64,000 nt of DNA from Microbulbifer taiwanensis. Lineage in GTDB: Bacteria > Pseudomonadota > Gammaproteobacteria > Pseudomonadales > Cellvibrionaceae. The stretch covers positions 1-64,000 of the forward strand of contig NZ_JACZFR010000036.1 in the NCBI RefSeq assembly GCF_014904815.1. Direction: 5' to 3'. The notes under the pieces are model-generated. The model saw nothing but the letters and a program-made list of their open reading frames with translations, made no database searches and had not been told where the DNA came from. The stretch's first letter is position 1, and each line of letters starts with the position of its first letter. The translations under genes and the position numbers were made by a program. Below, one piece after another: positions 1-64,000 of the stretch.

Positions 1-100
1 GGGGGGCCCCCCCGGGGGGGAACCCACCCGGGGTGGGGGGGGGGGCGCCCCCCCGGCGGGGGGGGGGGGGGGCGCTCGGAGGGGGTATTGAAGCAGTTGC
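1..100. other. G/C homopolymer low-complexity sequence
   Basis: The first 60 bases contain only four A or T residues, arranged as runs of G and C, and nothing codes. The pattern does not resemble the ordinary G+C-rich intergenic DNA elsewhere in the window. It looks like a contig-end or low-quality assembly artefact rather than biology. The adjacent receptor gene ends normally at 104. Confidence 0.6.
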
Positions 101-103
101 GGC

Positions 104-2329
104 CTAGAAAATAAACCGCACGCCGGCTTCGACGCTGCGGCCCATTTCCGGGGCGAAGTCGCGCAGCAGCGAGGCGGAGTTGCGGATTTCCTCGTCCAGC
201 AGGTTGCGGGCGCTGGCGAACAGCACCGCGTCGGTGCTGCCCAGCTTGAGGTTGTAGCGCGCGGTCAGGTCCATGCGCGTATAGCCATCGGTGGCTTCCT
301 CAAAGGCGCCGGCGCGTTCCTGTGCGGAAGCCTTGGTGGTGCGCAACTCCCAGTTCCACTGGTCGTAGTCGCCGCCCAGGGCGAGTCCGATACGCAGCGG
401 CGGCATACGCGGCACATCGCGGCTGTACTCGCGGCCCTCGCCTTCCTCGTGGTCGTGATCGTGGCCCGCTTCGCCTTCTTCTTCCCCGTGATGCAGGTCG
501 AGATCGCTGGTAAAGCTGGCGCGCACGCTGTCACCGAACAGCTCCACATAGTGGCCGCCGGCAAAGGGCAGGCGCACGGAGGCTTCGGCACCGTAGAAGA
601 CCGCATCGCGGTTGCTGTATCCGTAGACGGCCAGCTCTTCCTCGTGGTTTTCCTCGCCGGTGTTGGCCGCGTAGATATAGTCGGTCACGCGGTTGTAGAA
701 CAGGTTGGCTTCGACGCGGGCGGCGTGCCAGCCGGAGGCTTCTTCATTGTGGTGGTGGTAGCCCAGCTCCAGGTTGAAGGACTTCTCCTTGTCGAGATCC
801 TCTTCGCCTTCCAGGTAGCGGGCTTCCGCCAGGTGGGCGCCGTCGGCAAACAACTCCTCGGCCACCGGTGCGCGCTCTGCGTGGGTGGCACCGAAGCTCA
901 GGTGCTGGTGCTCGGCCAGGAAATACTGCAGGGTGCCGCTCAGCCCCAGCAGGTTAAAGTCCTGGCTTTCCCCCTGATCCGGATCGACGGAGACCTGCTC
1001 GGCGCGGCCGCCCAGATCCAGGTGCCAGTCACCCCAGGCGCGTTCCTTCATGGTGAAGAGGCCCACACTGCGGGTCTTGGACGGCTGCACGAAGGCCTCG
1101 TCGCCGATGGCCGCGAAGTCCTTGTTGGACAGCTGCAGGCCGTAGGCGCCGCGCCACTCGCCGCCGTCGTCGTGGGTCACTTCTATGCGGCTCTCCCAGG
1201 CCTCGTTGGTAAAGCGGGTGCCCTCGTGGAAGTGGTCTCCGTGGGCTTCCAGCTCCGTGTGCTCGTAGTCGTTGTAGCCGAGGCGCAGGCGCAGCTTGTC
1301 CCAGTAGCCGTCGTCGAACTGGTGTTCGCCCTTGAGGTCGTAGCGGGTCTGGGCCATATCGATACGCACGACTTCCGGCGCTTCGCCGTGCTCGTGCTCC
1401 TCGTGCTCGTCGCCCGCAGCTTCCTCTTCGTGGTGGTCTTCCTCCCCGTGCTCCTCTTCCTCATGGTGGTGTTCGTGGGCGCCGAGGGGAATACCGTAGT
1501 TGTTCTCGAGCTGGTTTACCGACAGGCCGACAAAGCCGGTTTCGGTGATCCAGGAGACGCCGCCGCTGTAGCTGTGGGCGCGGGCATTGGTGTTGCCGAC
1601 GAAACCGTCGGTGTTGAACTCTTCCTCTTCGTGCCCGTGTTCCTCACCGGCGTGCTCCTCGTCGTGGTGCGCTTCCTCGCGGTGGATGATGGCGAGGCCG
1701 GGGATCTCCGTGTCGTCGCTGTCGCGGTAGACGCCGTCCAGGTACCAGGCCACCCGGCCGGCGCCGCCGGACAGGCGGAAGACGCCGGCGTCCTGGCTGT
1801 TGCCGCTGTTGTGGCGCATCTCCAGGGCGCCCTCCAGCGCCTCGGGCACCTGGGTGGGGATGCGGCCGTCGATCACGTTCACCACGCCGCCGATGGCGCC
1901 GCTGCCGTAGCGTAGGGCGGCCGGGCCGCGCAATATCTCGATGCGCTGGGCCAGCAGTGGCTCGATGCTGGCGGCGTGGTCGGAGCTGGTATTGGAGGCA
2001 TCGGCCACGTCCAGGTTGTCGTTCAGCACCTTGACGCGGTTGGCGCTCTGGCCGCGAATCACCGGCAGGCCGACACCGCCGCCGAAGGAGGCGTTGGCCA
2101 CGCCCGGCTGGCTCTCCAGGGTCTGGCCCAGGGTTGCGGCAGCGGCGTCGCGCAGCGCCTCGCCGGACAGCACGGATACCGGTGCGGCCACGGCGTCGGC
2201 GGGCTTGTCCAGCGGGGATACGGTGACGTTGACCTCTTCCAGGGGCTGGCCGGTATTGTCGGCGGCGTAGGTGGCGGGCACGGTCAGGGCGCCGGCAATC
2301 GCCAGGGCCAGTTTGCTGGTCTTGTTCAT
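104..2329 (-). CDS. TonB-dependent receptor with His/Glu-rich loops (probable zinc receptor)
   Basis: Outer-membrane TonB-dependent receptor of 741 residues that should import a metal or metallophore using energy from TonB-ExbBD. The start at 2329 was chosen because it gives a clean signal peptide (about residues 1-22, ending ATYA) after an AGGA ribosome-binding site; the open frame runs further upstream but lacks coding character. A TonB-box-like LEEVNVTV stretch precedes a plug containing EILRGPAALRYGSGAIGG. The barrel ends in the expected aromatic residue (FIF). Three extracellular-type loops at about 216-238, 284-316 and 612-632 are almost entirely His, Glu and Asp. Such loops are known in zinc receptors of the ZnuD/TdfJ class, so zinc is the best guess; another divalent metal is possible. 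No convincing Zur box was seen upstream. Confidence 0.88.
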   Translation of the reverse strand: MNKTSKLALAIAGALTVPATYAADNTGQPLEEVNVTVSPLDKPADAVAAPVSVLSGEALRDAAAATLGQTLESQPGVANASFGGGVGLPVIRGQSANRVKVLNDNLDVADASNTSSDHAASIEPLLAQRIEILRGPAALRYGSGAIGGVVNVIDGRIPTQVPEALEGALEMRHNSGNSQDAGVFRLSGGAGRVAWYLDGVYRDSDDTEIPGLAIIHREEAHHDEEHAGEEHGHEEEEFNTDGFVGNTNARAHSYSGGVSWITETGFVGLSVNQLENNYGIPLGAHEHHHEEEEHGEEDHHEEEAAGDEHEEHEHGEAPEVVRIDMAQTRYDLKGEHQFDDGYWDKLRLRLGYNDYEHTELEAHGDHFHEGTRFTNEAWESRIEVTHDDGGEWRGAYGLQLSNKDFAAIGDEAFVQPSKTRSVGLFTMKERAWGDWHLDLGGRAEQVSVDPDQGESQDFNLLGLSGTLQYFLAEHQHLSFGATHAERAPVAEELFADGAHLAEARYLEGEEDLDKEKSFNLELGYHHHNEEASGWHAARVEANLFYNRVTDYIYAANTGEENHEEELAVYGYSNRDAVFYGAEASVRLPFAGGHYVELFGDSVRASFTSDLDLHHGEEEGEAGHDHDHEEGEGREYSRDVPRMPPLRIGLALGGDYDQWNWELRTTKASAQERAGAFEEATDGYTRMDLTARYNLKLGSTDAVLFASARNLLDEEIRNSASLLRDFAPEMGRSVEAGVRFIF

Positions 2330-2459
2330 CGGTTTTTTATTCCTGTCACACGGCGCGCGGGCGCTGCCATAAACGAACAGGCAGGCGTCGCCGCTAAATA
2401 AACTTATCGGTTTTTCGAGTTTGCTAGTTGGCTTGTGGCTACCGATTGGGGCGACGGGC

Positions 2460-2620
2460 GGGCCTGCTGCCGGGGTTTGTTTGTGGGACACGGGCTAGGC
2501 GCCCCCCCTTAATACGTCCCTGTAGGCTTGTCGGCGAGGTGGCCCGGCCGCTCCACGTATTCACGGCGCCTTCGGCCCCTCTCGCCAACAGTCCCACAAA
2601 CAAACCCCGGCATCAGGCCC
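2460..2620. repeat. 161-bp element with 30-bp inverted termini
   Basis: Positions 2460-2489 and 2591-2620 are inverted copies matching at 29 of 30 positions, with the inner 21 bases (2469-2489 and 2591-2611) identical. The roughly 100-bp interior has no open reading frame of note. The size and long terminal inverted repeats suggest a MITE-like or large palindromic intergenic element. It sits between the small exported-protein gene and the receptor gene downstream of it, where its RNA would form a long hairpin. Confidence 0.6.
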
Positions 2621-2642
2621 TTCGCATCACGCTCGGTGCCAG

Positions 2643-2933
2643 TCAGCGGGGTGGCAGGAATAGCGGGGGTGCGCGGGCGCTCTGGCGCTCCGGCTGACAG
2701 TCGCGGGGTACCGGCGCGGACTGGGTGCTGTAGAGCACTACCGGTGCCGGCTGGACGAAATCGAAGTCGCTGCCGTGGGCGGCGGGCATATGGTTGAAGC
2801 AGAGGTCACACATCTCCACCTGACCGTCGTTCAGGTGAATATGCTCCGCCCACAGCGGCTGGGCTGCGAGCAGTGCAAGCAACAGCATCAGGCTGGCCCA
2901 GAAGCGGGATCTTTGGCGGGAGTGGTTGACCAT
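2643..2933 (-). CDS. Small exported protein with CxxC and His residues
   Basis: A 96-residue protein with an N-terminal signal peptide (hydrophobic LMLLLALLAA, ending around PLWAEH), followed by HIHLND, a CDLC motif and FNHMPAAHG. Cys and His placement suggests metal binding in the periplasm, though no catalytic family is recognised. It lies 314 bases upstream of the His-rich receptor on the same strand, with the inverted-repeat element in between, so a shared role in metal uptake is plausible. The ATG at 2933 lacks a good ribosome-binding site. The C-terminal 25 residues are Arg/Pro-rich and may be partly non-functional. Confidence 0.6.
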   Translation of the reverse strand: MVNHSRQRSRFWASLMLLLALLAAQPLWAEHIHLNDGQVEMCDLCFNHMPAAHGSDFDFVQPAPVVLYSTQSAPVPRDCQPERQSARAPPLFLPPR

Positions 2934-2988
2934 GGACGGTATGATATGTGCTTCGGGTTACGAATCAAGTTTCATCTGTCACCAACCG

Positions 2989-3017
2989 GTCACAGGGGCG
3001 GTCATTCGTCCTATAAT
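2989..3017 (+). promoter_or_regulatory. Probable sigma-70 promoter of the his genes
   Basis: A perfect -10 hexamer TATAAT lies at 3012-3017. A -35-like GTCACA (four of six matches) lies at 2989-2994 with 17-base spacing. It stands 57 bases ahead of the hisB start. Confidence 0.5.
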
Positions 3018-3073
3018 TCGCGCCTTCTGCCTAATCGCCCCCAATTTGTAAACAGACCGAGGATTTTCCCTCC

Positions 3074-3661
3074 ATGCGCAAGGCCAGCGTCAAACGCGAT
3101 ACCCTGGAAACCAAAATCGCCGTCAGCGTCAACCTCGATGGCGACGGCCGCGGCCAGTTTGATACCGGGGTGCCTTTCCTCGAGCATATGCTCGACCAGA
3201 TAGCCCGCCACGGCATGATCGACCTGGATATCAGCTGCGATGGCGATGTGCATATCGACGATCACCACACGGTGGAGGACATCGGCATCACCCTGGGTAA
3301 GGCGATTACCGAGGCGCTCGGGGACAAGAAGGGCATGACTCGCTACGGTCACGCCTATGTGCCGCTCGATGAAGCGCTCTCCAGGGTAGTGGTGGACTTC
3401 TCCGGCCGCCCCGGTCTGATCATGGACGTGCCCTTTACCCAGAAACGCATCGGCAATTTCGATACCGAGCTCTTCTACGAATTCTTCCAGGGCTTCGTGA
3501 ACCACGCCCTGGTGACCCTGCATATCGATTGCCTGCGCGGCCACAATGCCCACCACCAGGTGGAGACGGTATTCAAGGCCTTCGGTCGTGCCCTGCGCAT
3601 GGCGCTGACGCCGGATCCGCGCATGGCCGGCACCATGCCCTCCACCAAGGGTGTGCTCTGA
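3074..3661 (+). CDS. hisB: Imidazoleglycerol-phosphate dehydratase
   Basis: Catalyses the sixth step of histidine synthesis, dehydrating imidazole glycerol phosphate to imidazole acetol phosphate in the cytoplasm. The 195 residues match the short monofunctional form, not the enterobacterial fusion with histidinol phosphatase. The manganese-binding motifs are present: FLEHMLDQ with ARHG near residues 36-48, [10 protein letters not shown] near 65-74 and the later NAHHQVE. It is the first gene of hisB-hisH-hisA-hisF, and its TGA overlaps the hisH ATG by one base, implying translational coupling. Confidence 0.97.
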
Positions 3662-4335
3662 TGCCCTCGTCAACGCAAAAAATCGCCGTACTCGACTACG
3701 GCATGGGCAACCTGCACTCGGTGGCCAGTGCCTTGCAGCGGGTTGCGCCGCATGACGAAGTGGTGCTCGCCGGTACACCGGAGCAGGCCCAGGGCGCCGA
3801 CCGTTTGCTGGTGCCGGGCGTCGGCGCCATCCGCGACTGTATGGCGGGCTTCGTCGAGGCCGGCTTCGCGCCACTGCTGAATGACGCCATAGAGTCCGGC
3901 CTGCCGATACTCGGCATCTGCGTCGGCATGCAGATCATGATGCGCCGCAGCGAGGAGAACAACGGTGTCGACTGCCTGGATATTTTCCCGCAGCCGGTAA
4001 AGTTTTTTGGCAACGATTTGCAGGAAGACGGAAAGGTTGGCGCCTGCGGCTCAAGATTAAAGGTCCCCCATATGGGGTGGAACCGGGTAGAGCAGAAGCG
4101 GGCGCATCCGCTGTGGAAGGATATTGAGGGCGGCAGCCGTTTTTATTTCGTGCACAGTTACTATGTGCCGGCCGAAGAGAATGCCGATATCGCCGGGCAG
4201 ACCGACTACGGTGTATCCCTCGCCGCCGCGGTAGCGCGGGAAAATATTTTTGCCACCCAGTTCCACCCGGAAAAAAGTGCCGACGCCGGCCTGCAGCTGC
4301 TGAAAAATTTTGTCGGCTGGAACGGCAAAATCTGA
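3661..4335 (+). CDS. hisH: Imidazole glycerol phosphate synthase, glutaminase subunit
   Basis: Glutamine amidotransferase subunit that supplies ammonia to HisF for making imidazole glycerol phosphate and AICAR. The start at 3661 overlaps the hisB stop (TGATG) and gives the usual N-terminus with VLDYGMGN. Class I glutaminase features are visible: the nucleophile in GICVGMQ, and the His-Glu pair in TQFHPEKS near the C-terminus. The length of 224 residues is slightly above the family norm. A 47-base gap separates it from hisA. Confidence 0.97.
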   Translation: MPSSTQKIAVLDYGMGNLHSVASALQRVAPHDEVVLAGTPEQAQGADRLLVPGVGAIRDCMAGFVEAGFAPLLNDAIESGLPILGICVGMQIMMRRSEENNGVDCLDIFPQPVKFFGNDLQEDGKVGACGSRLKVPHMGWNRVEQKRAHPLWKDIEGGSRFYFVHSYYVPAEENADIAGQTDYGVSLAAAVARENIFATQFHPEKSADAGLQLLKNFVGWNGKI

Positions 4336-4382
4336 TTACCACCAAATACGATTTACATTTACCGCCGAATTAAAGACAGATC

Positions 4383-5114
4383 ATGATCGTAATACCCGCA
4401 ATCGACTTGAAAGACGGCCAGTGCGTGCGCCTGCGCCAGGGCGAGATGGACGACGCCACCGTATTCTCCGACGACCCGCTGGCCACGGCGCAGCACTGGG
4501 TCGACGAGGGCGCCAGGCGGTTGCACCTGGTGGACCTGAATGGTGCCTTTGCCGGTAACCCGGTCAACGGAGAGGCGGTCACTGCAATTGCGAAACAGTT
4601 TCCCGGCCTGCCGGTGCAGATAGGCGGCGGCATCCGCGATCTGCACACCATCGAAAAATACCTGGATGCCGGTGTGACCTGGGCCATTATCGGCACCGCC
4701 GCGGTCAAGAATCCGCAGCTGGTGAAAGAAGCCTGCCGCGAGTTCGAGGGTCATATCATCGTCGGCCTGGACGCGAAGGACGGCCTGGTGGCGACCGAGG
4801 GCTGGGCGGAAGTGTCCGAGCTACAGGCCACGGAACTGGCGAAGCAGTTCGCCGACTGTGGTGTCAGTTCCATCGTCTACACCGATATCGCCCGCGACGG
4901 CATGATGCAGGGGGTCAATATCGCCGCCACGCTGGAAATGGCGCGCGCGGTGCAGATTCCGATCATCGCCTCCGGCGGTGTCAGCAGTATCGAGGATATT
5001 CGCCAGCTGCTCGAGGCAGGCGAGATAGCCGGGGCCATTACCGGCCGCGCCATCTACGAGGACAAGCTGAACCTGCGCCAGGCGCAGCAGCTCTGCGACG
5101 ACTGGAAGCGGTAA
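4383..5114 (+). CDS. hisA: ProFAR isomerase
   Basis: Phosphoribosylformimino-5-aminoimidazole carboxamide ribotide isomerase, fourth step of histidine synthesis. The 243-residue protein is a beta/alpha barrel with the catalytic Asp of AIDLKDG near the N-terminus and the second Asp in YTDIARDG. Phosphate-binding glycines are in IGGGIR and ASGGVSS. It shares its fold with HisF immediately downstream, 15 bases away. Confidence 0.97.
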
Positions 5115-5129
5115 AGGGAAGAAGAGAAG

Positions 5130-5891
5130 ATGGCACTGGCAAAGCGAATCATCCCCTGCCTGGACGTCGACGCCGGGCGCGTGGTCAAGGGCGTCAATTT
5201 TGTCGATATCCGCGATGCCGGCGACCCGGTGGAAATCGCGCGCCGCTACAACGAGGCGGGAGCGGACGAGATTACCTTTCTCGATATCACCGCAACCCAT
5301 GAGGGCCGCGACACCACATTGCACACCGTGGAGAAGATGGCCTCCCAGGTGTTTATTCCTCTGACCGTCGGCGGCGGTGTGCGCACACTGCAGGATATCC
5401 GCAACCTGCTGAATGCCGGCGCGGACAAGACAGCGATCAACTCGGCCGCCGTCAAGAATCCGGAATTCGTGCGCGAGGCGGCCGAACGTTTCGGCAGCCA
5501 GTGCATTGTCGTCGCCATTGATGCGAAACAGGTGGCTGAAAACAAGTGGGAGATATTCACCCACGGCGGCCGCAACCCCACCGGCATAGATGCGGTCGAG
5601 TGGGCCAAAAAAATGGCGGACCTGGGCGCCGGCGAAATACTGCTGACCAGCATGGACAGGGACGGTACCAGGAATGGTTTCGACCTGCCCCTGACCCGCG
5701 CGGTATCCGATGCGGTGCCGGTGCCGGTGATCGCCTCCGGCGGCGTGGGCAATCTTCAGCACCTGGCCGATGGCGTCCTGCAGGGCGGTGCCGATGCGGT
5801 GCTGGCGGCGAGTATTTTCCACTTTGGCGAGTACAGCATTGCCGAGGCCAAGGCCTTTATGCAGGAAGCGGGAATAGAGATGCGTCTGTAG
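5130..5891 (+). CDS. hisF: Imidazole glycerol phosphate synthase, cyclase subunit
   Basis: Cyclase subunit that combines ammonia from HisH with PRFAR. The 253-residue beta/alpha barrel has the two catalytic Asp residues in PCLDVDAG and in VVAIDAK, and the phosphate-binding segments VGGGVRT and ASGGVGN. It closes the hisBHAF cluster. hisI and hisE, which often follow, are not in the window. A palindromic repeat begins at its stop codon. Confidence 0.97.
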
Positions 5892-5938
5892 GGTGCGCCG
5901 TGCGCACCGCCGGTCTCTTTGGTGCGCGCGGTGCACCC
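5889..5938. repeat. GGGTGCGCC-family palindromic repeat, copy 1
   Basis: 5891-5908 pairs with 5921-5938 as an 18-bp stem with two mismatches, starting at the hisF stop. The same core occurs at 12742, 24497 and 61047. It has no T-run, so it is a REP-like unit rather than a standard terminator, though it may protect the his mRNA 3' end. Confidence 0.65.
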
Positions 5939-5963
5939 AGCAGAGGAGTGACCTGGATCGACG

Positions 5964-6227
5964 TCAGATCTTGTGGTTTCTGCGCCAGTGCTTGGCGCGC
6001 TGGCTGCCGAACGGATGGATCACCGCGCCCTTCTGCTGCTTGCCGTAGGTAACTCTCGGTGGGTAAAAATAAAATCGAACTGCGCGCTCCGCCTCATCGC
6101 GGCAGGGATAGGGCCCGAAACAGGCGCCGCCGCGTACCTGGAAGTACCAGTCGTCTCCCAGTTTGTAGAAGCGGTCGGAGCGCGGGGGAAGGGGTTGCCC
6201 CTCTTCGCCGGCGCGGTACTTCTGCAT
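5964..6227 (-). CDS. DUF6316-like small protein
   Basis: An 87-residue cytoplasmic protein of unknown function. The pattern RSDRFYKLGDDWYFQVRGG, then FGPY, then DEAERAV resembles the DUF6316 family found in marine gammaproteobacteria. The start at 6227 follows a strong GGAAGGT site; a longer frame exists upstream but crosses the hairpins at 6278-6332. It lies downstream of the S41 peptidase on the same strand. The C-terminus is rich in Arg, Lys and His. Confidence 0.7.
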   Translation of the reverse strand: MQKYRAGEEGQPLPPRSDRFYKLGDDWYFQVRGGACFGPYPCRDEAERAVRFYFYPPRVTYGKQQKGAVIHPFGSQRAKHWRRNHKI

Positions 6228-6277
6228 AACCACCTTCCAAAACCGCGCACGAACATAACCCACGCGGTTTCGTTCTC

Positions 6278-6332
6278 GGGCGAACAGCGTGTTCGCCCCT
6301 ACATCCTTGTCGGGCGAATGCGGCATTCGCCC
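6278..6332. repeat. Two tandem GGGCGAA hairpins
   Basis: 6278-6285 pairs perfectly with 6291-6298 (8 bp), and 6312-6320 pairs perfectly with 6324-6332 (9 bp). Both stems begin GGGCGAA. They lie just past the S41 peptidase stop on its strand and look like a REP doublet that could stabilise or end that transcript. Confidence 0.6.
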
Positions 6333-6349
6333 CTGACTCCTCGGCGGGA

Positions 6350-7699
6350 TCAATCGGCGCGGGCGACGCGCTCGCGTAAACCCCTGTCCCTCTGGGCGTA
6401 GAGATTCAGGCCCTTGAGTACATTGAGTGCCTCGAAAATCTGGTTGTCACGATCGAGCCAGTCGTCGCGGCCCTCCTTCTCTTTGGCGCGGTCGCTGGAT
6501 CCGCGCTCCGCACCGCCATTGCCGTTGCCCAAATGGCCGGCCAGGTCCGCCTCGGTGGTGCGTGTGGCGCCCTGCAGACGGGTAATCTTGACCCGCTCGA
6601 CCACGATATCCGGTGTAATCCCCTGGGCCTGGATGGAGCGGCCATTGGGGGTGAAGTAGAGCGCCGTGGTCAGCTTGATGGCGCGCTCGTTGTTGATCGG
6701 AATCACCGTCTGCACCGAGCCCTTGCCGAAGCTGTCGGTACCCATCACCACTGCGCGGCGGTGGTCCTGCAGGGCGCCGGCGACAATTTCCGCGGCGGAG
6801 GCGGAGCCGTCGTTGATCAGGACTACCAGCGGCGCACCCTCGGTCAGGTCGCCCGGCTCGGCGGAGTAGCTGAGGTTGGCGGATTCGGTGCGCCCCTCGG
6901 TGTAGACCACCAGGCCCTCCTCGAGGAAGGTATCGGCCACTTCCACCGACGACTGCAATACACCGCCCGGGTTGTTGCGCAGGTCGACGATCAGGCCTTT
7001 CAGCTTGCCCTTCTTCTGCAGTTTCTTGATCTCCCGTGCCACGTCGCCGCCGGTATCCAGCTGGAACTGGCTGATGCGCAGGTATCCGTAGCCGTCGTCG
7101 AGCATTTTGCTGCGCACACTGCGCACGCGCACCGTGTCGCGCTTCAGGGTGACCTCGAAAGGCTGCTTGTGACCCTTGCGCGCTATGGTCAGGGTGACGC
7201 TGCTGCCCTTGGGTCCACGCATGCGCTCCACCGCCTCGTCCAGGCTGACCCCCTTCATGGATTTACCGGACAGGCGCAGGATGATATCACCGGACTTCAG
7301 GCCGGCGCGGGAGGCCGGGGTGTCGTCCATTGGCGTGACGACGGTGATATGTTCGTTCTCGATACCCACTTCGATGCCGAGTCCGGCAAACTCGCCGGTG
7401 GTATTGGCCTGCAGGTCGTCGAAGGATTCCCGGTCCAGGTAGGAGGAGTGCGGATCCAGCCCCTGCAGCATGCCCTTGATGGCGTATTCCAGCAGGGTGC
7501 TGTCGTCCACTTCCTCGACGTAACCCTGGCGAATCTGTTCGAACACTTTGGCGAAGCTGCGCAGGTCTTCCAGCGGCAGGCGGGTTGCGGTTTCGGGTAT
7601 CAGGTCGTGGTTGGAATCGCCCTCGCTGAGGCCCATCAGGGGCAGGGCGGTGAGGGCGGCTGCGCCGATAAAGGTGGCCAGCGCTTTGGGGGTGAACAT
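6350..7699 (-). CDS. S41 family carboxy-terminal processing peptidase
   Basis: Periplasmic serine protease of the CtpA/CtpB type, 449 residues, that trims or degrades proteins from their C-termini. It has an N-terminal signal peptide (AAALTALPLMGLS), a PDZ domain around 105-180 (GEFAGLGIEVG, AGLKSGDIIL), and an S41 core with the Ser in GSASAAE near 299-305 and the Lys in GKGSVQ near 326. The tail after 380 is Gly/Asp/Arg-rich. The gpmI-envC-S41 order is common in gammaproteobacteria and suggests a link to cell-wall remodelling; here a DUF488 gene is interposed. Confidence 0.93.
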   Translation of the reverse strand: MFTPKALATFIGAAALTALPLMGLSEGDSNHDLIPETATRLPLEDLRSFAKVFEQIRQGYVEEVDDSTLLEYAIKGMLQGLDPHSSYLDRESFDDLQANTTGEFAGLGIEVGIENEHITVVTPMDDTPASRAGLKSGDIILRLSGKSMKGVSLDEAVERMRGPKGSSVTLTIARKGHKQPFEVTLKRDTVRVRSVRSKMLDDGYGYLRISQFQLDTGGDVAREIKKLQKKGKLKGLIVDLRNNPGGVLQSSVEVADTFLEEGLVVYTEGRTESANLSYSAEPGDLTEGAPLVVLINDGSASAAEIVAGALQDHRRAVVMGTDSFGKGSVQTVIPINNERAIKLTTALYFTPNGRSIQAQGITPDIVVERVKITRLQGATRTTEADLAGHLGNGNGGAERGSSDRAKEKEGRDDWLDRDNQIFEALNVLKGLNLYAQRDRGLRERVARAD

Positions 7700-7838
7700 A
7701 TCGTTGAAACCTCTGCCTTATTTCTTCGCTTCTTTGCGAAAGTGTAGACCGCGGGGGTGGGCAGGGATTTAAGTTGGCGGGAAACTCAACTGCGCGAAAA
7801 ATTGCCCTCGGCGCCGTATTTATCGCACTTCTGTGAAT

Positions 7839-8198
7839 TCATTGTCCTTGCAGGAACATTTTCAGTGCCACCGCGTTGTTGTGCTCCTGATCCCGCGCGG
7901 CATAGAGCAACGTCAAAGGACGCCCGTTACTGGCCTTCAGGAGGGTCTCAATCTCTGCACTCTTTTCGCGCAATTCCTTGTGGTAGCGCTGGTAAAAGGC
8001 GGCCCAGAGGCGGGGATCGTGGTTGAACCAGTGTCGCAGCTCGTCGGAGGGCGCCAGCGCCTTGCACCAGTCGTCCAGCGGCAGTGATTCGCGGCTCAGG
8101 CCGCGCGGCCAAAGGCGGTCCACCAGCACGCGGTAGCCGTCCCCGCGCTGGGGCGAAGCGTAGGCGCGTTTGCAGTGGATAGAGGTTGGTCCGGCCAT
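7839..8198 (-). CDS. DUF488 (YeaO-like) protein
   Basis: A 119-residue protein of the DUF488 family, whose biochemical role is unknown. Typical features are VLVDRLWPRGLS near the N-terminus, WFNHDPRLWAAF in the middle and PLTLLYAARDQEHNNA near the end. It stands between envC and the S41 peptidase with gaps of 62 and 139 bases, so it may have its own promoter. Confidence 0.88.
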   Translation of the reverse strand: MAGPTSIHCKRAYASPQRGDGYRVLVDRLWPRGLSRESLPLDDWCKALAPSDELRHWFNHDPRLWAAFYQRYHKELREKSAEIETLLKASNGRPLTLLYAARDQEHNNAVALKMFLQGQ

Positions 8199-8260
8199 GT
8201 CGAAAGTGATCTGCCCATCTCTCTGTCAGGGTAGCCGCATGGCGATAATTCGTGATCCCG

Positions 8261-9406
8261 TTAACCGCGACACCAGACGGTGGGATCCTGCGGCTTGCCG
8301 TTGCGGCGTATCTCGAAGTAGACGCCGCTGTGCGCCAGGCCGCCGCTGTTGCCGACCCGGGCGATGGTGTCGCCGCGCTCGACCCACTCGCCGAGGCTCC
8401 GGGTCAGGGACTGGTTGTGGGCGTAGAGACTCATATAGCCGTCGCCGTGATCCAGGATCATCAGCATGCCCTGGCCGCGCAGGTAGTCGGAAAAGACCAC
8501 CCGGCCGCGATGAATGGCGCGCACCGGTTCACCTTCACTGGCGCGGATGGTGATGCCCTTCCAGGAGATGCCGTTGGCGCGGCGCTGGCCGTAGGCGTTG
8601 GCGCGGCGGCCCTCGGCCGGCCACCGCATGCGCCCGCGCTGCCTGGCGAAGGGCTGCTGGTCCCCGGGGCTCACCAGCGAGGCGATGGCCTTACCCACCT
8701 CATCCACGAGCTTCTGCAGGCGCCCTCTGTCGCTCTTCAGCTGCTGCAGTTCACCGCTCTTGTCCGCCAGGCGCGCGGCCAGCCTGTCGAGGGTCTTGTT
8801 TCTCTGCCTCTGTGCGCCCTTGAGCCGCTGCTCCCGCTCCTGTAGCTGGCGTCGCTCGCTATCCAAAGTGTCGCGCTCGCGCTCGATCGAGCTGCTGACT
8901 GTTTGCAGGGAAGTCAGTGTGGCGAGGTAGTCGTCGATAACGCGGCTGCGTTCTTGGAGAAAGTATTCGTGGTAGCGGAGCTGGCGGGCGATATTCTGGG
9001 GGTCTTGCTGGTTGAGGAGCAGCTTGACCTGCTCCTGTCTTCCGAGTCGGTATGCGGCGGCGACTTCCTGCTCGACCCGCCGCTGCATACTTCGCCGAGA
9101 TTCCTGCAGCTGCTGCTGCTCTTTTTTCAGTTCCTGCAGTTTCTCGCCGCGGCTGCGCATATCGCGCTTGATCTGGTCGATGCGCTGGTGCAGTTCGGAG
9201 ATATCCTTTTCGTTGTCCTCCAGGTCCTTGAGCAGCTGGTCGCGCTGGCTCTTTACCTGGTTGAGTTCCTGCTGCAGCGCCTCGATGCGCTGCTTGATCT
9301 CGGCCAGGCGCGCCTGCTGGTCCCCGTCCGCGTCGGACTGGGACCAGGCGGGCAGGGACAAGAGTGTGAACAGGATTACTGCTAGAACTCTCATTGCGTA
9401 AATCAT
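8261..9406 (-). CDS. envC: Murein hydrolase activator EnvC
   Basis: Periplasmic activator of the septal amidases AmiA and AmiB, acting in daughter-cell separation. The 381-residue protein has a signal peptide, a long Gln/Glu/Arg-rich coiled coil from about 25 to 250, and a C-terminal LytM/M23 domain (GISWKGITI to YFEIRRNGK). The zinc-ligand pattern of active M23 peptidases is not intact, as expected for a non-catalytic EnvC. Its ATG overlaps the gpmI TGA (ATGA at 9403-9406), indicating coupling; an alternative start is 9394. Confidence 0.92.
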
Positions 9407-10953
9407 CCGTCGAATTTCACCAGGCTCTGGCCAGTCATTTCCGCCGGTTGCGGCAGATCCATCAACGCTAGCATGGTCGGTGCCACGTCCGCCAGGCTGC
9501 CGCCGTCGCGCAGGCTGACGTTGCGCTCACCCACATAGACGAAGGGGACCGGCAGGGTGGAGTGCTGGGTGCTGACCTGGCCGGATGCGCCGTCGAACAT
9601 CTCCTCCACATTGCCGTGGTCGGCGGTGATCAGCACCTCGCCGCCGGCGGCCAGGGCCGCGTTGACGACGCGGCCGACGCACTGGTCCAGGGCCTCCACC
9701 GCCGCGACGGCGGCCTCGAAGATACCGGTGTGGCCGACCATATCGCCATTGGCGTAGTTGCAGATGATGGCGTCGTAATCGCCGCTGCCGATGGCCGCCA
9801 CCAGCTTGTCGGTTACCTCCGGCGCGTTCATTTCCGGCTGCAGGTCGTAGGTAGCCACGTTGGGCGACTTGATCAGCTCGCGGGTCTCGCCGGCGTAGGG
9901 CTCCTCGCGGCCACCGCTGAAGAAGAAGGTCACGTGGGCGTATTTCTCTGTCTCGGCGATGCGCAACTGGGTCCTGCCCTGCTCCGCCAGGTATTCGCCG
10001 AAGGAGTTCACCAGTTTCTCCGGCGGGAAGGCGCAGCTGGCGTCAATGTCGGCAGCGTACTCGGTGGTCATCACGAAGTCTGCCAGTTCGGGCGCGGCGG
10101 CGCGCTCGAAGCCGTCGAAATTGGAATCGGTAAAGGCGCGGGTCAACTGGCGCGCGCGGTCCGGGCGAAAGTTCATAAAGATCAGCGCGTCGCCGTCGTT
10201 GATCGGCGCCGCTTCGCCAATCTGGGTCGGCGCGACGAACTCGTCGTTCTCACCGCGCTCATAGGCGGCGGCCAGGCCGGCCAGGGCGTCGGCGGCTTCG
10301 TATTCGGCCACACCCCGGGTCATCAGGTCATAGACGGCCTGGACCCTGTCCCAGCGCTGGTCGCGATCCATGGCGAAGTAGCGTCCGGCCAGGCTGGCGA
10401 TGTGCGCGGTGCCGATGGAGTCGCACACCTGCATCAGGCGCGCCAGGGAGGGTTCGGCGCTGCGCGGCGGCGTGTCGCGGCCGTCGAGGAAGGCGTGTAC
10501 ATAGATGGCCCTGGCACCGCGCTGGGCGGCCAGGGTCACCATCGCGACTATGTGGTCTTCATGGCTGTGCACCCCGCCCTCGGACAGCAGGCCCATAATA
10601 TGCACGGCGCCGTTGTTGGCGATGGCCTTGTCCACCGCGGCGGTGTAGGCGGGATTCCTGAAGAAGTCGCCGTCCTGGATGGCCTTGTTGATGCGGGTGT
10701 AGTTCTGGTACACGACGCGGCCGGCGCCCAGGGTCATATGCCCCACTTCGGAGTTACCCATCTGCCCCTCGGGCAGGCCCACCGCCATACCGGAGGTCTG
10801 GATCAGGGTCTTGGGGCGGCTGGCCCAGAGTTGGTCCCACACCGGCGATTTGGCCGCGTGGATGGCATTGTGCTCGGGATTCTCGCTGTGGCCGAAGCCG
10901 TCCAGGATCAGCAGGACCAGGGGACGTTTTTGATGGGGTTGGTCAGCGGCCAT
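9403..10953 (-). CDS. gpmI: 2,3-bisphosphoglycerate-independent phosphoglycerate mutase
   Basis: Interconverts 3- and 2-phosphoglycerate in glycolysis and gluconeogenesis using two manganese ions. The length of 516 residues is normal. The alkaline-phosphatase-like metal site begins at LLILDGFG; the phosphorylated Ser lies in QMGNSEVGH; later metal ligands are in HGNVEEM and [12 protein letters not shown]. It is first in the leftward run gpmI-envC. Confidence 0.97.
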
Positions 10954-11084
10954 AGCGAAGGTGTTCCTCTGCCGGTGGTTGGAATCGGGACGCGGATTTT
11001 AACCCGATTGCGCAGCCTTTAACCATGTTCGCCGGCGTGGATGAGAGATACGGCACACCCGGCTTTTAAAAGGTGTCGGGCTGG

Positions 11085-11112
11085 TTAAGATTTCGCCAGG
11101 ATCGTGTATACT
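11085..11112 (+). promoter_or_regulatory. Candidate promoter of the rhodanese-grxC-secB region
   Basis: A -10-like TATACT lies at 11107-11112, with TTAAGA at 11085-11090 as a weak -35 (16-base spacer). It sits in the intergenic gap that diverges from gpmI. Confidence 0.4.
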
Positions 11113-11171
11113 CCGGCCGCATTGGGCGCCAGGGCGTCGATCACAACAACAAACACGGAATTGGGGGCGGA

Positions 11172-11582
11172 GTGGACTTTTTCGTCTTTATGAGCGAGCA
11201 GTGGCTGCTGGTCAGCCTGCTGGTGGTATTGCTGTACGCATTTGCGCTGAGCGAGCGCTACAAGGCCGGCACCCCGGCATCGATACACGAGGTGACGCGG
11301 CTGATCAATGGCGAGGGCGCGCGGATACTGGACGTGCGCGACAGGAGTGAATTCAGCGCCGGCCATATCGTGGATGCGGTGCATATCCCCCACGGCGAGG
11401 TGGCGGAGCGGGTTTCCGAGCTGGCTGCCTACAAGGACAAGCCGCTGATAGTGGCGGACAAACTGGGCCAGCACGCCGGCGCCGTGGGTCGCCTGTTGAA
11501 ACAGCAGGGTTTCCAGGTGCGCCGCCTGCAGGGCGGCATGACCGAGTGGGCCAACCAGAACCTGCCGCTGGTCAAGGGTTAA
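11172..11582 (+). CDS. Membrane-anchored rhodanese-like protein (YibN type)
   Basis: A 136-residue protein with one N-terminal transmembrane helix (WLLVSLLVVLLYAFAL) followed by a rhodanese domain (ILDVRDRSEFSAGHI to LQGGMTEW). The expected active-site Cys is absent: the loop reads VADKLGQHAGAV, so sulfurtransferase activity is doubtful. The GTG start at 11172 follows a G-rich site; the ATG at 11190 has none. A rhodanese-grxC-secB order is common in gammaproteobacteria. Confidence 0.85.
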   Translation: MDFFVFMSEQWLLVSLLVVLLYAFALSERYKAGTPASIHEVTRLINGEGARILDVRDRSEFSAGHIVDAVHIPHGEVAERVSELAAYKDKPLIVADKLGQHAGAVGRLLKQQGFQVRRLQGGMTEWANQNLPLVKG

Positions 11583-11629
11583 CTGAAGGCGCAGCTGCAG
11601 GTCGCGCCAGCGTTGAAAAAGACGGTATC

Positions 11630-11890
11630 GTGAAAGAAGTCGTTATCTACACCACCCGCTATTGCCCCTTCTGTATTCGCGCCAAGCAGCTGCTCGACAG
11701 CAAGGGCGTGCATTACCGCGAGATGGCCGTGGACGGCGATCCGGAGCTGCGCGCGCAGATGACCGCCAAGGCGGGTCGCCATACGGTGCCACAGATCTGG
11801 ATCGGCGAGCAGCATGTCGGCGGTTGCGACGAGCTGATGGCGCTGGAGCGCAGCCGCCAACTGGACAAGCTGTTGGGTGGCGCCAACTGA
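11630..11890 (+). CDS. grxC: Glutaredoxin 3
   Basis: Small cytoplasmic glutathione-dependent oxidoreductase of 86 residues. It carries the CPFC active site after IYTTRY, the TVPQIWI cis-proline segment and GGCDEL, which contacts glutathione. The GTG start (VKEVVIY) matches the conserved N-terminus. It lies 47 bases after the rhodanese gene and upstream of secB. Confidence 0.95.
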   Translation: MKEVVIYTTRYCPFCIRAKQLLDSKGVHYREMAVDGDPELRAQMTAKAGRHTVPQIWIGEQHVGGCDELMALERSRQLDKLLGGAN

Positions 11891-12033
11891 CGCCCGCTGC
11901 GACGTCCGGTCATAGTAATTTGCTATTCTCGGCCTTGAAACGGTATTCGCAGGCCCCATTTGAAAGACTCATACAGGGAGTCTTTCTCACGGAAGGCAGT
12001 AATAAATCACTTATATAAAGAACAGGCAGTAAC

Positions 12034-12534
12034 ATGGCTGAAGAACAGAACGGCGCAGCGGCCAACGCAGAGGCCCCGCAAGTACAATTCGCGATGCAGC
12101 GCATCTACCTGAAAGACCTCTCCTTCGAGACCCCGATGGGTGCCGAGGTCTTCAAGAAGCAGTGGAAGCCCCAGGTCAACCAGGAGCTGAACACCAGCAC
12201 CGCCAAGATCGACGAAGATCTGTACGAAGTGGCGCTGACCCTGACCATCACCGTCAAGCTGGAAGAAGAGACTGCCTTCCTGGTGGAAGTGAAGCAGGCC
12301 GGCCTTTTTGCCATCAAGGGCCTGGAGGGCCAGCAGCTGGCCCAGGCGCTGAACACCGCCTGCCCGCAGATACTCTTCCCCTACGCCCGCGAAGTGGTGG
12401 ACAACGTGGTAACCAAGGGCTCTTTCCCGGCCCTGATGCTGCCGCCGATCAACTTCGACGCCCTCTTCGCCGCGGCCCTGAACCAGGCGCAGCAGCAGGC
12501 GGAAGCCGCCAAGGAAGAGCAGACCGAAGCCTGA
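12034..12534 (+). CDS. secB: Protein-export chaperone SecB
   Basis: Tetrameric cytoplasmic chaperone that keeps precursors unfolded and hands them to SecA. The 166 residues include the conserved [13 protein letters not shown], the acidic beta-sheet segments and the [18 protein letters not shown] stretch. The C-terminus is Gln/Ala/Glu-rich. A clear intrinsic terminator follows at 12556. Confidence 0.97.
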
Positions 12535-12555
12535 TGCTTGCCCGGCTCTGAATCG

Positions 12556-12580
12556 AAAAGGCCCCAATCGGGGCCTTTTT
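12556..12580 (+). terminator. Intrinsic terminator after secB
   Basis: 12556-12565 and 12570-12579 form a perfect 10-bp stem around an AATC loop, ending in five T residues. It lies 22 bases after the secB stop. Confidence 0.85.
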
Positions 12581-12628
12581 CATTTGGGCCGTCCTTGGCC
12601 CTCACCCTGCGGGCAGCCTTCGGCTGTG

Positions 12629-12653
12629 CAAAACGGCAATCCGTGCCGTTTTG
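12629..12653. repeat. Perfect 10-bp hairpin
   Basis: 12629-12638 (CAAAACGGCA) pairs with 12644-12653 around a five-base loop. There is no T-run and no nearby coding role. Its function is unknown. Confidence 0.4.
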
Positions 12654-12740
12654 ATGAGTATGGGTCTTCGGTGGTTTTGAACCTAGGGCGCTGGCAGCAG
12701 GACCTTCGCATCTAACCCCATTGCTCTTATCGAGTCCCGT

Positions 12741-12760
12741 AGGGTGCGCCGCGCGCACCG
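12741..12760. repeat. GGGTGCGCC-family repeat, half copy 2
   Basis: 12742-12759 reads GGGTGCGCCGCGCGCACC, identical to the left arm at 61047-61064 and the exact reverse complement of 24497-24514. Only one arm is present. It lies between secB and the GFA gene. Confidence 0.6.
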
Positions 12761-12825
12761 AGTCACTTGTCCCCTCCCACCAGATCGCATAGGCTCGAAC
12801 CACACCCCACAACAGGAGAGCCATC

Positions 12826-13173
12826 GTGAACTATCAGGGAAGCTGCCACTGCGGCCGTATCGCATTTGAAGTGGAAGGGCAGATCGATGAAGTGATGGAG
12901 TGCAACTGCTCCCACTGCAGCAAGAAGGGCTTTCTGCTCTGGTTCAGCCCCCGCGACCAGGTTGCGCTCAAGTCGCCGGAAGCGGACATGGCCACTTACA
13001 CCTTCAACAAGCACGAGATCAAACACCAGTTCTGCCCCGATTGCGGCTGCCAGCCCTTCGGTTTCGGGCAGATGCCGGATGGTTCTCCCATCGCCGCCAT
13101 CAATGTGCGCTGCCTGGAAGGGGTGGAGCCGACGGAATTGACGATCAAGCAGGTAGACGGGCGCAGTTTCTGA
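12826..13173 (+). CDS. GFA-family zinc-binding protein
   Basis: A 115-residue protein of the GFA/CENP-V fold, named after glutathione-dependent formaldehyde-activating enzyme; most members have no proven substrate. The zinc ligands are clear: CHCG, CNCSHC and CPDCGCQPF. The next gene starts directly after its stop, so the two are probably co-transcribed. A second, more divergent GFA gene lies at 41430. Confidence 0.9.
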   Translation: MNYQGSCHCGRIAFEVEGQIDEVMECNCSHCSKKGFLLWFSPRDQVALKSPEADMATYTFNKHEIKHQFCPDCGCQPFGFGQMPDGSPIAAINVRCLEGVEPTELTIKQVDGRSF

Positions 13174-13623
13174 ATGGAATGGGATTTACCGCGACCCTTC
13201 GTGTGGAGGGTCACCGTACAGGCCGAGCATGTGGACGGCCTGCACCACACCAACAACGCCGAATATGTGCGCTGGTGCGAGCGCGCCGGTTGGGCCCACA
13301 GCGTGGAGCTGGGCCTGGATGTCACAAATTACCAGGGGCTCGACCGCGGTATGGCCATTCGCCACGGCGAGTACGACTATATACTGGCGGCCAGGGAAGG
13401 GGATGAACTGCTGTTCGGTACCTGGCTGACGAAGGTGGATGGGCGCCTGAATATGACCCGCCGCTTCCAGGTGTTCCGCGCTTCCGACGAGGCGCTGGTA
13501 CTGCGCGCCCAGTGGCAGATGGTGTGTATCGAGCTGTCCAGCGGCAGACCCAAGCGCATGCCCCAAGTGTTCAAGGATATCTATTGCCCGGCAGTCATTG
13601 CCCCGGAGGCCGCAAGTGAGTGA
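13174..13623 (+). CDS. Acyl-CoA thioesterase (4HBT hotdog)
   Basis: A 149-residue single-hotdog protein resembling YbgC/FadM-type thioesterases, which hydrolyse acyl-CoA esters. It shows the helix segment HHTNNAEYVRWCERA and a following beta-sheet. The ATG abuts the GFA stop and the next gene overlaps its end by 8 bases. The acyl-chain preference cannot be read from the sequence. Confidence 0.85.
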   Translation: MEWDLPRPFVWRVTVQAEHVDGLHHTNNAEYVRWCERAGWAHSVELGLDVTNYQGLDRGMAIRHGEYDYILAAREGDELLFGTWLTKVDGRLNMTRRFQVFRASDEALVLRAQWQMVCIELSSGRPKRMPQVFKDIYCPAVIAPEAASE

Positions 13624-14479
13624 AGAATTTATCACCCTGACCAAAAACACCGGCGCCCTCAAGGGCAAGACGATTTTCATCACCGGTGCCAGCCGCGGCA
13701 TCGGCCGCGCCATTGCGCTCAAGTGTGCAGCGGACGGGGCCAATATTGTTATCGCCGCCAAATCCGCCGAGCCGCACCCGAAGCTGCCGGGTACCATTTA
13801 CTCGGTGGCGGAGGAGGTGGAGGCCGCCGGCGGTGCGGCGCTGCCGTTGCAGGTGGACGTGCGCGAGGAAAAGCGGGTCGCCGAGGCGATGGCAGAGGCC
13901 GCGGAAAAATTCGGTGGCATCGACGCGGTGGTGAACAATGCCGGTGCCATCAACCTGACCAATGTGGAATCCACTCCGCCCAAACGCTACGACCTGATGC
14001 AGAGTATCAACAGTCGCGCCGTCTACCTGACCGCGCACCTGGCGATGCCCTATCTCAAGCAGTCGGGCAACGGCCATATCCTCAGCCTGTCGCCGCCCAT
14101 CAACCTGCAGCCCAAGTGGCTGGGGCCTTTTGCCCCCTACGCGCTGTCGAAATTTGGCATGACCGTCCTGAGCATGGGGCTGGCGGAGGAATTGCGCGAG
14201 GCGGGTGTCAGCGTCGCCACCCTGTGGCCGCGCACCCTGGTGGCTACTGCGGCGATTGAATTCGCGGTGGGCAACCGCGAAATGTTCGAGCAGAGTCGCA
14301 AGCCGGCGGTGATGGCCGATGCGGCCTATGAAGTCCTGGTGACGGAGAACAGTGCGCTGACCGGCCGCCAGCTGATCGACGAGGAGCTTCTGGGTGAGCG
14401 CGGCGTTGAGGATTTTACCGGCTACGCCCACAATCCGGCCAAGGCCGACGACCTGGCCGTGGACCTGTTCCTGGATTAA
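13616..14479 (+). CDS. SDR family oxidoreductase (HSDL2-like)
   Basis: Short-chain dehydrogenase of 287 residues with the NAD(P)-binding GASRGIGRA, the NNAG motif and YALSK as the catalytic Tyr-Lys. It resembles bacterial relatives of human HSDL2, for which fatty or steroid substrates are proposed. The active-site Ser region reads LSLSPP. The GTG at 13616 was chosen for its GGAGG site at 13605-13609, giving an 8-base overlap with the thioesterase. The pairing suggests lipid metabolism (inference). Confidence 0.88.
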   Translation: MSEEFITLTKNTGALKGKTIFITGASRGIGRAIALKCAADGANIVIAAKSAEPHPKLPGTIYSVAEEVEAAGGAALPLQVDVREEKRVAEAMAEAAEKFGGIDAVVNNAGAINLTNVESTPPKRYDLMQSINSRAVYLTAHLAMPYLKQSGNGHILSLSPPINLQPKWLGPFAPYALSKFGMTVLSMGLAEELREAGVSVATLWPRTLVATAAIEFAVGNREMFEQSRKPAVMADAAYEVLVTENSALTGRQLIDEELLGERGVEDFTGYAHNPAKADDLAVDLFLD

Positions 14480-14517
14480 TCACCGCAGTATCGAGAGGCA
14501 GAAGAGGTATTAGTGCC

Positions 14518-15105
14518 GTGAGCGACAGCGATCTTTTTCAGGACGCCCTGGGCCAGCTGGGTGACGTCAAGCCCCTGGCGCGGGAGCGTCGTGTGGTCCT
14601 GAAGAAAGACCGTCAGGATGCGGACCTGAACCAGCGCGCGCGCCGTGAGGCCGCCGTGGAGGAAACTGCCCGGGAGCTGAACCCCCTGTCCGGGGAATAC
14701 GTCGAACTGGTGGATCCCTGGGACCCGCTGGAGTTCAAGCGCGACGGTGTACAGAACGGTGTTTACCGCAATCTGCGCCTGGGCAAATACCAGGTGGACG
14801 CGCGCCTCGATCTGCACCGCTACACGGTGGAAATGGCACGCCGTGCGGTGCTGGAATTCGTGCGCGACTGTGTCGAGGCGGACGTGCGCTGTGCGCTGAT
14901 CACCCACGGCAAGGGCGAGGGGCGCAAGCAGCCGGCGCTGCTGAAGAGCTGCGTCAATAACTGGCTGCCGCAACTGCAGGAGGTGCTCGCCTTTCACAGC
15001 GCGCAGAAACAGCACGGCGGCCTGGGCGCGACCTATGTGCTGTTGCGCAAGAGCGAGCGCAAGCGGCAGGAAAACCTCGAACAGCACCAGCGCCGCAATC
15101 GGTAA
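14518..15105 (+). CDS. smrA: DNA endonuclease SmrA
   Basis: A 195-residue Smr-domain protein. The domain shows LDLHRYTVEMARRAV and, later, THGKGEG, the motifs tied to nicking-endonuclease activity in this family. The N-terminal half is charged and resembles SmrA proteins of proteobacteria. It uses a GTG start. The downstream 490 bases contain no recognisable gene and end in two terminator hairpins. Confidence 0.88.
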   Translation: MSDSDLFQDALGQLGDVKPLARERRVVLKKDRQDADLNQRARREAAVEETARELNPLSGEYVELVDPWDPLEFKRDGVQNGVYRNLRLGKYQVDARLDLHRYTVEMARRAVLEFVRDCVEADVRCALITHGKGEGRKQPALLKSCVNNWLPQLQEVLAFHSAQKQHGGLGATYVLLRKSERKRQENLEQHQRRNR

Positions 15106-15485
15106 TTTCCCCAGGGCCTGCCTAAACTAAATCGGTGGTCGCGTTGCCGTCCCAAAGTGGGTCAGGCGAGGAGCGTGGTTTAGTTGGCCGAATGAGCGAT
15201 GAGCAATACGGCATGGCCCGTTTGGGGAGCGCAACCCGAAGGGACGGGGCCATCGAATTCAATGTGAAAAGGCCAGAATCTACCTGCGGTGGTAACGGAT
15301 ACCAAATGGAGGGGGTGGCGACAAGCTGCCAGTTGGTGGGCTGCAAACTGGCCAGTCGGATTTTAGATATCGCTGTAACCTGATTGTCACGACTGACAAC
15401 TAGTATGCAACTACAACGACTTGCTTGTCCGCCTCGCTAGGGTTCGAGCGGTATCTGGAGGCAGCGTTGGTCTTCTCTCTTTTTG

Positions 15486-15505
15486 ATTCGCTTTGGCGAA
15501 TTTTT
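15486..15505 (+). terminator. Terminator-like hairpin, first of two
   Basis: ATTCGC (15486-15491) pairs with GCGAAT (15496-15501) around TTTG, followed by a T-run to 15505. The stem is short, but the shape is typical for the + strand. Confidence 0.5.
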
Positions 15506-15527
15506 ACCCTTCTTGATTGATAATGCT

Positions 15528-15554
15528 CGGCGGCCAATTTGGCCGCCGTTTTTT
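15528..15554 (+). terminator. Strong intrinsic terminator, second of two
   Basis: 15528-15537 and 15539-15548 are perfect inverted copies (CGGCGGCCAA with TTGGCCGCCG), giving a realistic 8-bp stem and short loop followed by six T residues. It faces + and separates the smrA side from the leftward lipoprotein gene ending at 15596. Confidence 0.8.
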
Positions 15555-15595
15555 ATTGGGGGGCGAGAAAGTTGTGGAATGAATTCTGTGAGGGG

Positions 15596-16090
15596 TTATC
15601 GCGGCATTCCTTCGATGCGCTTGAACTCCAGTCGGGTAGCACCGCTTTCGCTGCGCAGGATCAGGGAGTCGCCTTTTACCGTCAGGTTGTCGGTCTGCGG
15701 CAACGCCTTCAGGTAGTCCTTTTCCAGATCACTGCTGCCACGGGCGTCGCTCATGCGCGAGATCGCCGGAACCTGGGGCCAGGAAATCTCTCCACTGTCG
15801 GATAGCGCGAAGCGACCCAGGTAGGGGTTGATGCCGGCGCTGCCGCGCACATAGCCGAGCTTGTCACAGGTGAAGTAGGGGCGATCGCGCAATAACTTTT
15901 TCCACAGCAGGCGCGAGCGGTGTTCGCGCCCGTCCACGGACAGGCTCTCCAGCAACCATTGGTGCTCGCAGACCGAAGACTCCTCCACACTTTCCGCCAG
16001 TTCATCGTTTCCCAGGTGGCCACAGCCGGACAGGGACAGCAGCAGTGAAAACTGAATGAGTGAAAGAAGGCGTTTGTGGAAGCACAGCAT
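15596..16090 (-). CDS. META/HslJ-like lipoprotein (divergent copy)
   Basis: A 164-residue predicted lipoprotein with lipobox LSGC near residues 20-23. The body matches its upstream neighbour in layout: an early Cys-x-x-x-W-x-L segment (CEHQWLLESL), a second Cys in FTCDK, GSAGINPYLG, then a Glu-x-x-Y-L-x-A-L helix and a C-terminal beta-strand. This is the pattern of META/HslJ domains, whose role in gammaproteobacteria is loosely tied to heat or envelope stress. It is probably a tandem duplicate of 16154-16627. Confidence 0.7.
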   Translation of the reverse strand: MLCFHKRLLSLIQFSLLLSLSGCGHLGNDELAESVEESSVCEHQWLLESLSVDGREHRSRLLWKKLLRDRPYFTCDKLGYVRGSAGINPYLGRFALSDSGEISWPQVPAISRMSDARGSSDLEKDYLKALPQTDNLTVKGDSLILRSESGATRLEFKRIEGMPR

Positions 16091-16124
16091 GAAAAGGTCT
16101 CGTTATTTTTGTGATATTAAACCT

Positions 16125-16152
16125 GAAAAATCCCTGCCTGTCTGTGGCAGGG
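16125..16152 (-). terminator. Terminator between the two META-type genes
   Basis: 16132-16138 pairs with 16146-16152 (CCCTGCC/GGCAGGG). On the minus strand the hairpin is followed by a T-run (A residues at 16126-16130). It directly follows the upstream lipoprotein gene. Confidence 0.65.
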
Positions 16153-16153
16153 T

Positions 16154-16627
16154 TCAAGGCCCGACCCTGACAAATTCTATATAGATATCACCGGAGGCAT
16201 CGCGCAGAATCAGCCGCGCACCGCCGGATTTGGTAAAGGCCTGGCGGGTGCCGGCGAGGGCGCGCAGGTAGCTGTTTTCCTGTTGCATCAGGGCGTCCGG
16301 CCCTGCCATTTTGGTGGAGGCGAAGCTGGAGGTGTCCCACAGCATCTGGCCGTTTTCAGTGACCTGCATGGCGCCGCGATAGGTATTGATGCCGCTCTTG
16401 CCCATTACATTGCCTTCGCGATTACACAGGAAAGTGAACCGGTCCGTTTCCTCTACCGCAATGGCTTCGCCGTTGACCCGCAAGCGCTTCAGCTGCCACT
16501 TGTTGCCGCAAACCGTATTCAGGTTGCCCGCCGACTGCACTACCGGGGCCTCTTCGGTACCGATACCGAGACAGCCGCCCGCGACCAATACTACTCCCAG
16601 CAGCCACAACTGTATGAATCTGCTCAT
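16154..16627 (-). CDS. META-domain (HslJ-like) lipoprotein
   Basis: A 157-residue predicted outer- or inner-membrane lipoprotein; the lipobox VAGGC ends at residue 19. The domain shows KWQLKRLRVNGE, the FLCNREGNVMGKSGINTYRG core and the helix MQQENSYLRALAGT, all typical of META/HslJ proteins. Function is unknown. A terminator follows, so the paralogue at 15596 is likely transcribed separately. Confidence 0.82.
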   Translation of the reverse strand: MSRFIQLWLLGVVLVAGGCLGIGTEEAPVVQSAGNLNTVCGNKWQLKRLRVNGEAIAVEETDRFTFLCNREGNVMGKSGINTYRGAMQVTENGQMLWDTSSFASTKMAGPDALMQQENSYLRALAGTRQAFTKSGGARLILRDASGDIYIEFVRVGP

Positions 16628-16818
16628 TGGCGTCTAGCTCCCTGCCTGTTCCTGAACACTGGCACCTGTTTCGATCAGTTTCCGGCGCCGAATCCCAAAA
16701 AAGTTGCTACGGAAAGCTTAGTTGCTGTGCTGTACCGGGAGTGGAGTAGGGCGACAAGCTATGCTTGCAAAAGCGCCGACCACTGCCGCAGGTGAGCGCT
16801 TACATGGAAGTTATCCAC

Positions 16819-18255
16819 ATGCTCAGACGTACCAAGATCGTCGCCACCCTGGGTCCTGCCACAGACAAGGCGGGCATGCTGAAGCAGCTGATCGCGACCG
16901 GTGTGGATATGGTGCGCCTCAACTTCTCCCACGGTATCGCCGGGGATCACCGCCGCCGCGCCGAGCAGGTGCGGAGGGAGGCCGCCCGCCAGGGCCGCCA
17001 TGTGGCGGTACTCGGTGACCTGCAGGGGCCGAAGATTCGCGTCGGCACCTTCAGCGAGGGGCGCGCGCGCCTGGAGAAGGACGCGGGTTTTGCGTTGGAC
17101 CCGGACTGGCCCGAGGGTGGCGGCAATGTGCAGGGTGTATCGGTGGACTATGGGGATCTGTCGAGCGACTGCTCCGCTGGGGATATCCTGCTGCTGGACG
17201 ACGGCCGCCTGCGCCTGCAGGTAAAGAAAGTAGACGGCCGCGCAGTGCATACCCGGGTCGAGGTGGGTGGCTGGCTATCCAACAACAAAGGTATCAACAA
17301 GCTGGGCGGTGGCCTGACCGCACCGGCACTGACGCAGAAGGACCGCAGGGACATCAAGCTGGCAGCGGAGCTGGAGCTCGATTACCTGGCAGTATCCTTT
17401 CCCCGCGATGCCGCCGATATGCAGAAGGCGCGCCAGCTGCTGCGTGCCGCCGGTGGCAGTGCGCACCTGGTGGCCAAGATAGAACGCGCCGAAGCGGTCG
17501 CCGACGAGGCGCAACTGGACGAACTGATCCTCGCCAGCGACGTCATTATGGTGGCCCGTGGCGACCTGGCAGTGGAGATCGGTGATGCGCAACTGATGGG
17601 CGTGCAGAAACACCTGATCCGCCGCGCGCGACACCTGAACCGGGTGGCCATCACCGCGACACAGATGATGGAGTCGATGATCTCCAGCCCGGTGCCCACC
17701 CGCGCCGAAGTCTGCGATGTGGCCAACGCGGTGCTGGATGGCACAGATGCCGTGATGCTGTCAGCGGAGACTGCCGCCGGCGACTACCCGGTGGAGACGG
17801 TAGAGCATATGGCCGAAGTCATTGTCGGTGCCGAGAAGCACCGCGCCAGGCGGAAACCGCCCAGGGTAATGCAGGAAAATTATCCCGCCGGTGACGCCTG
17901 TATTGCCATGGCTGCGACGACCATCGCCAACCACTGCCGCGATATCAAGGCGATTATCTGCCAGACCGAAACCGGCAACACGGCGCTGCTGATGTCGCGG
18001 GTGCGCGCGGACATTCCAATTTTTGCCTTTTGCCGACATCGCAGCAGCTGCAGCCGTGTGGCCCTGTATCGCGGCGTGGACCCGGTGCTGATGGAAGTGG
18101 AGGGCATGGACGGCCCGACGCGGGATCGCCAGGCCATAGCGCACCTGAAGAAGCGCAAACTACTGCAAGAGGGCGATTTCGTACTGGTCTCCCGGGGTTA
18201 CCACCAGGACGTGGGGGGCAACACCGATACGCTGCGCATAGTGCAGGTGGACTGA
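16819..18255 (+). CDS. pyk: Pyruvate kinase
   Basis: Final step of glycolysis, phosphoenolpyruvate plus ADP to pyruvate and ATP. With the start at 16819 the protein has 478 residues, matching the type II (PykA-like) length. The N-terminus is RRTKIVATLGPA, followed by RLNFSHG, GDLQGPKIRVG, the active-site region KIERAEAV, MVARGDLAVE, and ITATQMMESM with metal- and phosphate-binding residues. An in-frame ATG at 16804 with AGGTGAG upstream is an alternative start. The C-terminal domain lacks an obvious fructose-bisphosphate site. Confidence 0.95.
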   Translation: MLRRTKIVATLGPATDKAGMLKQLIATGVDMVRLNFSHGIAGDHRRRAEQVRREAARQGRHVAVLGDLQGPKIRVGTFSEGRARLEKDAGFALDPDWPEGGGNVQGVSVDYGDLSSDCSAGDILLLDDGRLRLQVKKVDGRAVHTRVEVGGWLSNNKGINKLGGGLTAPALTQKDRRDIKLAAELELDYLAVSFPRDAADMQKARQLLRAAGGSAHLVAKIERAEAVADEAQLDELILASDVIMVARGDLAVEIGDAQLMGVQKHLIRRARHLNRVAITATQMMESMISSPVPTRAEVCDVANAVLDGTDAVMLSAETAAGDYPVETVEHMAEVIVGAEKHRARRKPPRVMQENYPAGDACIAMAATTIANHCRDIKAIICQTETGNTALLMSRVRADIPIFAFCRHRSSCSRVALYRGVDPVLMEVEGMDGPTRDRQAIAHLKKRKLLQEGDFVLVSRGYHQDVGGNTDTLRIVQVD

Positions 18256-18309
18256 ATGCGGATGGCCGCCCCGCTGCTCCTGCGGCGCGATCATTTCGCG
18301 CCCGGGGAT

Positions 18310-18486
18310 TTACGAGGTCCGCACACAGCGCACCAGTATCTTGGTCTCCAGTTCCTGTTCAATACAGTGGAATTTCTGACCGTTCATGGTCAGTGCTTTG
18401 GGGGCTCCCTCGGGCGCGGTTGTCGAACAACCGGCAACTCCTGTCGCCAGGGCCACTGCCAGCAGAATACAGCTCAATTTCTGCAC
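18310..18486 (-). CDS. 58-residue small lipoprotein
   Basis: A very short gene not requiring ATG: a GTG at 18486 lies 7 bases after a GAGGTA site. The product begins MQKLSCILLAVALATG and has a lipobox VAGC with the lipid Cys at residue 20. About 38 mature residues follow, including two further Cys (41 and 54) in FHCIEQELE and VRCVRTS, which could form a disulfide. Small lipoproteins with this layout are frequent but uncharacterised. It is convergent with pyk. Confidence 0.7.
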   Translation of the reverse strand: MQKLSCILLAVALATGVAGCSTTAPEGAPKALTMNGQKFHCIEQELETKILVRCVRTS

Positions 18487-18640
18487 CGCAGGTACCTCGT
18501 GACTTGTGTGGTAGGCGCGAATTTACTCCGCACTCAATTTCAGCCTAGAGGAAGCAGCCGTCAAAGTGAGGTTTTTGACGCCAATTTGTGCAAAGTGGCG
18601 ACAGAGCGGACGATCATAAGGATCCCGTGAAACTACAAAC

Positions 18641-18671
18641 AAAAAAGCCGCCGTTAAACACTAACGGCGGC
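18641..18671 (-). terminator. Terminator of the TonB receptor at 18751
   Basis: 18647-18656 and 18662-18671 form a perfect 10-bp stem (GCCGCCGTTA with its complement) around AACAC. On the minus strand it is followed by six T residues. Confidence 0.85.
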
Positions 18672-18750
18672 AAGTCGTAGCTCACTGAGCTGGAGGCAGG
18701 GGGCGCCCCGAGGAGAATTCGCGCAACAATCGGGCCTGACTGGTTCCCGG

Positions 18751-20922
18751 TCAGAAGTTGTAGCTGCCGGTCAGGGCTATGGTGCGCGGGGCGCCGTAGA
18801 AGCCGGTCTGGAATACAGTGCCGAAATCGTACCCGGCGATGCGGTATTCCTTATCGGTCAGGTTTTTCCCGACCAGGCCCAGCTGCCAGTCGCCATTCGC
18901 ACTGTAGTAAGTTGCAGTGAGATCTACCAGCGTGTAGGCGTCCTGATCGAGAATGCCGGGAGTCTCGAATATCTGCGTATCGGAGCGATACGACACAGAG
19001 GGCACGACAACCACCTCACCGCCTGCAGCGGGAATCGCCCAGTTCAGCTGCATCATCGCCGTTGTATCGGGCGTGTTCTGCATGTCGCGGGTATCCGCGA
19101 TGTCCTCGCCACCCGACATGAATTCGATAAATTCTGCATCGACCCAGCCGAGGTTGGCATTTGCAGTCAAGTTGTCGGTAATAGCCAGCGACGCTTCGAG
19201 TTCAATACCCTGAATGCGTGACTTGCCTGCGTTCAATACATCACCGGCGGTGGTTCCGTCGTCGAGAATGCGCTGGGTGGTCAGCTGCATGTCTGTGTAG
19301 TCGGCCCTGAAGAGCGCACCGTTCAGGCGCAGGCGGTTGTTCAGTGCATCCAGCTTCCAACCCAGTTCCACGGTATCGACGGTTTCCGGTGCGTAACCTT
19401 CGCGAGTCAACGGGTTGGCGGTTTCTACACCGCGCATGTCAAAGCCACCGCTTTTAAAGCCGGAACTATAGGATGCATAGAGCATGGCATCTTCATTCAC
19501 CTGGTAATCCAGGCCAATACGCGGCGTAAACTCGCTCCAGGTATTACTGTTGGTGTAATCCGTCCTCACCTGAAACAGCGTTGATTCTGCCGTATCTCCA
19601 TAGTATTTACCATGAGAGAAATCGGAACCTAGCCCGAGGAGTACAGCGTTATAGACATCCGCCTCTTTTTCGTCGCGGGTATAGCGACCGCCGAGATTCA
19701 GGTTCCACTGATCGGCAAATTGCCAGTTGTAGTGGGCATAGGCGGACAGGCTTTCAGTATCGACGCTGCCGGATACGGCCACGGTGCTGGGAGCGAGAAC
19801 GGCATCGTAGCTCCCGGAAGCGGTGCCGTCGTAGTAATAAATTCCACTGACAAGGTCAGAACTTTCTCCCTGCCAGACCAGCTGGAATTCCTGGGTAAAC
19901 TGTTCGTCGTCATAGATCGCTGGAACGTCGAAGCTCGGGGTGCTTACGCTGTCGAAGTCGATGACGGTTTCAGTTTCTCCCTCGCGGCTGGCGGTCACAG
20001 ATTTGAGCGTAATGCTTTCGGATACTTGCCACTCTGCGGACAGGGACATTCCGCTGGTCTCGACGCTGTTGTCGGCGGGAAGGTTGGATTCTGTATCGTA
20101 AACGCTGTCCAGCACTGCTTCGCCATTGATGCCGGGGTTAAAACGGTGTCCATGCTTGGACGCAGAGTCATCCGCGGTGTTGTCTGCCGCAAAGCGAACA
20201 AAAATATCATCGGAGGGTGAATACTCCAGGCTGACCCGCATTGCCAGTATGTCTTTGTCATACTGGTCGTCACCTGTAATGACATTTTCCCCGAAACCAT
20301 CGCGATTGAAGCTGGCTATCGCTGCACCGATATTGAGGTTTTCCGTCAGGCCGGTGGAGGCTTTGATTTTGAAGTCACGCTGATTGTAACTGCCGATTGC
20401 GGAGCCAATTGAAACCTCGGTGTCTCCTGTCATTTTCTTGGTGACGTATTTGACGGCGCCGCCGATGGTGTTCTTGCCGTAGAGGGTGCCCTGGGGGCCG
20501 CGCAATACCTCGATACGCTCCACATCGAACACATCCATTACCGCACCCTGGGGGCGGGCCACATAGACGTCGTCGATGTAAATGCCGACGCCCGGCTCAT
20601 AGCCCCACAGAGGGTCCTGTTGGCCGATTCCGCGAATGAAGGCCGTCAGCGTGGAGTTGGTCCCCCGGCTGACCTGCAGTGTTGTATTGGGGCTCAGCTT
20701 CTGGATATCGGTCATATCCGTGATGCCATTTTCAATCAGGCTTGCTTCGCCGATGGCAGTTACCGCCACCGGCACCTCCTGCAGCGACTGCTCGCGCTTC
20801 TGCGCGGTGACGGTCACTTCTTCCAGAGCGGGGTCGGCGTGGGTAAAGCTGGCGCCGCAGGCCAGCATGACGCCGGCGGCGAGGGGATGGAATTTTATTG
20901 CTCTATTTATCGCTCTGCTCAT
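18751..20922 (-). CDS. TonB-dependent receptor (outer-membrane importer)
   Basis: Outer-membrane receptor of 723 residues. The start at 20922 follows GGAGAG; an ATG four codons earlier has no site. A signal peptide runs to about THADP, then the TonB-box-like EEVTVTAQKREQ that is characteristic of the large receptor family with this N-terminus. The plug carries RIEVLRGPQGTLYGKNTIGGAV. The barrel ends in ALTGSYNF. The substrate is unknown; this subgroup often takes up hydrophobic or carbon substrates in marine bacteria. It is divergent from the symporter-kinase hybrid, which hints that the two share a substrate or regulation. Confidence 0.92.
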   Translation of the reverse strand: MSRAINRAIKFHPLAAGVMLACGASFTHADPALEEVTVTAQKREQSLQEVPVAVTAIGEASLIENGITDMTDIQKLSPNTTLQVSRGTNSTLTAFIRGIGQQDPLWGYEPGVGIYIDDVYVARPQGAVMDVFDVERIEVLRGPQGTLYGKNTIGGAVKYVTKKMTGDTEVSIGSAIGSYNQRDFKIKASTGLTENLNIGAAIASFNRDGFGENVITGDDQYDKDILAMRVSLEYSPSDDIFVRFAADNTADDSASKHGHRFNPGINGEAVLDSVYDTESNLPADNSVETSGMSLSAEWQVSESITLKSVTASREGETETVIDFDSVSTPSFDVPAIYDDEQFTQEFQLVWQGESSDLVSGIYYYDGTASGSYDAVLAPSTVAVSGSVDTESLSAYAHYNWQFADQWNLNLGGRYTRDEKEADVYNAVLLGLGSDFSHGKYYGDTAESTLFQVRTDYTNSNTWSEFTPRIGLDYQVNEDAMLYASYSSGFKSGGFDMRGVETANPLTREGYAPETVDTVELGWKLDALNNRLRLNGALFRADYTDMQLTTQRILDDGTTAGDVLNAGKSRIQGIELEASLAITDNLTANANLGWVDAEFIEFMSGGEDIADTRDMQNTPDTTAMMQLNWAIPAAGGEVVVVPSVSYRSDTQIFETPGILDQDAYTLVDLTATYYSANGDWQLGLVGKNLTDKEYRIAGYDFGTVFQTGFYGAPRTIALTGSYNF

Positions 20923-21004
20923 GGCTCTCTCCATTCACCAAAATTATGGTTTTTATAAGTCTCGGAGCTGCCACTCTATCCACTCGGAGTCTATTTGCCT
21001 GCTA

Positions 21005-21017
21005 GACCAAGGTATGA
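21005..21017. promoter_or_regulatory. Shared 13-base sequence, copy 1 (candidate regulator site)
   Basis: GACCAAGGTATGA lies in the divergent gap between the receptor and the hybrid kinase. The same 13 bases recur at 28484-28496, upstream of the dehydrogenase/regulator pair of the same locus. A binding site for the LuxR-type regulator at 26922 is a reasonable guess. Confidence 0.35.
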
Positions 21018-21120
21018 CGTTTGCGGTGCTCAGGATGGAGGACAAAAAACAGCCACTGGGGTATGGTTTCAGTCGTCGAGAGAAAGAATAACGAAGACAA
21101 GTCCAAATAGGTATTGCCGC

Positions 21121-24100
21121 TTGTTTAGCCTCACTACCCTGGCCGCCGTTGCCCTGGCCTACCTGCTGTTGCTGTTCGCTATTGCCTTCTGGGGCGACCG
21201 GCTGCCGGTGGCGCGCATTCGCCCGATCAAGCCATTGCTGCTGGCCCTGGCCGGTACCTACACCAGCGCATGGATGTTCTTCGGCACCCCGGCGCAGGCG
21301 GTGGAGGAGGGCTGGCTGTTGCCGCCCACCTTTGTCGGCGCCAGCCTGATGCTGATTGTCGGCGCGCCGCTGCTGACCCGTTTCGTGCGCCTGTGCAAGC
21401 GGCGGGGCTCCACCTCCATCGCCGACTTTATCAGCGCCCAGTTCGGCGGCTCCCAGTGGCTGGCGGCCACAGTGGCCGTGCTCGCACTGGTCGCAGTCTT
21501 GCCCTATCTGGCTCTTCAGTTGCGGGCGGTATCGGACAGTTTCCTATTGCTGGCCCATAGTGGGGAAATCAGTTCCTCTGCGGTGACGGCGGTTGTCAGT
21601 GTGACTCTGGGCCTGTTCGCACTGCTGTTCGGTACCCGCCATATCGACAGCAGCGTGCACCGCAACGGCATGCTGCTGGCCGTGGCCTTCGAGGCGCTGG
21701 TCAAGATTGGGGCCTTCGTCGCCGTGGCCTGGTTTGTGCTGGGCAGCGCCTTCGATGGGGCAACCGGCCTGGCGCGCGAGGCGCTGGCCAGTGAGCGGGT
21801 TGCACAATTGAATGCGGCGCGTCCCGCGGATACCGGTTATTTCGCCGTGGTGGTGCTGGGCATGGCGGCCATGTTCTGCCTGCCGCGACAGTTCCATATC
21901 CTGATGATCGAGAGTGACGGCGAGCAGGATATAGGCCCGGTGAGGAAGCTGATACCGATCTATCTGGGGATACTCTCGGTGGCGATTCTGGTGGTCGGCT
22001 ACGGCGGGCTGCTGTGGCTGCCCCAGACCCCCGGGGCGGGCTTCGATAACCCGGAGCGCTTCGTGCTGGGTATACCCCTGCACGGCGGCTCCGAGTGGCT
22101 GTCGCTGCTGGCCTTTATCGGCGGCCTCTCCGCCGGTTCCAGCATGGTCATCATTGCCACCATCGCCCTTTCCACCATGATCGCCAACACCATGGTGGTG
22201 CCCTGGTGGTTGCAGCGACTGCAGGCGCGGCCCGCGGACCAGGCGCTGGGTTCGGACCTGCGCCGCGTGCGCCGCGGCATTATCGCGCTGATCATGCTGG
22301 CGGCCTTTGCGGTCAACGAGGCGATAGGCGCGGGTGTGCGCCTGGGCACCTTCGGCCTGCTGTCCCTGGCTCTGGTCGGCCAGCTGGCGCCGGCGATGAT
22401 CGCCGCTGTGATCTGGCCCAAGCACTGGATCAGGCTGCGCGCGGCCGGTGTTATCGCCGGGCTGGCTGCAGGTACGCTTGTCTGGGCGCTGTCGGCCCTG
22501 CCGGCAGCGGTGGGTGAGGTGGATCTCGTTGCGCGTTGGTTGGATCTGCAATGGAGTTCACTGACGATCAGCTGCGTCATCGGCATGGGACTCAATTGCG
22601 CGCTTCTGCTGCTGGTATCCAAGTGGCTGGCGTTCTCGACCCCCCACGACAGCAGCGTCGCCGAGGTGCCGGTGGACAGGGCGCAGCTGCGCGAGCTGCT
22701 GGCGCGCTTTATCGGTGGCGACGCGGCGGGAAAGACTTTTGCCGGCCTCCGCGAGGCATCCGGTAACGATTACCGCGAGGCGGTGGAGAAAATTCTCGCC
22801 GGTATCGTCGGTTCCACCAGCGCGCGCCGCCTGGTGCGCAATTACAACGGCGCCGAGGCCAGCGCCCAGACCCTGGAGCAGGCCTCCGCCATCTACCAGT
22901 TCGGGCGCGGCCTGCTGCAGAGCAGCATCGACAATATCGATCAGGGCATCTCGGTGGTGGATGCCAACCTCAACCTGGTGGCCTGGAACCGCCGCTATGT
23001 GGAGCTCTTCCGCTATCCGTCGTCGATGATCCATGTCGGTCAGCCAGTGGCGGAGCTGGTGCGCTACAACGCCAGCCGCGGTGAGTGCGGCCCCGGTTCT
23101 GTGGAGATACACGTACAGAAACGCGTGGAGCACCTGCGGGCTGGCACCGCCTACCGGGTGCAGCGCCACCGCACCGATGGCACTGTGCTGGAGATTCGCG
23201 GCAACCCGCTGCCCGGCGGTGGCTTCGTGACCACCTATACCGATGTGTCGGACTACCAGCGTACCCTGGGAGAGCTGACCGAAGTTAAGGATTCCCTCGA
23301 GCAGAAGGTTGCGGCGCGCACCGCTGCGCTGCAAGCCTTGAACGAACAGCTGGAAACGCTGAACAGCGAGCTGGAAGTGGCCAGCGCCGGTAAGACCCGG
23401 TTTCTCGCCGCCGCCAGTCACGATCTGGTGCAGCCGTTGAATGCCAGCCGCCTGTTCCTCGATGCGCTCAGCGCGCGCAGGCTGGACGACGACAGTCGCG
23501 GCCTGCTGAGTCGCGCCGACAGTGCCCTGGCGGCGGCCGAGCAGCTGATCACCGATATGCTGCAGATAGCGCGCATGGACGCCGGCGATATCCACCCGAA
23601 AATCCAGCCTACCGAACTGGACAGAGTGGTCGCAGAGGTGGTGGAGCAGGCGCGCCTGGCCGCGGGCAGCCGCAATATCCAGCTGCGCTACCGCCGCAGC
23701 GACCTCTGGGTGATGAGCGATGAAAAGATGCTGCGCCGGGTGGTACAGAATCTGGTGGACAACGCCATCAAGTACACACGCAGCGGTGGCGTACTGATAG
23801 GCGCACGCCATAAGAATGGTGGTGTTTCACTGGAGGTCTGGGACACCGGCTGCGGCATAGACGGCTCGCAACAGCAGAATATCTTCCGCGAGTTCTGTCG
23901 TCTGGGCGGTGTCGAGCGCGAGCACGGCTACGGTTTGGGCCTGGCCACCGTCGAGCGCCTGTGCCGGCTGCTGGATTCGCCCATCGAGCTGGTGTCACGG
24001 CCGGGGCGCGGCAGTGTGTTCCGCGTGCGCCTGCCGCGCGCGCGCGCGGAAAATCGCCAGGCGGCGGCTACCGCACAGCTGACACCGGCGCAGTCATCGC

Positions 24101-24489
24101 TGCAATTGCGCGTGCTCTGCGTCGACAACGAGCCTGCAATCCTGGAGGCCATGCAGGCACTGCTCGGCGGCTGGGGGTGCAGCATCGAATGCGCGCGCGG
24201 TAGCGACTCGGCGCTGCAATTGCAAAAGCCCGACCTGCTGCTGATGGATTTCCACCTGGAAGACAGCGTCGACGGCATAGCGCTGGCGCAACAGCTGATG
24301 GGCCACTGGGGCGAGGCGGTACCCTGCGTGATCATCTCGGCGGAAAACACCGACCTGGTGAAAAACCGGGCACAGCGCGCGGGCTGGCAGTTTCTGCAGA
24401 AGCCCCTGCGCCCGGCGGCTCTGCGCGCCCTCCTGCAGGCGAGGCAGAAACAGCTCGCCCAGGCGGAGCCTGCGACCAAGGTCGTATAG
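21121..24489 (+). CDS. Symporter-PAS-histidine kinase-receiver hybrid (CrbS/MxtR-like)
   Basis: A 1122-residue membrane sensor. Residues 1 to about 500 form a multi-helix Na+/solute-symporter module (LAYLLLLFAIAFWGD, GTYTSAWMFFG, STSIADFISAQFG). A PAS domain lies at about 595-715 (SIDNIDQGISVVD), the HisKA His is in ASHDLVQPLN near 765, HATPase boxes NLVDNAIKYT and GYGLGLATV start near 877, and a receiver begins near 998 with its Asp in LLMDFHLE. This order matches CrbS/MxtR, which with a LuxR-type regulator controls acetate and related carbon use. The TTG start is inferred from the conserved N-terminus; an ATG at 20995 would add 42 residues of poor coding character. Confidence 0.85.
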   Translation: MFSLTTLAAVALAYLLLLFAIAFWGDRLPVARIRPIKPLLLALAGTYTSAWMFFGTPAQAVEEGWLLPPTFVGASLMLIVGAPLLTRFVRLCKRRGSTSIADFISAQFGGSQWLAATVAVLALVAVLPYLALQLRAVSDSFLLLAHSGEISSSAVTAVVSVTLGLFALLFGTRHIDSSVHRNGMLLAVAFEALVKIGAFVAVAWFVLGSAFDGATGLAREALASERVAQLNAARPADTGYFAVVVLGMAAMFCLPRQFHILMIESDGEQDIGPVRKLIPIYLGILSVAILVVGYGGLLWLPQTPGAGFDNPERFVLGIPLHGGSEWLSLLAFIGGLSAGSSMVIIATIALSTMIANTMVVPWWLQRLQARPADQALGSDLRRVRRGIIALIMLAAFAVNEAIGAGVRLGTFGLLSLALVGQLAPAMIAAVIWPKHWIRLRAAGVIAGLAAGTLVWALSALPAAVGEVDLVARWLDLQWSSLTISCVIGMGLNCALLLLVSKWLAFSTPHDSSVAEVPVDRAQLRELLARFIGGDAAGKTFAGLREASGNDYREAVEKILAGIVGSTSARRLVRNYNGAEASAQTLEQASAIYQFGRGLLQSSIDNIDQGISVVDANLNLVAWNRRYVELFRYPSSMIHVGQPVAELVRYNASRGECGPGSVEIHVQKRVEHLRAGTAYRVQRHRTDGTVLEIRGNPLPGGGFVTTYTDVSDYQRTLGELTEVKDSLEQKVAARTAALQALNEQLETLNSELEVASAGKTRFLAAASHDLVQPLNASRLFLDALSARRLDDDSRGLLSRADSALAAAEQLITDMLQIARMDAGDIHPKIQPTELDRVVAEVVEQARLAAGSRNIQLRYRRSDLWVMSDEKMLRRVVQNLVDNAIKYTRSGGVLIGARHKNGGVSLEVWDTGCGIDGSQQQNIFREFCRLGGVEREHGYGLGLATVERLCRLLDSPIELVSRPGRGSVFRVRLPRARAENRQAAATAQLTPAQSSLQLRVLCVDNEPAILEAMQALLGGWGCSIECARGSDSALQLQKPDLLLMDFHLEDSVDGIALAQQLMGHWGEAVPCVIISAENTDLVKNRAQRAGWQFLQKPLRPAALRALLQARQKQLAQAEPATKVV

Positions 24490-24496
24490 CGATGGC

Positions 24497-24516
24497 GGTG
24501 CGCGCGGCGCACCCTA
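24497..24516. repeat. GGGTGCGCC-family repeat, half copy 3
   Basis: 24497-24514 is the exact reverse complement of the copy at 12742-12759. It lies 8 bases after the hybrid-kinase stop and 41 bases before an unrelated palindromic repeat at 24557. Confidence 0.6.
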
Positions 24517-24556
24517 CGGGAACTGCAATCCCCATGTTGGAGCGGCGGGCATTCTG

Positions 24557-24625
24557 TCGTCATTCCGGCGCAGGCCGGAATCTAGGCGCCCCCGTACTGG
24601 ATACCGACCTGCGCCGGTATGACGA
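24557..24625. repeat. TCGTCATTCCGG-family palindromic repeat, copy 1
   Basis: 24557-24574 (TCGTCATTCCGGCGCAGG) and 24608-24625 are inverted copies with 17 of 18 matches. The 69-base unit recurs at 26822-26890 and, in longer form, around hutU. Confidence 0.7.
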
Positions 24626-24689
24626 GCTAACGTAGGCTTGATTTGAAATAGAGAATCTAAAGCGATAGAGAGAAATCAGAAGTAAAACA

Positions 24690-25895
24690 ATGAAAAAATA
24701 TCTACTTGAAGTCCTGATGTTCACCGCCTACGCACTCTTTGCCGCCTCCTGGGTCTCCGGCGCCATACTCACGCCGGAGATACAGTCGTCCTTTGGCGAG
24801 GAGGGTTTCGCCAATGCCACCTGGGGCAGCAATGTGATTACCCTGGCGAAGATCGTCGGCAACCTGGCCGCGGCCATGCTGCTGATGCGCCTGGGGGTGA
24901 AGCGCGCATTTGCGCTGGCTATTCTGCTGATTGGCGCCGGTGGTTTTGGTGCGCTGGCTGGTGACTACAGCGGCTGGTTGATCTCAAGGCTGGCACTGGG
25001 CCTGGGCGGCGCACTGGCGATAGTGTATTTCAATCCGGTGGTTTTGCACTACTTTTCCGCGAGCGAGCGCCCGCTGATCAACGGCATCAACGCGGCCGCC
25101 TTCAATACTGGCAATCTGCTCGCGCTGCTGTCCACCGGCGCGCTGGCGGCCTGGATGGGCAGCTGGCAATCGGTGGTGATTCTCTACGGCGTGATGGTCG
25201 CAGCACTGGCTGTACTCTGGTGGCTGTCGGCGGAAAACTTCTCCCTTTCCGGTGCTGGAAAAAATGGTGAAGAGAACTACGGCCTGCGCCATGGCGTGCG
25301 CGAGGCATTCAACTGGTGGCTGCCGCTGGCCTACTGCGGTGTGCTCTTCTGCTATATCGCCGTCTTCGCCCTCTTCCCGCTGATCGACGGCTTCGCCGTG
25401 GCCAGCAGCCACCTGTCGGCGGTAATGATCGCCGCCGGTATGATCGGTACCGCCGCCGGTATTCTTTTGACCAAGCGCTATCCGCTGCGTCTGCCGGTAC
25501 TGCGCTATGCCGGCCTGGCGCTGGTGATATTCGCCGCACTGATGCTCGTCAGCCGCAATCCGCTGATTGCCTATGCTGCCGCGGCGCTGGCCGGCTTCTT
25601 TATGTTCCTGCCGATGACCGCCCTGGTGACACTGCCGCAGGAACTGCCGGGCGTGACACCGGCGCGCATCACGGTGACCTTCGCGATGTTCTGGTCGATT
25701 TCCTACGGGGTGGAGACGGCGCTGATGTACGGCGCCGGCCTGCTGGCTGATTACAGCGGTGAGCCGGCATTCGCGGCCTACTTTGCCGTGGCCTGTTCCT
25801 CCTCCCTGTTTATTTTCTCCTTCCTGCTGCCTGAGAGTGGCAGGGAAAGCGTGACCGTCGAAGCGGAAGATGGAGCAGAAAATGCGACAGCTTGA
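24690..25895 (+). CDS. MFS transporter
   Basis: Major-facilitator permease of 401 residues with about twelve hydrophobic segments, starting at FTAYALFAASWVSG. The usual loop 2-3 basic motif is weak (LMRLGVKRAFAL). The C-terminus is acidic. It is followed directly by an esterase gene that starts inside its last codons, so the pair likely imports and hydrolyses (or exports) one compound. The substrate cannot be read; with 3-hydroxybutyrate dehydrogenase nearby, a small organic acid or ester is plausible (inference). Confidence 0.85.
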   Translation: MKKYLLEVLMFTAYALFAASWVSGAILTPEIQSSFGEEGFANATWGSNVITLAKIVGNLAAAMLLMRLGVKRAFALAILLIGAGGFGALAGDYSGWLISRLALGLGGALAIVYFNPVVLHYFSASERPLINGINAAAFNTGNLLALLSTGALAAWMGSWQSVVILYGVMVAALAVLWWLSAENFSLSGAGKNGEENYGLRHGVREAFNWWLPLAYCGVLFCYIAVFALFPLIDGFAVASSHLSAVMIAAGMIGTAAGILLTKRYPLRLPVLRYAGLALVIFAALMLVSRNPLIAYAAAALAGFFMFLPMTALVTLPQELPGVTPARITVTFAMFWSISYGVETALMYGAGLLADYSGEPAFAAYFAVACSSSLFIFSFLLPESGRESVTVEAEDGAENATA

Positions 25896-26817
25896 TGCAA
25901 AGCTCGCCGAGTGGCTCGAGGGCGTCAACGCCCAGGTGGTGCAACTGAAAGCGGCGGGATTTGAGCCGACGCCTATCAGTGCGCGCGAGAGCCTGGCTAA
26001 CCTGACCCGCAGCTTTGTCGAGCCGGGCGCGGAGATGGCGGTGTGCGAGACACTGGTGTCCGGCAATCACTACGCGGTGCCGGTGCGTATCTACACGCCG
26101 AAATCCAGTGAGCCCGGGCCGGCTATTATTTACTGTCACGGCGGCGGCCATATGGCCGGCAGCGTGACGGTCTACGACCCGATATGTCGCCGCGTGGCCG
26201 AACACTGCCGGCGCACCGTGGTTTCCGTCGACTACCGCCTGGCACCGGAAAACCCCTATCCGGCCGGCTTGCAGGACCTGCTTGCGGTGGTCGGGAATCT
26301 GGGTGCGGCGCTGGATAAAAAAACGGTTGCCCACAGCGATCGCTGGATACTGATGGGCGACTCAGGTGGTGCTGCCCTCTGTGCCGCTGCCAGCCGGTTG
26401 TTGCAGCACGGGCGTCACAGTATCGCCGCCCAGGTACTGATTTATCCCAGCCTGGATTACACCATGCAGCTGCCGTCCATCGACGAAAACGGCAGCGGCT
26501 ACCTGCTGGAAAAGGAAAAGATCGGCTGGTATTTCGATAACTATTTCCGCGGCGCGGAGAATCGCCGCGAGGCCTCGGCGCTGCACGGCGAGTACACCGC
26601 TAATCTGCCGCAGACACTAATAGTTACGGCGGAATTCTGCCCGCTGCGGGACGAGGGTATTGCCTACCTGGAAAAACTGCGTCAGGTGGGAATATCGGCG
26701 GAGTCACTGCATTTCGACGATATGATTCACGCTTTCCTGAACCTGGAATCCCTGGTGCCCGAGGCCTGTGAGAAGCTCTACCGCCACCTGGCCGAGTTTG
26801 TATCCGCCGTGAAGTGA
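25882..26817 (+). CDS. Alpha/beta hydrolase of the hormone-sensitive-lipase family
   Basis: Esterase-type hydrolase of 311 residues. The oxyanion-hole motif CHGGGHMAGS, nucleophile elbow GDSGGAAL, acid in CPLRDEG and catalytic His in DDMIHAFL form a complete catalytic set. No signal peptide is visible, so it should be cytoplasmic. The ATG at 25882 was preferred because GGAG lies six bases upstream; one at 25870 is crowded by its site. It overlaps the transporter gene by 14 bases. Confidence 0.9.
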   Translation: MRQLDAKLAEWLEGVNAQVVQLKAAGFEPTPISARESLANLTRSFVEPGAEMAVCETLVSGNHYAVPVRIYTPKSSEPGPAIIYCHGGGHMAGSVTVYDPICRRVAEHCRRTVVSVDYRLAPENPYPAGLQDLLAVVGNLGAALDKKTVAHSDRWILMGDSGGAALCAAASRLLQHGRHSIAAQVLIYPSLDYTMQLPSIDENGSGYLLEKEKIGWYFDNYFRGAENRREASALHGEYTANLPQTLIVTAEFCPLRDEGIAYLEKLRQVGISAESLHFDDMIHAFLNLESLVPEACEKLYRHLAEFVSAVK

Positions 26818-26821
26818 TTAC

Positions 26822-26890
26822 TCATCATTCCGGCGCAGGCCGGAATCCAGGTGCCACTTAACTGGATGCCGGCCTGCGCCGGTACGGCGA
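26822..26890. repeat. TCGTCATTCCGG-family palindromic repeat, copy 2
   Basis: The left arm from 26822 (TCATCATTCCGGCGCAGG) pairs with the right arm ending at 26890. It has the same layout and length as 24557-24625. It sits between the convergent esterase and response-regulator genes. Confidence 0.65.
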
Positions 26891-26921
26891 GCGAAGCACC
26901 ATTGAATCTGAAGTGGGGTCT

Positions 26922-27542
26922 CTACAGCTGGATCAGGGACTGGGCCTCGCGGATCAGCTGCTTGCGGTCGCGCAGCTCCAGCTTGCGCAGAATGGCTGTC
27001 ACATGGCTTTTGACCGTGGGCTCGGTGATCTCCAGCTCGTAGGCAATCTGCTTGTTCAACAGTCCCTGCGCGATCATCTGGAAGATACGCAGTTGCTGCG
27101 GTGTCAGTCGCCCCAGCCGCTCAGCCAGTGCAATTTCTTCGCTGCTCTCCAGCGCCTCGGCACTGAACCACTGCTCTCCCGCAAGAACCTTTTCGATGCA
27201 CTGCACTATTTCGCCGGTCTCGGCGGTCTTGGACAAGAAGCCGCTGGCGCCGAAGCCGGCCGCCTGCTGCACCACGGCATTTTTATCGCTACCGGACACC
27301 ACCACCACGGGTACTGCCGGATGATCGTTGCGTATCTGGGCCAGGCCATTCAGGCCTTGGCTGCCGGGCATATTCAGGTCCAGCAGCAGCAGGTCAATGG
27401 TCGTGCCATGCAGTTGCTGAAGGGTGGAATCCAGGTCTTCGCTCTGCAGCAATTCGCAGTCCGGGAAGTGTCGTGACAGTGTGGTGGCCAGGGCGTCGCG
27501 ATAGAGGGGGTGATCGTCGGCAATCAGCAGTCGGTAATTCAC
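26922..27542 (-). CDS. LuxR-family response regulator (CrbR/ErdR-like)
   Basis: A 206-residue two-component regulator. The receiver shows IADDHPLYRDAL, the phosphoacceptor in LLLLDLNMPG (Asp 55), SGSDK and LSKTAE. A LuxR/FixJ helix-turn-helix spans about 140-200 (LTPQQLRIF, LLNKQIAYEL, EPTVKSHVTAILRKL). This is the type of partner used by CrbS/MxtR hybrid kinases, and such a kinase is encoded 2.4 kb away. It follows the dehydrogenase gene by 41 bases on the same strand and is probably in its operon. Confidence 0.88.
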   Translation of the reverse strand: MNYRLLIADDHPLYRDALATTLSRHFPDCELLQSEDLDSTLQQLHGTTIDLLLLDLNMPGSQGLNGLAQIRNDHPAVPVVVVSGSDKNAVVQQAAGFGASGFLSKTAETGEIVQCIEKVLAGEQWFSAEALESSEEIALAERLGRLTPQQLRIFQMIAQGLLNKQIAYELEITEPTVKSHVTAILRKLELRDRKQLIREAQSLIQL

Positions 27543-27583
27543 ATAACACCCTTGTTTTAAAAGTTATCCAGGGTGCAGAGATC

Positions 27584-28372
27584 TTACTGTGCGCTCCAAC
27601 CCCCGTCCACCGGCAGGGAGGCGCCGGTAATGGTACTGGCGAAGTCGCCGCACAGGTAGAGCACCAGTTCGCCGATGGCTTCCGGTTTGGTCGCGCGGGC
27701 CAGGGGTTGCTTGGCGCCGATCAACTGCACGCGCGCCGCCTCGGTGTCTATTTCCTGCGTCCTGGCAATGGAGTCTATCTGTGGCTGAATCAGCGGTGTC
27801 TCCACCCAGCCGGGGCAGACGGCGTTGGCGGTGATACCGCGGTCGGCGTTCTCCAGCGCCAGCACCTTGGTGAGACCGATCAGGCCGTGTTTGGCGGCGC
27901 AGTAGGCGGCCTTCCTTTCCGACGCCACCAGGCCGTGTACGGAGGAGATATTGACGATGCGCCCCCAGCTGGTGGCGCGCATGTCGGGCAGCAGGTCGCG
28001 GGCGAGGAAAAATGCAGCACTCAGGTTGATCGCCAGAATTTTCTGCCACTGCTCCGTTGGGAATTCGCTGGTTTCGGCTGTGAATTGCACACCGGCGTTG
28101 TTGACCAGGATAGCCGGGTTGCCGAGTGCCTCGCGGGTGTCTGCGATCAGCTGGGCGCAGCCGGCTTCGGAGGATATATCGGCGCTGCTGAAGCCGCAGG
28201 ATACTTCGTATTCTTTGCGAAGGCGACGCTGGAGATCCTCGCCCTGCGCCGGGCTGGCCAGGCCGTGCAGCATAACCGCATGGCCCGCACGTGCCATGGT
28301 TTCCGCTATCGCGAAACCAATGCCGCTGGTGGACCCGGTGATCAATACTGGCTGTTTCTGTTCCCGCTGCAC
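27584..28372 (-). CDS. bdhA: 3-hydroxybutyrate dehydrogenase
   Basis: NAD-dependent oxidation of 3-hydroxybutyrate to acetoacetate, in polyhydroxybutyrate or ketone-body use. The 262-residue SDR protein has TGSTSGIG, NNAG, the Ser of NISSVHGLVAS, YCAAKHG and the CPGWVETPLIQPQI segment characteristic of this subfamily. The GTG start at 28372 follows GGGAG. It heads a two-gene unit with the LuxR-type regulator. One copy of the 13-base shared sequence lies 112 bases upstream. Confidence 0.85.
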   Translation of the reverse strand: MQREQKQPVLITGSTSGIGFAIAETMARAGHAVMLHGLASPAQGEDLQRRLRKEYEVSCGFSSADISSEAGCAQLIADTREALGNPAILVNNAGVQFTAETSEFPTEQWQKILAINLSAAFFLARDLLPDMRATSWGRIVNISSVHGLVASERKAAYCAAKHGLIGLTKVLALENADRGITANAVCPGWVETPLIQPQIDSIARTQEIDTEAARVQLIGAKQPLARATKPEAIGELVLYLCGDFASTITGASLPVDGGWSAQ

Positions 28373-28483
28373 TGAAAACTCCCGCGGCCGCTGCCAAAGA
28401 ATAAAAGCTCGATCTGCGCATTGCTGGCAGAGCTTACTTCACCTGGCAAAAATGCTAACAGCGGCGGGATTGTGCGTCTGTAT

Positions 28484-28496
28484 GACCAAGGTATGA
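28484..28496. promoter_or_regulatory. Shared 13-base sequence, copy 2 (candidate regulator site)
   Basis: GACCAAGGTATGA, identical to 21005-21017, lies upstream of the dehydrogenase-regulator pair. The placement fits autoregulation by the LuxR-type regulator, but this is only inference. Confidence 0.35.
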
Positions 28497-28517
28497 GACG
28501 GCCCGATGAGTCCCGTA

Positions 28518-29216
28518 TCAACGGTGCCTGCCCCTGCCGCCCGAGCGGTGCCCCGGGGCGGGTGAGGACTGGTGGCGGTGGCCGGGGCGTGTGTGATACT
28601 TGCCGATCGATCGGCGCCTGCCGTGAGTACTGTGGCCGCGGTGCCTGTGATGCCCGCTGCGGATATTCTTTCTACCCTCTATGCGCCGCCCGCCTATTGT
28701 TCTGTGCCCCGGTCGCAGGCGGCGATCACCGCTGATGCCGGGAGTGGGACCAATCCGGTCGGCGCCGCGAAGCCTGCGATCGCTACCTGTGGCATGGCGG
28801 CGATGTTTGAAGTGCCGGCGGTGTATGCGGTAAGCCCTGCCTCCGCGGTAGTAGCTGTCACCGCGATAGCCGTATCTTTTTTTGTAGTAGGGGCGGTAGC
28901 GATAATACTGATAGGGTCGGTAGTAGTAGGACTGCGTGGAATATATCTCGCGCGGATAATAGTCGGGTCGCACCCGATAGTAATCGCTGGATGCGTAGGG
29001 CAGGTAGATAACGGTACCGGATGGGGCGACATAGGAACCGGAATAGGAGCTGCGTGTCTCGGCGCGCGTCGAGTAATGGGTCCTACTGGACGGGTAGGTA
29101 TAGGGCCGCGAAAAGACAGGAGCGGCGGAGTAGTAACCGCCCGACGTGCAGGCGCCGAGGGTTACTGCCACACATAGAGTAGCCGCCGTTAATGCTCGCT
29201 TGAGGATGCAATTCAT
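28518..29216 (-). CDS. Tyr/Arg/His-rich lipoprotein, copy 3
   Basis: A 232-residue predicted lipoprotein (lipobox TLGAC, Cys at residue 23). The first half is dominated by Tyr with Ser, Pro and Arg (YYRPYQYYRYRPYYKKRYGY). The second half is Arg/His/Gly-rich low-complexity. No family is recognised. With 29324-29725 and 29818-30105 it forms a tandem set sharing signal-peptide style and Tyr-rich repeats, most likely diverged duplicates. The basic, aromatic surface suggests binding to polymers or cell wall, but nothing proves it. Confidence 0.65.
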   Translation of the reverse strand: MNCILKRALTAATLCVAVTLGACTSGGYYSAAPVFSRPYTYPSSRTHYSTRAETRSSYSGSYVAPSGTVIYLPYASSDYYRVRPDYYPREIYSTQSYYYRPYQYYRYRPYYKKRYGYRGDSYYRGGRAYRIHRRHFKHRRHATGSDRRLRGADRIGPTPGISGDRRLRPGHRTIGGRRIEGRKNIRSGHHRHRGHSTHGRRRSIGKYHTRPGHRHQSSPAPGHRSGGRGRHR

Positions 29217-29323
29217 CGCGCCGACTCCGGGATTCTCAAAAACACCTGCCCCCGACTGCGGTCAGCGTTGGGTTCCTGCTGACGGCAGCGGGGGCAGTGT
29301 CGTACGGGTGGGCTCATGGCCCG

Positions 29324-29725
29324 CTAGCGGCGGGCGCCGCCGGCGGGTCTGGGGCTGCCCCCCCTGTGGGGCCGGCCCCCCGCCCTCCTGCGGCCGGTGG
29401 TGGTCGGGCGGCCGTGGTATCCGCGTCCGCGATAGTAGCCGCGCCCGCGATAGTAACGGTGGCCGTCGTAGCCGCGTCCGCGATAGCGGTAGTAGCCACG
29501 GCCGTAATACCTATAGCGCGGGTGATAGCGGTAACCGTAGCGGTAATAGCGCGGTGAGGAGTAGTAGAAGGAAACACCGCTGGATGGATAGACGTAGGGG
29601 TAACCGCCGTAGTAGCCACCGGAATAGTAGCTGCCTCCGTAGTAGCCATCGGTCGCGCAGGCACCCAGGGTCAGGGCGGTGCAGACCGTGGCGGCGATAA
29701 GGCCGGTTCTGATCAGTCTCTTCAT
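29324..29725 (-). CDS. Tyr/Gly/Arg-rich lipoprotein, copy 2
   Basis: A 133-residue predicted lipoprotein; lipobox TLGAC with Cys at 23, as in the downstream copy. The mature part is built of Tyr-Gly-Gly and Tyr-Arg-Gly units (YYGGSYYSGGYYGG, then YYRGRGYYRGRGYHG). The ATG follows GGAGA. It has the clearest repeat pattern of the three paralogues. The function is unknown. Confidence 0.68.
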   Translation of the reverse strand: MKRLIRTGLIAATVCTALTLGACATDGYYGGSYYSGGYYGGYPYVYPSSGVSFYYSSPRYYRYGYRYHPRYRYYGRGYYRYRGRGYDGHRYYRGRGYYRGRGYHGRPTTTGRRRAGGRPHRGGSPRPAGGARR

Positions 29726-29817
29726 AATGCAGTCTCCGATTTAGGGAAGCTCCGTTGGTTGAGGCACTTCCTGCGGCACTTGCATGTCGCTCGCCTGGGG
29801 TTGGGATTCGTCCCCGG

Positions 29818-30105
29818 TCAGTAAGGCCTGGGTCGCGGCCTCACTGGCGGTGAGTAGTAATAGGGTGGTCTGGGGCGGTAGTAGCCGCCGCTCCAGTAGT
29901 AGTCGGGGTGGCGCGCATTGTGGCAGAGGCCGTTCGGGTGACAGTGGTAGTAGGGCCCGCCGACCCGGTAGTAGGCCCTGCCGGTCACCGTGGTGCTGCG
30001 GGCGGTGTAGCCGCTGCCGGAGCAGGCCGACAGTGTCAGGGTGGCCGCAGCCACCAGCGCACAGCAGGCGCTGGACAGCAGCAGCCTCTCGGGCAGCCGT
30101 TTCAT
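29818..30105 (-). CDS. Tyr/Pro-rich small lipoprotein, copy 1
   Basis: A 95-residue predicted lipoprotein with lipobox LSAC and a strong GGAGGT site before ATG 30105. The mature part has GRAYYRVGGPYYHCHPNGLC, two Cys that could pair, and a Tyr/Pro/Arg-rich tail (YYRPRPPYYYSP). It is the first of three Tyr-rich lipoprotein genes in a row. The YYHCHPNGLCH motif may bind metal (inference). Confidence 0.66.
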   Translation of the reverse strand: MKRLPERLLLSSACCALVAAATLTLSACSGSGYTARSTTVTGRAYYRVGGPYYHCHPNGLCHNARHPDYYWSGGYYRPRPPYYYSPPVRPRPRPY

Positions 30106-30264
30106 TGAGACCTCCGCGCCGATTGGCGGGTAAAACGTCTAATAATCAGCCTAGCAGGGTTGGCGCAAATTTCCTCAATGGAGGAATTATTAATTGGCGG
30201 GTGTCTGCGTGAAGGGAGTGAGCAGTGGCGCCGGGCGGGCCGGCGCCACTGGAATGCGGGGTAT

Positions 30265-32355
30265 CTACTCGGCGGTTTCCATATTGGTGGCGATGATCTT
30301 CGCTTTGTCCAGCGCCTGGGGCAGGCCCGGCACAAAGTCAGCGCCGTATACGACTTGAATACTGGACCCGGACAGGTCCTCGCCGATGGGCTGGTAGCTC
30401 CCGCCGATGCAGTCTGCCAGGAAGGCCTCGGAGGCGGCGAAGAACGACAGCTTGTTTTCCGGCTTCTGGAAACCGTGGCCCTCGTCCGGGTAGAGGATAT
30501 AGGTCACCGGTATGTCCTTCTCCTTCATCGCCGCGACTATCTGGTCCGACTCGGCCTGCTTCACCCGCGGGTCGTTGGCGCCCTGGCCGATCAACAGCGG
30601 CCGCACTATCTTGTCGGTGCGGTTGAGGGGGGAGCGCTCCTGCAACAGCTTCCGGCCCTCGGCGGTCTCCGGATTACCCACCGCTGCGTGCAGGGTATTC
30701 CTGTAGCCCTCCCAGTAGGGTGGAATGGAATCCAGCAGGGTGTTCAGGTTGGAGGGACCGACGATATCCACACCGCAGGCGAATTTCTCCGGCGTGAAGG
30801 TGAGCCCCACCAGGGTCGCATAGCCGCCGTAGCTGCCGCCCATGATCGCGACTTTGTCGGGCCTCGTAATGCCCTTTTCGATGGCCCAGTCGACGGCGTC
30901 GATCAGGTCGTCGTGCATGGCGCCGGCCCACTCGCCGTTGCCGGCGTTCACGAAGACCTTGCCGAAGCCGATGGACGCGCGGAAGTTTACCTGCAGCACC
31001 GCGTAACCGCGGTTGGCGAGCCACTGCACTGCGCCTGAGTAGCCGAAAGTGTCCCTGGCCCAGGGGCCGCCGTGGACCAGCAGTACCATGGGCACCGGCG
31101 CGGATACGGATCCGTTTTTATCCGCGTCCGCCGGAAGGGTCAGGTAGGAAATCAGGTCCTTGCCATCCCGGGCGCGGATCGTCTGGGAATACATTGTTGC
31201 CAGTGGCAGGCCATCCAGTTTCGGGTTGGTGACGAAGAGCTGGTCCAGTTTGTTGTTTCCGCTGTGGAAAACCTGGTAGACCGGAGAGGCGTTGCCGCGA
31301 TCCGTGTACAGTACCCACCTGGAGGCGTCCAGTGTGGATGCCAGTATGTCGAAATTCCCCTCCACACTGGCGTTGAGTGCGGAGAAATTATCCGCGTAAT
31401 CCTCCTCCAGTGCCGTCCACTTGTTGGTGTGGATATTCACCGCGTAGGCGATGGGCTCGTGGTTGCGGGGGTGGAAAAACACCTTGGAAATATCGGCCAG
31501 TTCGGACGCCGCCAGTATTTCTGTATCGCCGGACTCCAGATCCAGGTGGACCAGCGCCGCCTTGTCCCGCTCGCGGCTGTCGAGCATAAAGATGCCGTTG
31601 TTGGCGGCATCGAAACCGAGGATCTGGGTGGTGAAGGTGTCCGCGACGGGAATCTCGAACAGCTGCAGCCACTCCTCGTCGCGCCACTCGAACACATTGA
31701 AGCCGCCGCTCGGCGTCGACTCGGTGGCGAGGCGCAGCTGCAGGTCGTTGTCGAAGAAGAAGGTGGCGAAGCCGTCGTTCTCGAGGAGCAGTTTCCGCTC
31801 GGCGGTTTTCAGGTTCACCCTGTACAGGTCGTGCCAGCGCGGATCGCGATCGTTCATACCGACGATGGCGATGCCCGGATGCGACTCGCTCTGGGCGATC
31901 ATCTGCGCCTGTACGCCCTCGTAGGGAGACAGGTCGACAATTTTCCTGCTCTCCAGGTCGATGCTGTAAAGATGCCAGTTTTCATCGCCCTTTTTATCGC
32001 GGGTATAGAGCAGGTGTTTGCTGTCCAGGGCCCAGAAATGCCGCGGTATACCGCGGCCCGTGTCATGGGTGACCGGCTCGGCCGCGTCGATATCGCCCGC
32101 CGGCGCCACCCAGAGATTCATCACGCCGTCCAGCGGTGCGCGAAAACTCATCATGCTGCCGTCCGGGCTGAGGCGCCCCTGGGATCGGTCCGGATTGCCG
32201 AACAGCAGCTCCCGCTCGATCAGCTTAACCTGAGGTTTTTCTCCGGCAGCGGCCTCTTCCTTGCTGATTTCCGTTGTCGAGTCGCCCCTGGGACTGCAGG
32301 CACTGATCAGTGCAAAGAGCGAGACTGCGCCTAAAAATCCGATTGATTTTCTCAT
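30265..32355 (-). CDS. S9 family prolyl-oligopeptidase-like peptidase, lipoprotein
   Basis: A 696-residue peptidase with an N-terminal beta-propeller (residues about 40-420) and a C-terminal alpha/beta hydrolase. The catalytic set is present: Ser in GGSYGG near 508, Asp in GANDPR near 595, His in DEGHGF near 627. A lipobox (LISAC) indicates membrane anchoring on the periplasmic side. The start at 32355 follows AGGAA; an ATG five codons earlier has no site. Such enzymes cleave short peptides and dipeptidyl or acyl-amino-acid ends. Confidence 0.92.
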   Translation of the reverse strand: MRKSIGFLGAVSLFALISACSPRGDSTTEISKEEAAAGEKPQVKLIERELLFGNPDRSQGRLSPDGSMMSFRAPLDGVMNLWVAPAGDIDAAEPVTHDTGRGIPRHFWALDSKHLLYTRDKKGDENWHLYSIDLESRKIVDLSPYEGVQAQMIAQSESHPGIAIVGMNDRDPRWHDLYRVNLKTAERKLLLENDGFATFFFDNDLQLRLATESTPSGGFNVFEWRDEEWLQLFEIPVADTFTTQILGFDAANNGIFMLDSRERDKAALVHLDLESGDTEILAASELADISKVFFHPRNHEPIAYAVNIHTNKWTALEEDYADNFSALNASVEGNFDILASTLDASRWVLYTDRGNASPVYQVFHSGNNKLDQLFVTNPKLDGLPLATMYSQTIRARDGKDLISYLTLPADADKNGSVSAPVPMVLLVHGGPWARDTFGYSGAVQWLANRGYAVLQVNFRASIGFGKVFVNAGNGEWAGAMHDDLIDAVDWAIEKGITRPDKVAIMGGSYGGYATLVGLTFTPEKFACGVDIVGPSNLNTLLDSIPPYWEGYRNTLHAAVGNPETAEGRKLLQERSPLNRTDKIVRPLLIGQGANDPRVKQAESDQIVAAMKEKDIPVTYILYPDEGHGFQKPENKLSFFAASEAFLADCIGGSYQPIGEDLSGSSIQVVYGADFVPGLPQALDKAKIIATNMETAE

Positions 32356-32463
32356 GGCTGATTCCTGCATTTATTTTTCGGTGTACGTCCGCTACTCCGC
32401 GGGCAGGATTGCACAATGCCCGGTGCTTTGAAAGCGGGTGCAGGAAGCCAGGTCGCAAAAAGA

Positions 32464-32491
32464 AAAGGCGCCGGTTGAACGCGGCGCCTTT
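32464..32491 (-). terminator. Terminator after hutH
   Basis: AAAGGCGCCG (32464-32473) pairs with CGGCGCCTTT (32482-32491). On the minus strand it runs into a T-rich tail (A residues before 32464). It follows the hutH stop by 17 bases. Confidence 0.75.
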
Positions 32492-32508
32492 GGTGGAGGG
32501 GTTAGGTT

Positions 32509-34059
32509 TCAGTGGCAGCTGGGCAGCAGATTCGGCTCTACAAACTGAAGGTAGGCGGCACTGGCCAGCAGCTGCTTGGCCTCCTCGATATCCGGCGCGA
32601 AGTAGCGATCCTTATCGTAGAAAGACACCCGCTCGCGCAGCTTGCCCTTGGCCTGTTCCAGTTTTTCCGTGCTCTTCAGCGGCGCGCGGAAGTCCATGCC
32701 CTGGCAAGCGGCCAGCAGTTCCACCGCGAGAATACCGCAGGTGTTGTCGGCCATATCGCGCAGGCGGCGGCCGGCGAAGGTGGCCATGGAAACATGGTCT
32801 TCCTGGTTGGCGGAGGTGGGCAGCGAGTCGACGCTGGCCGGGTGGGCGAAGGTCTTGTTCTCGCTGGCCAGCGCCGCGGAAGTCACCTGGGCGATCATAA
32901 AGCCGGAGTTGACCCCGCCGTTGTCCACCAGGAAGGGCGGCAGGCCGGACAGGTTGGAATCGATCAGCAGCGCCATGCGGCGCTCGGACAGGGCGCCGAT
33001 TTCCGCCAGTGCCAGCGCCAGGTTGTCGGCCACCATGGCCACCGGCTCGGCGTGGAAGTTGCCGCCGGAAATGATGTCGGAGTTTTCCGGGTTTTCCTCG
33101 TCGGTAAATACCAGCGGATTGTCGGAGACACCGTTGGCCTCTGCCAGCAGCACCTCTGCGGCGAAGCGAATCTGCTGCAGGCAGGCGCCCATCACCTGCG
33201 GCTGGCAGCGCAGGGAATAGGGGTCTTGTACCTTTTCACAGAACTGGTGCGACTCACCGATTTCGCTGCTGTCGCCGAGCAGGTCGCGATACGCGGCGGC
33301 GACCTGGCGCTGCGCCTTCTGGCCGCGGGCCGCGTGAATGCGGTCGTCGAAGGGGCGGCGGGAGCCCTTGGCCGCTTCCAGGGTCAGGGCGCCGCTCACC
33401 AGGCCGCCGGCGAACAGGTCTTCGGCCGAGAACATGCCCAGCAGGGCAAAGGCGGTGGAAGCCTGGGTGCCGTTCAGCAGCGCCAGGCCCTCTTTCGGTG
33501 CCAGGGTCATGGGTTCCAGGCCGGCCTTTTTCAGGCCCTCTTTGGCGGACTTGCGCTTGCCGCCGATAAAGCATTCGCCCTCACCGAGCAGTACCACGCT
33601 CATATGCGCCAGCGGCGCCAGGTCGCCGGACGCGCCCACGGAACCCTTCTCCGGAATCGCCGGGAAAACTTCCGCGTTGACCAGCTTGATCAGCGCCTCG
33701 ATCAGCTCGGCGCGCACACCGGAAAAACCGCGCGCGAGGGAGTTGATCTTCAGCACCATCAGCAGGCGCACCGTGGCCTCACTCATGAAATTGCCGGTAC
33801 CGGCGGCGTGGCTGAGCACGATCGCGCGCTGCAGGGCTTCCAGGTCCTGTTTCTCGATGCGGGTGTTGGCCAGCAGACCGAAACCGGTGTTGATGCCGTA
33901 AACGGTGCGGCCCTCGTTCAGCACTTGGGCGACGGTCTTGGCGGAGGCCTCGATGGCCGGGTAGGCACTTTTTGCCAGTGACAGCTGCACCGGCTCGCGC
34001 GCGACGCGGCGCAGTTGCGCCAGGCTCAGTTGACCGGGATCGATTTCCAATTTGTACAT
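32509..34059 (-). CDS. hutH: Histidine ammonia-lyase
   Basis: First step of histidine breakdown, releasing ammonia to give urocanate. The 516 residues carry the Ala-Ser-Gly triad (143-145, within [12 protein letters not shown]) that cyclises into the MIO cofactor. The nearby VYGINTGFG and the FHAEPVAM and NQEDHVSM segments are typical. The ATG at 34059 follows GGTGA; a GTG at 34071 is an alternative. It is the last gene of the leftward hutC-hutU-hutH set, separated from hutU by a palindromic repeat. Confidence 0.97.
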
Positions 34060-34092
34060 AAATTTATTCACCGAAAATAATTATCTATTTCG

Positions 34093-34206
34093 TCGTCATA
34101 CCGGCGCAGAGCCTGTGCCGGACTTGATCCGGTACCGGTATCCAGTTCTTTGGCAGTGAGTGTTCGGCTGCTCCAGTTGCTGGATCCCGGATCGAGTCCG
34201 GGATGA
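34093..34206. repeat. Long TCGTCAT-family repeat, inverted copy between hutU and hutH
   Basis: 34093-34144 is almost identical to the reverse complement of 36001-36050, and the right end (CTGGATCCCGGATCGAGTCC and on) to that of 35944-35972. Thus two copies of one roughly 110-base palindromic element flank hutU in opposite orientation. Confidence 0.7.
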
Positions 34207-34233
34207 CCCTGTAAGAAAGTTGTTCGTCTCGAA

Positions 34234-35910
<1,677 letters not shown>

Positions 35911-35943
35911 GATTACCTCGCAATATTTTTTCAAAAAAATCAT

Positions 35944-36050
35944 TCGTCATTCCGGGCTTGACCCGGAATCCAGCACTCTCTGCGTTCGATTCGGGCACTG
36001 GATCCCGGTACCGGATCAAGTCCGGCACAGGCTCTGCGCCGGGATGACGA
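35944..36050. repeat. Long TCGTCAT-family repeat between hutC and hutU
   Basis: Terminal arms 35944-35955 and 36039-36050 pair with one mismatch; an internal stem 35949-35956 with 35962-35969 is perfect. It is the inverted partner of 34093-34206. Confidence 0.7.
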
Positions 36051-36060
36051 CATTGGAGTT

Positions 36061-36783
36061 TTAAAATCTCAACTGTGCGCCGAGCCGGTAACGATTTCCC
36101 GGGTGCACCAGTCGCGCAAAACTCACGGTGCCGGCACTGCTCTTGGTGCGCCGCCAGATCTGCAGGCAGGCGCTGTTCGCCTCTATGGCCAGTGCCGCGG
36201 CGATTGCGGGTTTTGCTGCAATCGCCTCCACGGTGGTGTCCGCCTCGGTCAGCGGTGCCACCCGGGACAGGTAGGCGTTGGGCGTGGTCGCGCTGAAGTC
36301 CTGCTGCAGGTAGTCCGGTGCCAGACCCGGATTGGTAAAGCGCTCCTCCCACTGGATCGGCAGCTCGTTGTCGCAGTGCACTATGATCGAGTGAAAGATG
36401 CGCGCGCCCTCGGGTATACCCAGGGCGCGGGCCACGTCCGCGGCTGCCTCGCACTCCTGCAACAATAGAATGCGATTGCTATAACTGTGGCCGCGGGCGG
36501 AGACCTCGTCGGCAATATTGCGCACTTCCAGCAGCGAGCCGGCCGGTACCGGCTCGGCGACAAAAGTGCCCAGGCCCTGGGAGCGCATCAGCACTCCCTC
36601 GTCGGTCAGCTCGGTCAGCGCGCGGCGCGCGGTCATGCGGCTGACGCCGAACTCCTGCGCCAGCTGGTTCTCCGACGGCACCTGGAAGTGCACGGGCCAG
36701 CTGCCGGTTTCTATCTGCCGGCGGATATGGCGCTTGATGGCCGCATAGCGGGGTTCGCCGGTGTTGGGAGTTGCAGTATTCAT
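36061..36783 (-). CDS. hutC: Histidine utilisation repressor HutC
   Basis: GntR-family repressor of 240 residues that responds to urocanate. The N-terminal winged helix (KRHIRRQIETGSWP, PSENQLAQEFGVSRMTARRAL) spans about 12-75; the C-terminal UTRA effector domain spans about 95-235. The start at 36783 gives the standard N-terminus and lies 26 bases from the operator. It is divergent from hutI and precedes hutU and hutH, so it probably represses both directions including itself. Confidence 0.95.
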   Translation of the reverse strand: MNTATPNTGEPRYAAIKRHIRRQIETGSWPVHFQVPSENQLAQEFGVSRMTARRALTELTDEGVLMRSQGLGTFVAEPVPAGSLLEVRNIADEVSARGHSYSNRILLLQECEAAADVARALGIPEGARIFHSIIVHCDNELPIQWEERFTNPGLAPDYLQQDFSATTPNAYLSRVAPLTEADTTVEAIAAKPAIAAALAIEANSACLQIWRRTKSSAGTVSFARLVHPGNRYRLGAQLRF

Positions 36784-36808
36784 GGACTTCGGTAAAGTGC
36801 TGTAACAG

Positions 36809-36832
36809 CTTGTATATGGTTGTATATACAAG
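36809..36832. promoter_or_regulatory. HutC operator
   Basis: The arms CTTGTATAT (36809-36817) and ATATACAAG (36824-36832) are perfect inverted repeats. The stretch also contains TGTATATACA (36821-36830), the core known for HutC sites in pseudomonads. It lies in the divergent hutC-hutI gap, close to the hutC start. Confidence 0.8.
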
Positions 36833-37063
36833 ATAGGGGTTACTATGGTGGTCCCGGCGATCGCTGTCAAGCCATCGCGGTCCACGGTGCCGGAGCTGTA
36901 GGGGCGCACACCAGGGTTACCCTGCAGATTGGGCGAGGTGTCACACCCGCTGAATTGGGAAACCGCCCGGTCGATTGGCCGAGCGTCTATGGTTAGAAAA
37001 AGGAAATCCGCGCCTCCGGGAGGGCTGAGAAGGTCTTTCAGGAGCGCCGGGAAAAGAGAATCT

Positions 37064-38293
37064 ATGACAGAACGCTGTGATCTGCTGATTACCAATGTCC
37101 ACGCCGCCACCATGGATCCGTCCATTCCCGGTGGCTACGGTGCCGTGGAGGATGCCGCCGTGGCGGTGACCGGGGGCAAGATTGTGTGGTTGGGGCCACG
37201 CCGGGAGCTGCCGGACTGCGCCGCGGACAGGACCGTCGACGGTGAGGGCCAGTGGCTGACCCCGGGCCTGATCGACTGCCACACCCACCTCGTATACGGC
37301 GGGCACCGCGCGTCGGAATTCGCCCGCCGCCTGGGCGGAGAGAGCTACGAGGAGGTGGCCAGGTCCGGCGGCGGCATACTGTCGACGGTGCGCGCCACCC
37401 GCGCGGCCAGCGCCGAGGAGTTGTATCGCGCCGCCGAGCCGCGTCTGAAAGCGCTGATGTCCGAGGGCGTGACCACAGTGGAAGTGAAATCCGGTTACGG
37501 CCTGGACCTGGATACCGAACTGAAACAGCTGCGCACCGCGCGCCGCCTGGCCCAGCACTACCCGGTGGATATCGTCACCACCTGTCTCGCCGCCCACGCG
37601 CTGCCGCCGGAATACGACGGCCGCGCGGACGAATATATCGACCTGGTGTGCGAGCAGATACTGCCGGCGGTGGCCAAGGAGCAGCTCGCCGACGCGGTGG
37701 ACATGTTCTGCGAATCCATCGCCTTCTCCGTCGAGCAGTGCCAGCGGGTGATCGACTGCGCCAAGAAACTCGACCTGCCGGTGAAAGTGCACGCGGAACA
37801 GCTGGCGCGCACCGGCGCCACGGCCATGGCGGCCAGGGCCAGCGCCCTTTCCGTCGACCATATCGAATACATCACCGACGCCGACGTGGCGGCCATGGCC
37901 GAGAGCGGCACCGTCGCGGTACTGCTGCCCGGCGCCTTCTACACACTGCGCGAGACACAGATGCCGCCGGTGGAAAAGCTGCGCGCCTCCGGCGTTTGCA
38001 TGGCCCTGTCCACCGACCTGAACCCGGGCAGCTGCCCCATCGCGTCGCTGCGCCTGATGATGAACATGGGCTGCAACCTGTTCGGCCTGACCCCCGCCGA
38101 GGCGCTCGCCGGCGTCACCCGTTCCGCGTCGCGTGCGCTGGGACTCTGCTGTTCCCGCGGCGTACTGCGCCCGGGACTGCGCGCCGATATGGTGCTGTGG
38201 CCGATGGAAACCCCGGACCAGCTGGCCTACGAAGTGGGCGCACTGAAACCGTCGCAGATGCTTTTTGGAGGCAGAGATGCTACAGCTGGCTGA
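37064..38293 (+). CDS. hutI: Imidazolonepropionase
   Basis: Third step of histidine breakdown: hydrolyses imidazolonepropionate to N-formimino-glutamate. The 409-residue amidohydrolase has the metal-binding CHTHLVYGG, KSGYGLD, HAEQL and STDLNPGS segments. The start at 37064 was chosen by alignment to the usual N-terminus; a longer frame upstream covers the promoter region. hutG starts 16 bases before its end. Confidence 0.96.
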   Translation: MTERCDLLITNVHAATMDPSIPGGYGAVEDAAVAVTGGKIVWLGPRRELPDCAADRTVDGEGQWLTPGLIDCHTHLVYGGHRASEFARRLGGESYEEVARSGGGILSTVRATRAASAEELYRAAEPRLKALMSEGVTTVEVKSGYGLDLDTELKQLRTARRLAQHYPVDIVTTCLAAHALPPEYDGRADEYIDLVCEQILPAVAKEQLADAVDMFCESIAFSVEQCQRVIDCAKKLDLPVKVHAEQLARTGATAMAARASALSVDHIEYITDADVAAMAESGTVAVLLPGAFYTLRETQMPPVEKLRASGVCMALSTDLNPGSCPIASLRLMMNMGCNLFGLTPAEALAGVTRSASRALGLCCSRGVLRPGLRADMVLWPMETPDQLAYEVGALKPSQMLFGGRDATAG

Positions 38294-39230
38294 TATGCAC
38301 CTGTGGAGCGGGCGCACCGACAGCGAAGACGGCAGGGCCGGTGAGCGCTGGCACCAGCGCATCACGCCGCTGCAACTGGACAGCGCCCCGGGCCTGGCGA
38401 TTCTCGGCTTCGTCTCCGACGAGGGCGTGCGCCGCAACAAGGGTCGCATCGGCGCCGCCAAGGGCCCGCGCATACTGCGCCTGGCGATGGCCAGCCTGCC
38501 GGCCACCTTCGATGCACCCCTTTACGATGCCGGTAATGTCAAAATCGAAAAGGAAGACCTGGAGTCCGCCCAGTCCCTGCTCGGCGCGCGTATTACTGAA
38601 GTGCTGAATTGCGGCCACTTTCCGCTGGTACTCGGCGGCGGTCACGAGATCGCCTACGGCAGCTACCAGGGCATAGCGCGCTGGATGCGCGAAGAGCAGC
38701 GCGACAAGACCCTGGGCATCATCAATTTCGATGCGCATCTGGACCTGCGTATTCCCGCACCCAAGGGTTCGTCCGGTACGCCCTTTTACCAGATCTCTGA
38801 ACAGTGCGAGATCAACGGTCGCCCCTTCAACTACCTCTGCGTTGGTGCCGCAGACAATGCCAATACCCCGGCCCTCTACCAGCGCGCCGACGAGCTGGGC
38901 GCAAAGATAATCCGCGACCGTGAGATCACGCCCTGGCACCTGGACAATGTGCAGAAGCAGATCCGGGAATTTATCGACGGCGTGGACTTCGTCTACCTGA
39001 CTGTGTGCCTGGATGTACTCCCGGCGGCGGTGATGCCCGCGGTCAGCGCACCCGCCGGCCGCGGTGTGCCGCTGGAACTGCTGGAGCCGTTGCTGGATAC
39101 GGTGCTGGGTTCGAATAAGGTGTGCCTGGCCGATATGGCCGAATTCAATCCCTATTTCGATATCGAGGATCATGCCGCGCGCACGGCGGCGCGCATCGGG
39201 TTCCAGATTGCGAATGGGGTGATGGCATAG
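38277..39230 (+). CDS. hutG: Formimidoylglutamase
   Basis: Arginase-family enzyme of 317 residues that hydrolyses N-formimino-glutamate to glutamate and formamide. Manganese-binding motifs are visible as LGGGHEIAYG and NFDAHLDLR. The third motif reads VCLDVLPAAVMPAVSAP, where many relatives have Asp at the second metal position (SLDxD), so metal binding may be slightly altered. The ATG at 38277 follows GGAGG by six bases and overlaps hutI by 17. A terminator follows. Confidence 0.95.
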   Translation: MLQLADMHLWSGRTDSEDGRAGERWHQRITPLQLDSAPGLAILGFVSDEGVRRNKGRIGAAKGPRILRLAMASLPATFDAPLYDAGNVKIEKEDLESAQSLLGARITEVLNCGHFPLVLGGGHEIAYGSYQGIARWMREEQRDKTLGIINFDAHLDLRIPAPKGSSGTPFYQISEQCEINGRPFNYLCVGAADNANTPALYQRADELGAKIIRDREITPWHLDNVQKQIREFIDGVDFVYLTVCLDVLPAAVMPAVSAPAGRGVPLELLEPLLDTVLGSNKVCLADMAEFNPYFDIEDHAARTAARIGFQIANGVMA

Positions 39231-39247
39231 CAGTAACGGAATCTCGG

Positions 39248-39279
39248 AAACCGGGTTGTCTGCTTGCGACCCGGTTTTT
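39248..39279 (+). terminator. Terminator after hutIG
   Basis: AAACCGGGT (39248-39256) pairs with ACCCGGTTT (39269-39277), followed by T residues to 39279. It lies 17 bases past the hutG stop and marks the left edge of the A+T-rich insert. Confidence 0.75.
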
Positions 39280-39322
39280 GGAGAGGCAAAGCTGTGGGCG
39301 CGCCAGAACTGCCCGGGTCACA

Positions 39323-39568
39323 CTAGCCTTCTGGCTGTTCCAGCTCTTGAATGACGTAGCTGATTTCCTCCATTTTTTCATTGAAAAAGTGCTGAGCGTC
39401 AAAGAGGCCGCGGTTATAAAAATACGTTCCCAGTTTCTTTGAAAAGAAGTCGATGAGAAACTCGGCTTCAAATCCACCAATATCCTGTTGCAATTCGTTG
39501 CTGAAGTAAGCCTTGACCTTACTTATCATTCTGTCCTTCTGGTCTTCCGAAAATTCAATTTCTTTCAT
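39323..39568 (-). CDS. DUF2164 family protein
   Basis: An 81-residue cytoplasmic protein with the DUF2164 pattern: IEFSEDQKDRMISKVKAYF, GGFEAEFLIDFF and GLFDAQHFF. The function is unknown. The ATG at 39568 is preferred over a TTG seven codons upstream. It is A+T-richer than the hut genes next to it and belongs to the 39.3-42.1 kb insert. Confidence 0.8.
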   Translation of the reverse strand: MKEIEFSEDQKDRMISKVKAYFSNELQQDIGGFEAEFLIDFFSKKLGTYFYNRGLFDAQHFFNEKMEEISYVIQELEQPEG

Positions 39569-39720
39569 GGTGAGGCCTGATCTATTCAAGTTATGTACTA
39601 AGGCCGTGAAAAATTTAAATCAGCCACAGAGCTTGTATCGGGACATTGAACATTTCGTATCTCGTTAGATTTTGGTGTCCGTTAGGGCGGGTGAAGATTA
39701 ACGTCGTCCACGCTGCATTT

Positions 39721-40446
39721 TTAGCGCGTGGGGCGCCACTGGGATTCTATCTCTTTAAAAATCCTAGTAAATTCGGTGAAGTTTTCATCCTCAGCCAGTG
39801 CCTCATGGCTGGCGTGGAGGGATATACGAAACTCGGATTTGGGTAATTTTCCTGCTAGATCAAGAATGCTCTCGATAGGAGCATTTTCATCTTCTTCACC
39901 ATGATGGATATACACAGTTGGCGAGTGTTGAAACGTAATTGAGTTCCATGAGCCAAGAAGAACCTTGAAGTCTGACCACGCACCATGGGCTAGATCTCGA
40001 GAAAGTCCCAGTGAGATAAGTTGTTCTATTGCCGAGCTATAGTTGTTATCTCTAAAAAACTCCAAAAGTTGTAACGTGGGTGGCGAGGTAACTTTCTCAA
40101 CAAAAATATCAGGCGTTCCCATAGATGCCACAAGATAGCAAGAGCAAACAATTTTGGGGTTGTTTGTCGAAAAGTGTATCGCGAATGGGCCGCCACCACT
40201 TCCACCAATTGTATGGCAAGAAGTGATGCCATTGTTTCGCAAGTACTCCTCTGTTTTATCTGAGCACAGGGCGAATGATGGTATAGAGCTAAAGTCATCG
40301 TACCAAGGTCGGGTAGGGCAGATAAGCCGGATACCTAGTCTACTTGCGAGATCTGCGAACTCTTGTCCGGAGTCTCCTTTCTGCGGTGTACCCATAAAAA
40401 AGACAGTGGGAACCCCTTCAGAGTCACCAAATTCATGGAATTTCAT
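39721..40446 (-). CDS. Alpha/beta hydrolase
   Basis: A 241-residue hydrolase-fold protein without signal peptide. The oxyanion region reads FFMGTPQKG, the nucleophile elbow IGGSGGGPFA, the acid is probably in HHGEEDENAP, and the His in LHASHEAL. This is the arrangement of small alpha/beta hydrolases acting on esters or lactones; the substrate is unknown. Codon use is A+T-rich, unlike the surroundings, suggesting recent transfer. Confidence 0.8.
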   Translation of the reverse strand: MKFHEFGDSEGVPTVFFMGTPQKGDSGQEFADLASRLGIRLICPTRPWYDDFSSIPSFALCSDKTEEYLRNNGITSCHTIGGSGGGPFAIHFSTNNPKIVCSCYLVASMGTPDIFVEKVTSPPTLQLLEFFRDNNYSSAIEQLISLGLSRDLAHGAWSDFKVLLGSWNSITFQHSPTVYIHHGEEDENAPIESILDLAGKLPKSEFRISLHASHEALAEDENFTEFTRIFKEIESQWRPTR

Positions 40447-40529
40447 CCTTGCTCCTTGAGAATGCTAGCGCTCGATTTAGCGGGCGTAAGCTGTCCCAGT
40501 CGCGTACTTTGTAGCGACTGCAGCGCTTG

Positions 40530-41324
40530 TTACACACCATTGTCAATAACTGTTAGCGTTCTTTCAATAAAGCGGACAAATGCTTTCTCTGGTATAAAAT
40601 CGGTTCTGTTTTCCAGGTTAAATTTTCCTAGAATAATTCTTATTTGCGCATCATTCTTAATTTCTACAGCCGTCATACCATCGCTCTTCAATTTCCTTAC
40701 TCTTGATACCCAATCTAAAGTGTTTTTCCAATACGCGCGCAGTTCGGCTTTGTTCGTCGGTTTTTCGTGTCCAGGGGCAATGATACTTTCGTCATTGCCT
40801 AGCTTCAAAATTGCTTCAATTGTATTGTTAATTCCGGACACTCCTCCAGCATAGAATGTTGGATGCCAATTGGTATCGTAAACATCACCAACAAAAATAC
40901 TGTTACTTTCTGTGTGAGAAAAACTTTATATTCATCTGGATGAGATTTGAACAATAGCCTATAAATTTCTGTGAAATTGGCTGCATCATCAAGGAGTATG
41001 CCTCCCATATCGGAAAAATAAGTATTTCCACCTGAATGATCACTGTGCTCATGCGTACTCAGTATAAAGCTTACTGGTTCGCCAATAAGGTTTTTTACAG
41101 CAGTATTTAATGCATCCAGATGTTCACTTCCCGGAATGGGATCTACTAAAATAATTCCTTTTGTAGTTTTTAGCAGTCCAATATTTGTTCCGTAATCGAT
41201 TGATTTCAGAATGAATGATTCCTTGGGAAGTTCGGTTGTAAAAATATTCTCCGAATTTTACAGGCTTATTGTTGAGTAGATCGCGAAGAAAAAGATAATG
41301 TAAATTTAACGGATAACTCTTATT
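40530..41324 (-). pseudogene. Metallo-beta-lactamase-fold hydrolase, frameshifted and N-terminally truncated
   Basis: The protein can be followed through three reading frames. The first part reads LNLHYLFLRDLLNNKPVK until a five-A run at 41240-41244, where one extra base shifts the frame. The middle has LPKESFILKS, then the zinc motif STHEHSDHSGGN, and DMGGILLDDAANF. At a five-A run at 40919-40923 one base is missing; the last part continues SIFVGDVYDTNWHPTF and IIAPGHEKPTNK. No start codon or N-terminal region is visible, as a stop lies at 41325-41327. Together these show a decayed gene, though homopolymer sequencing errors could explain one or both shifts. Confidence 0.75.
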
Positions 41325-41372
41325 CTAATCGATGATCATGTTTTAGTGCGGTCCGCAGCGCCAGAAGATCGG

Positions 41373-41417
41373 AAAAAATTAAGGCGCAGCGGAAAATTTG
41401 TCCGAAATCAGCGCCTT
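41373..41417 (-). terminator. Terminator after the second GFA gene
   Basis: AAGGCGC (41381-41387) pairs with GCGCCTT (41411-41417) around a loop with an inner stem. On the minus strand it ends in a T-run (A residues at 41373-41378). Confidence 0.55.
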
Positions 41418-41429
41418 ATATAGTGATTT

Positions 41430-41828
41430 CTACGCACCGAATTTTTCAAATACTTCACGTTCCGTAAGATTTTCTGTTTGGTTGGAGAACTCATAGAAGC
41501 TTGGTTTTTGATCTATAAACACCTGGCCTTTAAATACAAAGTTTCCTTCCGATTGAAATAATCCAAGTGGAATAATGTATTCATCCGTTGGCTTTAGGTG
41601 ATAGAAAATATGTGTTCCGCAATTTTTGCAAAACCCTCTTTCGGCCCAATCAGATGATGCAAAGGTAGCTATTGATTCATTGCCCGTGAAAGCCGCATTA
41701 TTTCCACAATGAACTGCGAGCAGTGGCCCGCCACCCCAGCGCCGACATATTCCACAGTGACAGGCTTCAAACTCTTTACTTTCACTGGCTTCAACAGTTA
41801 CAGCTTCGCAAAGACAAGTTCCTTTCAT
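41430..41828 (-). CDS. GFA-family zinc-binding protein, A+T-rich copy
   Basis: A 132-residue GFA-fold protein with zinc ligands in CLCE, CHCGICRRW and CKNCGTHIF. It is not a close duplicate of the GFA gene at 12826: the insert between motifs and the C-terminal FYEFSNQTENLTEREVFEKFG are different. Codon use is A+T-rich. It is the rightmost gene of the 39.3-42.1 kb insert. Confidence 0.88.
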   Translation of the reverse strand: MKGTCLCEAVTVEASESKEFEACHCGICRRWGGGPLLAVHCGNNAAFTGNESIATFASSDWAERGFCKNCGTHIFYHLKPTDEYIIPLGLFQSEGNFVFKGQVFIDQKPSFYEFSNQTENLTEREVFEKFGA

Positions 41829-42203
41829 TTTATTACACTCCGTTGCTTGAATTTAATCTCATATAAAAGCTTTATTCATGGGTATGGTCATATCTGTCCA
41901 CGAATACCTATATCTAGCCACAGATTGCCAAATATGCCCACTGATTTTTGTATAGTTTGATGTAATTGTTGTCGGTCTGTGAAGTGGGCCTGAATTTGGT
42001 TATTTGGTACCAAGAGGCACAGTCGGCAGGAGATATGGAGTGGCAGGGTGTTTGTGTCTATTGCGAAATCGAGAGAAATGGTCTGATTTCTACTTTTGGG
42101 GAGTAGTGAACGGCACTGGCGCCATTAGCGGAATGGATCAGTACGGTGCTGCAAATGGCAATAGGGCCCCGGTGTCGGGGCCTTTTTGCCTGATCAGTGG
42201 CTG
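41829..42203. other. Intergenic, A+T-rich to G+C-rich transition
   Basis: No supported gene was found. The left part is A+T-rich like the insert; the right part returns to normal composition. The only structure seen is a + oriented hairpin with T-run at 42165-42187, which does not follow any recognised gene. Confidence 0.5.
42165..42187 (+). terminator. Orphan terminator-like hairpin
   Basis: GGCCCCG (42165-42171) pairs with CGGGGCC (42176-42182) and is followed by five T residues. It faces + although no + gene was found upstream, so it may be left from a lost gene or end an unrecognised RNA. Confidence 0.5.
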
Positions 42204-43223
42204 CTATTGCAGCTGTTGCTTCAGTTCCTGTCCGGCCTGGTCCAGCGCATCCTGCACCGCAGGCACTTCGCTCAGTGCATTGAGCAGGCCGAAGTCGTGG
42301 ATCATGCCGTTGTAGCGGACTGAGGTGACGGTGACACCGGCGTCGTTCAGTTTGCGTCCGTAGGCTTCGCCCTCATCCCGCAGTACATCCATTTCCGCAG
42401 TCTGAATCAGCGCCGGGGGCAGTCCCTGCAGTTGCGCGGTGGTGGCGCGCAGCGGCGAGGCGTAGATCTGGGCGCGTTGCTTGGGGTCGGTGGTGTAGTT
42501 GTCCCAGAACCATTTCATCATGTTGCGGGTCAGGAAGTGGCCCTCGGCGAACTGCTTGTAAGACGCGTTATCGTAGTTGGCATCGGTCACCGGCCACAGC
42601 AGCAGCTGGAAGCGGATCTTCGGCGTACCCTTTTCCTTGGCTTTCAGGGCCACCACCGCGGCCATATTGCCGCCGACACTGTTGCCGGCTACCGCCAGGC
42701 GCGAGCCGTCCACGCCGATTTCCCCGCCGTGCTTAGCGACCCACTCGGTCGCCGCGTAGGCCTGGTCGATCGCCGTGGGGTACTTGGCTTCCGGTGACGG
42801 GGTGTAGTCCACGTAGACGGCTGCGGCACCGGAGCGCACTACCAGGTCGCGGATCAGGCGCTCGTGGGTGGGGAAGTCACCCAGAACCCAGCCGCCGCCG
42901 TGGAAGAACATAAATACCGGCAGCTGTCCTTTGGCGCCCTTCGGCTTGACGATCACCAGCTTCAGCGGCTCGCCGTCAACCTCGATGGTTTTCCGCGACA
43001 CCTCTGCCGACGGCAGTTTGGCGCCCCGTTGGGCACCGGTCAGCACCGCGCGGGCATCTTCGGGTGATAGTTGCTCGAGTGGTTTGCCGCCGCCCTGTTC
43101 GAGCGTTTCGAGAAACTTCTGTGTGTTCTGCTCCACTCCCGGGGAGCCGGCGCCGAAGGCGATAGCGGTGTCCAGGGCAAAGAACAGTGAGAATACCAGC
43201 TTGGATAAGGGTGATTTTTTCAT
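42204..43223 (-). CDS. Exported alpha/beta hydrolase (hormone-sensitive-lipase family)
   Basis: A 339-residue esterase with an N-terminal signal peptide (LVFSLFFALDTAIAFG). The catalytic features are FFHGGGWVLGD, the nucleophile elbow AGNSVGGNMA, the acid in MDVLRDEGE and the His in MIHDFGLL. It should act in the periplasm or outside. The ATG follows a good GGAGGTAAG site. It is 42 bases downstream of ohr on the same strand and may be co-transcribed with it. Confidence 0.9.
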   Translation of the reverse strand: MKKSPLSKLVFSLFFALDTAIAFGAGSPGVEQNTQKFLETLEQGGGKPLEQLSPEDARAVLTGAQRGAKLPSAEVSRKTIEVDGEPLKLVIVKPKGAKGQLPVFMFFHGGGWVLGDFPTHERLIRDLVVRSGAAAVYVDYTPSPEAKYPTAIDQAYAATEWVAKHGGEIGVDGSRLAVAGNSVGGNMAAVVALKAKEKGTPKIRFQLLLWPVTDANYDNASYKQFAEGHFLTRNMMKWFWDNYTTDPKQRAQIYASPLRATTAQLQGLPPALIQTAEMDVLRDEGEAYGRKLNDAGVTVTSVRYNGMIHDFGLLNALSEVPAVQDALDQAGQELKQQLQ

Positions 43224-43265
43224 GACTCTTACCTCCGGGAGTATCGGGGTTGACTGCGAGTTGTC

Positions 43266-43694
43266 TCAGGTCTCGACGTGCAGGCGCACATCCACGTTGC
43301 CGCGCGTTGCGTTGGAGTAGGGGCACACCTCTTCGTGGGCGCGGTTGGCGATCTTCTCGGCGGTTTCCTTATCCAGGCCAGGCAAGCTGACATACAGGTC
43401 GATATCCAGGCCGAACCCCTTGCCTCCATTGATCGGACCTATACCCACTTCGCCGCGCACGTTGGTGTCTTCCGGTACCTTGACTTTTTCCTGACCGGCG
43501 ACAAATTTGATCGCGCCGATAAAGCAGGCGGAGTAGCCGGCGGCAAACAGTTGTTCCGGATTGGTGGCGTCGCCGCCTGGGCCACCGAGCTCTTTCGGGG
43601 TGGTGAGTTTTACATCCAGTATGCCGTCGGATGACTTGGCCTGGCCGTCGCGGCCTCCGGTGGCAGTGGCTACGGCTTTGTAGAGTACCTGCAT
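43266..43694 (-). CDS. ohr: Organic hydroperoxide resistance protein
   Basis: Thiol peroxidase of the Ohr/OsmC family, 142 residues, reducing organic and fatty-acid hydroperoxides with lipoyl thiols. Both active-site Cys are present, in GYSACFIGA and [13 protein letters not shown]-terminal [12 protein letters not shown] and [12 protein letters not shown] are family hallmarks. The regulator ohrR lies upstream on the same strand, with two palindromic boxes between them. Confidence 0.96.
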
Positions 43695-43752
43695 GACTGT
43701 GTCCTCATTGAGTGATGTTGAAATTCAGTGTTGTGCCGGGCACGGAGAGAAA

Positions 43753-43780
43753 GTTATCGCGATAACTGTAATCGCGATAA
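43753..43780. promoter_or_regulatory. Candidate OhrR operator, two boxes
   Basis: GTTATCGCGATAAC (43753-43766) is a perfect 14-base palindrome, followed at 43769-43780 by an imperfect second copy centred on ATCGCGAT. They lie 59-86 bases upstream of the ohr start. Binding by the neighbouring OhrR is inferred from position. Confidence 0.6.
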
Positions 43781-43863
43781 TCATTTTTTACTATCGTGTT
43801 GATAGCTTCCGTTGAAGGTAGTCGCTGGCGGGGGATTTGCGAGGAAACTGGAAGGGTGACGTA

Positions 43864-44322
43864 TCAGTCAGAGTTCTCGGTGAGACTGTTCAGGGCCCGG
43901 CGCACGGCCTCTATCTGTGTTTTCAGCCGTTGCACCGCCGCCCGGTCGAGGCCGGTGGCGCGCAGCACCTGCGAGGGTATGGTGTGCGCCTGGCGCTGCA
44001 TGGATTTGCCGGTGGCGGTGAGCTGCAGGTGGACGCGGCGCTCATCCCCGGGATCGCGGCGGCGATCGATCAGGCCCTGGGCTTCCAGGCGTTTGATCAC
44101 CGGGCTCAATGCGCCCTTGTCCTGGCCCAGGCGCCGGCCCAGCTCGGTGGCGGTGATGCCGTCTTCCTCCCACAACACCAGCATCATCAGGTACTGCGGG
44201 TAGGTGAGTCCCAGCTTCTCCAGCAGGGGTTTGTACATCTTGCTTATGGCCAGGGAGGTGGAGTAGAGGCTGAAGCAGAGCTGGTTGTCGAGTTTCAGGT
44301 CTTCGAATTCGGATTTGGCCAT
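43864..44322 (-). CDS. ohrR: MarR-family peroxide-sensing repressor OhrR
   Basis: A 152-residue MarR-type regulator. The redox-sensing Cys is at residue 16 in NQLCFSLYS, the position conserved in OhrR. The winged helix is in ITATELGRRLGQDKGALSPVIKRLEAQGLIDRRR (split by convention into helix, recognition helix and wing), with DPGDERRV in the wing. Oxidation by organic hydroperoxides should release it from DNA and induce ohr. Confidence 0.93.
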   Translation of the reverse strand: MAKSEFEDLKLDNQLCFSLYSTSLAISKMYKPLLEKLGLTYPQYLMMLVLWEEDGITATELGRRLGQDKGALSPVIKRLEAQGLIDRRRDPGDERRVHLQLTATGKSMQRQAHTIPSQVLRATGLDRAAVQRLKTQIEAVRRALNSLTENSD

Positions 44323-44653
44323 GGGCGCGCTCGTTGTATGGCTGGCAATCCTGTGCAGTTTAGCGCAATGGGAATGCCGGGTTTAGCGGTTGGCGACACT
44401 CGCCGGAATTGTCGAGCGCAGTCTGCCTGATACTGGTACATCCGTATAGCCAGCGTAAAACCCATGTGCTAATTTCAATGCGCTGTTTCGAAAAAAATTG
44501 CGGAGAAAATAATAACGAATTTCGCTGCAGTAACTGGTACGCGAACATCTGCGTACCAACTTTTCGTTGATTATTTGTATTTCTCCACAGGCGGTTGCGC
44601 GCCATAAATGGCCCCGCCGCGCAGAAAATAAAAATAACCCTATGGAGAGATCG
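44323..44653. other. Divergent promoter region, ohrR and TonB receptor
   Basis: A 331-base gap between divergent genes with an A+T-rich middle (44480-44640). It must hold promoters for both, but no clear -35/-10 pair or named operator could be assigned by eye. Confidence 0.4.
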
Positions 44654-47161
44654 ATGAACAATGCCAAGTTGATTGGGCGGCATCCCCTCGCGCTGGCGAT
44701 TGCTGTTGCCGGCAGTCTCAGCGCCCAGGCTTTCGCCGAAGAGCTGGCGCTCGAAGAAGTGACGGTAACCGCGCAGAAGCGCGAACAGAATGCGCTGGAA
44801 GTGCCTGTGACCGTGGATACCTTTTCCAGCACCGATATGGAAAATACCAATGCGCTCAAGCTGAGCGATATGGCCGACTATATTCCCGGTTTTGAGGCCG
44901 GCAGCAGTGTTACCCAGTCGGCACTGAGTATCCGCGGTATCGAGAGCCCCAGTATCAGCGCCGGCGGCGATCCGTCGGTGGCAGTCTTCTACGACGACGC
45001 CTATGTACCCAGCCCGGCCACTTCCATGTCGTTTACCGATATGCAGCGGGTGGAGGTATTGAAGGGGCCGCAGGGCACGCTCTTCGGGCGCAACGCTGCC
45101 GCCGGTACGGTAAACATGGTGCCCAACCGGGCGCAGGCGGATTTCGATGCTTTCCTGTCTGCCCGCCTGGGAAACTTCGGCCTGCAGCAGTTGGAGGGCA
45201 TGCTCAACACGCCGCTCTCCGACAGTTTCTTTGTGCGCGGTAACCTGATGAGTTACCAGCGCGACGGCTATGTGGAAAATGTCTATCCCGGCGGCGTCGA
45301 CTCGGGGTCCGAAGATATCCTGACCGGGCGCCTCTCCGCCTGGTGGGATATCACCGACAACACATCGGCGCAGCTCTCCTACGATTGGGATGAAGTGGAC
45401 AGTGCACCGCGCCAGGCTATCGGTGTCAGCCCCTACAGCTACAGTATCGATCCCTTCGAGCGCAAGGTGGAGAACGACGTGATGGAGGGGGAGGAGACCC
45501 GCTCCATGTCCACCGTCAACGCCAAGCTGATGCACAGTTTCAATGACCGCTGGAGCATGAAATGGGTGTCCAGCTATCGCCAGTGGGAAACCAGCAATCG
45601 CGAGGAGGAGGACGGCACCGCGGAAATCAGCCGCTACCTGGACACCAACAATATCTTCGATTCGGATATCGGCTACCACGAGCTGCAGGTGAATTTCAGC
45701 GGCGATAAGGTGACTGCGGTCATGGGGGCCAACTACTCCCGCGAGAATATCTACCAGAGCACCGATGTCACCGCCACCGCCAGCTCCGTCACGCGGTTGG
45801 TCACCACCGATATCGTCAACAATCCCGAACTGCGCGCGCAGATCGCCGGCGGCGCGGCCCTGTCCGCCGGCGGCTTTCCGGGGGATGGCGGTATCGGTGA
45901 TATGGCGGCCGGCCAGGCACTGGCGGCCCTGGACAGTGTCGATCACCTGTGGGAGGCGGACGACTGGGCCACCTTTACCACCCTGGTTGCGCCGGCGATG
46001 GGGCTCACCGGCCCGCTGCCGCAGGTGGACGACTACTACGATGCGATTGCCTACAATGTCCTCGGTACCGGCATGCTGTTCGGTCCCTCATTCGCCGGCC
46101 GCAACTGGGTCGAGCGGGTGGAGAACGAGGGCGACTTCACCAACTGGGGCGTCTATTTCGATATGGACTATGCGCTCACCGACAGCATCAATATCCTCGC
46201 CGGCCTGCGCTACAGCACCGACGAGAAATCCTTCAGCTGGCTGACGCCGGGTACCAACTACCGCGACATACGCCCGGGTATGGAAGAGGTGATCTTCTCC
46301 ACTGCCGACGACTACAACGTAGGCCAGGGTGTGCGCGAGGCGCGCGAGGAGTGGAGTGCGACCACCGGCCGGCTGGTCGGCCAGTACCATTTCTCGGAAA
46401 CCGCCATGGCCTTCCTGTCCTACTCCACCGGCTACAAGTCCGGCGGTTTCGATTCCCTCAACCTGCTCACCGCCGATACGCCGATCGAGCCGGAGGAAGT
46501 GGACAATATCGAGCTGGGCGTTAAGGGCGATCTTGTGGAAAACCTGCTGCGGGTACAGGTCAGCTACTTCGACATGACCGTGGACAATCGCCAGCGCAGC
46601 GTAGAGAGCAAGCCGCCGGGCTCCGCCAATGCGTTGCCGCGCGTGATCAACGGTGACCAGCAGTTCAACGGCTTTGAGGTCACCGTGGACTGGCTGCCGC
46701 TGGATACCCTGCGCCTGGGTATGGTGACCACGGTGCGCGACGAGGAGTCCGAATGGGATCCCTTCTATGATGCAGAAGGGGAGCTACAGCAGGATCGCGA
46801 CAAGTCCTCGGTCAATACCGCCTACACGCTGGTCGTGGACTGGGCACCGGCGATCCCGGTCGGCGCCCTCAATGTGCACCTGGACTATATCTACGCGGAG
46901 AATACCGACGAGCTGGAGCCGGGTTATCTGGAGAGTTTCAGTGAAATCGACGGCGTCGGTGAGGACGACAAGCGCCTGAACGGGCGCATCAGCTGGATGA
47001 GCGGCAACGGCAGCTACGAGCTGGCATTCTGGGGCCGCAATCTGCTCGACAATGGGCGCGCGGATATTCCCAGCGGCCGCACGCTGGATGTGTTCGGTAC
47101 GCCCTACACGTCCATCTCCGAGCCGAGAAGCTACGGCGCCGAGCTGCGCTATAACTTCTGA
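44654..47161 (+). CDS. TonB-dependent receptor (outer-membrane importer)
   Basis: An 835-residue outer-membrane receptor. The ATG at 44654 follows GGAGAG by five bases; ATGs upstream are unsupported. The signal peptide ends around AQAFAEE, followed by EEVTVTAQKREQN, the same TonB-box style as the receptor at 18751. The plug contains RVEVLKGPQGTLFGRNAAAGTVN; the barrel ends in GAELRYNF. It is longer than 18751 by about 110 residues. The substrate is unknown, and no transporter or enzyme is in an operon with it. Confidence 0.92.
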   Translation: MNNAKLIGRHPLALAIAVAGSLSAQAFAEELALEEVTVTAQKREQNALEVPVTVDTFSSTDMENTNALKLSDMADYIPGFEAGSSVTQSALSIRGIESPSISAGGDPSVAVFYDDAYVPSPATSMSFTDMQRVEVLKGPQGTLFGRNAAAGTVNMVPNRAQADFDAFLSARLGNFGLQQLEGMLNTPLSDSFFVRGNLMSYQRDGYVENVYPGGVDSGSEDILTGRLSAWWDITDNTSAQLSYDWDEVDSAPRQAIGVSPYSYSIDPFERKVENDVMEGEETRSMSTVNAKLMHSFNDRWSMKWVSSYRQWETSNREEEDGTAEISRYLDTNNIFDSDIGYHELQVNFSGDKVTAVMGANYSRENIYQSTDVTATASSVTRLVTTDIVNNPELRAQIAGGAALSAGGFPGDGGIGDMAAGQALAALDSVDHLWEADDWATFTTLVAPAMGLTGPLPQVDDYYDAIAYNVLGTGMLFGPSFAGRNWVERVENEGDFTNWGVYFDMDYALTDSINILAGLRYSTDEKSFSWLTPGTNYRDIRPGMEEVIFSTADDYNVGQGVREAREEWSATTGRLVGQYHFSETAMAFLSYSTGYKSGGFDSLNLLTADTPIEPEEVDNIELGVKGDLVENLLRVQVSYFDMTVDNRQRSVESKPPGSANALPRVINGDQQFNGFEVTVDWLPLDTLRLGMVTTVRDEESEWDPFYDAEGELQQDRDKSSVNTAYTLVVDWAPAIPVGALNVHLDYIYAENTDELEPGYLESFSEIDGVGEDDKRLNGRISWMSGNGSYELAFWGRNLLDNGRADIPSGRTLDVFGTPYTSISEPRSYGAELRYNF

Positions 47162-47169
47162 CCCGCAAC

Positions 47170-47199
47170 TCGTCACTCCGGCGCAGGCCGGAGCCCAGC
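47170..47199. repeat. TCGTCATTCCGG-family repeat, half copy
   Basis: TCGTCACTCCGGCGCAGG at 47170-47187 matches the left arm of 24557-24574 except for one base. Only this arm is present; a separate GGGCCC-ended hairpin follows at about 47200-47230. Confidence 0.55.
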
Positions 47200-47341
47200 G
47201 GGCCCGGCTGCACTACTGCAGTAGGGCCCTTTTAGGTTTGCCAATAAGGGGGCCGTGATTCTTATCGGCAAAAAGGAATCATGGCTGCAACCGATAGACA
47301 CCGGTACGCCAGTCGCGGCCATAGTTTGTCGCGGGATTTCA

Positions 47342-48118
47342 CTAATTGCCGATCTGTGAAAGGTGCTCTCTCACCAGTAGCATAAAGTGATCTGGATTTT
47401 CCTGTGGCAACATATGGTTGACATCGGGAACGCAGAGCAGTCTGGAGCCATTGACCGATGCACTGACAGAGGCGCAGGTGACCTTGTTCAGGTGTCTGCT
47501 TTGCGAGCCAAAGGCAATGGTGGTGTCGACATTTATTTCCCCCAGTGAGTCCGCATCCAGTTGTGGCTGCTCACTCTGGTTCAATTGTAGGGGCAGCGTA
47601 TAGGCTTTGCTGAGTTGCTGCTGTCGATAGAAATCTGCCTGGGAACTGAAGTAGCCTTTCCGGTTTGCGGAGGCATCCATTAACAGTTCAACGGCCAGGG
47701 GCAGATCGCCTTGCTCTACGGCCTGGAATATCGGTGCAAACATCGCGTTCGCATCGGCCAGCCAGGAATTCATCTTTTCTTGTGGCACGGATCCCGGATA
47801 TCCCGGTTCGTACAGGAATACGCTCGCAACCGCACTACCGTGTCTTGTCAGAGTATTCAGCACGACATCTGCACCGTATGACCATGCCACTATGTGCGCC
47901 GGTTCGTGCAGGGATTTCAGAAAACCAGCCAGGTCGTCAGCGTGGGTGTTCAAGCCGAAGCTGCAGTCTTCGGCTGCGTCGAAGTGGCGCAGTGTTACGG
48001 CGCGGGCATCATATTCCGATTCGATGTTTGAGATATGGGGCTGCCACATCCGGGCATCGGCAAGTGCCCCGTGAACAAAAACGATGCACTCTCCCCGGTC
48101 TTTACTTACTCGGTTCAC
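47342..48118 (-). CDS. Alpha/beta hydrolase
   Basis: A 258-residue cytoplasmic alpha/beta hydrolase. It has the oxyanion segment FVHGALADARMW, the nucleophile elbow VAWSYGADVV (Ser-Tyr-Gly, where the first Gly of the usual GxSxG is replaced) and a C-terminal His in VNHMLPQENP. The substrate is unknown. It overlaps the map gene end by 17 bases on the same strand, so it may be the last gene of a ParD-like/map/hydrolase unit. Confidence 0.82.
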   Translation of the reverse strand: MNRVSKDRGECIVFVHGALADARMWQPHISNIESEYDARAVTLRHFDAAEDCSFGLNTHADDLAGFLKSLHEPAHIVAWSYGADVVLNTLTRHGSAVASVFLYEPGYPGSVPQEKMNSWLADANAMFAPIFQAVEQGDLPLAVELLMDASANRKGYFSSQADFYRQQQLSKAYTLPLQLNQSEQPQLDADSLGEINVDTTIAFGSQSRHLNKVTCASVSASVNGSRLLCVPDVNHMLPQENPDHFMLLVREHLSQIGN

Positions 48119-48935
48119 TTCTTACTACCTTGTTTATCGTGTTACTGCTGTGATCGGCTGTGGAACGCACCTCCTCAGCGCGGAGTGTAAGTACTTCACA
48201 GCCATCAGTGGTGACCAGCACCGTATGCTCCCACTGCGCCGACAGCCTGCCGTCGCGGGTCTCAACCGTCCAGCCGTCCTTTTTGGTTTTGGTCTTGCGG
48301 TCGCCCTGGTTGATCATCGGCTCTATGGTAAAGGTCATGCCCTCCTGTAAAAGGGTGCCGCTGTTGGGGCGGCCGTAGTGGAGTACCTGGGGCTCCTCGT
48401 GCATTTCCCGGCCTATCCCATGGCCGCAATACTCGCGCACCACACTGTAGCCGCGCCCTTCGGCGTGTTTCTGTATCGCATGGCCGATATCGCCCAGAGT
48501 TGCGCCGGGTCTGACCGCGTCTATGCCCTTCCACATGGCCTCGTAGGTTGTGTCCACCAGCTGCTTGGCCACCGGAGCCACGCCGCCGATCATATACATC
48601 TTGCTGGAGTCGGCGATAAAGCCGCTTTTTTCCAGGGTGATATCCACATTGACGATATCGCCGTTTTTCAATAACTGCGACGCCCGCGGCATGCCGTGGC
48701 AGACCACCTCGTTGACCGAGGTGTTGAGCGAATAGGGATAGCCGTACTGGCCCTTGCTGGCCGGCCTGGCCTGGAGCTCCCCGACGATAAACGCCTCGAC
48801 CCTGTCGTTGATCTGCATGGTGGAAACGCCGGGGGCGATAAAGTCATCCAGCATGGCGAAGACCCGCGCCAGCAGCCGGCCGGCGTCGCGCATCAGCGCC
48901 TGCTCGGCGGTGTTTTTGATTCTGATGTTATTCAC
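48102..48935 (-). CDS. map: Type I methionine aminopeptidase
   Basis: Removes N-terminal Met from nascent proteins using two divalent metals. The 277 residues carry all the ligands: His of CHGMP, Asp in VNVDITLEK and ADSSKM, His in GHGIGREMHE, Glu in TIEPM and QWEHTV. Bacterial map normally sits beside rpsB; this copy instead begins inside the last codons of a ParD-like gene (8-base overlap). The genome may therefore contain another map, which would make this an accessory copy (inference). Confidence 0.94.
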   Translation of the reverse strand: MNNIRIKNTAEQALMRDAGRLLARVFAMLDDFIAPGVSTMQINDRVEAFIVGELQARPASKGQYGYPYSLNTSVNEVVCHGMPRASQLLKNGDIVNVDITLEKSGFIADSSKMYMIGGVAPVAKQLVDTTYEAMWKGIDAVRPGATLGDIGHAIQKHAEGRGYSVVREYCGHGIGREMHEEPQVLHYGRPNSGTLLQEGMTFTIEPMINQGDRKTKTKKDGWTVETRDGRLSAQWEHTVLVTTDGCEVLTLRAEEVRSTADHSSNTINKVVRSEPSK

Positions 48936-49134
48936 GGGTCAGTTCTTCCAGCGTCGGCGTCTGTGCGCGCAGCAGCTTCTTGCACAGCTGGTTGTAACTC
49001 AGCTCCGGATTGAGCTCCGCCAGCATGCCGATCTTGATCCAGAATTCCGCCTGCGCATTGATGGAGCGCGTCATGGCAGTGCTCGCCTTGCGTATCTCGT
49101 CGTGCAGCTCTTCGGAAATTTTGACTATACCCAT
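48928..49134 (-). CDS. ParD-like antitoxin-type protein
   Basis: A 68-residue protein of the ParD-like family (ribbon-helix-helix-type antitoxin relatives). The N-terminal VKISEELHDEIRKAST is strand plus helix, followed by RSINAQAEFWIKIGMLAE, then a C-terminal helix that in true ParD wraps the toxin. No ParE-type toxin is present; instead methionine aminopeptidase overlaps its end by 8 bases. The upstream 49150-49180 is A+T-rich and has TATAAT on the minus strand at 49174-49179, suitable for a promoter or self-operator. Confidence 0.8.
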   Translation of the reverse strand: MGIVKISEELHDEIRKASTAMTRSINAQAEFWIKIGMLAELNPELSYNQLCKKLLRAQTPTLEELTRE

Positions 49135-49278
49135 GCGCTTTTGCCCCTAGCTGAATATACAAATCATATATAAATTATATAAAGCGGGCAAAGGGCTTTA
49201 CGATATGCAATTTGTTGCATAACTGATTTTGCGACGTTAAGGTGGAGCAATAACAACAGCAATAGCCGTGAGGCCGCT

Positions 49279-50994
49279 ATGGTCCAGTCAGCAGAAACTC
49301 CGCGCAGCGCTCCCAAACCCAGCCGTCTTCGCATAGGCAGGCGCTACAGGCCCGGCCGCCTCGAGGGTCCTTACGATGCGCTGGTGATAGGCTCGGGGAT
49401 CGGTGGCCTGACGACCGCGGCCATGCTGAGTGCTGCCGGCAAGAAGGTGCTGGTACTGGAGCAGCACTACACCGCCGGTGGATTCACCCACGCCTACGAT
49501 CGCAATGGCTACGAGTGGGATGTGGGGGTGCACTATATCGGCGATGTCGGCGAGCACCCGACGGTCACCCGCAGGCTGTTCGATTTCCTCTCCGCCGGCA
49601 GGCTCAAATGGGCGCCGATGGATGCCACCTACGACCGCATCTGCATCGGCGACGAGCAGTACGACCTGCGCGCCGGGCGCGACGAATTTATCGATGAAAT
49701 GGTGCGGCGCTTTCCCGGCGAGCGGGCAACCATCGAGGAATACCTGCACCGGGTCAATGCGGTGGCCAAGGCCATGCCGCTGCGGACTGTGGAAAAACTG
49801 TTGCCGCGTTGGTGCGGGCCCGCGGTCCGCCTGTTGCGCAGATTGCGCGAGCCGTCATGGCTGAACAAAACCACCTATGAAGTGTTGCGCCAGCTGACTG
49901 ACAACGAACAGTTGATAGCGGTGCTGACCGGCCAGTGGGGCGACAACGGTATGACGCCCAAGACCGGCAGTTTCATCATCCACGCGCTGATAGTCCGGCA
50001 CTATCTGTACGGCGGCTACTACCCGGTTGGCGGTGCCAGCCAGATTGCCGAGACGATCATTCCGCAGATACAGAAGTCCGGCGGCGAGGTATTCACCTAC
50101 GCAGAGGTGGAAACCATACTGCTCGACGGCAACCGCGTGCGTGGGCTGCGCATGGCGGATGGCACCGAGATAGAGGCACCGCTGGTCATTTCCGGTGCGG
50201 GGGTTTTCAATACCTTCGAAAAACTGTTGCCGCAGAGCGCCAGTGGGCAGGCCGGCTACAGTCGCGACCTGGAAAGCGTGCAGCGTTCAATGGCCCATGT
50301 CTGCCTCTATATCGGCCTGCAGAAGACCGCCGAGGAGCTGGGATTGCCGAAAACCAATTACTGGCTCTACCCGAGCGCCGACTACGATGGCGAGGTGCAG
50401 AAGTTCCTCGAAGACAGCGAGCGGGAAATCCCCCTGGTCTACATCTCCTTCCCGTCCGCCAAGGACCCCAGTTTCATAAAACGCTACCCGGGCCGCGCCA
50501 CCATCGAGATAGTCGCGCCGGGCAAGTACGAGTGGTTTGCCCGGTGGCACGACCAGCCCTGGGGCAAGCGCGGCGACGAATACGAGGCGCTGAAGGAAAA
50601 ATACAGCCAGCGCCTGCTCGAGCACCTCTACAAACACTTCCCGCAGCTGCGCGGACAGATAGACTACTGCGAACTGTCCACACCGCTGTCCACCGACTAC
50701 TTCTGTTCCTACCCGCGCGGCGAGATCTACGGCCTGGACCACGATCCCAATCGCTTCGAGCAGCCCTGGCTGCGCCCGCAGAGCCGCATCAAAGGACTCT
50801 ACCTGACCGGACAGGACATCATGAGCTGCGGCGTCGCCGGCGCCATGATCGGCGGCGTGGTTACCGCGCAGAGTATTCTCGGCTGGCGCAGGGGCGTGTC
50901 CCTGTTGAAGCGCATTCTGGCCGCGCCGCTCAAGGTCAGTGATGAATCGCCGGTGGCGGACAGTATCGATGGAACGGCTGCGGAAAATCAGTAG
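49279..50994 (+). CDS. FAD-dependent oxidoreductase of the phytoene desaturase/retinol saturase type
   Basis: A 571-residue flavoprotein. The N-terminal dinucleotide fold is DALVIGSGIGGLTTAAML with VLEQHYTAGGFTH, the pattern of phytoene desaturases, carotenoid isomerases and retinol saturase; the central WDVGVHYIGDVG favours the last. The C-terminus has LTGQDIMSCGVAGAMIGG. No transmembrane helix is obvious. It abuts a thioesterase gene, so a polyunsaturated or isoprenoid acyl substrate is possible. No other carotenoid genes are nearby, so a role in carotenoid synthesis is doubtful. Confidence 0.85.
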   Translation: MVQSAETPRSAPKPSRLRIGRRYRPGRLEGPYDALVIGSGIGGLTTAAMLSAAGKKVLVLEQHYTAGGFTHAYDRNGYEWDVGVHYIGDVGEHPTVTRRLFDFLSAGRLKWAPMDATYDRICIGDEQYDLRAGRDEFIDEMVRRFPGERATIEEYLHRVNAVAKAMPLRTVEKLLPRWCGPAVRLLRRLREPSWLNKTTYEVLRQLTDNEQLIAVLTGQWGDNGMTPKTGSFIIHALIVRHYLYGGYYPVGGASQIAETIIPQIQKSGGEVFTYAEVETILLDGNRVRGLRMADGTEIEAPLVISGAGVFNTFEKLLPQSASGQAGYSRDLESVQRSMAHVCLYIGLQKTAEELGLPKTNYWLYPSADYDGEVQKFLEDSEREIPLVYISFPSAKDPSFIKRYPGRATIEIVAPGKYEWFARWHDQPWGKRGDEYEALKEKYSQRLLEHLYKHFPQLRGQIDYCELSTPLSTDYFCSYPRGEIYGLDHDPNRFEQPWLRPQSRIKGLYLTGQDIMSCGVAGAMIGGVVTAQSILGWRRGVSLLKRILAAPLKVSDESPVADSIDGTAAENQ

Positions 50995-51429
50995 ATGAAT
51001 GGCCCCAGACCAATATCGCGCGAGCGCTACCGGGTCTTTTACCCCATCAGCACCCGCTGGCAGGACAATGATATCTACGGTCATGTGAATAACGTGACCT
51101 ACTACTCCTATTTCGACTCGGCGGTAAACCGCTACCTGATCGAGGAGGGCGGGCTGGATATTCACCACGCGCCGGTGGTGGGCTATGTGGTGAATTCCAG
51201 CTGCGACTACCGTGCCGCGATTGCCTATCCGGAGGAAATCGAGGCGGGGCTGCGGGTGGAGAAGCTGGGCAATAGTTCCGTGACTTATGGAGTAGGGATC
51301 TTCCGGCGCGACGGGGAAGAGGCCTGTGCGGTGGGCAGCTTTACCCATGTGTTCGTGGATCGGGTGGAGAACCGGTCGGTGGCGATTCCGCCGCGGATCA
51401 GGATGGCGCTGGAAGCGCTATTGAAGTAG
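50995..51429 (+). CDS. Acyl-CoA thioesterase (4HBT hotdog)
   Basis: A 144-residue hotdog-fold thioesterase. The segment WQDNDIYGHVNNVTYYSYFDSA has the Asp and helix of YbgC/FadM-type enzymes. The ATG follows the flavoprotein stop with no gap, so the two genes are translationally linked. The C-terminus ends at a basic ALEALLK. Confidence 0.88.
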   Translation: MNGPRPISRERYRVFYPISTRWQDNDIYGHVNNVTYYSYFDSAVNRYLIEEGGLDIHHAPVVGYVVNSSCDYRAAIAYPEEIEAGLRVEKLGNSSVTYGVGIFRRDGEEACAVGSFTHVFVDRVENRSVAIPPRIRMALEALLK

Positions 51430-51543
51430 ACAGTTTCGCGGTTGCGGATACTATGTTCGCGGCCATCCGCCCATGGCCGCGATCGATTTTGAGGCTTCAC
51501 CAAAGCCGCAGTCTTATTAGATGTTTGAAGCTGGAGAGAGCAG

Positions 51544-52206
51544 TTGCGGCCATACCGCCCACCCACAAAGCCCTACCTGGCGGTCGTCTACGCCGATGAG
51601 TCGCTGTTAGTGCTGGACAAGCCCTGCGGCCTGCTCAGCGTGCCCGGGCGCGACCCCGCCCACCGCGACAGCCTGGCCAGTAGGGCGCAGGCGGAGTACC
51701 CGGGTGCACTGATAGTGCACCGCCTCGATATGGATACCTCCGGCCTGGTGGTGATGGCGCGGGACCCCGAGGCACACCGAAAACTCAGCGCCCTCTTCCA
51801 GAACCGATTGGTAGAGAAAAAGTACCTTGCGAAAGTGTGGGGGGAGCCGGAAGCGGAGACGGGGGAAATCGACCTGCCGCTGATCTGCGACTGGCCCAAC
51901 CGCCCGCGGCAGAAGGTGGACTATGAAGTTGGCAAGCCATCGCTGACCCACTGGAAGAAAATCGCCGCTGCCCGTAACTGCAGCCTGATGGAATTGCAAC
52001 CAGTCACCGGGCGCTCGCACCAGCTGCGGGTGCACCTGCAGGCGATAGGTCACCCCATTCTCGGCGATCCCTTCTACGCCCATCCGCAAGCACTGGCGGC
52101 CGCGCCGCGACTGTTGCTGCACGCGGCGGAGCTGACCCTCAACCATCCGGAAAGCAGGAAGCGGATGCACTTTACCAGCGCGCCGGATGAAAGCTTACTT
52201 CAATAG
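51544..52206 (+). CDS. rluA: Pseudouridine synthase RluA
   Basis: Makes pseudouridine in 23S rRNA and certain tRNAs in the RluA family. The 220 residues match E. coli RluA length. The catalytic Asp is in HRLDMDTSGL, with PVTGRSHQLRVHL and GHPILGDPFYA further on. No S4 domain is present, as expected for RluA and unlike RluC or RluD. The TTG start at 51544 is set by GGAGAG five bases upstream. Confidence 0.9.
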   Translation: MRPYRPPTKPYLAVVYADESLLVLDKPCGLLSVPGRDPAHRDSLASRAQAEYPGALIVHRLDMDTSGLVVMARDPEAHRKLSALFQNRLVEKKYLAKVWGEPEAETGEIDLPLICDWPNRPRQKVDYEVGKPSLTHWKKIAAARNCSLMELQPVTGRSHQLRVHLQAIGHPILGDPFYAHPQALAAAPRLLLHAAELTLNHPESRKRMHFTSAPDESLLQ

Positions 52207-52524
52207 TGGCGGCAGTGGTTAATCGGCCAGGGCGAATACGAGATTCGTCTTTGCGTACCGCCTCCAGTGCAAAATTTGTGCGGTTCCGCTTAATTTTCGA
52301 CATAGAAACAATGCCGGTGAAAATATCCATGCTTTCGTTGAAAGGGTTGGGCGCTGTGTTCGTTGACGCCGCAGTGCCTTTGGCTGGGTATGTCTCATTT
52401 GTGGATTGACCATGTATCCGCCCTTGACGCTCTCAACCTGTGAGCACAGTATTGCCCGCCCGTTTTCTGCCATGACTTTGGCGTATTGTCGGGATGTTTA
52501 GAAAAAATACTTTGGGAAAATGTA
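52207..52524. other. Intergenic stretch without recognised gene
   Basis: 318 bases between rluA and a lipoprotein gene. Open frames on both strands have no recognisable motif or ribosome-binding site. No strong hairpin or operator was seen; the last 60 bases are A+T-richer and probably carry the lipoprotein promoter. Confidence 0.4.
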
Positions 52525-52941
52525 ATGCTTAAAAATGCACTGGCTACTTGTATGTTTGCCGCGGCCTTTACACTAGGGGGATGCGCCACCATATTCGATG
52601 GCTCCAATCAGGACATAATGGTGTCGACGCTGAATGACAGCTCTCCAGAGTCAACGCAGTGTCAGATTCGGAATGAGGAAGGTGAATGGCGTGTTGTGGC
52701 CAATACCACGTCCGTAATCCATAAAGACGGCAATCAGCTGGAAGTGGAGTGTGAAAATGCTAGCCAGAAGGGTGTTGGCTCTGCGAGCCCGAGCTTCCAG
52801 GCGCAGTGGTTGCTGCTGGACCTGGTATGGGATGCCTGCATCCTGACCGCGTCCTGCATTATTGATGGCGCTACTAACGCTTTCTACAAGTATCCGTCGA
52901 CTGTGGTGGTCAATATGGCGGATAAAGAAGGCGTCGAATAA
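52525..52941 (+). CDS. Lipoprotein of unknown function
   Basis: A 138-residue predicted lipoprotein with lipobox LGGC (Cys about residue 20) and then ATIFDGSNQDI, a start shared with a group of small lipoproteins that have a beta-rich body. A second hydrophobic patch (WLLLDLVWDACILTASCIIDGATNAF) is present near the C-terminus with two more Cys. The ATG at 52525 has a weak GGAA site. The function is unknown. A strong bidirectional terminator follows. Confidence 0.75.
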   Translation: MLKNALATCMFAAAFTLGGCATIFDGSNQDIMVSTLNDSSPESTQCQIRNEEGEWRVVANTTSVIHKDGNQLEVECENASQKGVGSASPSFQAQWLLLDLVWDACILTASCIIDGATNAFYKYPSTVVVNMADKEGVE

Positions 52942-52966
52942 TCTGGCAGGTTTTCGCGCCGATAAA

Positions 52967-52994
52967 AAACGGATGCAATCGCATCCGTTTTTTT
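52967..52994. terminator. Bidirectional terminator between the lipoprotein gene and tex
   Basis: AAACGGATGC (52967-52976) and GCATCCGTTT (52981-52990) pair perfectly around AATC. There are T residues after it (to 52994) and A residues before it (52964-52966), so it can stop transcripts from both sides. Confidence 0.85.
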
Positions 52995-53063
52995 ATTGGT
53001 CGACGGTAAAGGCTGCACTGCTCACCGCGATCGTAAAAGCCATGCGAGCCCGGATACCCAGGG

Positions 53064-55409
53064 CTATTTCTTCTTGCCAGCCATGGCCGCAGCGAGGATG
53101 TCGCCCATACTGCCGCGACCGCCACTGTTTTGCTGCTGGCGACTCTTGTTGTTGTGTCGCTGCGCCTGGCGGCTCTCGCGGTGGTCGCCCTTCTTGACGC
53201 CGCCGCTGCCCTGTTCTCCCGGCTCGTCGCTCATGCGCATGGACAGGCCGATACGCTTGCGCGCCACGTCCACTTCCATCACCTTGACCTTGACGATGTC
53301 GTTGGCCTTGACCACTTCGTGCGGATCCTTGACGAATTTCTCCGACATCGCGGAGATATGGACCAGGCCGTCCTGGTGCACGCCGATATCGACGAAGGCG
53401 CCGAAGTTGGTGACGTTGGTGACTGTGCCTTCCAGCACCATACCCGGACGCAGGTCCTTGATGTCCTCCACGCCCTCTTCGAACTGGGCGGTGCGGAATT
53501 CCGGGCGCGGGTCGCGGCCGGGCTTTTCCAGCTCGGCGATGATATCGGTCACCGTCGGCATTCCAAACTTGTCGTCGGTGTAGTCGGCCGGGTTCAGGCG
53601 GCGCAGGAAGGCGGAGTCGCCGATCAGACTGTTGATCTCGCGGCCGTTCTTCTCGGCGATGCGCTTGACCACCACGTAGGACTCCGGGTGTACGCCGGAC
53701 CTGTCCAGCGGATTCTCACCGCTGTTGATGCGCAGGAAGCCCGCCGCCTGCTCGAAGGCCTTGGGCCCCAGGCGCGGCACTTCTTTCAGCTGGTTGCGGT
53801 TCCTGAAGGCGCCGTGCTGGTCGCGGTAGCTGACGATATTGTTGGCGATGGATGCGCTCAGGCCGGACACCCGCGACAGCAGCGGTGCTGAGGCGGAGTT
53901 CAGTTCGGCGCCGACGCCGTTTACACAGTCCTCGACCACCGCATCCAGGGAGCGGGCCAGCTGGGTCTGGGATACGTCGTGCTGGTACTGGCCAACGCCG
54001 ATGGACTTGGGCTCGATTTTTACCAGCTCGGCGAGCGGGTCCTGCAGGCGGCGGGCGATGGAAATGGCACCGCGGATGGTCACGTCCAGGTCCGGGAACT
54101 CGCGCGCGGCGAATTCGGAGGCGGAGTACACCGAGGCGCCGGCCTCGTTCACCATGACCTTCTGCGCGCTGAGCTTGTACTGCTTGATGGTGTCGCCGAC
54201 AAATTTGTCGGTCTCGCGGCTGGCGGTGCCGTTGCCGATGGCGATCAGGCCCACGTCGTACTTGGCGCACAGGGCGGCGATGACCGCGGCGGATTCCTGG
54301 ATACGATTCTGCGGCGGTGTGGGGAATATGGCGGTGTGGTCGAGCAACTTGCCAGTGGCGTCGACGACGGCCACCTTGACGCCGGTGCGCAGGCCCGGGT
54401 CCAGGCCGATGGTGGCCTTCTGGCCCGCCGGGGCGGCCAGCAGCAGGTCCTTCAGGTTGCGGGAGAAGACCTTGATCGCCTCCTCTTCCGCTTTCTCGCG
54501 CAGCTCGCCCATCAGGTCGGTCTCGAGGCTGGTCAGCAGCTTGATGCGCCAGGTCCAGCGCACCACTTCACCCAGCCACTTGTCCGCCGGGCGGCCCTGA
54601 TCCTCGATTTCCACGTGCCTGGCGATCATCGTCTCGCAGGGGTGGCCCTGGGTCGGTGCGCGCTCTTCGTCGTCCTCCAGGCCCAGGCTGATGGCCAGCA
54701 CGCCCTCGTTGCGGCCGCGGAAGATGGCCAGGGCGCGGTGGCTGGGCACCTTGGCCCAGTCTTCGGCGTATTCGAAATAATCGCGGAACTTGGCGCCCTC
54801 CTGCTCCTTGCCGTCCAGTAATTTCGATTTCACCTGGCCGTCGCGCTTGAGGAATTCGCGCAGCTTGCCCAGTAGCTCGGCATCCTCGGCGAAGCGCTCC
54901 ATCAGGATGAACTTGGCACCGTCGAGGGCCGCCTTGATGTCCTTGACGTGCAGGGAGGCGTCTTCGTTATCGGTGTTGAGGTACGGCTGGGCTTCCTCTT
55001 CCGGGTTCAGGGAGGGGTTGCCGAACAGCGCATCGGCCAGCGGCTCCAGGCCGGCTTCGATGGCGATCTGGCCCTTGGTGCGGCGCTTGGGTTTGTAGGG
55101 CAGGTAGAGGTCTTCGAGGCGATTCTTGGTGTCGGCGGCATTGATCTGCTGCGCCAGCTCCGGGGTCAGCTTGCCCTGCTCGTCGATGCTCTTGAGGATG
55201 GCGGCGCGGCGCTCCTCCAGTTCGCGCAGGTAGCGCAACCGCTCTTCCAGGGTGCGCAGCTGGGTGTCGTCCAGGGCGCCGGTGACTTCCTTCCGGTAGC
55301 GGGAGATAAACGGCACTGTCGCGCCCTCGTCCAGCAGCGCCACCGCTGCGGAAACCTGTTGCGGGCGTACGTTGAGTTCTTCGGCAATTCGGGCGTTGAT
55401 ATCCAGCAT
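53064..55409 (-). CDS. tex: Transcription accessory protein Tex
   Basis: Cytoplasmic nucleic-acid-binding protein of 781 residues, thought to act in transcription and RNA processing. The start at 55409 gives [14 protein letters not shown]; the frame continues upstream without coding character. Known parts are the N-terminal Tex domain ([13 protein letters not shown]), a YqgF/RNase-H-like core ([16 protein letters not shown]), helix-hairpin-helix ([19 protein letters not shown]) and an S1 domain near 650-720 ([21 protein letters not shown]). A basic Gly/Gln/Lys tail follows. Confidence 0.95.
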
Positions 55410-55694
55410 CTTGTTTTTAAATCCGTACTGCGGGCTTCTACATCTGCATGGGCGCACGGGGGGCGTCCATACGGGGCAAATTCGGTGGGGCATTATGCGC
55501 GAGGCGCGCGCAGTGAGAAAGGTTTGACCGCGGTCTCTCCCTCGCGGCCTGGTTATTTGCGGCCATTTGCGGCGAAGTGCAGCCGCTTGCGACAGCCTGC
55601 ATCCAAAATGGCTTCCCTCGTCGTCGAACTCCAGTAGAATGCGCAACTAGCTAAATTTTGATCAATTTCCGTCCTGTCCGGGTTGAGGGTATTT

Positions 55695-56942
55695 GTGAAA
55701 ATTTCCAACAAAAACAAGTTTTTGGCGATTGTTGTTATCGCCGGCGTCGCCGCCATAGCCTTGGTATCGGTCCTGGCACCGAAACCTGAGGAAAAAGTTG
55801 CCGAGGCGGCGGTGCCGCCTGTGGCCGATGTCCTCTACGCCGAGCCGGGCCGCCAGACATTGCTGGTGCCCAGCCAGGGTACGGTGCACGCGCGCCACGA
55901 GATTGAGGTGGTGGCGCGGGTCGGCGGTGTGATCGAGAGCGTGAACGATGCCTTCGTGCCCGGCGGCTTCTTCGCCGATGGTGACTCCCTGGTACAGATT
56001 GAGTCGGCGGACTATGCGCACCAGCTGACCCGCGCCGAGGCGCAGCTGGCCAATGCCAAGTCCACCCTGGCGCAGGAGCAGGGCCGCGCCAAGCAGGCCA
56101 AGCGCGAGTGGCGCGACCTGGGCAGCAAGGCTGCCAACGACCTCTTCCTGCGCCAACCGCAACTGTCTGCCGCCGAGGCCGCCGTGGCCGCCGCCCGCGC
56201 CGACCGCGACCAGGCCAGGCTGGACCTGCAGCGCACCCGGGTGCAGGCGCCCTTCGCCGGCCGTGTGGTCGAGACCTTCGTCGACCTGGGCCAGTACATC
56301 ACCCCCGGCACCAAACTGGCCAGGATTCACAGCACCGGTATCGCCGAGGTGCGCCTGCCGCTGACCGACCACCAGCTGTCCCTGCTGGACCTGCCCCTGG
56401 GCCAGTCGATTAAGAATGGTCCGGCGGTGCGCCTGGCTGCACAGATCGCCGGCCGGCAGCGCGAGTGGCGCGGCGAGATAGTGCGCACCGAGGCCAGCAT
56501 CGATCCCAACAGCCGTTTCGTCTACGCGGTGGCCCAGGTACAGAACCCCTACAAGGGCGAGGCACCGCTGGTGAACGGTCTCTTCGTCGAGGCGGATATC
56601 GCCGGCAAGACCCTCGACAACATCATTCGCCTGCCGCGCCAGGCCCTGCACGAGGGCGACCACCTGCTGGTGCTGGATGCGGAGAACAAACTGGTATTCA
56701 AGGATGTGCAGCTGCTGCAGGCGGTGAAAGAGGAAGTCTGGGTGCGCGGCGATGTCACCCCGGGCGAGCGCGTCATCGTATCCAGCCTCGGCTACTCCCG
56801 CGAGGGTATGGTGATCACTGCCAATCCGCTGAACGAAAAGCCGACCGGCCTGTTGCTGGGCGAAGAGGGCGATGATGCCGACTCGACCGCCAGTGCCGCC
56901 GCTGCCAATCCGGCCGCGGGCGTCGCGCAGGGGGCGCGCTGA
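55695..56942 (+). CDS. RND efflux periplasmic adaptor subunit
   Basis: Membrane-fusion protein of 415 residues with one N-terminal membrane anchor (FLAIVVIAGVAAIALVSVL). The barrel-sandwich/lipoyl region (ARVGGVIESVNDAF, VQAPFAGRVVETFV), an Ala/Gln/Arg coiled-coil hairpin (about 115-185) and a beta-barrel (NSRFVYAVAQV) are in normal order. The GTG at 55695 follows AGGGT; a TTG four codons earlier is possible. It pairs with the permease gene starting 2 bases after its stop. Confidence 0.9.
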   Translation: MKISNKNKFLAIVVIAGVAAIALVSVLAPKPEEKVAEAAVPPVADVLYAEPGRQTLLVPSQGTVHARHEIEVVARVGGVIESVNDAFVPGGFFADGDSLVQIESADYAHQLTRAEAQLANAKSTLAQEQGRAKQAKREWRDLGSKAANDLFLRQPQLSAAEAAVAAARADRDQARLDLQRTRVQAPFAGRVVETFVDLGQYITPGTKLARIHSTGIAEVRLPLTDHQLSLLDLPLGQSIKNGPAVRLAAQIAGRQREWRGEIVRTEASIDPNSRFVYAVAQVQNPYKGEAPLVNGLFVEADIAGKTLDNIIRLPRQALHEGDHLLVLDAENKLVFKDVQLLQAVKEEVWVRGDVTPGERVIVSSLGYSREGMVITANPLNEKPTGLLLGEEGDDADSTASAAAANPAAGVAQGAR

Positions 56943-56944
56943 TC

Positions 56945-59900
56945 ATGCAGGGCATCATTCAATGGTTCGTTCGCAACAGTAAGGCCGCCAACCTGCTGAT
57001 GATCATGATCCTCATCGGCGGCGTATTCGGCATTTCCCATATCGGCCGCGAAGTGTTCCCGGCCATCAATCCGGGCATAGTGCGCGTCGATATCAGTTAC
57101 CCGGGCGCCGGCCCGGCGGAAGTGGAGCAACAGGTCACCCAGCGGATCGAGCAGGCCATCTCCGACGTCAAGGGCATCAAGGAGGTGAGCTCCTTCTCCC
57201 GCCGCAGCCACAGTACCGTGCGGGTAGAGACCGTGGACGGCTACGATGAGCTGCGCCTGCTGAACGACATCAAGGTGCAGGTGGACTCCATCAGTACCTT
57301 CCCCGCGGATATCGAGCGCACGGTGGTCTCGCTGGAGGAGTGGTCGACGCAGATAATGCATATCGCCATCGGCGGCCCCGTGTCCCAGCGCCAGCTGAAG
57401 GACACGGCGCTGGACATGCGCGACAAGCTGCTGCTGATTCCCGGCGTGCGCCAGGTGGACGTCTGGGGTGATCGCGCCGACGAGGTGTCCATCGAGGTCT
57501 CCGAACTGGACCTGCGCCGCTACAACCTGAGCTTCGACGATGTCGCCAATGCGGTGCGCCGCTCCTCGCTGGACCTGCCGGCGGGTATGGTGCGTTCCGA
57601 CCGCGGTGATATCCAGGTGCAGACCCGCGGCCAGGCCTACACCGCCGACGATTTCGCGCGCATCCCGCTGGTGAGCCGCGCCGACGGCACCCAGCTGCTG
57701 CTCGGCGACGTGGCGGATATCGAGGACGGTTTCGAGGAAGAGAGCGGCGTGATCCGCTTCAACGGCAACCCGGCCATGAACCTGCGCGTGCTGCAGGGGG
57801 ATCCGCTGGATGTGGTGGCCACCGCCGATGCGATCAAGGAATTCATGGCCGAGGCCCGCGAGCAGCTGCCGCCGGGTATGGAGTTCGATATCTGGTTCGA
57901 CTTCTCCAAGGCCTACGAGGGCCGCATGAACCTGCTGGCCGGCAACGCCCTCGGCGGCCTGGTGCTGGTGTTCGTGCTGCTGATGCTGTTCCTGCGCCCG
58001 GCGCTGGCGGTGTGGGTGACCATCGGTATCGCCACTGCCTTTATGGGCGCCCTGTGGCTGCTGCCGGTGACCGGCGTGACCCTGAACATGCTGTCGCTGT
58101 TCGCCTTCCTGCTGATCCTGGGGATTGTCGTCGACGACGCCATCATCGTCGGCGAGGCGGTGCACGCGGCCCACGACCGCGGCGTGACCGGCCTGGCGGC
58201 GGCGGAAGAGGGCGTGAAGCAGGTGTCCTCGCCGGTGATCTTCGCCGTGGTGTCCACCATGGTGTTCTTCATACCCATGCTGTTCCTGCCCGGCTATACC
58301 GCGCAGATGATGCTGTCGCTGCCGGTGGTGGTATTGCTGGCGCTGTTCTTCTCACTGATCGAGTCGCTGCTGATTCTGCCGGCGCACCTGGTGAACCTGA
58401 AGCCGGAAAAGCAGGCCACTTCCGGCGCGGGCGTCAAGCTGCAGAAATTGCGCGGCAAGTTTGCCGGTGCCATGAAAGTGGCGGGCGACAAGTACTATAT
58501 GCCGCTGCTGGAGAAATCCCTCAGCAGCAGCCGCGTCACGGTAATGATCTTCCTGATGGCACTGCTGCTCTCCTTCGCGGTGTTCAAGGGCGGTTATATC
58601 GGCTCCTCCTTCTCGCCCAAGGTGCCCTCCGACCTACTGGAGTTGAATACCGTCATGGCGCCCGGCGAATCCTTCGAGGAAGCCAAGCGGGTCATGGAGC
58701 AGTTCGAGCGCGCCGGCGACCGGCTGGCGGAAGACAAGGACATGCTGGCGCTGAACAACGGCGTGCCCTTTGTGAAAAACACCATGGTGTTCCTGTGGCG
58801 CGGCAATATCCACGTGCTGCTGCAGCTCACCGATGGCGAAGAGCGCGATGTCACCTCCGAGCAGCTGGCGCTGCGCTGGCGCGAATTTATCGGCGAGCTA
58901 CCCGCCAGCGTGGAGGAGATGAATATCTCCGCCACCATCGGCGAGGACGGTGCCGGCATGTCCGTAAACCTGAGCACCGCCTCCGGCGACATGGCCGAGC
59001 TGCGCGCCGCCGCCGACGCGGTGAAGGAAGCGCTGGACGGCTACGCCGGCGTCTACGACGTACGCGACAACCTGACCAGTGCGCGCAAGGATATCGAGAT
59101 ACAGCTCAAGCCCCACGCCACCAATATGGGCATCGGCCTCGCCGACGTGGCCAAGCAGGTGCGCCAGGGCTTCTACGGCGAGGAGGTGCAGCGCATTCCC
59201 CGCGGCCGCGAGGATGTGCGCGTGATGGTGCGCTACCCGCAGGAGGAGCGCGCCAGTGAGGAGCAGATGGACCGCATCCGTATCCGCACCAACCAGGGCG
59301 AGATCCCCTTCAGCGCCGTGGCGGACGCCGTCTATGTGCCCGGTTACACCACCATCCGCAGGACCGACCGCGAGCGCACGGTGCGCATCACCGCGGAACT
59401 GACCCCGGGCACATCCAGCGCCCACGAGATACTGCAGCAGCTGCGCGAGAAGCAGGTGCCGGAGTGGGAGAAGCAGTTCCCCGGCTTCTCCCTGAAGACC
59501 GCCGGTGAAATGCAGGAGGAACAGGAATTCAACGGCGCCATCATCGCCTTCTTCGTGCTGTCGCTGTTCACCATCTACGCGCTGCTGGCGATTGCCTTCC
59601 GCTCCTACTCGCAGCCGCTGCTGATCCTGACTGCGGTGCCCTTCGGCTTCTTCGGCGCTGTGTTCGGCCACCTGCTGATGGGCCACGATATGAGTATCAT
59701 GTCCATGCTCGGCTTCCTCGCCGCCGCCGGCGTGGTGGTGAACGACAACCTGGTATTGATGGATCGCATCAACCAGCTGCGTGCCGGGGGCATGGCGGTG
59801 ATGGATGCAGTGGTACAGGCGGGCCGCGACCGCTTCCGCCCGATTATCCTCACCTCCATCACCACCTTTATCGGCCTGGTGCCGATCATGTTCGAGCGCT

Positions 59901-60082
59901 CTATCCAGGCGCAGTTCCTGATTCCGATGGTGATCAGCCTCGCCTTCGGCGTGCTCTTTGCCACCGCGGTGACCCTGATCCTGGTGCCGAACCTGTACAA
60001 GGTGATCGAGGTGCTGCGCCAGAAAATGGGGGGCCGCAAGGGCGGCGAGGCGCAGGTACATATTTCCCTGGAAAATACCTGA
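56945..60082 (+). CDS. RND efflux permease
   Basis: Inner-membrane proton-driven pump of 1045 residues in the AcrB/HAE1 family. The proton-relay Asp pair is at 397-398 in GIVVDDAIIVGE. Twelve transmembrane segments and two large periplasmic domains are present. The N-terminus WFVRNSKAANLLMIMILIGG is that of the subgroup that handles hydrophobic compounds rather than heavy metals. No outer-membrane TolC-type gene is adjacent. A terminator follows at 60258. Confidence 0.94.
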   Translation: MQGIIQWFVRNSKAANLLMIMILIGGVFGISHIGREVFPAINPGIVRVDISYPGAGPAEVEQQVTQRIEQAISDVKGIKEVSSFSRRSHSTVRVETVDGYDELRLLNDIKVQVDSISTFPADIERTVVSLEEWSTQIMHIAIGGPVSQRQLKDTALDMRDKLLLIPGVRQVDVWGDRADEVSIEVSELDLRRYNLSFDDVANAVRRSSLDLPAGMVRSDRGDIQVQTRGQAYTADDFARIPLVSRADGTQLLLGDVADIEDGFEEESGVIRFNGNPAMNLRVLQGDPLDVVATADAIKEFMAEAREQLPPGMEFDIWFDFSKAYEGRMNLLAGNALGGLVLVFVLLMLFLRPALAVWVTIGIATAFMGALWLLPVTGVTLNMLSLFAFLLILGIVVDDAIIVGEAVHAAHDRGVTGLAAAEEGVKQVSSPVIFAVVSTMVFFIPMLFLPGYTAQMMLSLPVVVLLALFFSLIESLLILPAHLVNLKPEKQATSGAGVKLQKLRGKFAGAMKVAGDKYYMPLLEKSLSSSRVTVMIFLMALLLSFAVFKGGYIGSSFSPKVPSDLLELNTVMAPGESFEEAKRVMEQFERAGDRLAEDKDMLALNNGVPFVKNTMVFLWRGNIHVLLQLTDGEERDVTSEQLALRWREFIGELPASVEEMNISATIGEDGAGMSVNLSTASGDMAELRAAADAVKEALDGYAGVYDVRDNLTSARKDIEIQLKPHATNMGIGLADVAKQVRQGFYGEEVQRIPRGREDVRVMVRYPQEERASEEQMDRIRIRTNQGEIPFSAVADAVYVPGYTTIRRTDRERTVRITAELTPGTSSAHEILQQLREKQVPEWEKQFPGFSLKTAGEMQEEQEFNGAIIAFFVLSLFTIYALLAIAFRSYSQPLLILTAVPFGFFGAVFGHLLMGHDMSIMSMLGFLAAAGVVVNDNLVLMDRINQLRAGGMAVMDAVVQAGRDRFRPIILTSITTFIGLVPIMFERSIQAQFLIPMVISLAFGVLFATAVTLILVPNLYKVIEVLRQKMGGRKGGEAQVHISLENT

Positions 60083-60087
60083 TGCCC

Positions 60088-60205
60088 TGACCTCCCCTCC
60101 CCCATTTATGGGACAAATGTGCCTGGAGCAAATTTGGACGCCGAAGGCGCCCGCGAAGCGGGCGAGCGCCAGGGATGGCGCGAGTCACTGGGGCCGGGGG
60201 AGAGC
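60088..60205. repeat. CAAATTTGG/GGATGGCGCGAGTCA repeat, copy 1
   Basis: Contains CTCCCCTCCCCCA, then GGACAAATGTG, GGAGCAAATTTGGACGCC and GGATGGCGCGAGTCA in that order. The same set, in the same order, occurs at 63526-63613. An insert rich in CGCGAAGCGGGCGAGCG is present only here. It lies just past the RND operon. Confidence 0.6.
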
Positions 60206-60257
60206 GTGCGAGTCCATTGCGCGGCCCCACACTAAGTGCCTAAACTATCCACCAATC

Positions 60258-60284
60258 AAACGCCGACTCAGAGTCGGCGTTTTT
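60258..60284 (+). terminator. Terminator after the RND operon
   Basis: AAACGCCGACT (60258-60268) and AGTCGGCGTTT (60272-60282) form a perfect 11-bp stem around CAG, with T residues to 60284. Confidence 0.85.
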
Positions 60285-60312
60285 GTATGTCTAATTAAAG
60301 GAATTCCCCGGA

Positions 60313-61047
60313 ATGCGCATCCCGCGTATCTTTTCCCCCGAGCCTCTGGCCGGCCGCAGCGAACTGGAACTGGACGAGGCTGCCTCCCGTCACCTGGTCA
60401 AGGTGTTGCGCCTGGGCACCGGCCGCCCGCTGGTCCTGTTCGACGGCAACGGCGGCGAGTACAGCGCGGAACTGGTCGAAACCGGCAAGCGGGCGCGGGT
60501 GCGTCTGGGGGACTTCAGTAACGGGGACCGCCAGTCGCCCCTGGCGCTGACCCTGGCCATCGGCATCTCCCGCGGCGACCGCTTCGACTGGGTGATACAA
60601 AAGGCCACCGAGCTGGGCGCGACGGCAATTCAGCCATTGTGGACCTCCCGCTGCGAGGTAAAACTTTCCGGCGAGCGGTTGCAGAAAAAACTCGCACACT
60701 GGCGCCAGATAGCCGCCAGTGCCTGCGAGCAGTGCCAGCGCAACCGCCTGCCGGTGATTGCCGAACCGCTGAAGCTGGCGCAATATCTCGACCGTGCGGA
60801 AAGCGAACTGAAGCTGGTGTTGCACCACCGCACCGAGCTGGACCTGCGCCAGCTGGAAAACGAGCGCGGCCGGCCCGAATCGGCATTACTGCTGGTAGGC
60901 CCCGAGGGCGGCCTGTCACAGGCGGAAATAGACGCCGCCCTGGGGCGGGAGTTTGTGCCGCTGCGCCTGGGCCCACGGGTACTGCGCACCGAGACGGCGC
61001 CGGTGGCAGCGCTGTCGGTACTGCAGTTCCAGTGGGGCGACCTGTAG
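60313..61047 (+). CDS. rsmE: 16S rRNA m3U1498 methyltransferase
   Basis: SAM-dependent methyltransferase of 244 residues that methylates U1498 of 16S rRNA. It has the N-terminal PUA-like RNA-binding domain (residues 1-70) and a SPOUT knotted domain with the SAM-binding LLVGPEGGLS and LGPRVLRTETAPVAAL, typical of RsmE. The leader RIPRIF is conserved. Confidence 0.96.
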   Translation: MRIPRIFSPEPLAGRSELELDEAASRHLVKVLRLGTGRPLVLFDGNGGEYSAELVETGKRARVRLGDFSNGDRQSPLALTLAIGISRGDRFDWVIQKATELGATAIQPLWTSRCEVKLSGERLQKKLAHWRQIAASACEQCQRNRLPVIAEPLKLAQYLDRAESELKLVLHHRTELDLRQLENERGRPESALLLVGPEGGLSQAEIDAALGREFVPLRLGPRVLRTETAPVAALSVLQFQWGDL

Positions 61048-61097
61048 GGTGCGCCGCGCGCACCATTCGCCCTGTCTGGTGCGCACGGCGCACCCTA
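61045..61097. repeat. GGGTGCGCC-family palindromic repeat, full copy 4
   Basis: TAGGGTGCGCCGCGCGCACC (61045-61064) faces GGTGCGCACGGCGCACCCTA (61078-61097) with a 13-base spacer, forming a 20-bp stem with one mismatch. It is the best-preserved copy and starts at the rsmE stop. Confidence 0.7.
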
Positions 61098-61130
61098 CCC
61101 TTAGTCAGAAACCAAGTTATGGAGAACTCA

Positions 61131-61496
61131 ATGGTCAAACTGATCCTGTGGCTGCTGGGCCTGGCGATCATCGCCCTGTCTGTCGCCATCATCGTACAGC
61201 CGCAGCTGGCGCGGACCATCAGTGAGCGCCTGAATGAAACCGGCTACGCGGTATCCGCCTGGGCGCGCATTGTGATCGGCCTGATTCTGCTGCTGATCGC
61301 CGACACCCGCGCCTGGAATATCCTCTTCAATGCACTCGGCGTACTGATAGTGCTGGCCGGCGCCTATATGCTGCATATCGGATTCGAGCGCAGCAAGGCG
61401 CTGGCGCTGCGGATAGCGCAGGGCAATGAGAATTTCCTGCGCGTCAGTGGTGCCGTGGGCGTTCTGCTCGGCCTTCTGCTTATCTCGGCGAGCTAG
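61131..61496 (+). CDS. Small membrane protein
   Basis: A 121-residue protein with about four hydrophobic segments (LILWLLGLAIIALSVAII, IVIGLILLLIAD, ILFNALGVLIVLAGAYML, VSGAVGVLLGLLLISAS). It does not match a family I recognise with certainty. The ATG at 61131 follows GGAG by six bases; an ATG at 61119 overlaps that site. It lies 8 bases upstream of a HAD phosphatase gene and may be co-transcribed with it. Confidence 0.75.
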   Translation: MVKLILWLLGLAIIALSVAIIVQPQLARTISERLNETGYAVSAWARIVIGLILLLIADTRAWNILFNALGVLIVLAGAYMLHIGFERSKALALRIAQGNENFLRVSGAVGVLLGLLLISAS

Positions 61497-61504
61497 GGGC
61501 TCTT

Positions 61505-62152
61505 ATGTTTGCCACCGAACTGGTCATCTTCGATTGCGACGGCGTGTTGGTGGACAGCGAGAGTATTGTCTGCCGCATTCTTGCCGAAGAGATGAACAAG
61601 CTGGGTATGGAGACCACGGCCGAGGAACTGGACGAGCAGTTCAGCGGTCGCCCGGCGCAGGACTGCCTGCTGGAAATCGAAACCCGTTTCGGCGGCCCGC
61701 TGCCGGACCACTATTTCGGCAATACCGAACGGCGCATTCGCGAGGCGTTTCACGCGGAGCTGGACTCGGTGGCCGGAATCGAGGACCTGCTCGACCACCT
61801 GCTGCAGATCAACCTGCAGAGCTGCGTCGCCTCCTCCGGCTCCCACGAGAAGATGCGCGTGACTCTCAACAAGACGGGTCTCTACGAGTATTTCGACGGG
61901 CGCATCTTCAGTGCCGAAGATGTTTCCCGCGGCAAACCACATCCGGACCTGTTCCTGCACGCGGCCCGGACCATGGGGGTGGAGCCGCAACACTGCCTGG
62001 TGGTGGAGGACTCCATCGCCGGGGTCAGGGCGGCGGTGGCTGCCGGCATGCCGGTGGTCGGCTACAGCACCCATCCGGTGCGCGCGCCGCAACTGGAAAA
62101 GTCCGGCGCGCGGGTGATCAGCGATCTGATGGCGGTGCTGAATTTCCTCTGA
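61505..62152 (+). CDS. HAD-IA family phosphatase
   Basis: A 215-residue haloacid-dehalogenase-fold hydrolase of the phosphoglycolate-phosphatase/beta-phosphoglucomutase-like group. Motif I is IFDCDGVLVDSE (Asp nucleophile and Asp acid-base), motif II is VASSGS, motif III Lys lies in RGKPHPDLF, and motif IV is VVEDSIAG. E. coli YieH is a close type. It should act on small sugar phosphates; the substrate is not defined. Confidence 0.9.
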   Translation: MFATELVIFDCDGVLVDSESIVCRILAEEMNKLGMETTAEELDEQFSGRPAQDCLLEIETRFGGPLPDHYFGNTERRIREAFHAELDSVAGIEDLLDHLLQINLQSCVASSGSHEKMRVTLNKTGLYEYFDGRIFSAEDVSRGKPHPDLFLHAARTMGVEPQHCLVVEDSIAGVRAAVAAGMPVVGYSTHPVRAPQLEKSGARVISDLMAVLNFL

Positions 62153-62224
62153 ATATCTGCCCCTGTGGGGAAGTTGCCGGCGACACTAGAATTCTGCCGA
62201 CGCCAGCCAACCGGGAGTACCCCT

Positions 62225-62839
62225 ATGGGCAGCCCCTGCAATTCTCCGTCCCTGGCGGCGGGCCTGTTGCTGGGCACCGCCCTGATACTGGGCGGCTGCT
62301 ATGACCCACACAAGAAATACACCCTGGATCCGCTCACCGAAGTGAAGGCCAGCGAGGGCGAAGAGGCCGCGCGCGCGGCGGCGCCCTTTGCCGATGAGCT
62401 GGTGCGCTATCTGCGTGGGAAACCACGGGACGGCGGCGATACCTTTGTACTACAGCTGGAATTCGAGCCCGGTGGCTTTGCGCCGCGGATGGATACCATT
62501 GGCGACCTGGAGGCGCTGCTGGTGATCATGCGCGACTTCCCCGGCCTGCGTGTCGCCGTCGAGGGGCACACCGACAACGAGGGCGAGGCGGAGAAGAACC
62601 TGAAACTGTCACAGTGGCGGGCCGACTGGGTGCGGAGCTTCCTGCTGGAGCGCGGCATCGCCGGGGACAGGGTACAGGCCGCGGGTTTCGGCGACACGGA
62701 TCCCATTGCCGACAATGGCACCCCGGCGGGACAGAAAAAGAATCGCCGCCTGGTGATCCGCATATTGAACTTCGATCGCCAGTCCGCGGCCATATCGGCA
62801 CCGTCCCCATCAGCACCACCTCGGCTGCATTCCCAATAG
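62225..62839 (+). CDS. OmpA-domain lipoprotein
   Basis: A 204-residue predicted outer-membrane lipoprotein. The lipobox LGGC is followed by YDPHKKY, and a peptidoglycan-binding OmpA/Pal domain occupies the second half, with VAVEGHTDNEGEAEKN, LSQWRADWVRSFLLERGI and NRRLVIRI. It probably ties the outer membrane to the wall. The ATG at 62225 follows GGGAG. The C-terminus is Ser/Pro-rich. Confidence 0.88.
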   Translation: MGSPCNSPSLAAGLLLGTALILGGCYDPHKKYTLDPLTEVKASEGEEAARAAAPFADELVRYLRGKPRDGGDTFVLQLEFEPGGFAPRMDTIGDLEALLVIMRDFPGLRVAVEGHTDNEGEAEKNLKLSQWRADWVRSFLLERGIAGDRVQAAGFGDTDPIADNGTPAGQKKNRRLVIRILNFDRQSAAISAPSPSAPPRLHSQ

Positions 62840-62951
62840 ATAGGGAATGCGGCGCCCTGCAAAGCCAGTTCCAAAAAATAAATATCGCCCTGTCGAAATC
62901 CCTCGTCCCGGCACGACTATTCGCTGAAAGATCCGCTGCGAAGAGGGTGTG

Positions 62952-62975
62952 GTGAAATACCTGTGCCTGGTTTAT
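62952..62975 (+). pseudogene. Remnant of a YCII/DGPF gene start
   Basis: Eight codons, GTG then Lys-Tyr-Leu-Cys-Leu-Val-Tyr, repeat the first eight residues of the YCII gene at 63171. After the first codon, every base difference falls at a third codon position. AGAGGG lies just upstream like a ribosome-binding site. Beyond these codons the match is lost, so it looks like the broken start of a tandem paralogue. Confidence 0.45.
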
Positions 62976-63170
62976 CCACAGATACCTGACTATCGAATGC
63001 AGCCGGTGGCGTGCCCGCCGCTGGCTGCGGTGGCTCTGGTTCGCGCGCGGGACCTGAATCTGGCCGTCGCACAGGTCGCGACTTTGCTGGCAAAGCGTGA
63101 TACTGCCGTTATCCGGCGCCTGGTTTCGGCAGATGCCGGAGCCGACCATACAACAAACAGGGAGATGACC

Positions 63171-63515
63171 ATGAAATATCTGTGTCTTGTATACAGCGAC
63201 GAAGAAAAACTGCACTCGCTGCCGGACAGTCCGGAGGACAGCGAGTGCCAGGCCTATGCCGAGTCGGTCGCCGGCAGCGGCCGCATGCTGGCGGCGGAAG
63301 CACTGGAACCGGTGAGCAGTGCCACCACCGTGCGTATGCGCGGCGGCAAGGTGACCATTACCGACGGGCCCTTTGCCGAAACCAAGGAACAGCTGGCCGG
63401 CTTTTATCTGCTCGATGCCGGGAACCTGGATGAGGCACTGGAGATGGCTAGCGGCATTCCCGCCGCCCGGGTCGGCAGTGTGGAAGTGCGGCCAGTGCGC
63501 CAGCTGCAGGTCTGA
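63171..63515 (+). CDS. YCII-related DGPF protein
   Basis: A 114-residue cytoplasmic protein with the YCII fold. It contains the DGPF signature in TITDGPFAETKEQLAGFYLLD, the mark of proteins often encoded beside ECF sigma factors of the ECF42 group, though their biochemical job is unclear. The start at 63171 follows GGGAG. A VOC-family gene lies 183 bases on; a sigma factor may follow beyond the window (inference). Confidence 0.9.
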   Translation: MKYLCLVYSDEEKLHSLPDSPEDSECQAYAESVAGSGRMLAAEALEPVSSATTVRMRGGKVTITDGPFAETKEQLAGFYLLDAGNLDEALEMASGIPAARVGSVEVRPVRQLQV

Positions 63516-63525
63516 TTGGCGACCG

Positions 63526-63613
63526 GCTCCCCTCTCCCACTTGCGGAGACAAATTTGACTAGATCAAATTTGGGCGCCATGGATGGCGCGAGTCAACGGG
63601 TTTGGGAAGGGGG
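63526..63613. repeat. CAAATTTGG/GGATGGCGCGAGTCA repeat, copy 2
   Basis: CTCCCCTCTCCCA, GGAGACAAATTTG, GATCAAATTTGGGCGCC and GGATGGCGCGAGTCA match the blocks at 60088-60205 in the same order. Its ends (CTCCCCTCTCCC and GGGAAGGGGGA) are loosely inverted. It lies between the DGPF and VOC genes. Confidence 0.6.
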
Positions 63614-63698
63614 ATTTGATCGGTGCCGCCTCTCCCTGACCCTCTACTTCAGGGGTGAGGGCGCAAATCGTGGAATTAACCAAGCAAGAGAATCGACT

Positions 63699-64000
63699 AT
63701 GAATTTTTCCCCCTACCTGAATTTCAACGGCAACTGTAAAGAGGCATTCGAGTTTTACGCCGAGGTGCTCGGAGGTGAGATTATTGTGTTGTCCACCTTT
63801 GCCGAGGCGCCGCCGGAAGCGGATATGCCCCCCGAGGTGAGCGACCAGGTGATGCACGCGCAGCTGAAAGTGGGCGAGCAGATTATTATGGCCTCCGATG
63901 CGCCCACGACCTTTCAACCGGCGCAGGGAATGCATATCACCATCGGCGTGGACACGCCGGAAGAGGCCGAGCGGATTTATGAAGCCCTGTCCGAAGGTGG
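63699..64000 (+). CDS. VOC-family (PhnB-like) protein, partial
   Basis: The gene begins at 63699 and runs off the window end with no stop. The first 100 residues show NFSPYLNFNGNCKEAFEFYAEVLGG (in two parts), AEAPPEADMPPEVSDQVMHA and MASDAP, typical of PhnB-like vicinal-oxygen-chelate proteins. The function is unknown; the family often accompanies DGPF proteins. Confidence 0.88.
   Translation, partial: MNFSPYLNFNGNCKEAFEFYAEVLGGEIIVLSTFAEAPPEADMPPEVSDQVMHAQLKVGEQIIMASDAPTTFQPAQGMHITIGVDTPEEAERIYEALSEG

Follow-up and report, generated by a model that had tools for sequence, protein, structure and literature searches.

A mobile ParD-like and methionine aminopeptidase gene pair with a conserved putative operator and an altered S1 pocket

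The window analyzed here, a whole stretch of 64,000 nucleotides of Microbulbifer taiwanensis DNA, contains a small ParD-like gene followed by an overlapping map gene for a type I methionine aminopeptidase (MetAP; its product is called Map below). We consider it probable (about 0.7) that such pairs are mobile cassettes in which an accessory MetAP isozyme with an altered S1 pocket stands under a dedicated ribbon-helix-helix (RHH) autorepressor. Judged by sequence comparison, the reading draws on the pairing of the genes, the putative operator in front of them, the near-uniqueness of that operator genome-wide, a catalytic site that is intact, and the altered pocket. We propose that map is translationally coupled to the upstream repressor gene and that ParD-like dimers would bind side by side on an array of ATAYGAWTCRTAT palindromes over the promoter. 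The bound protein would repress the two-gene operon, its only or main target, and upon derepression Map would serve the cell as a working isozyme, either adding to the housekeeping activity or taking its place.

The locus and its genes

The features of the locus are collected in Table 1. The ParD-like protein belongs to PF11903 (ParD_like), with 90.5 bits against a cutoff of 23, and Map belongs to TIGR00500 (met_pdase_I), with 297.6 bits against 171.35; the downstream hydrolase scored 47.5 bits with Abhydrolase_6. The reading frames confirm the overlaps first described for this locus, of 8 bases between the ParD-like gene, which comes first, and map, and of 17 bases between map and the hydrolase gene. 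The word "fused" in the title of the initial annotation was mistaken, and a fusion was ruled out, since these are two overlapping reading frames. The pair is flanked by the hydrolase gene and, on the opposite strand, by an oxidoreductase gene, and none of the listed surrounding ORFs was recognized as ParE, in line with the toxin having been called missing.

Table 1. Features of the ParD-like/map locus, in window coordinates
Feature	Position	Strand	Description	Family or remark
ParD-like gene	48928-49134	(-)	68 aa, ATG start, MGIVKI...	PF11903; proposed ribbon-helix-helix autorepressor
map, type I methionine aminopeptidase	48102-48935	(-)	277 aa, GTG start	TIGR00500
Alpha/beta hydrolase	47342-48118	(-)	GTG start	Abhydrolase_6; outside conserved unit
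Putative operator, two 13-bp palindromic boxes	49168-49180 + 49157-49169	(-)	11 bp apart, over putative -10	
Putative sigma-70-like promoter	49163-49191	(-)	TTGCCC-17-TATGAT	overlapped by putative operator

The source genome (4.82 Mb, 99.89% complete) contains a single PF11903 gene. It also encodes another type I Map, whose gene is flanked by rpsB and glnD on a different contig. The window Map is an extra copy of the genome, situated away from rpsB as had been supposed, and the possibility that it is the sole map, named in the initial annotation as what would refute its proposal, was discarded once the search for a second gene recovered the rpsB-linked copy. By its ParD-like gene, the window locus is closest to other Microbulbifer loci among the best 80 of at least 597 relatives; compared with the Map of the closest one (L041), the window Map has 18 additional residues. 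No relative of the hydrolase was present among the ORFs called in 80 loci (L041 to L120), so the hydrolase gene is local and lies outside the conserved unit, and a conserved three-gene operon that includes it was rejected.

Several searches around the pair were negative. No RNA element reached the Rfam gathering scores in positions 46500 to 50000, no PADLOC model of a defense system matched, PHROGs returned only matches of unknown function, and no phage record matched the ParD-like protein; four viral contigs did.

Recurrence of the pair and of its upstream boxes

Recurrence was assessed with a species-level scan (one genome each) that started from nine aligned ParD-like proteins, confirmed at least 597 relatives, and retained the best 80. 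Together with three plasmid loci picked by hand and four loci on viral contigs, these gave 87 loci. A Map frame lay downstream on the same strand in 86 of the 87, a rate inflated by the choice of loci by similarity to Map-linked ParD-like proteins and, for the three plasmid loci, by hand; at the remaining locus, L123, the Map frame is divergent and upstream of the ParD-like gene. Counted from where the ParD-like stop codon ends, Map starts were offset by -4 in 32 loci, -8 in 31, -1 in 9, -32 in 6, -11 in 3, -14 in 2, and +1 in 2, with no start found in 1. A start overlapping the ParD-like stop could be placed in 83/86 loci by a script that favored starts near the overlap. The Map frame was interrupted in three loci (L065, L066, and L115) and cut by the contig end in a fourth (L121).

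The hosts include Microbulbifer, Vibrio, Pseudomonas, Serratia, Rheinheimera, and Marinobacter, all gammaproteobacteria, as well as Burkholderia (beta) and Pseudovibrio, Stappia, and Brucella thiophenivorans (alpha). The initial statement that the pair recurs in other proteobacteria was thus borne out. The ParD-like protein also matched 162 plasmid records, and pairs were found on plasmids of Pseudoalteromonas, Pantoea, Psychrobacter, Salmonella, Acinetobacter, and Catenovulum. An Acinetobacter nosocomialis plasmid carries a Map without an adjacent ParD-like gene (by annotation and motif), and the Salmonella plasmid copy had no DNA match in complete E. coli genomes.

Within the genus of the window, PF11903 is patchy (28/48 genomes), and Map adjoined the gene in all eight of the best PF11903 genomes that were fetched. 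An even sample of the class contained PF11903 in 49/274 genomes; among the 29 best-scoring loci of that sample besides the window (L009 to L037), Map was adjacent in four (L009, L012, L013, and L015). Another, L010, had no Map; the weak map-like trace there contains three stops and was not matched by the window Map. We also counted type I Maps above the cutoff in 30 genomes with a ParD-like gene of this branch (25 behind the best-80 loci and 5 of the class sample), and 29 of them had at least two; the other, the host of L010 (G052), had one, besides the weak trace with stops beside its ParD-like gene.

The other 24 loci of the class sample belong to a different PF11903 branch. A ParE-like frame lies just downstream in 18/24 of them by a loose motif scan (13/19 in an earlier scan), and the six ParE-like frames tested were all PF15781 (ParE-like_toxin), with 108 to 122 bits against a cutoff of 28. 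Since a ParE-like toxin stands beside the sister branch and Map beside this one, PF11903 has toxin-linked and Map-linked branches.

The region preceding the ParD-like start carries 13-bp palindromes (ATAYGAWTCRTAT) that recur with a period of 11 bp, roughly one turn of DNA. Among 99 upstream regions (97 distinct, window included), a box with at most two mismatches was present in 94 and with at most one in 75. The corresponding numbers were 9 and 0 in 1,559 control 90-mers from the same loci and 84 and 8 in 1,980 sequences resampled (first order) from the upstream regions. At least two boxes in 11-bp register, each with at most three mismatches, occurred in 92/99 regions versus 2/1,583 controls. 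A single-box search inside the window gave 20 matches versus 13.9 expected, and 8 of 100 shuffles reached 20; as this search is not significant alone, the evidence for the operator is comparative. The candidate promoter matches at 9 of 12 positions, and two such sites were present in positions 47000 to 49400 versus 1.1 expected from shuffles, which is weak alone; the boxes cover the -10 of this weak match. The putative operator, spanning 49157 to 49180, fits the guess that autoregulation would act at 49150 to 49180, and it appears to be of the autoregulatory type found in type II toxin-antitoxin (TA) modules.

We then searched whole genomes for the relaxed double box (at most one mismatch), which was found in 10 of 12 and, with a backwards control, in none of 12. 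It occurs once in the 4.82 Mb of the source genome, at the pair, and the other nine genomes each have one site at the pair, by coordinates. The lone additional double box (G292) lies at a truncated ParD-like remnant, locus L212, with residues 1 to 20 (60% identity; E value, 2.7e-4). Two genomes that carry the pair, G280 and G294, had no double box at this threshold. The boxes were not seen with either gene's other company: upstream of toxin-linked relatives the best box had 3 to 6 mismatches (19 loci), and the four Maps described below that have the altered pocket and no ParD-like gene showed no operator, the best box within 300 bases having 3 or 4 mismatches. The toxin-linked relatives display another upstream motif, TACAAWTGTA-like by eye.

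The boxes stay with the ParD-like gene where the Map is of another lineage: three were found at L122, two each at L039 and L101, one at L009, and a single weak one at L092. At the divergent L123, a double operator sits between the two genes (931 to 954). If L123 is not a chance arrangement, the regulator and its operator were kept together while the Map partner changed.

The pairing of ParD-like gene and Map is beyond chance. That two unrelated genes merely share a transcription unit is hardly credible: only the third gene of the operon, the hydrolase gene, behaves in this way, whereas the pair is found again in three classes and also on plasmids, one operator accompanying two or three lineages of Map.

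Active site and S1 pocket of the ParD-linked Maps

The metal ligands of E. coli MetAP are D97, D108, H171, E204, and E235 (PMC2238726). Aligned with the E. coli enzyme, the window Map keeps all five, as had been claimed for it, together with H79 and H178, and these residues are invariant in 93/93 ParD-linked Maps and in 27/27 others (the latter including L123). There is no sign of a dead or noncatalytic Map, the metal ligands being intact.

We compared seven positions that we take to form the S1 pocket, including C59 and C70. By ungapped alignment, the window Map has S60, Q63, Y66, N71, H80, M178, and W222 at E. coli positions 59, 62, 65, 70, 79, 177, and 221. The cysteine conserved at E. coli position 70 is thus Asn in the window, a pocket variant. 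Y62, Y65, F177, W221, and H79 of the E. coli enzyme are named in the available text of PMC2238726. The remodeled set C59S, Y62Q, C70N, and F177M was found complete in 81 of 87 distinct ParD-linked Maps and in 0/27 other Maps. One further ParD-linked Map keeps C59 with the other three changes, and five belong to another lineage (N-Y-F/Y-C/L-H-Y-W). Counted singly, C70 is Asn in 82/87 and C59 is Ser in 81/87, while C70 is kept in 27/27 other Maps; W221 is kept, and position 65 is Tyr or Phe in the ParD-linked Maps. The chance that at least 4 of 7 pocket positions fall among 15 group-specific columns placed at random over 277 is 0.0002, a rough figure, as alignment columns are not independent. 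Li and co-workers in 2004 reportedly found that E. coli MetAP altered at C70 admits Leu and Phe into the pocket and that Y65 and W221 are essential.

A Map profile search of the 274 genomes, with the 30 best loci examined (L163 to L192), recovered four pairs with a pocket-type Map and a further four pocket-type Maps that have no ParD-like neighbor (G016, G166, G073, and G248). We therefore dropped the idea that the pocket marks only the pair, since the full set occurred in 4/26 Maps without such a neighbor (L167 to L192). Two Maps beside an rpsB-like ORF (L177 and L178) have C59S with F177I or F177M and keep Y62 and C70. In G016 (97% complete) and G166 (94%), no type I Map other than the pocket-type one scores above the cutoff, and that one lies on a different contig from rpsB. 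A pocket-type Map can probably do the essential MetAP job, if one reads these two incomplete assemblies, from which contigs may be missing, at face value.

A tree of 81 Maps, with ParD-linked rows thinned at 85% identity, placed the ParD-linked Maps in two clades among others, of 49 rows (SH-aLRT 100) and 5 rows (SH-aLRT 99), in a quick reconstruction. Two separate recruitments of Map would fit this tree, but an AU test did not reject a single clade (P = 0.29). The L123 Map, labeled "other" in the tree, falls in yet another clade with L147, L150, and L154 (SH-aLRT 100).

Compared with other TIGR00500 enzymes (E. coli 1mat; closest solved chains, 4juq and 4fo7), the window Map shares the family score, the metal ligands, and W221 but differs in its four pocket changes, its position away from rpsB, and the possession of what appears to be its own regulator. 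Both S1-pocket cysteines being replaced, it is possible, if doubtful, that the isozyme serves resistance or stress, working when the housekeeping Map is poisoned by natural MetAP inhibitors, thiol-reactive compounds, oxidants, or metal stress; this would be compatible with an autorepressed accessory MetAP. The contrast at C59 and C70 between ParD-linked and other Maps speaks for it, as does the patchy distribution in the genus. Bengamides target MetAP. They are made by myxobacteria (PMC9228497), which we reckon in its favor, and the S1-pocket cysteine, present in all MetAP1, is covalently modifiable by some specific inhibitors according to a review (PMC12028322). Against it, the neighborhoods read by annotation had no link to inhibitor biosynthesis. 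Regarding the class of agent, type I MetAPs with Met or Ile at the E. coli F177 position are reportedly sensitive to ovalicin, which argues against fumagillin-type resistance.

The ParD-like protein and the role of the cassette

The N terminus MGIVKI is nearly invariant among the ParD-like proteins, with Gly2 and Ile6 in 97/97 and Ile3 in 95/97 (91 of the 97 being distinct pairs). The inferred start lies 29 residues before an E-[FYH]-W motif in 97/97, with no insertion or deletion, and uses ATG in 87, TTG in 8, and GTG in 4 (n = 99); upstream in-frame alternatives exist in 58/87 loci, 31 of them ATG. Toxin-linked relatives have 30 to 32 residues before the motif in 18 of the 19 in which it was found, and for one (L036) the script found no ATG, with a GTG at 30. 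The tail past residue 55 is variable. Mean conservation of the tail (W+24 to W+36), computed by hand, was 1.3 bits in 39 dereplicated Map-linked proteins versus 2.2 bits in 18 toxin-linked proteins without dereplication; over the N-terminal strand (W-31 to W-26) it reached 4.1 versus 2.7 bits.

An AlphaFold2 model of the monomer (mean pLDDT, 86) has helices at residues 8 to 20, 25 to 41, 47 to 57, and 62 to 66 and an N-terminal stretch without helix. The predicted pattern fits an RHH monomer with extra C-terminal helices. Foldseek with this monomer gave no PDB match at an E value of ≤0.001, and no PDB relative of the ParD-like protein was convincing. Weak family matches among 37 relatives were to an RHH antitoxin family (4) and the Omega repressor (1), besides the unrelated family ExsD_M (7/37), for which the window protein was below the cutoff.

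MetJ, CopG, Omega, and NikR are RHH repressors that bind tandem repeats. The ParD-like protein resembles them in having a short N-terminal stretch and then two helices, with boxes about one DNA turn apart, and differs from them in the 13-bp palindromes at 11-bp spacing and the apparently single target operon. A further difference is that the strand presumed to bind DNA starts with the initiator Met. The initiator Met would lie inside that strand because the start is at least one residue shorter than in toxin-linked relatives. The Met-Gly N terminus, with Gly2 invariant, is an ideal MetAP substrate. Tentatively, and we think this unlikely, the repressor might gauge MetAP capacity through its own initiator Met, as a direct sensor of N-terminal methionine excision. 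With ample MetAP, Met1 would be removed and the repressor would close the operon; with MetAP limiting or inhibited, Met1 would stay, DNA binding would fail, and the spare pocket-altered Map would be made. Two purposes of the cassette thus remain, a stress- or inhibitor-proof isozyme or a homeostatic loop via the repressor's initiator Met.

The layout also recalls RHH type II TA operons (parDE, relBE, and GNAT-RHH), in which a small DNA-binding gene likewise precedes an overlapping second gene, a palindromic operator overlies the promoter, and the unit is mobile. Read as such a system, unbound pocket-altered Map would harm the cell by over- or wrong trimming, the ParD-like protein would bind and neutralize it, and autoregulation and plasmid maintenance would follow as in parDE or relBE. 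We judge this quite improbable. The gene order and overlap within one operon, the autoregulatory-type operator, and the presence on plasmids all suit it, as do the PF15781 toxins that adjoin the sister branch and the intact ParD-like genes beside an interrupted Map (L065, L066, and L115) or beside at most a map trace (L010); the interrupted cases, however, are biased, the loci having been found via the ParD-like gene. Antitoxins usually grip their toxin through the C-terminal tail. Here the tail is the least conserved part of the ParD-like protein, less so than the N-terminal strand, although the comparison group was small and not dereplicated. Moreover, the partner is an intact housekeeping-type enzyme, and a pocket-type Map without a ParD-like neighbor is the only type I MetAP above the cutoff in G016 and G166, which makes an inherently toxic pocket improbable. 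The toxin-linked PF11903 relatives also lack the operator of the pair. Altogether, the TA reading explains layout and mobility equally well and fits the tail and the sole-MetAP genomes less well. Of the two suggestions first made for the locus, that the ParD-like protein controls Map dosage appears well supported by the comparisons above, while that an extra Map is the effector of a TA system found no support.

The two genes are already named side by side in public annotation, and the system is undescribed as far as the literature searched reaches. No paper on the pair was found among the matches listed in open-licence literature, which mostly excludes subscription journals; one candidate (PMC3948609) proved unrelated in its available text. 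The word "aminopeptidase" occurs neither in a large TA survey (PMC2701414; main text) nor in the available text of a marine survey (PMC12654330), which lists "HY/ParD-like (6)" with a hypothetical partner. What appears new here is the conserved putative operator and the remodeled S1 pocket in ParD-linked Maps.

N-terminal methionine excision is usually treated as constitutive housekeeping, and MetAP is a drug target. The cassette would be a second MetAP that controls its own expression, differs at four S1-pocket positions, and is widespread and often carried on plasmids. If the autorepressed accessory MetAP is real, bacteria regulate methionine excision, are able to exchange the enzyme that performs it, and may already possess a way around MetAP inhibitors. 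In PF11903, an "antitoxin" family, one branch probably has an enzyme under its regulation, so the family label can mislead annotation.

Flanks, records and copies of the pair

The features considered here are listed in the table. In the second, dead copy (locus L212), the remnant of the ParD-like gene keeps residues 1 to 20 at 60% identity; by eye, the ORF downstream of it appears AraC-like. At L123, Map belongs to a different lineage, and the double operator (two palindromic boxes) is intergenic between the divergent genes. On the Acinetobacter plasmid, blaOXA-58 is situated ~1.6 kb from the pair, with transposase genes close by. NZ_CP141089.1 (Escherichia coli, 4.94 Mb) is a plasmid entry in PLSDB, yet is chromosome-like judging from its length.

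Features of the ParD-like/Map loci and their positions
Locus	Position	Strand	Feature
Window	44567-47161	+	TonB-dependent receptor; one flank of the pair
Window	49279-52206	+	FAD oxidoreductase, thioesterase, pseudouridine synthase; opposite flank
L212 (genome G292)	1429-1524		Double operator, then ParD-like remnant; second, dead copy
L123 (IMG/VR contig)	1-1185		ParD-like gene and Map, divergently oriented
L123	931-954		Double operator
L194 (KY984047.1, Acinetobacter baumannii plasmid, 24.8 kb)			ParD-like/Map pair

Pocket-variant Map as the sole type I enzyme found

In two genomes of ~1.7 Mb each (G016, locus L167; G166, locus L168), the sole type I methionine aminopeptidase found is the pocket variant, the Map with altered S1 residues; its gene lies apart from rpsB, and no ParD-like gene adjoins it.

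The toxin-linked branch of PF11903

The other PF11903 branch (within L011-L037) adjoins a ParE-like toxin, the neighbor being PF15781 in all six cases tested (6/6). Its upstream motif is TACAAWTGTA-like and differs from the Map-linked operator.
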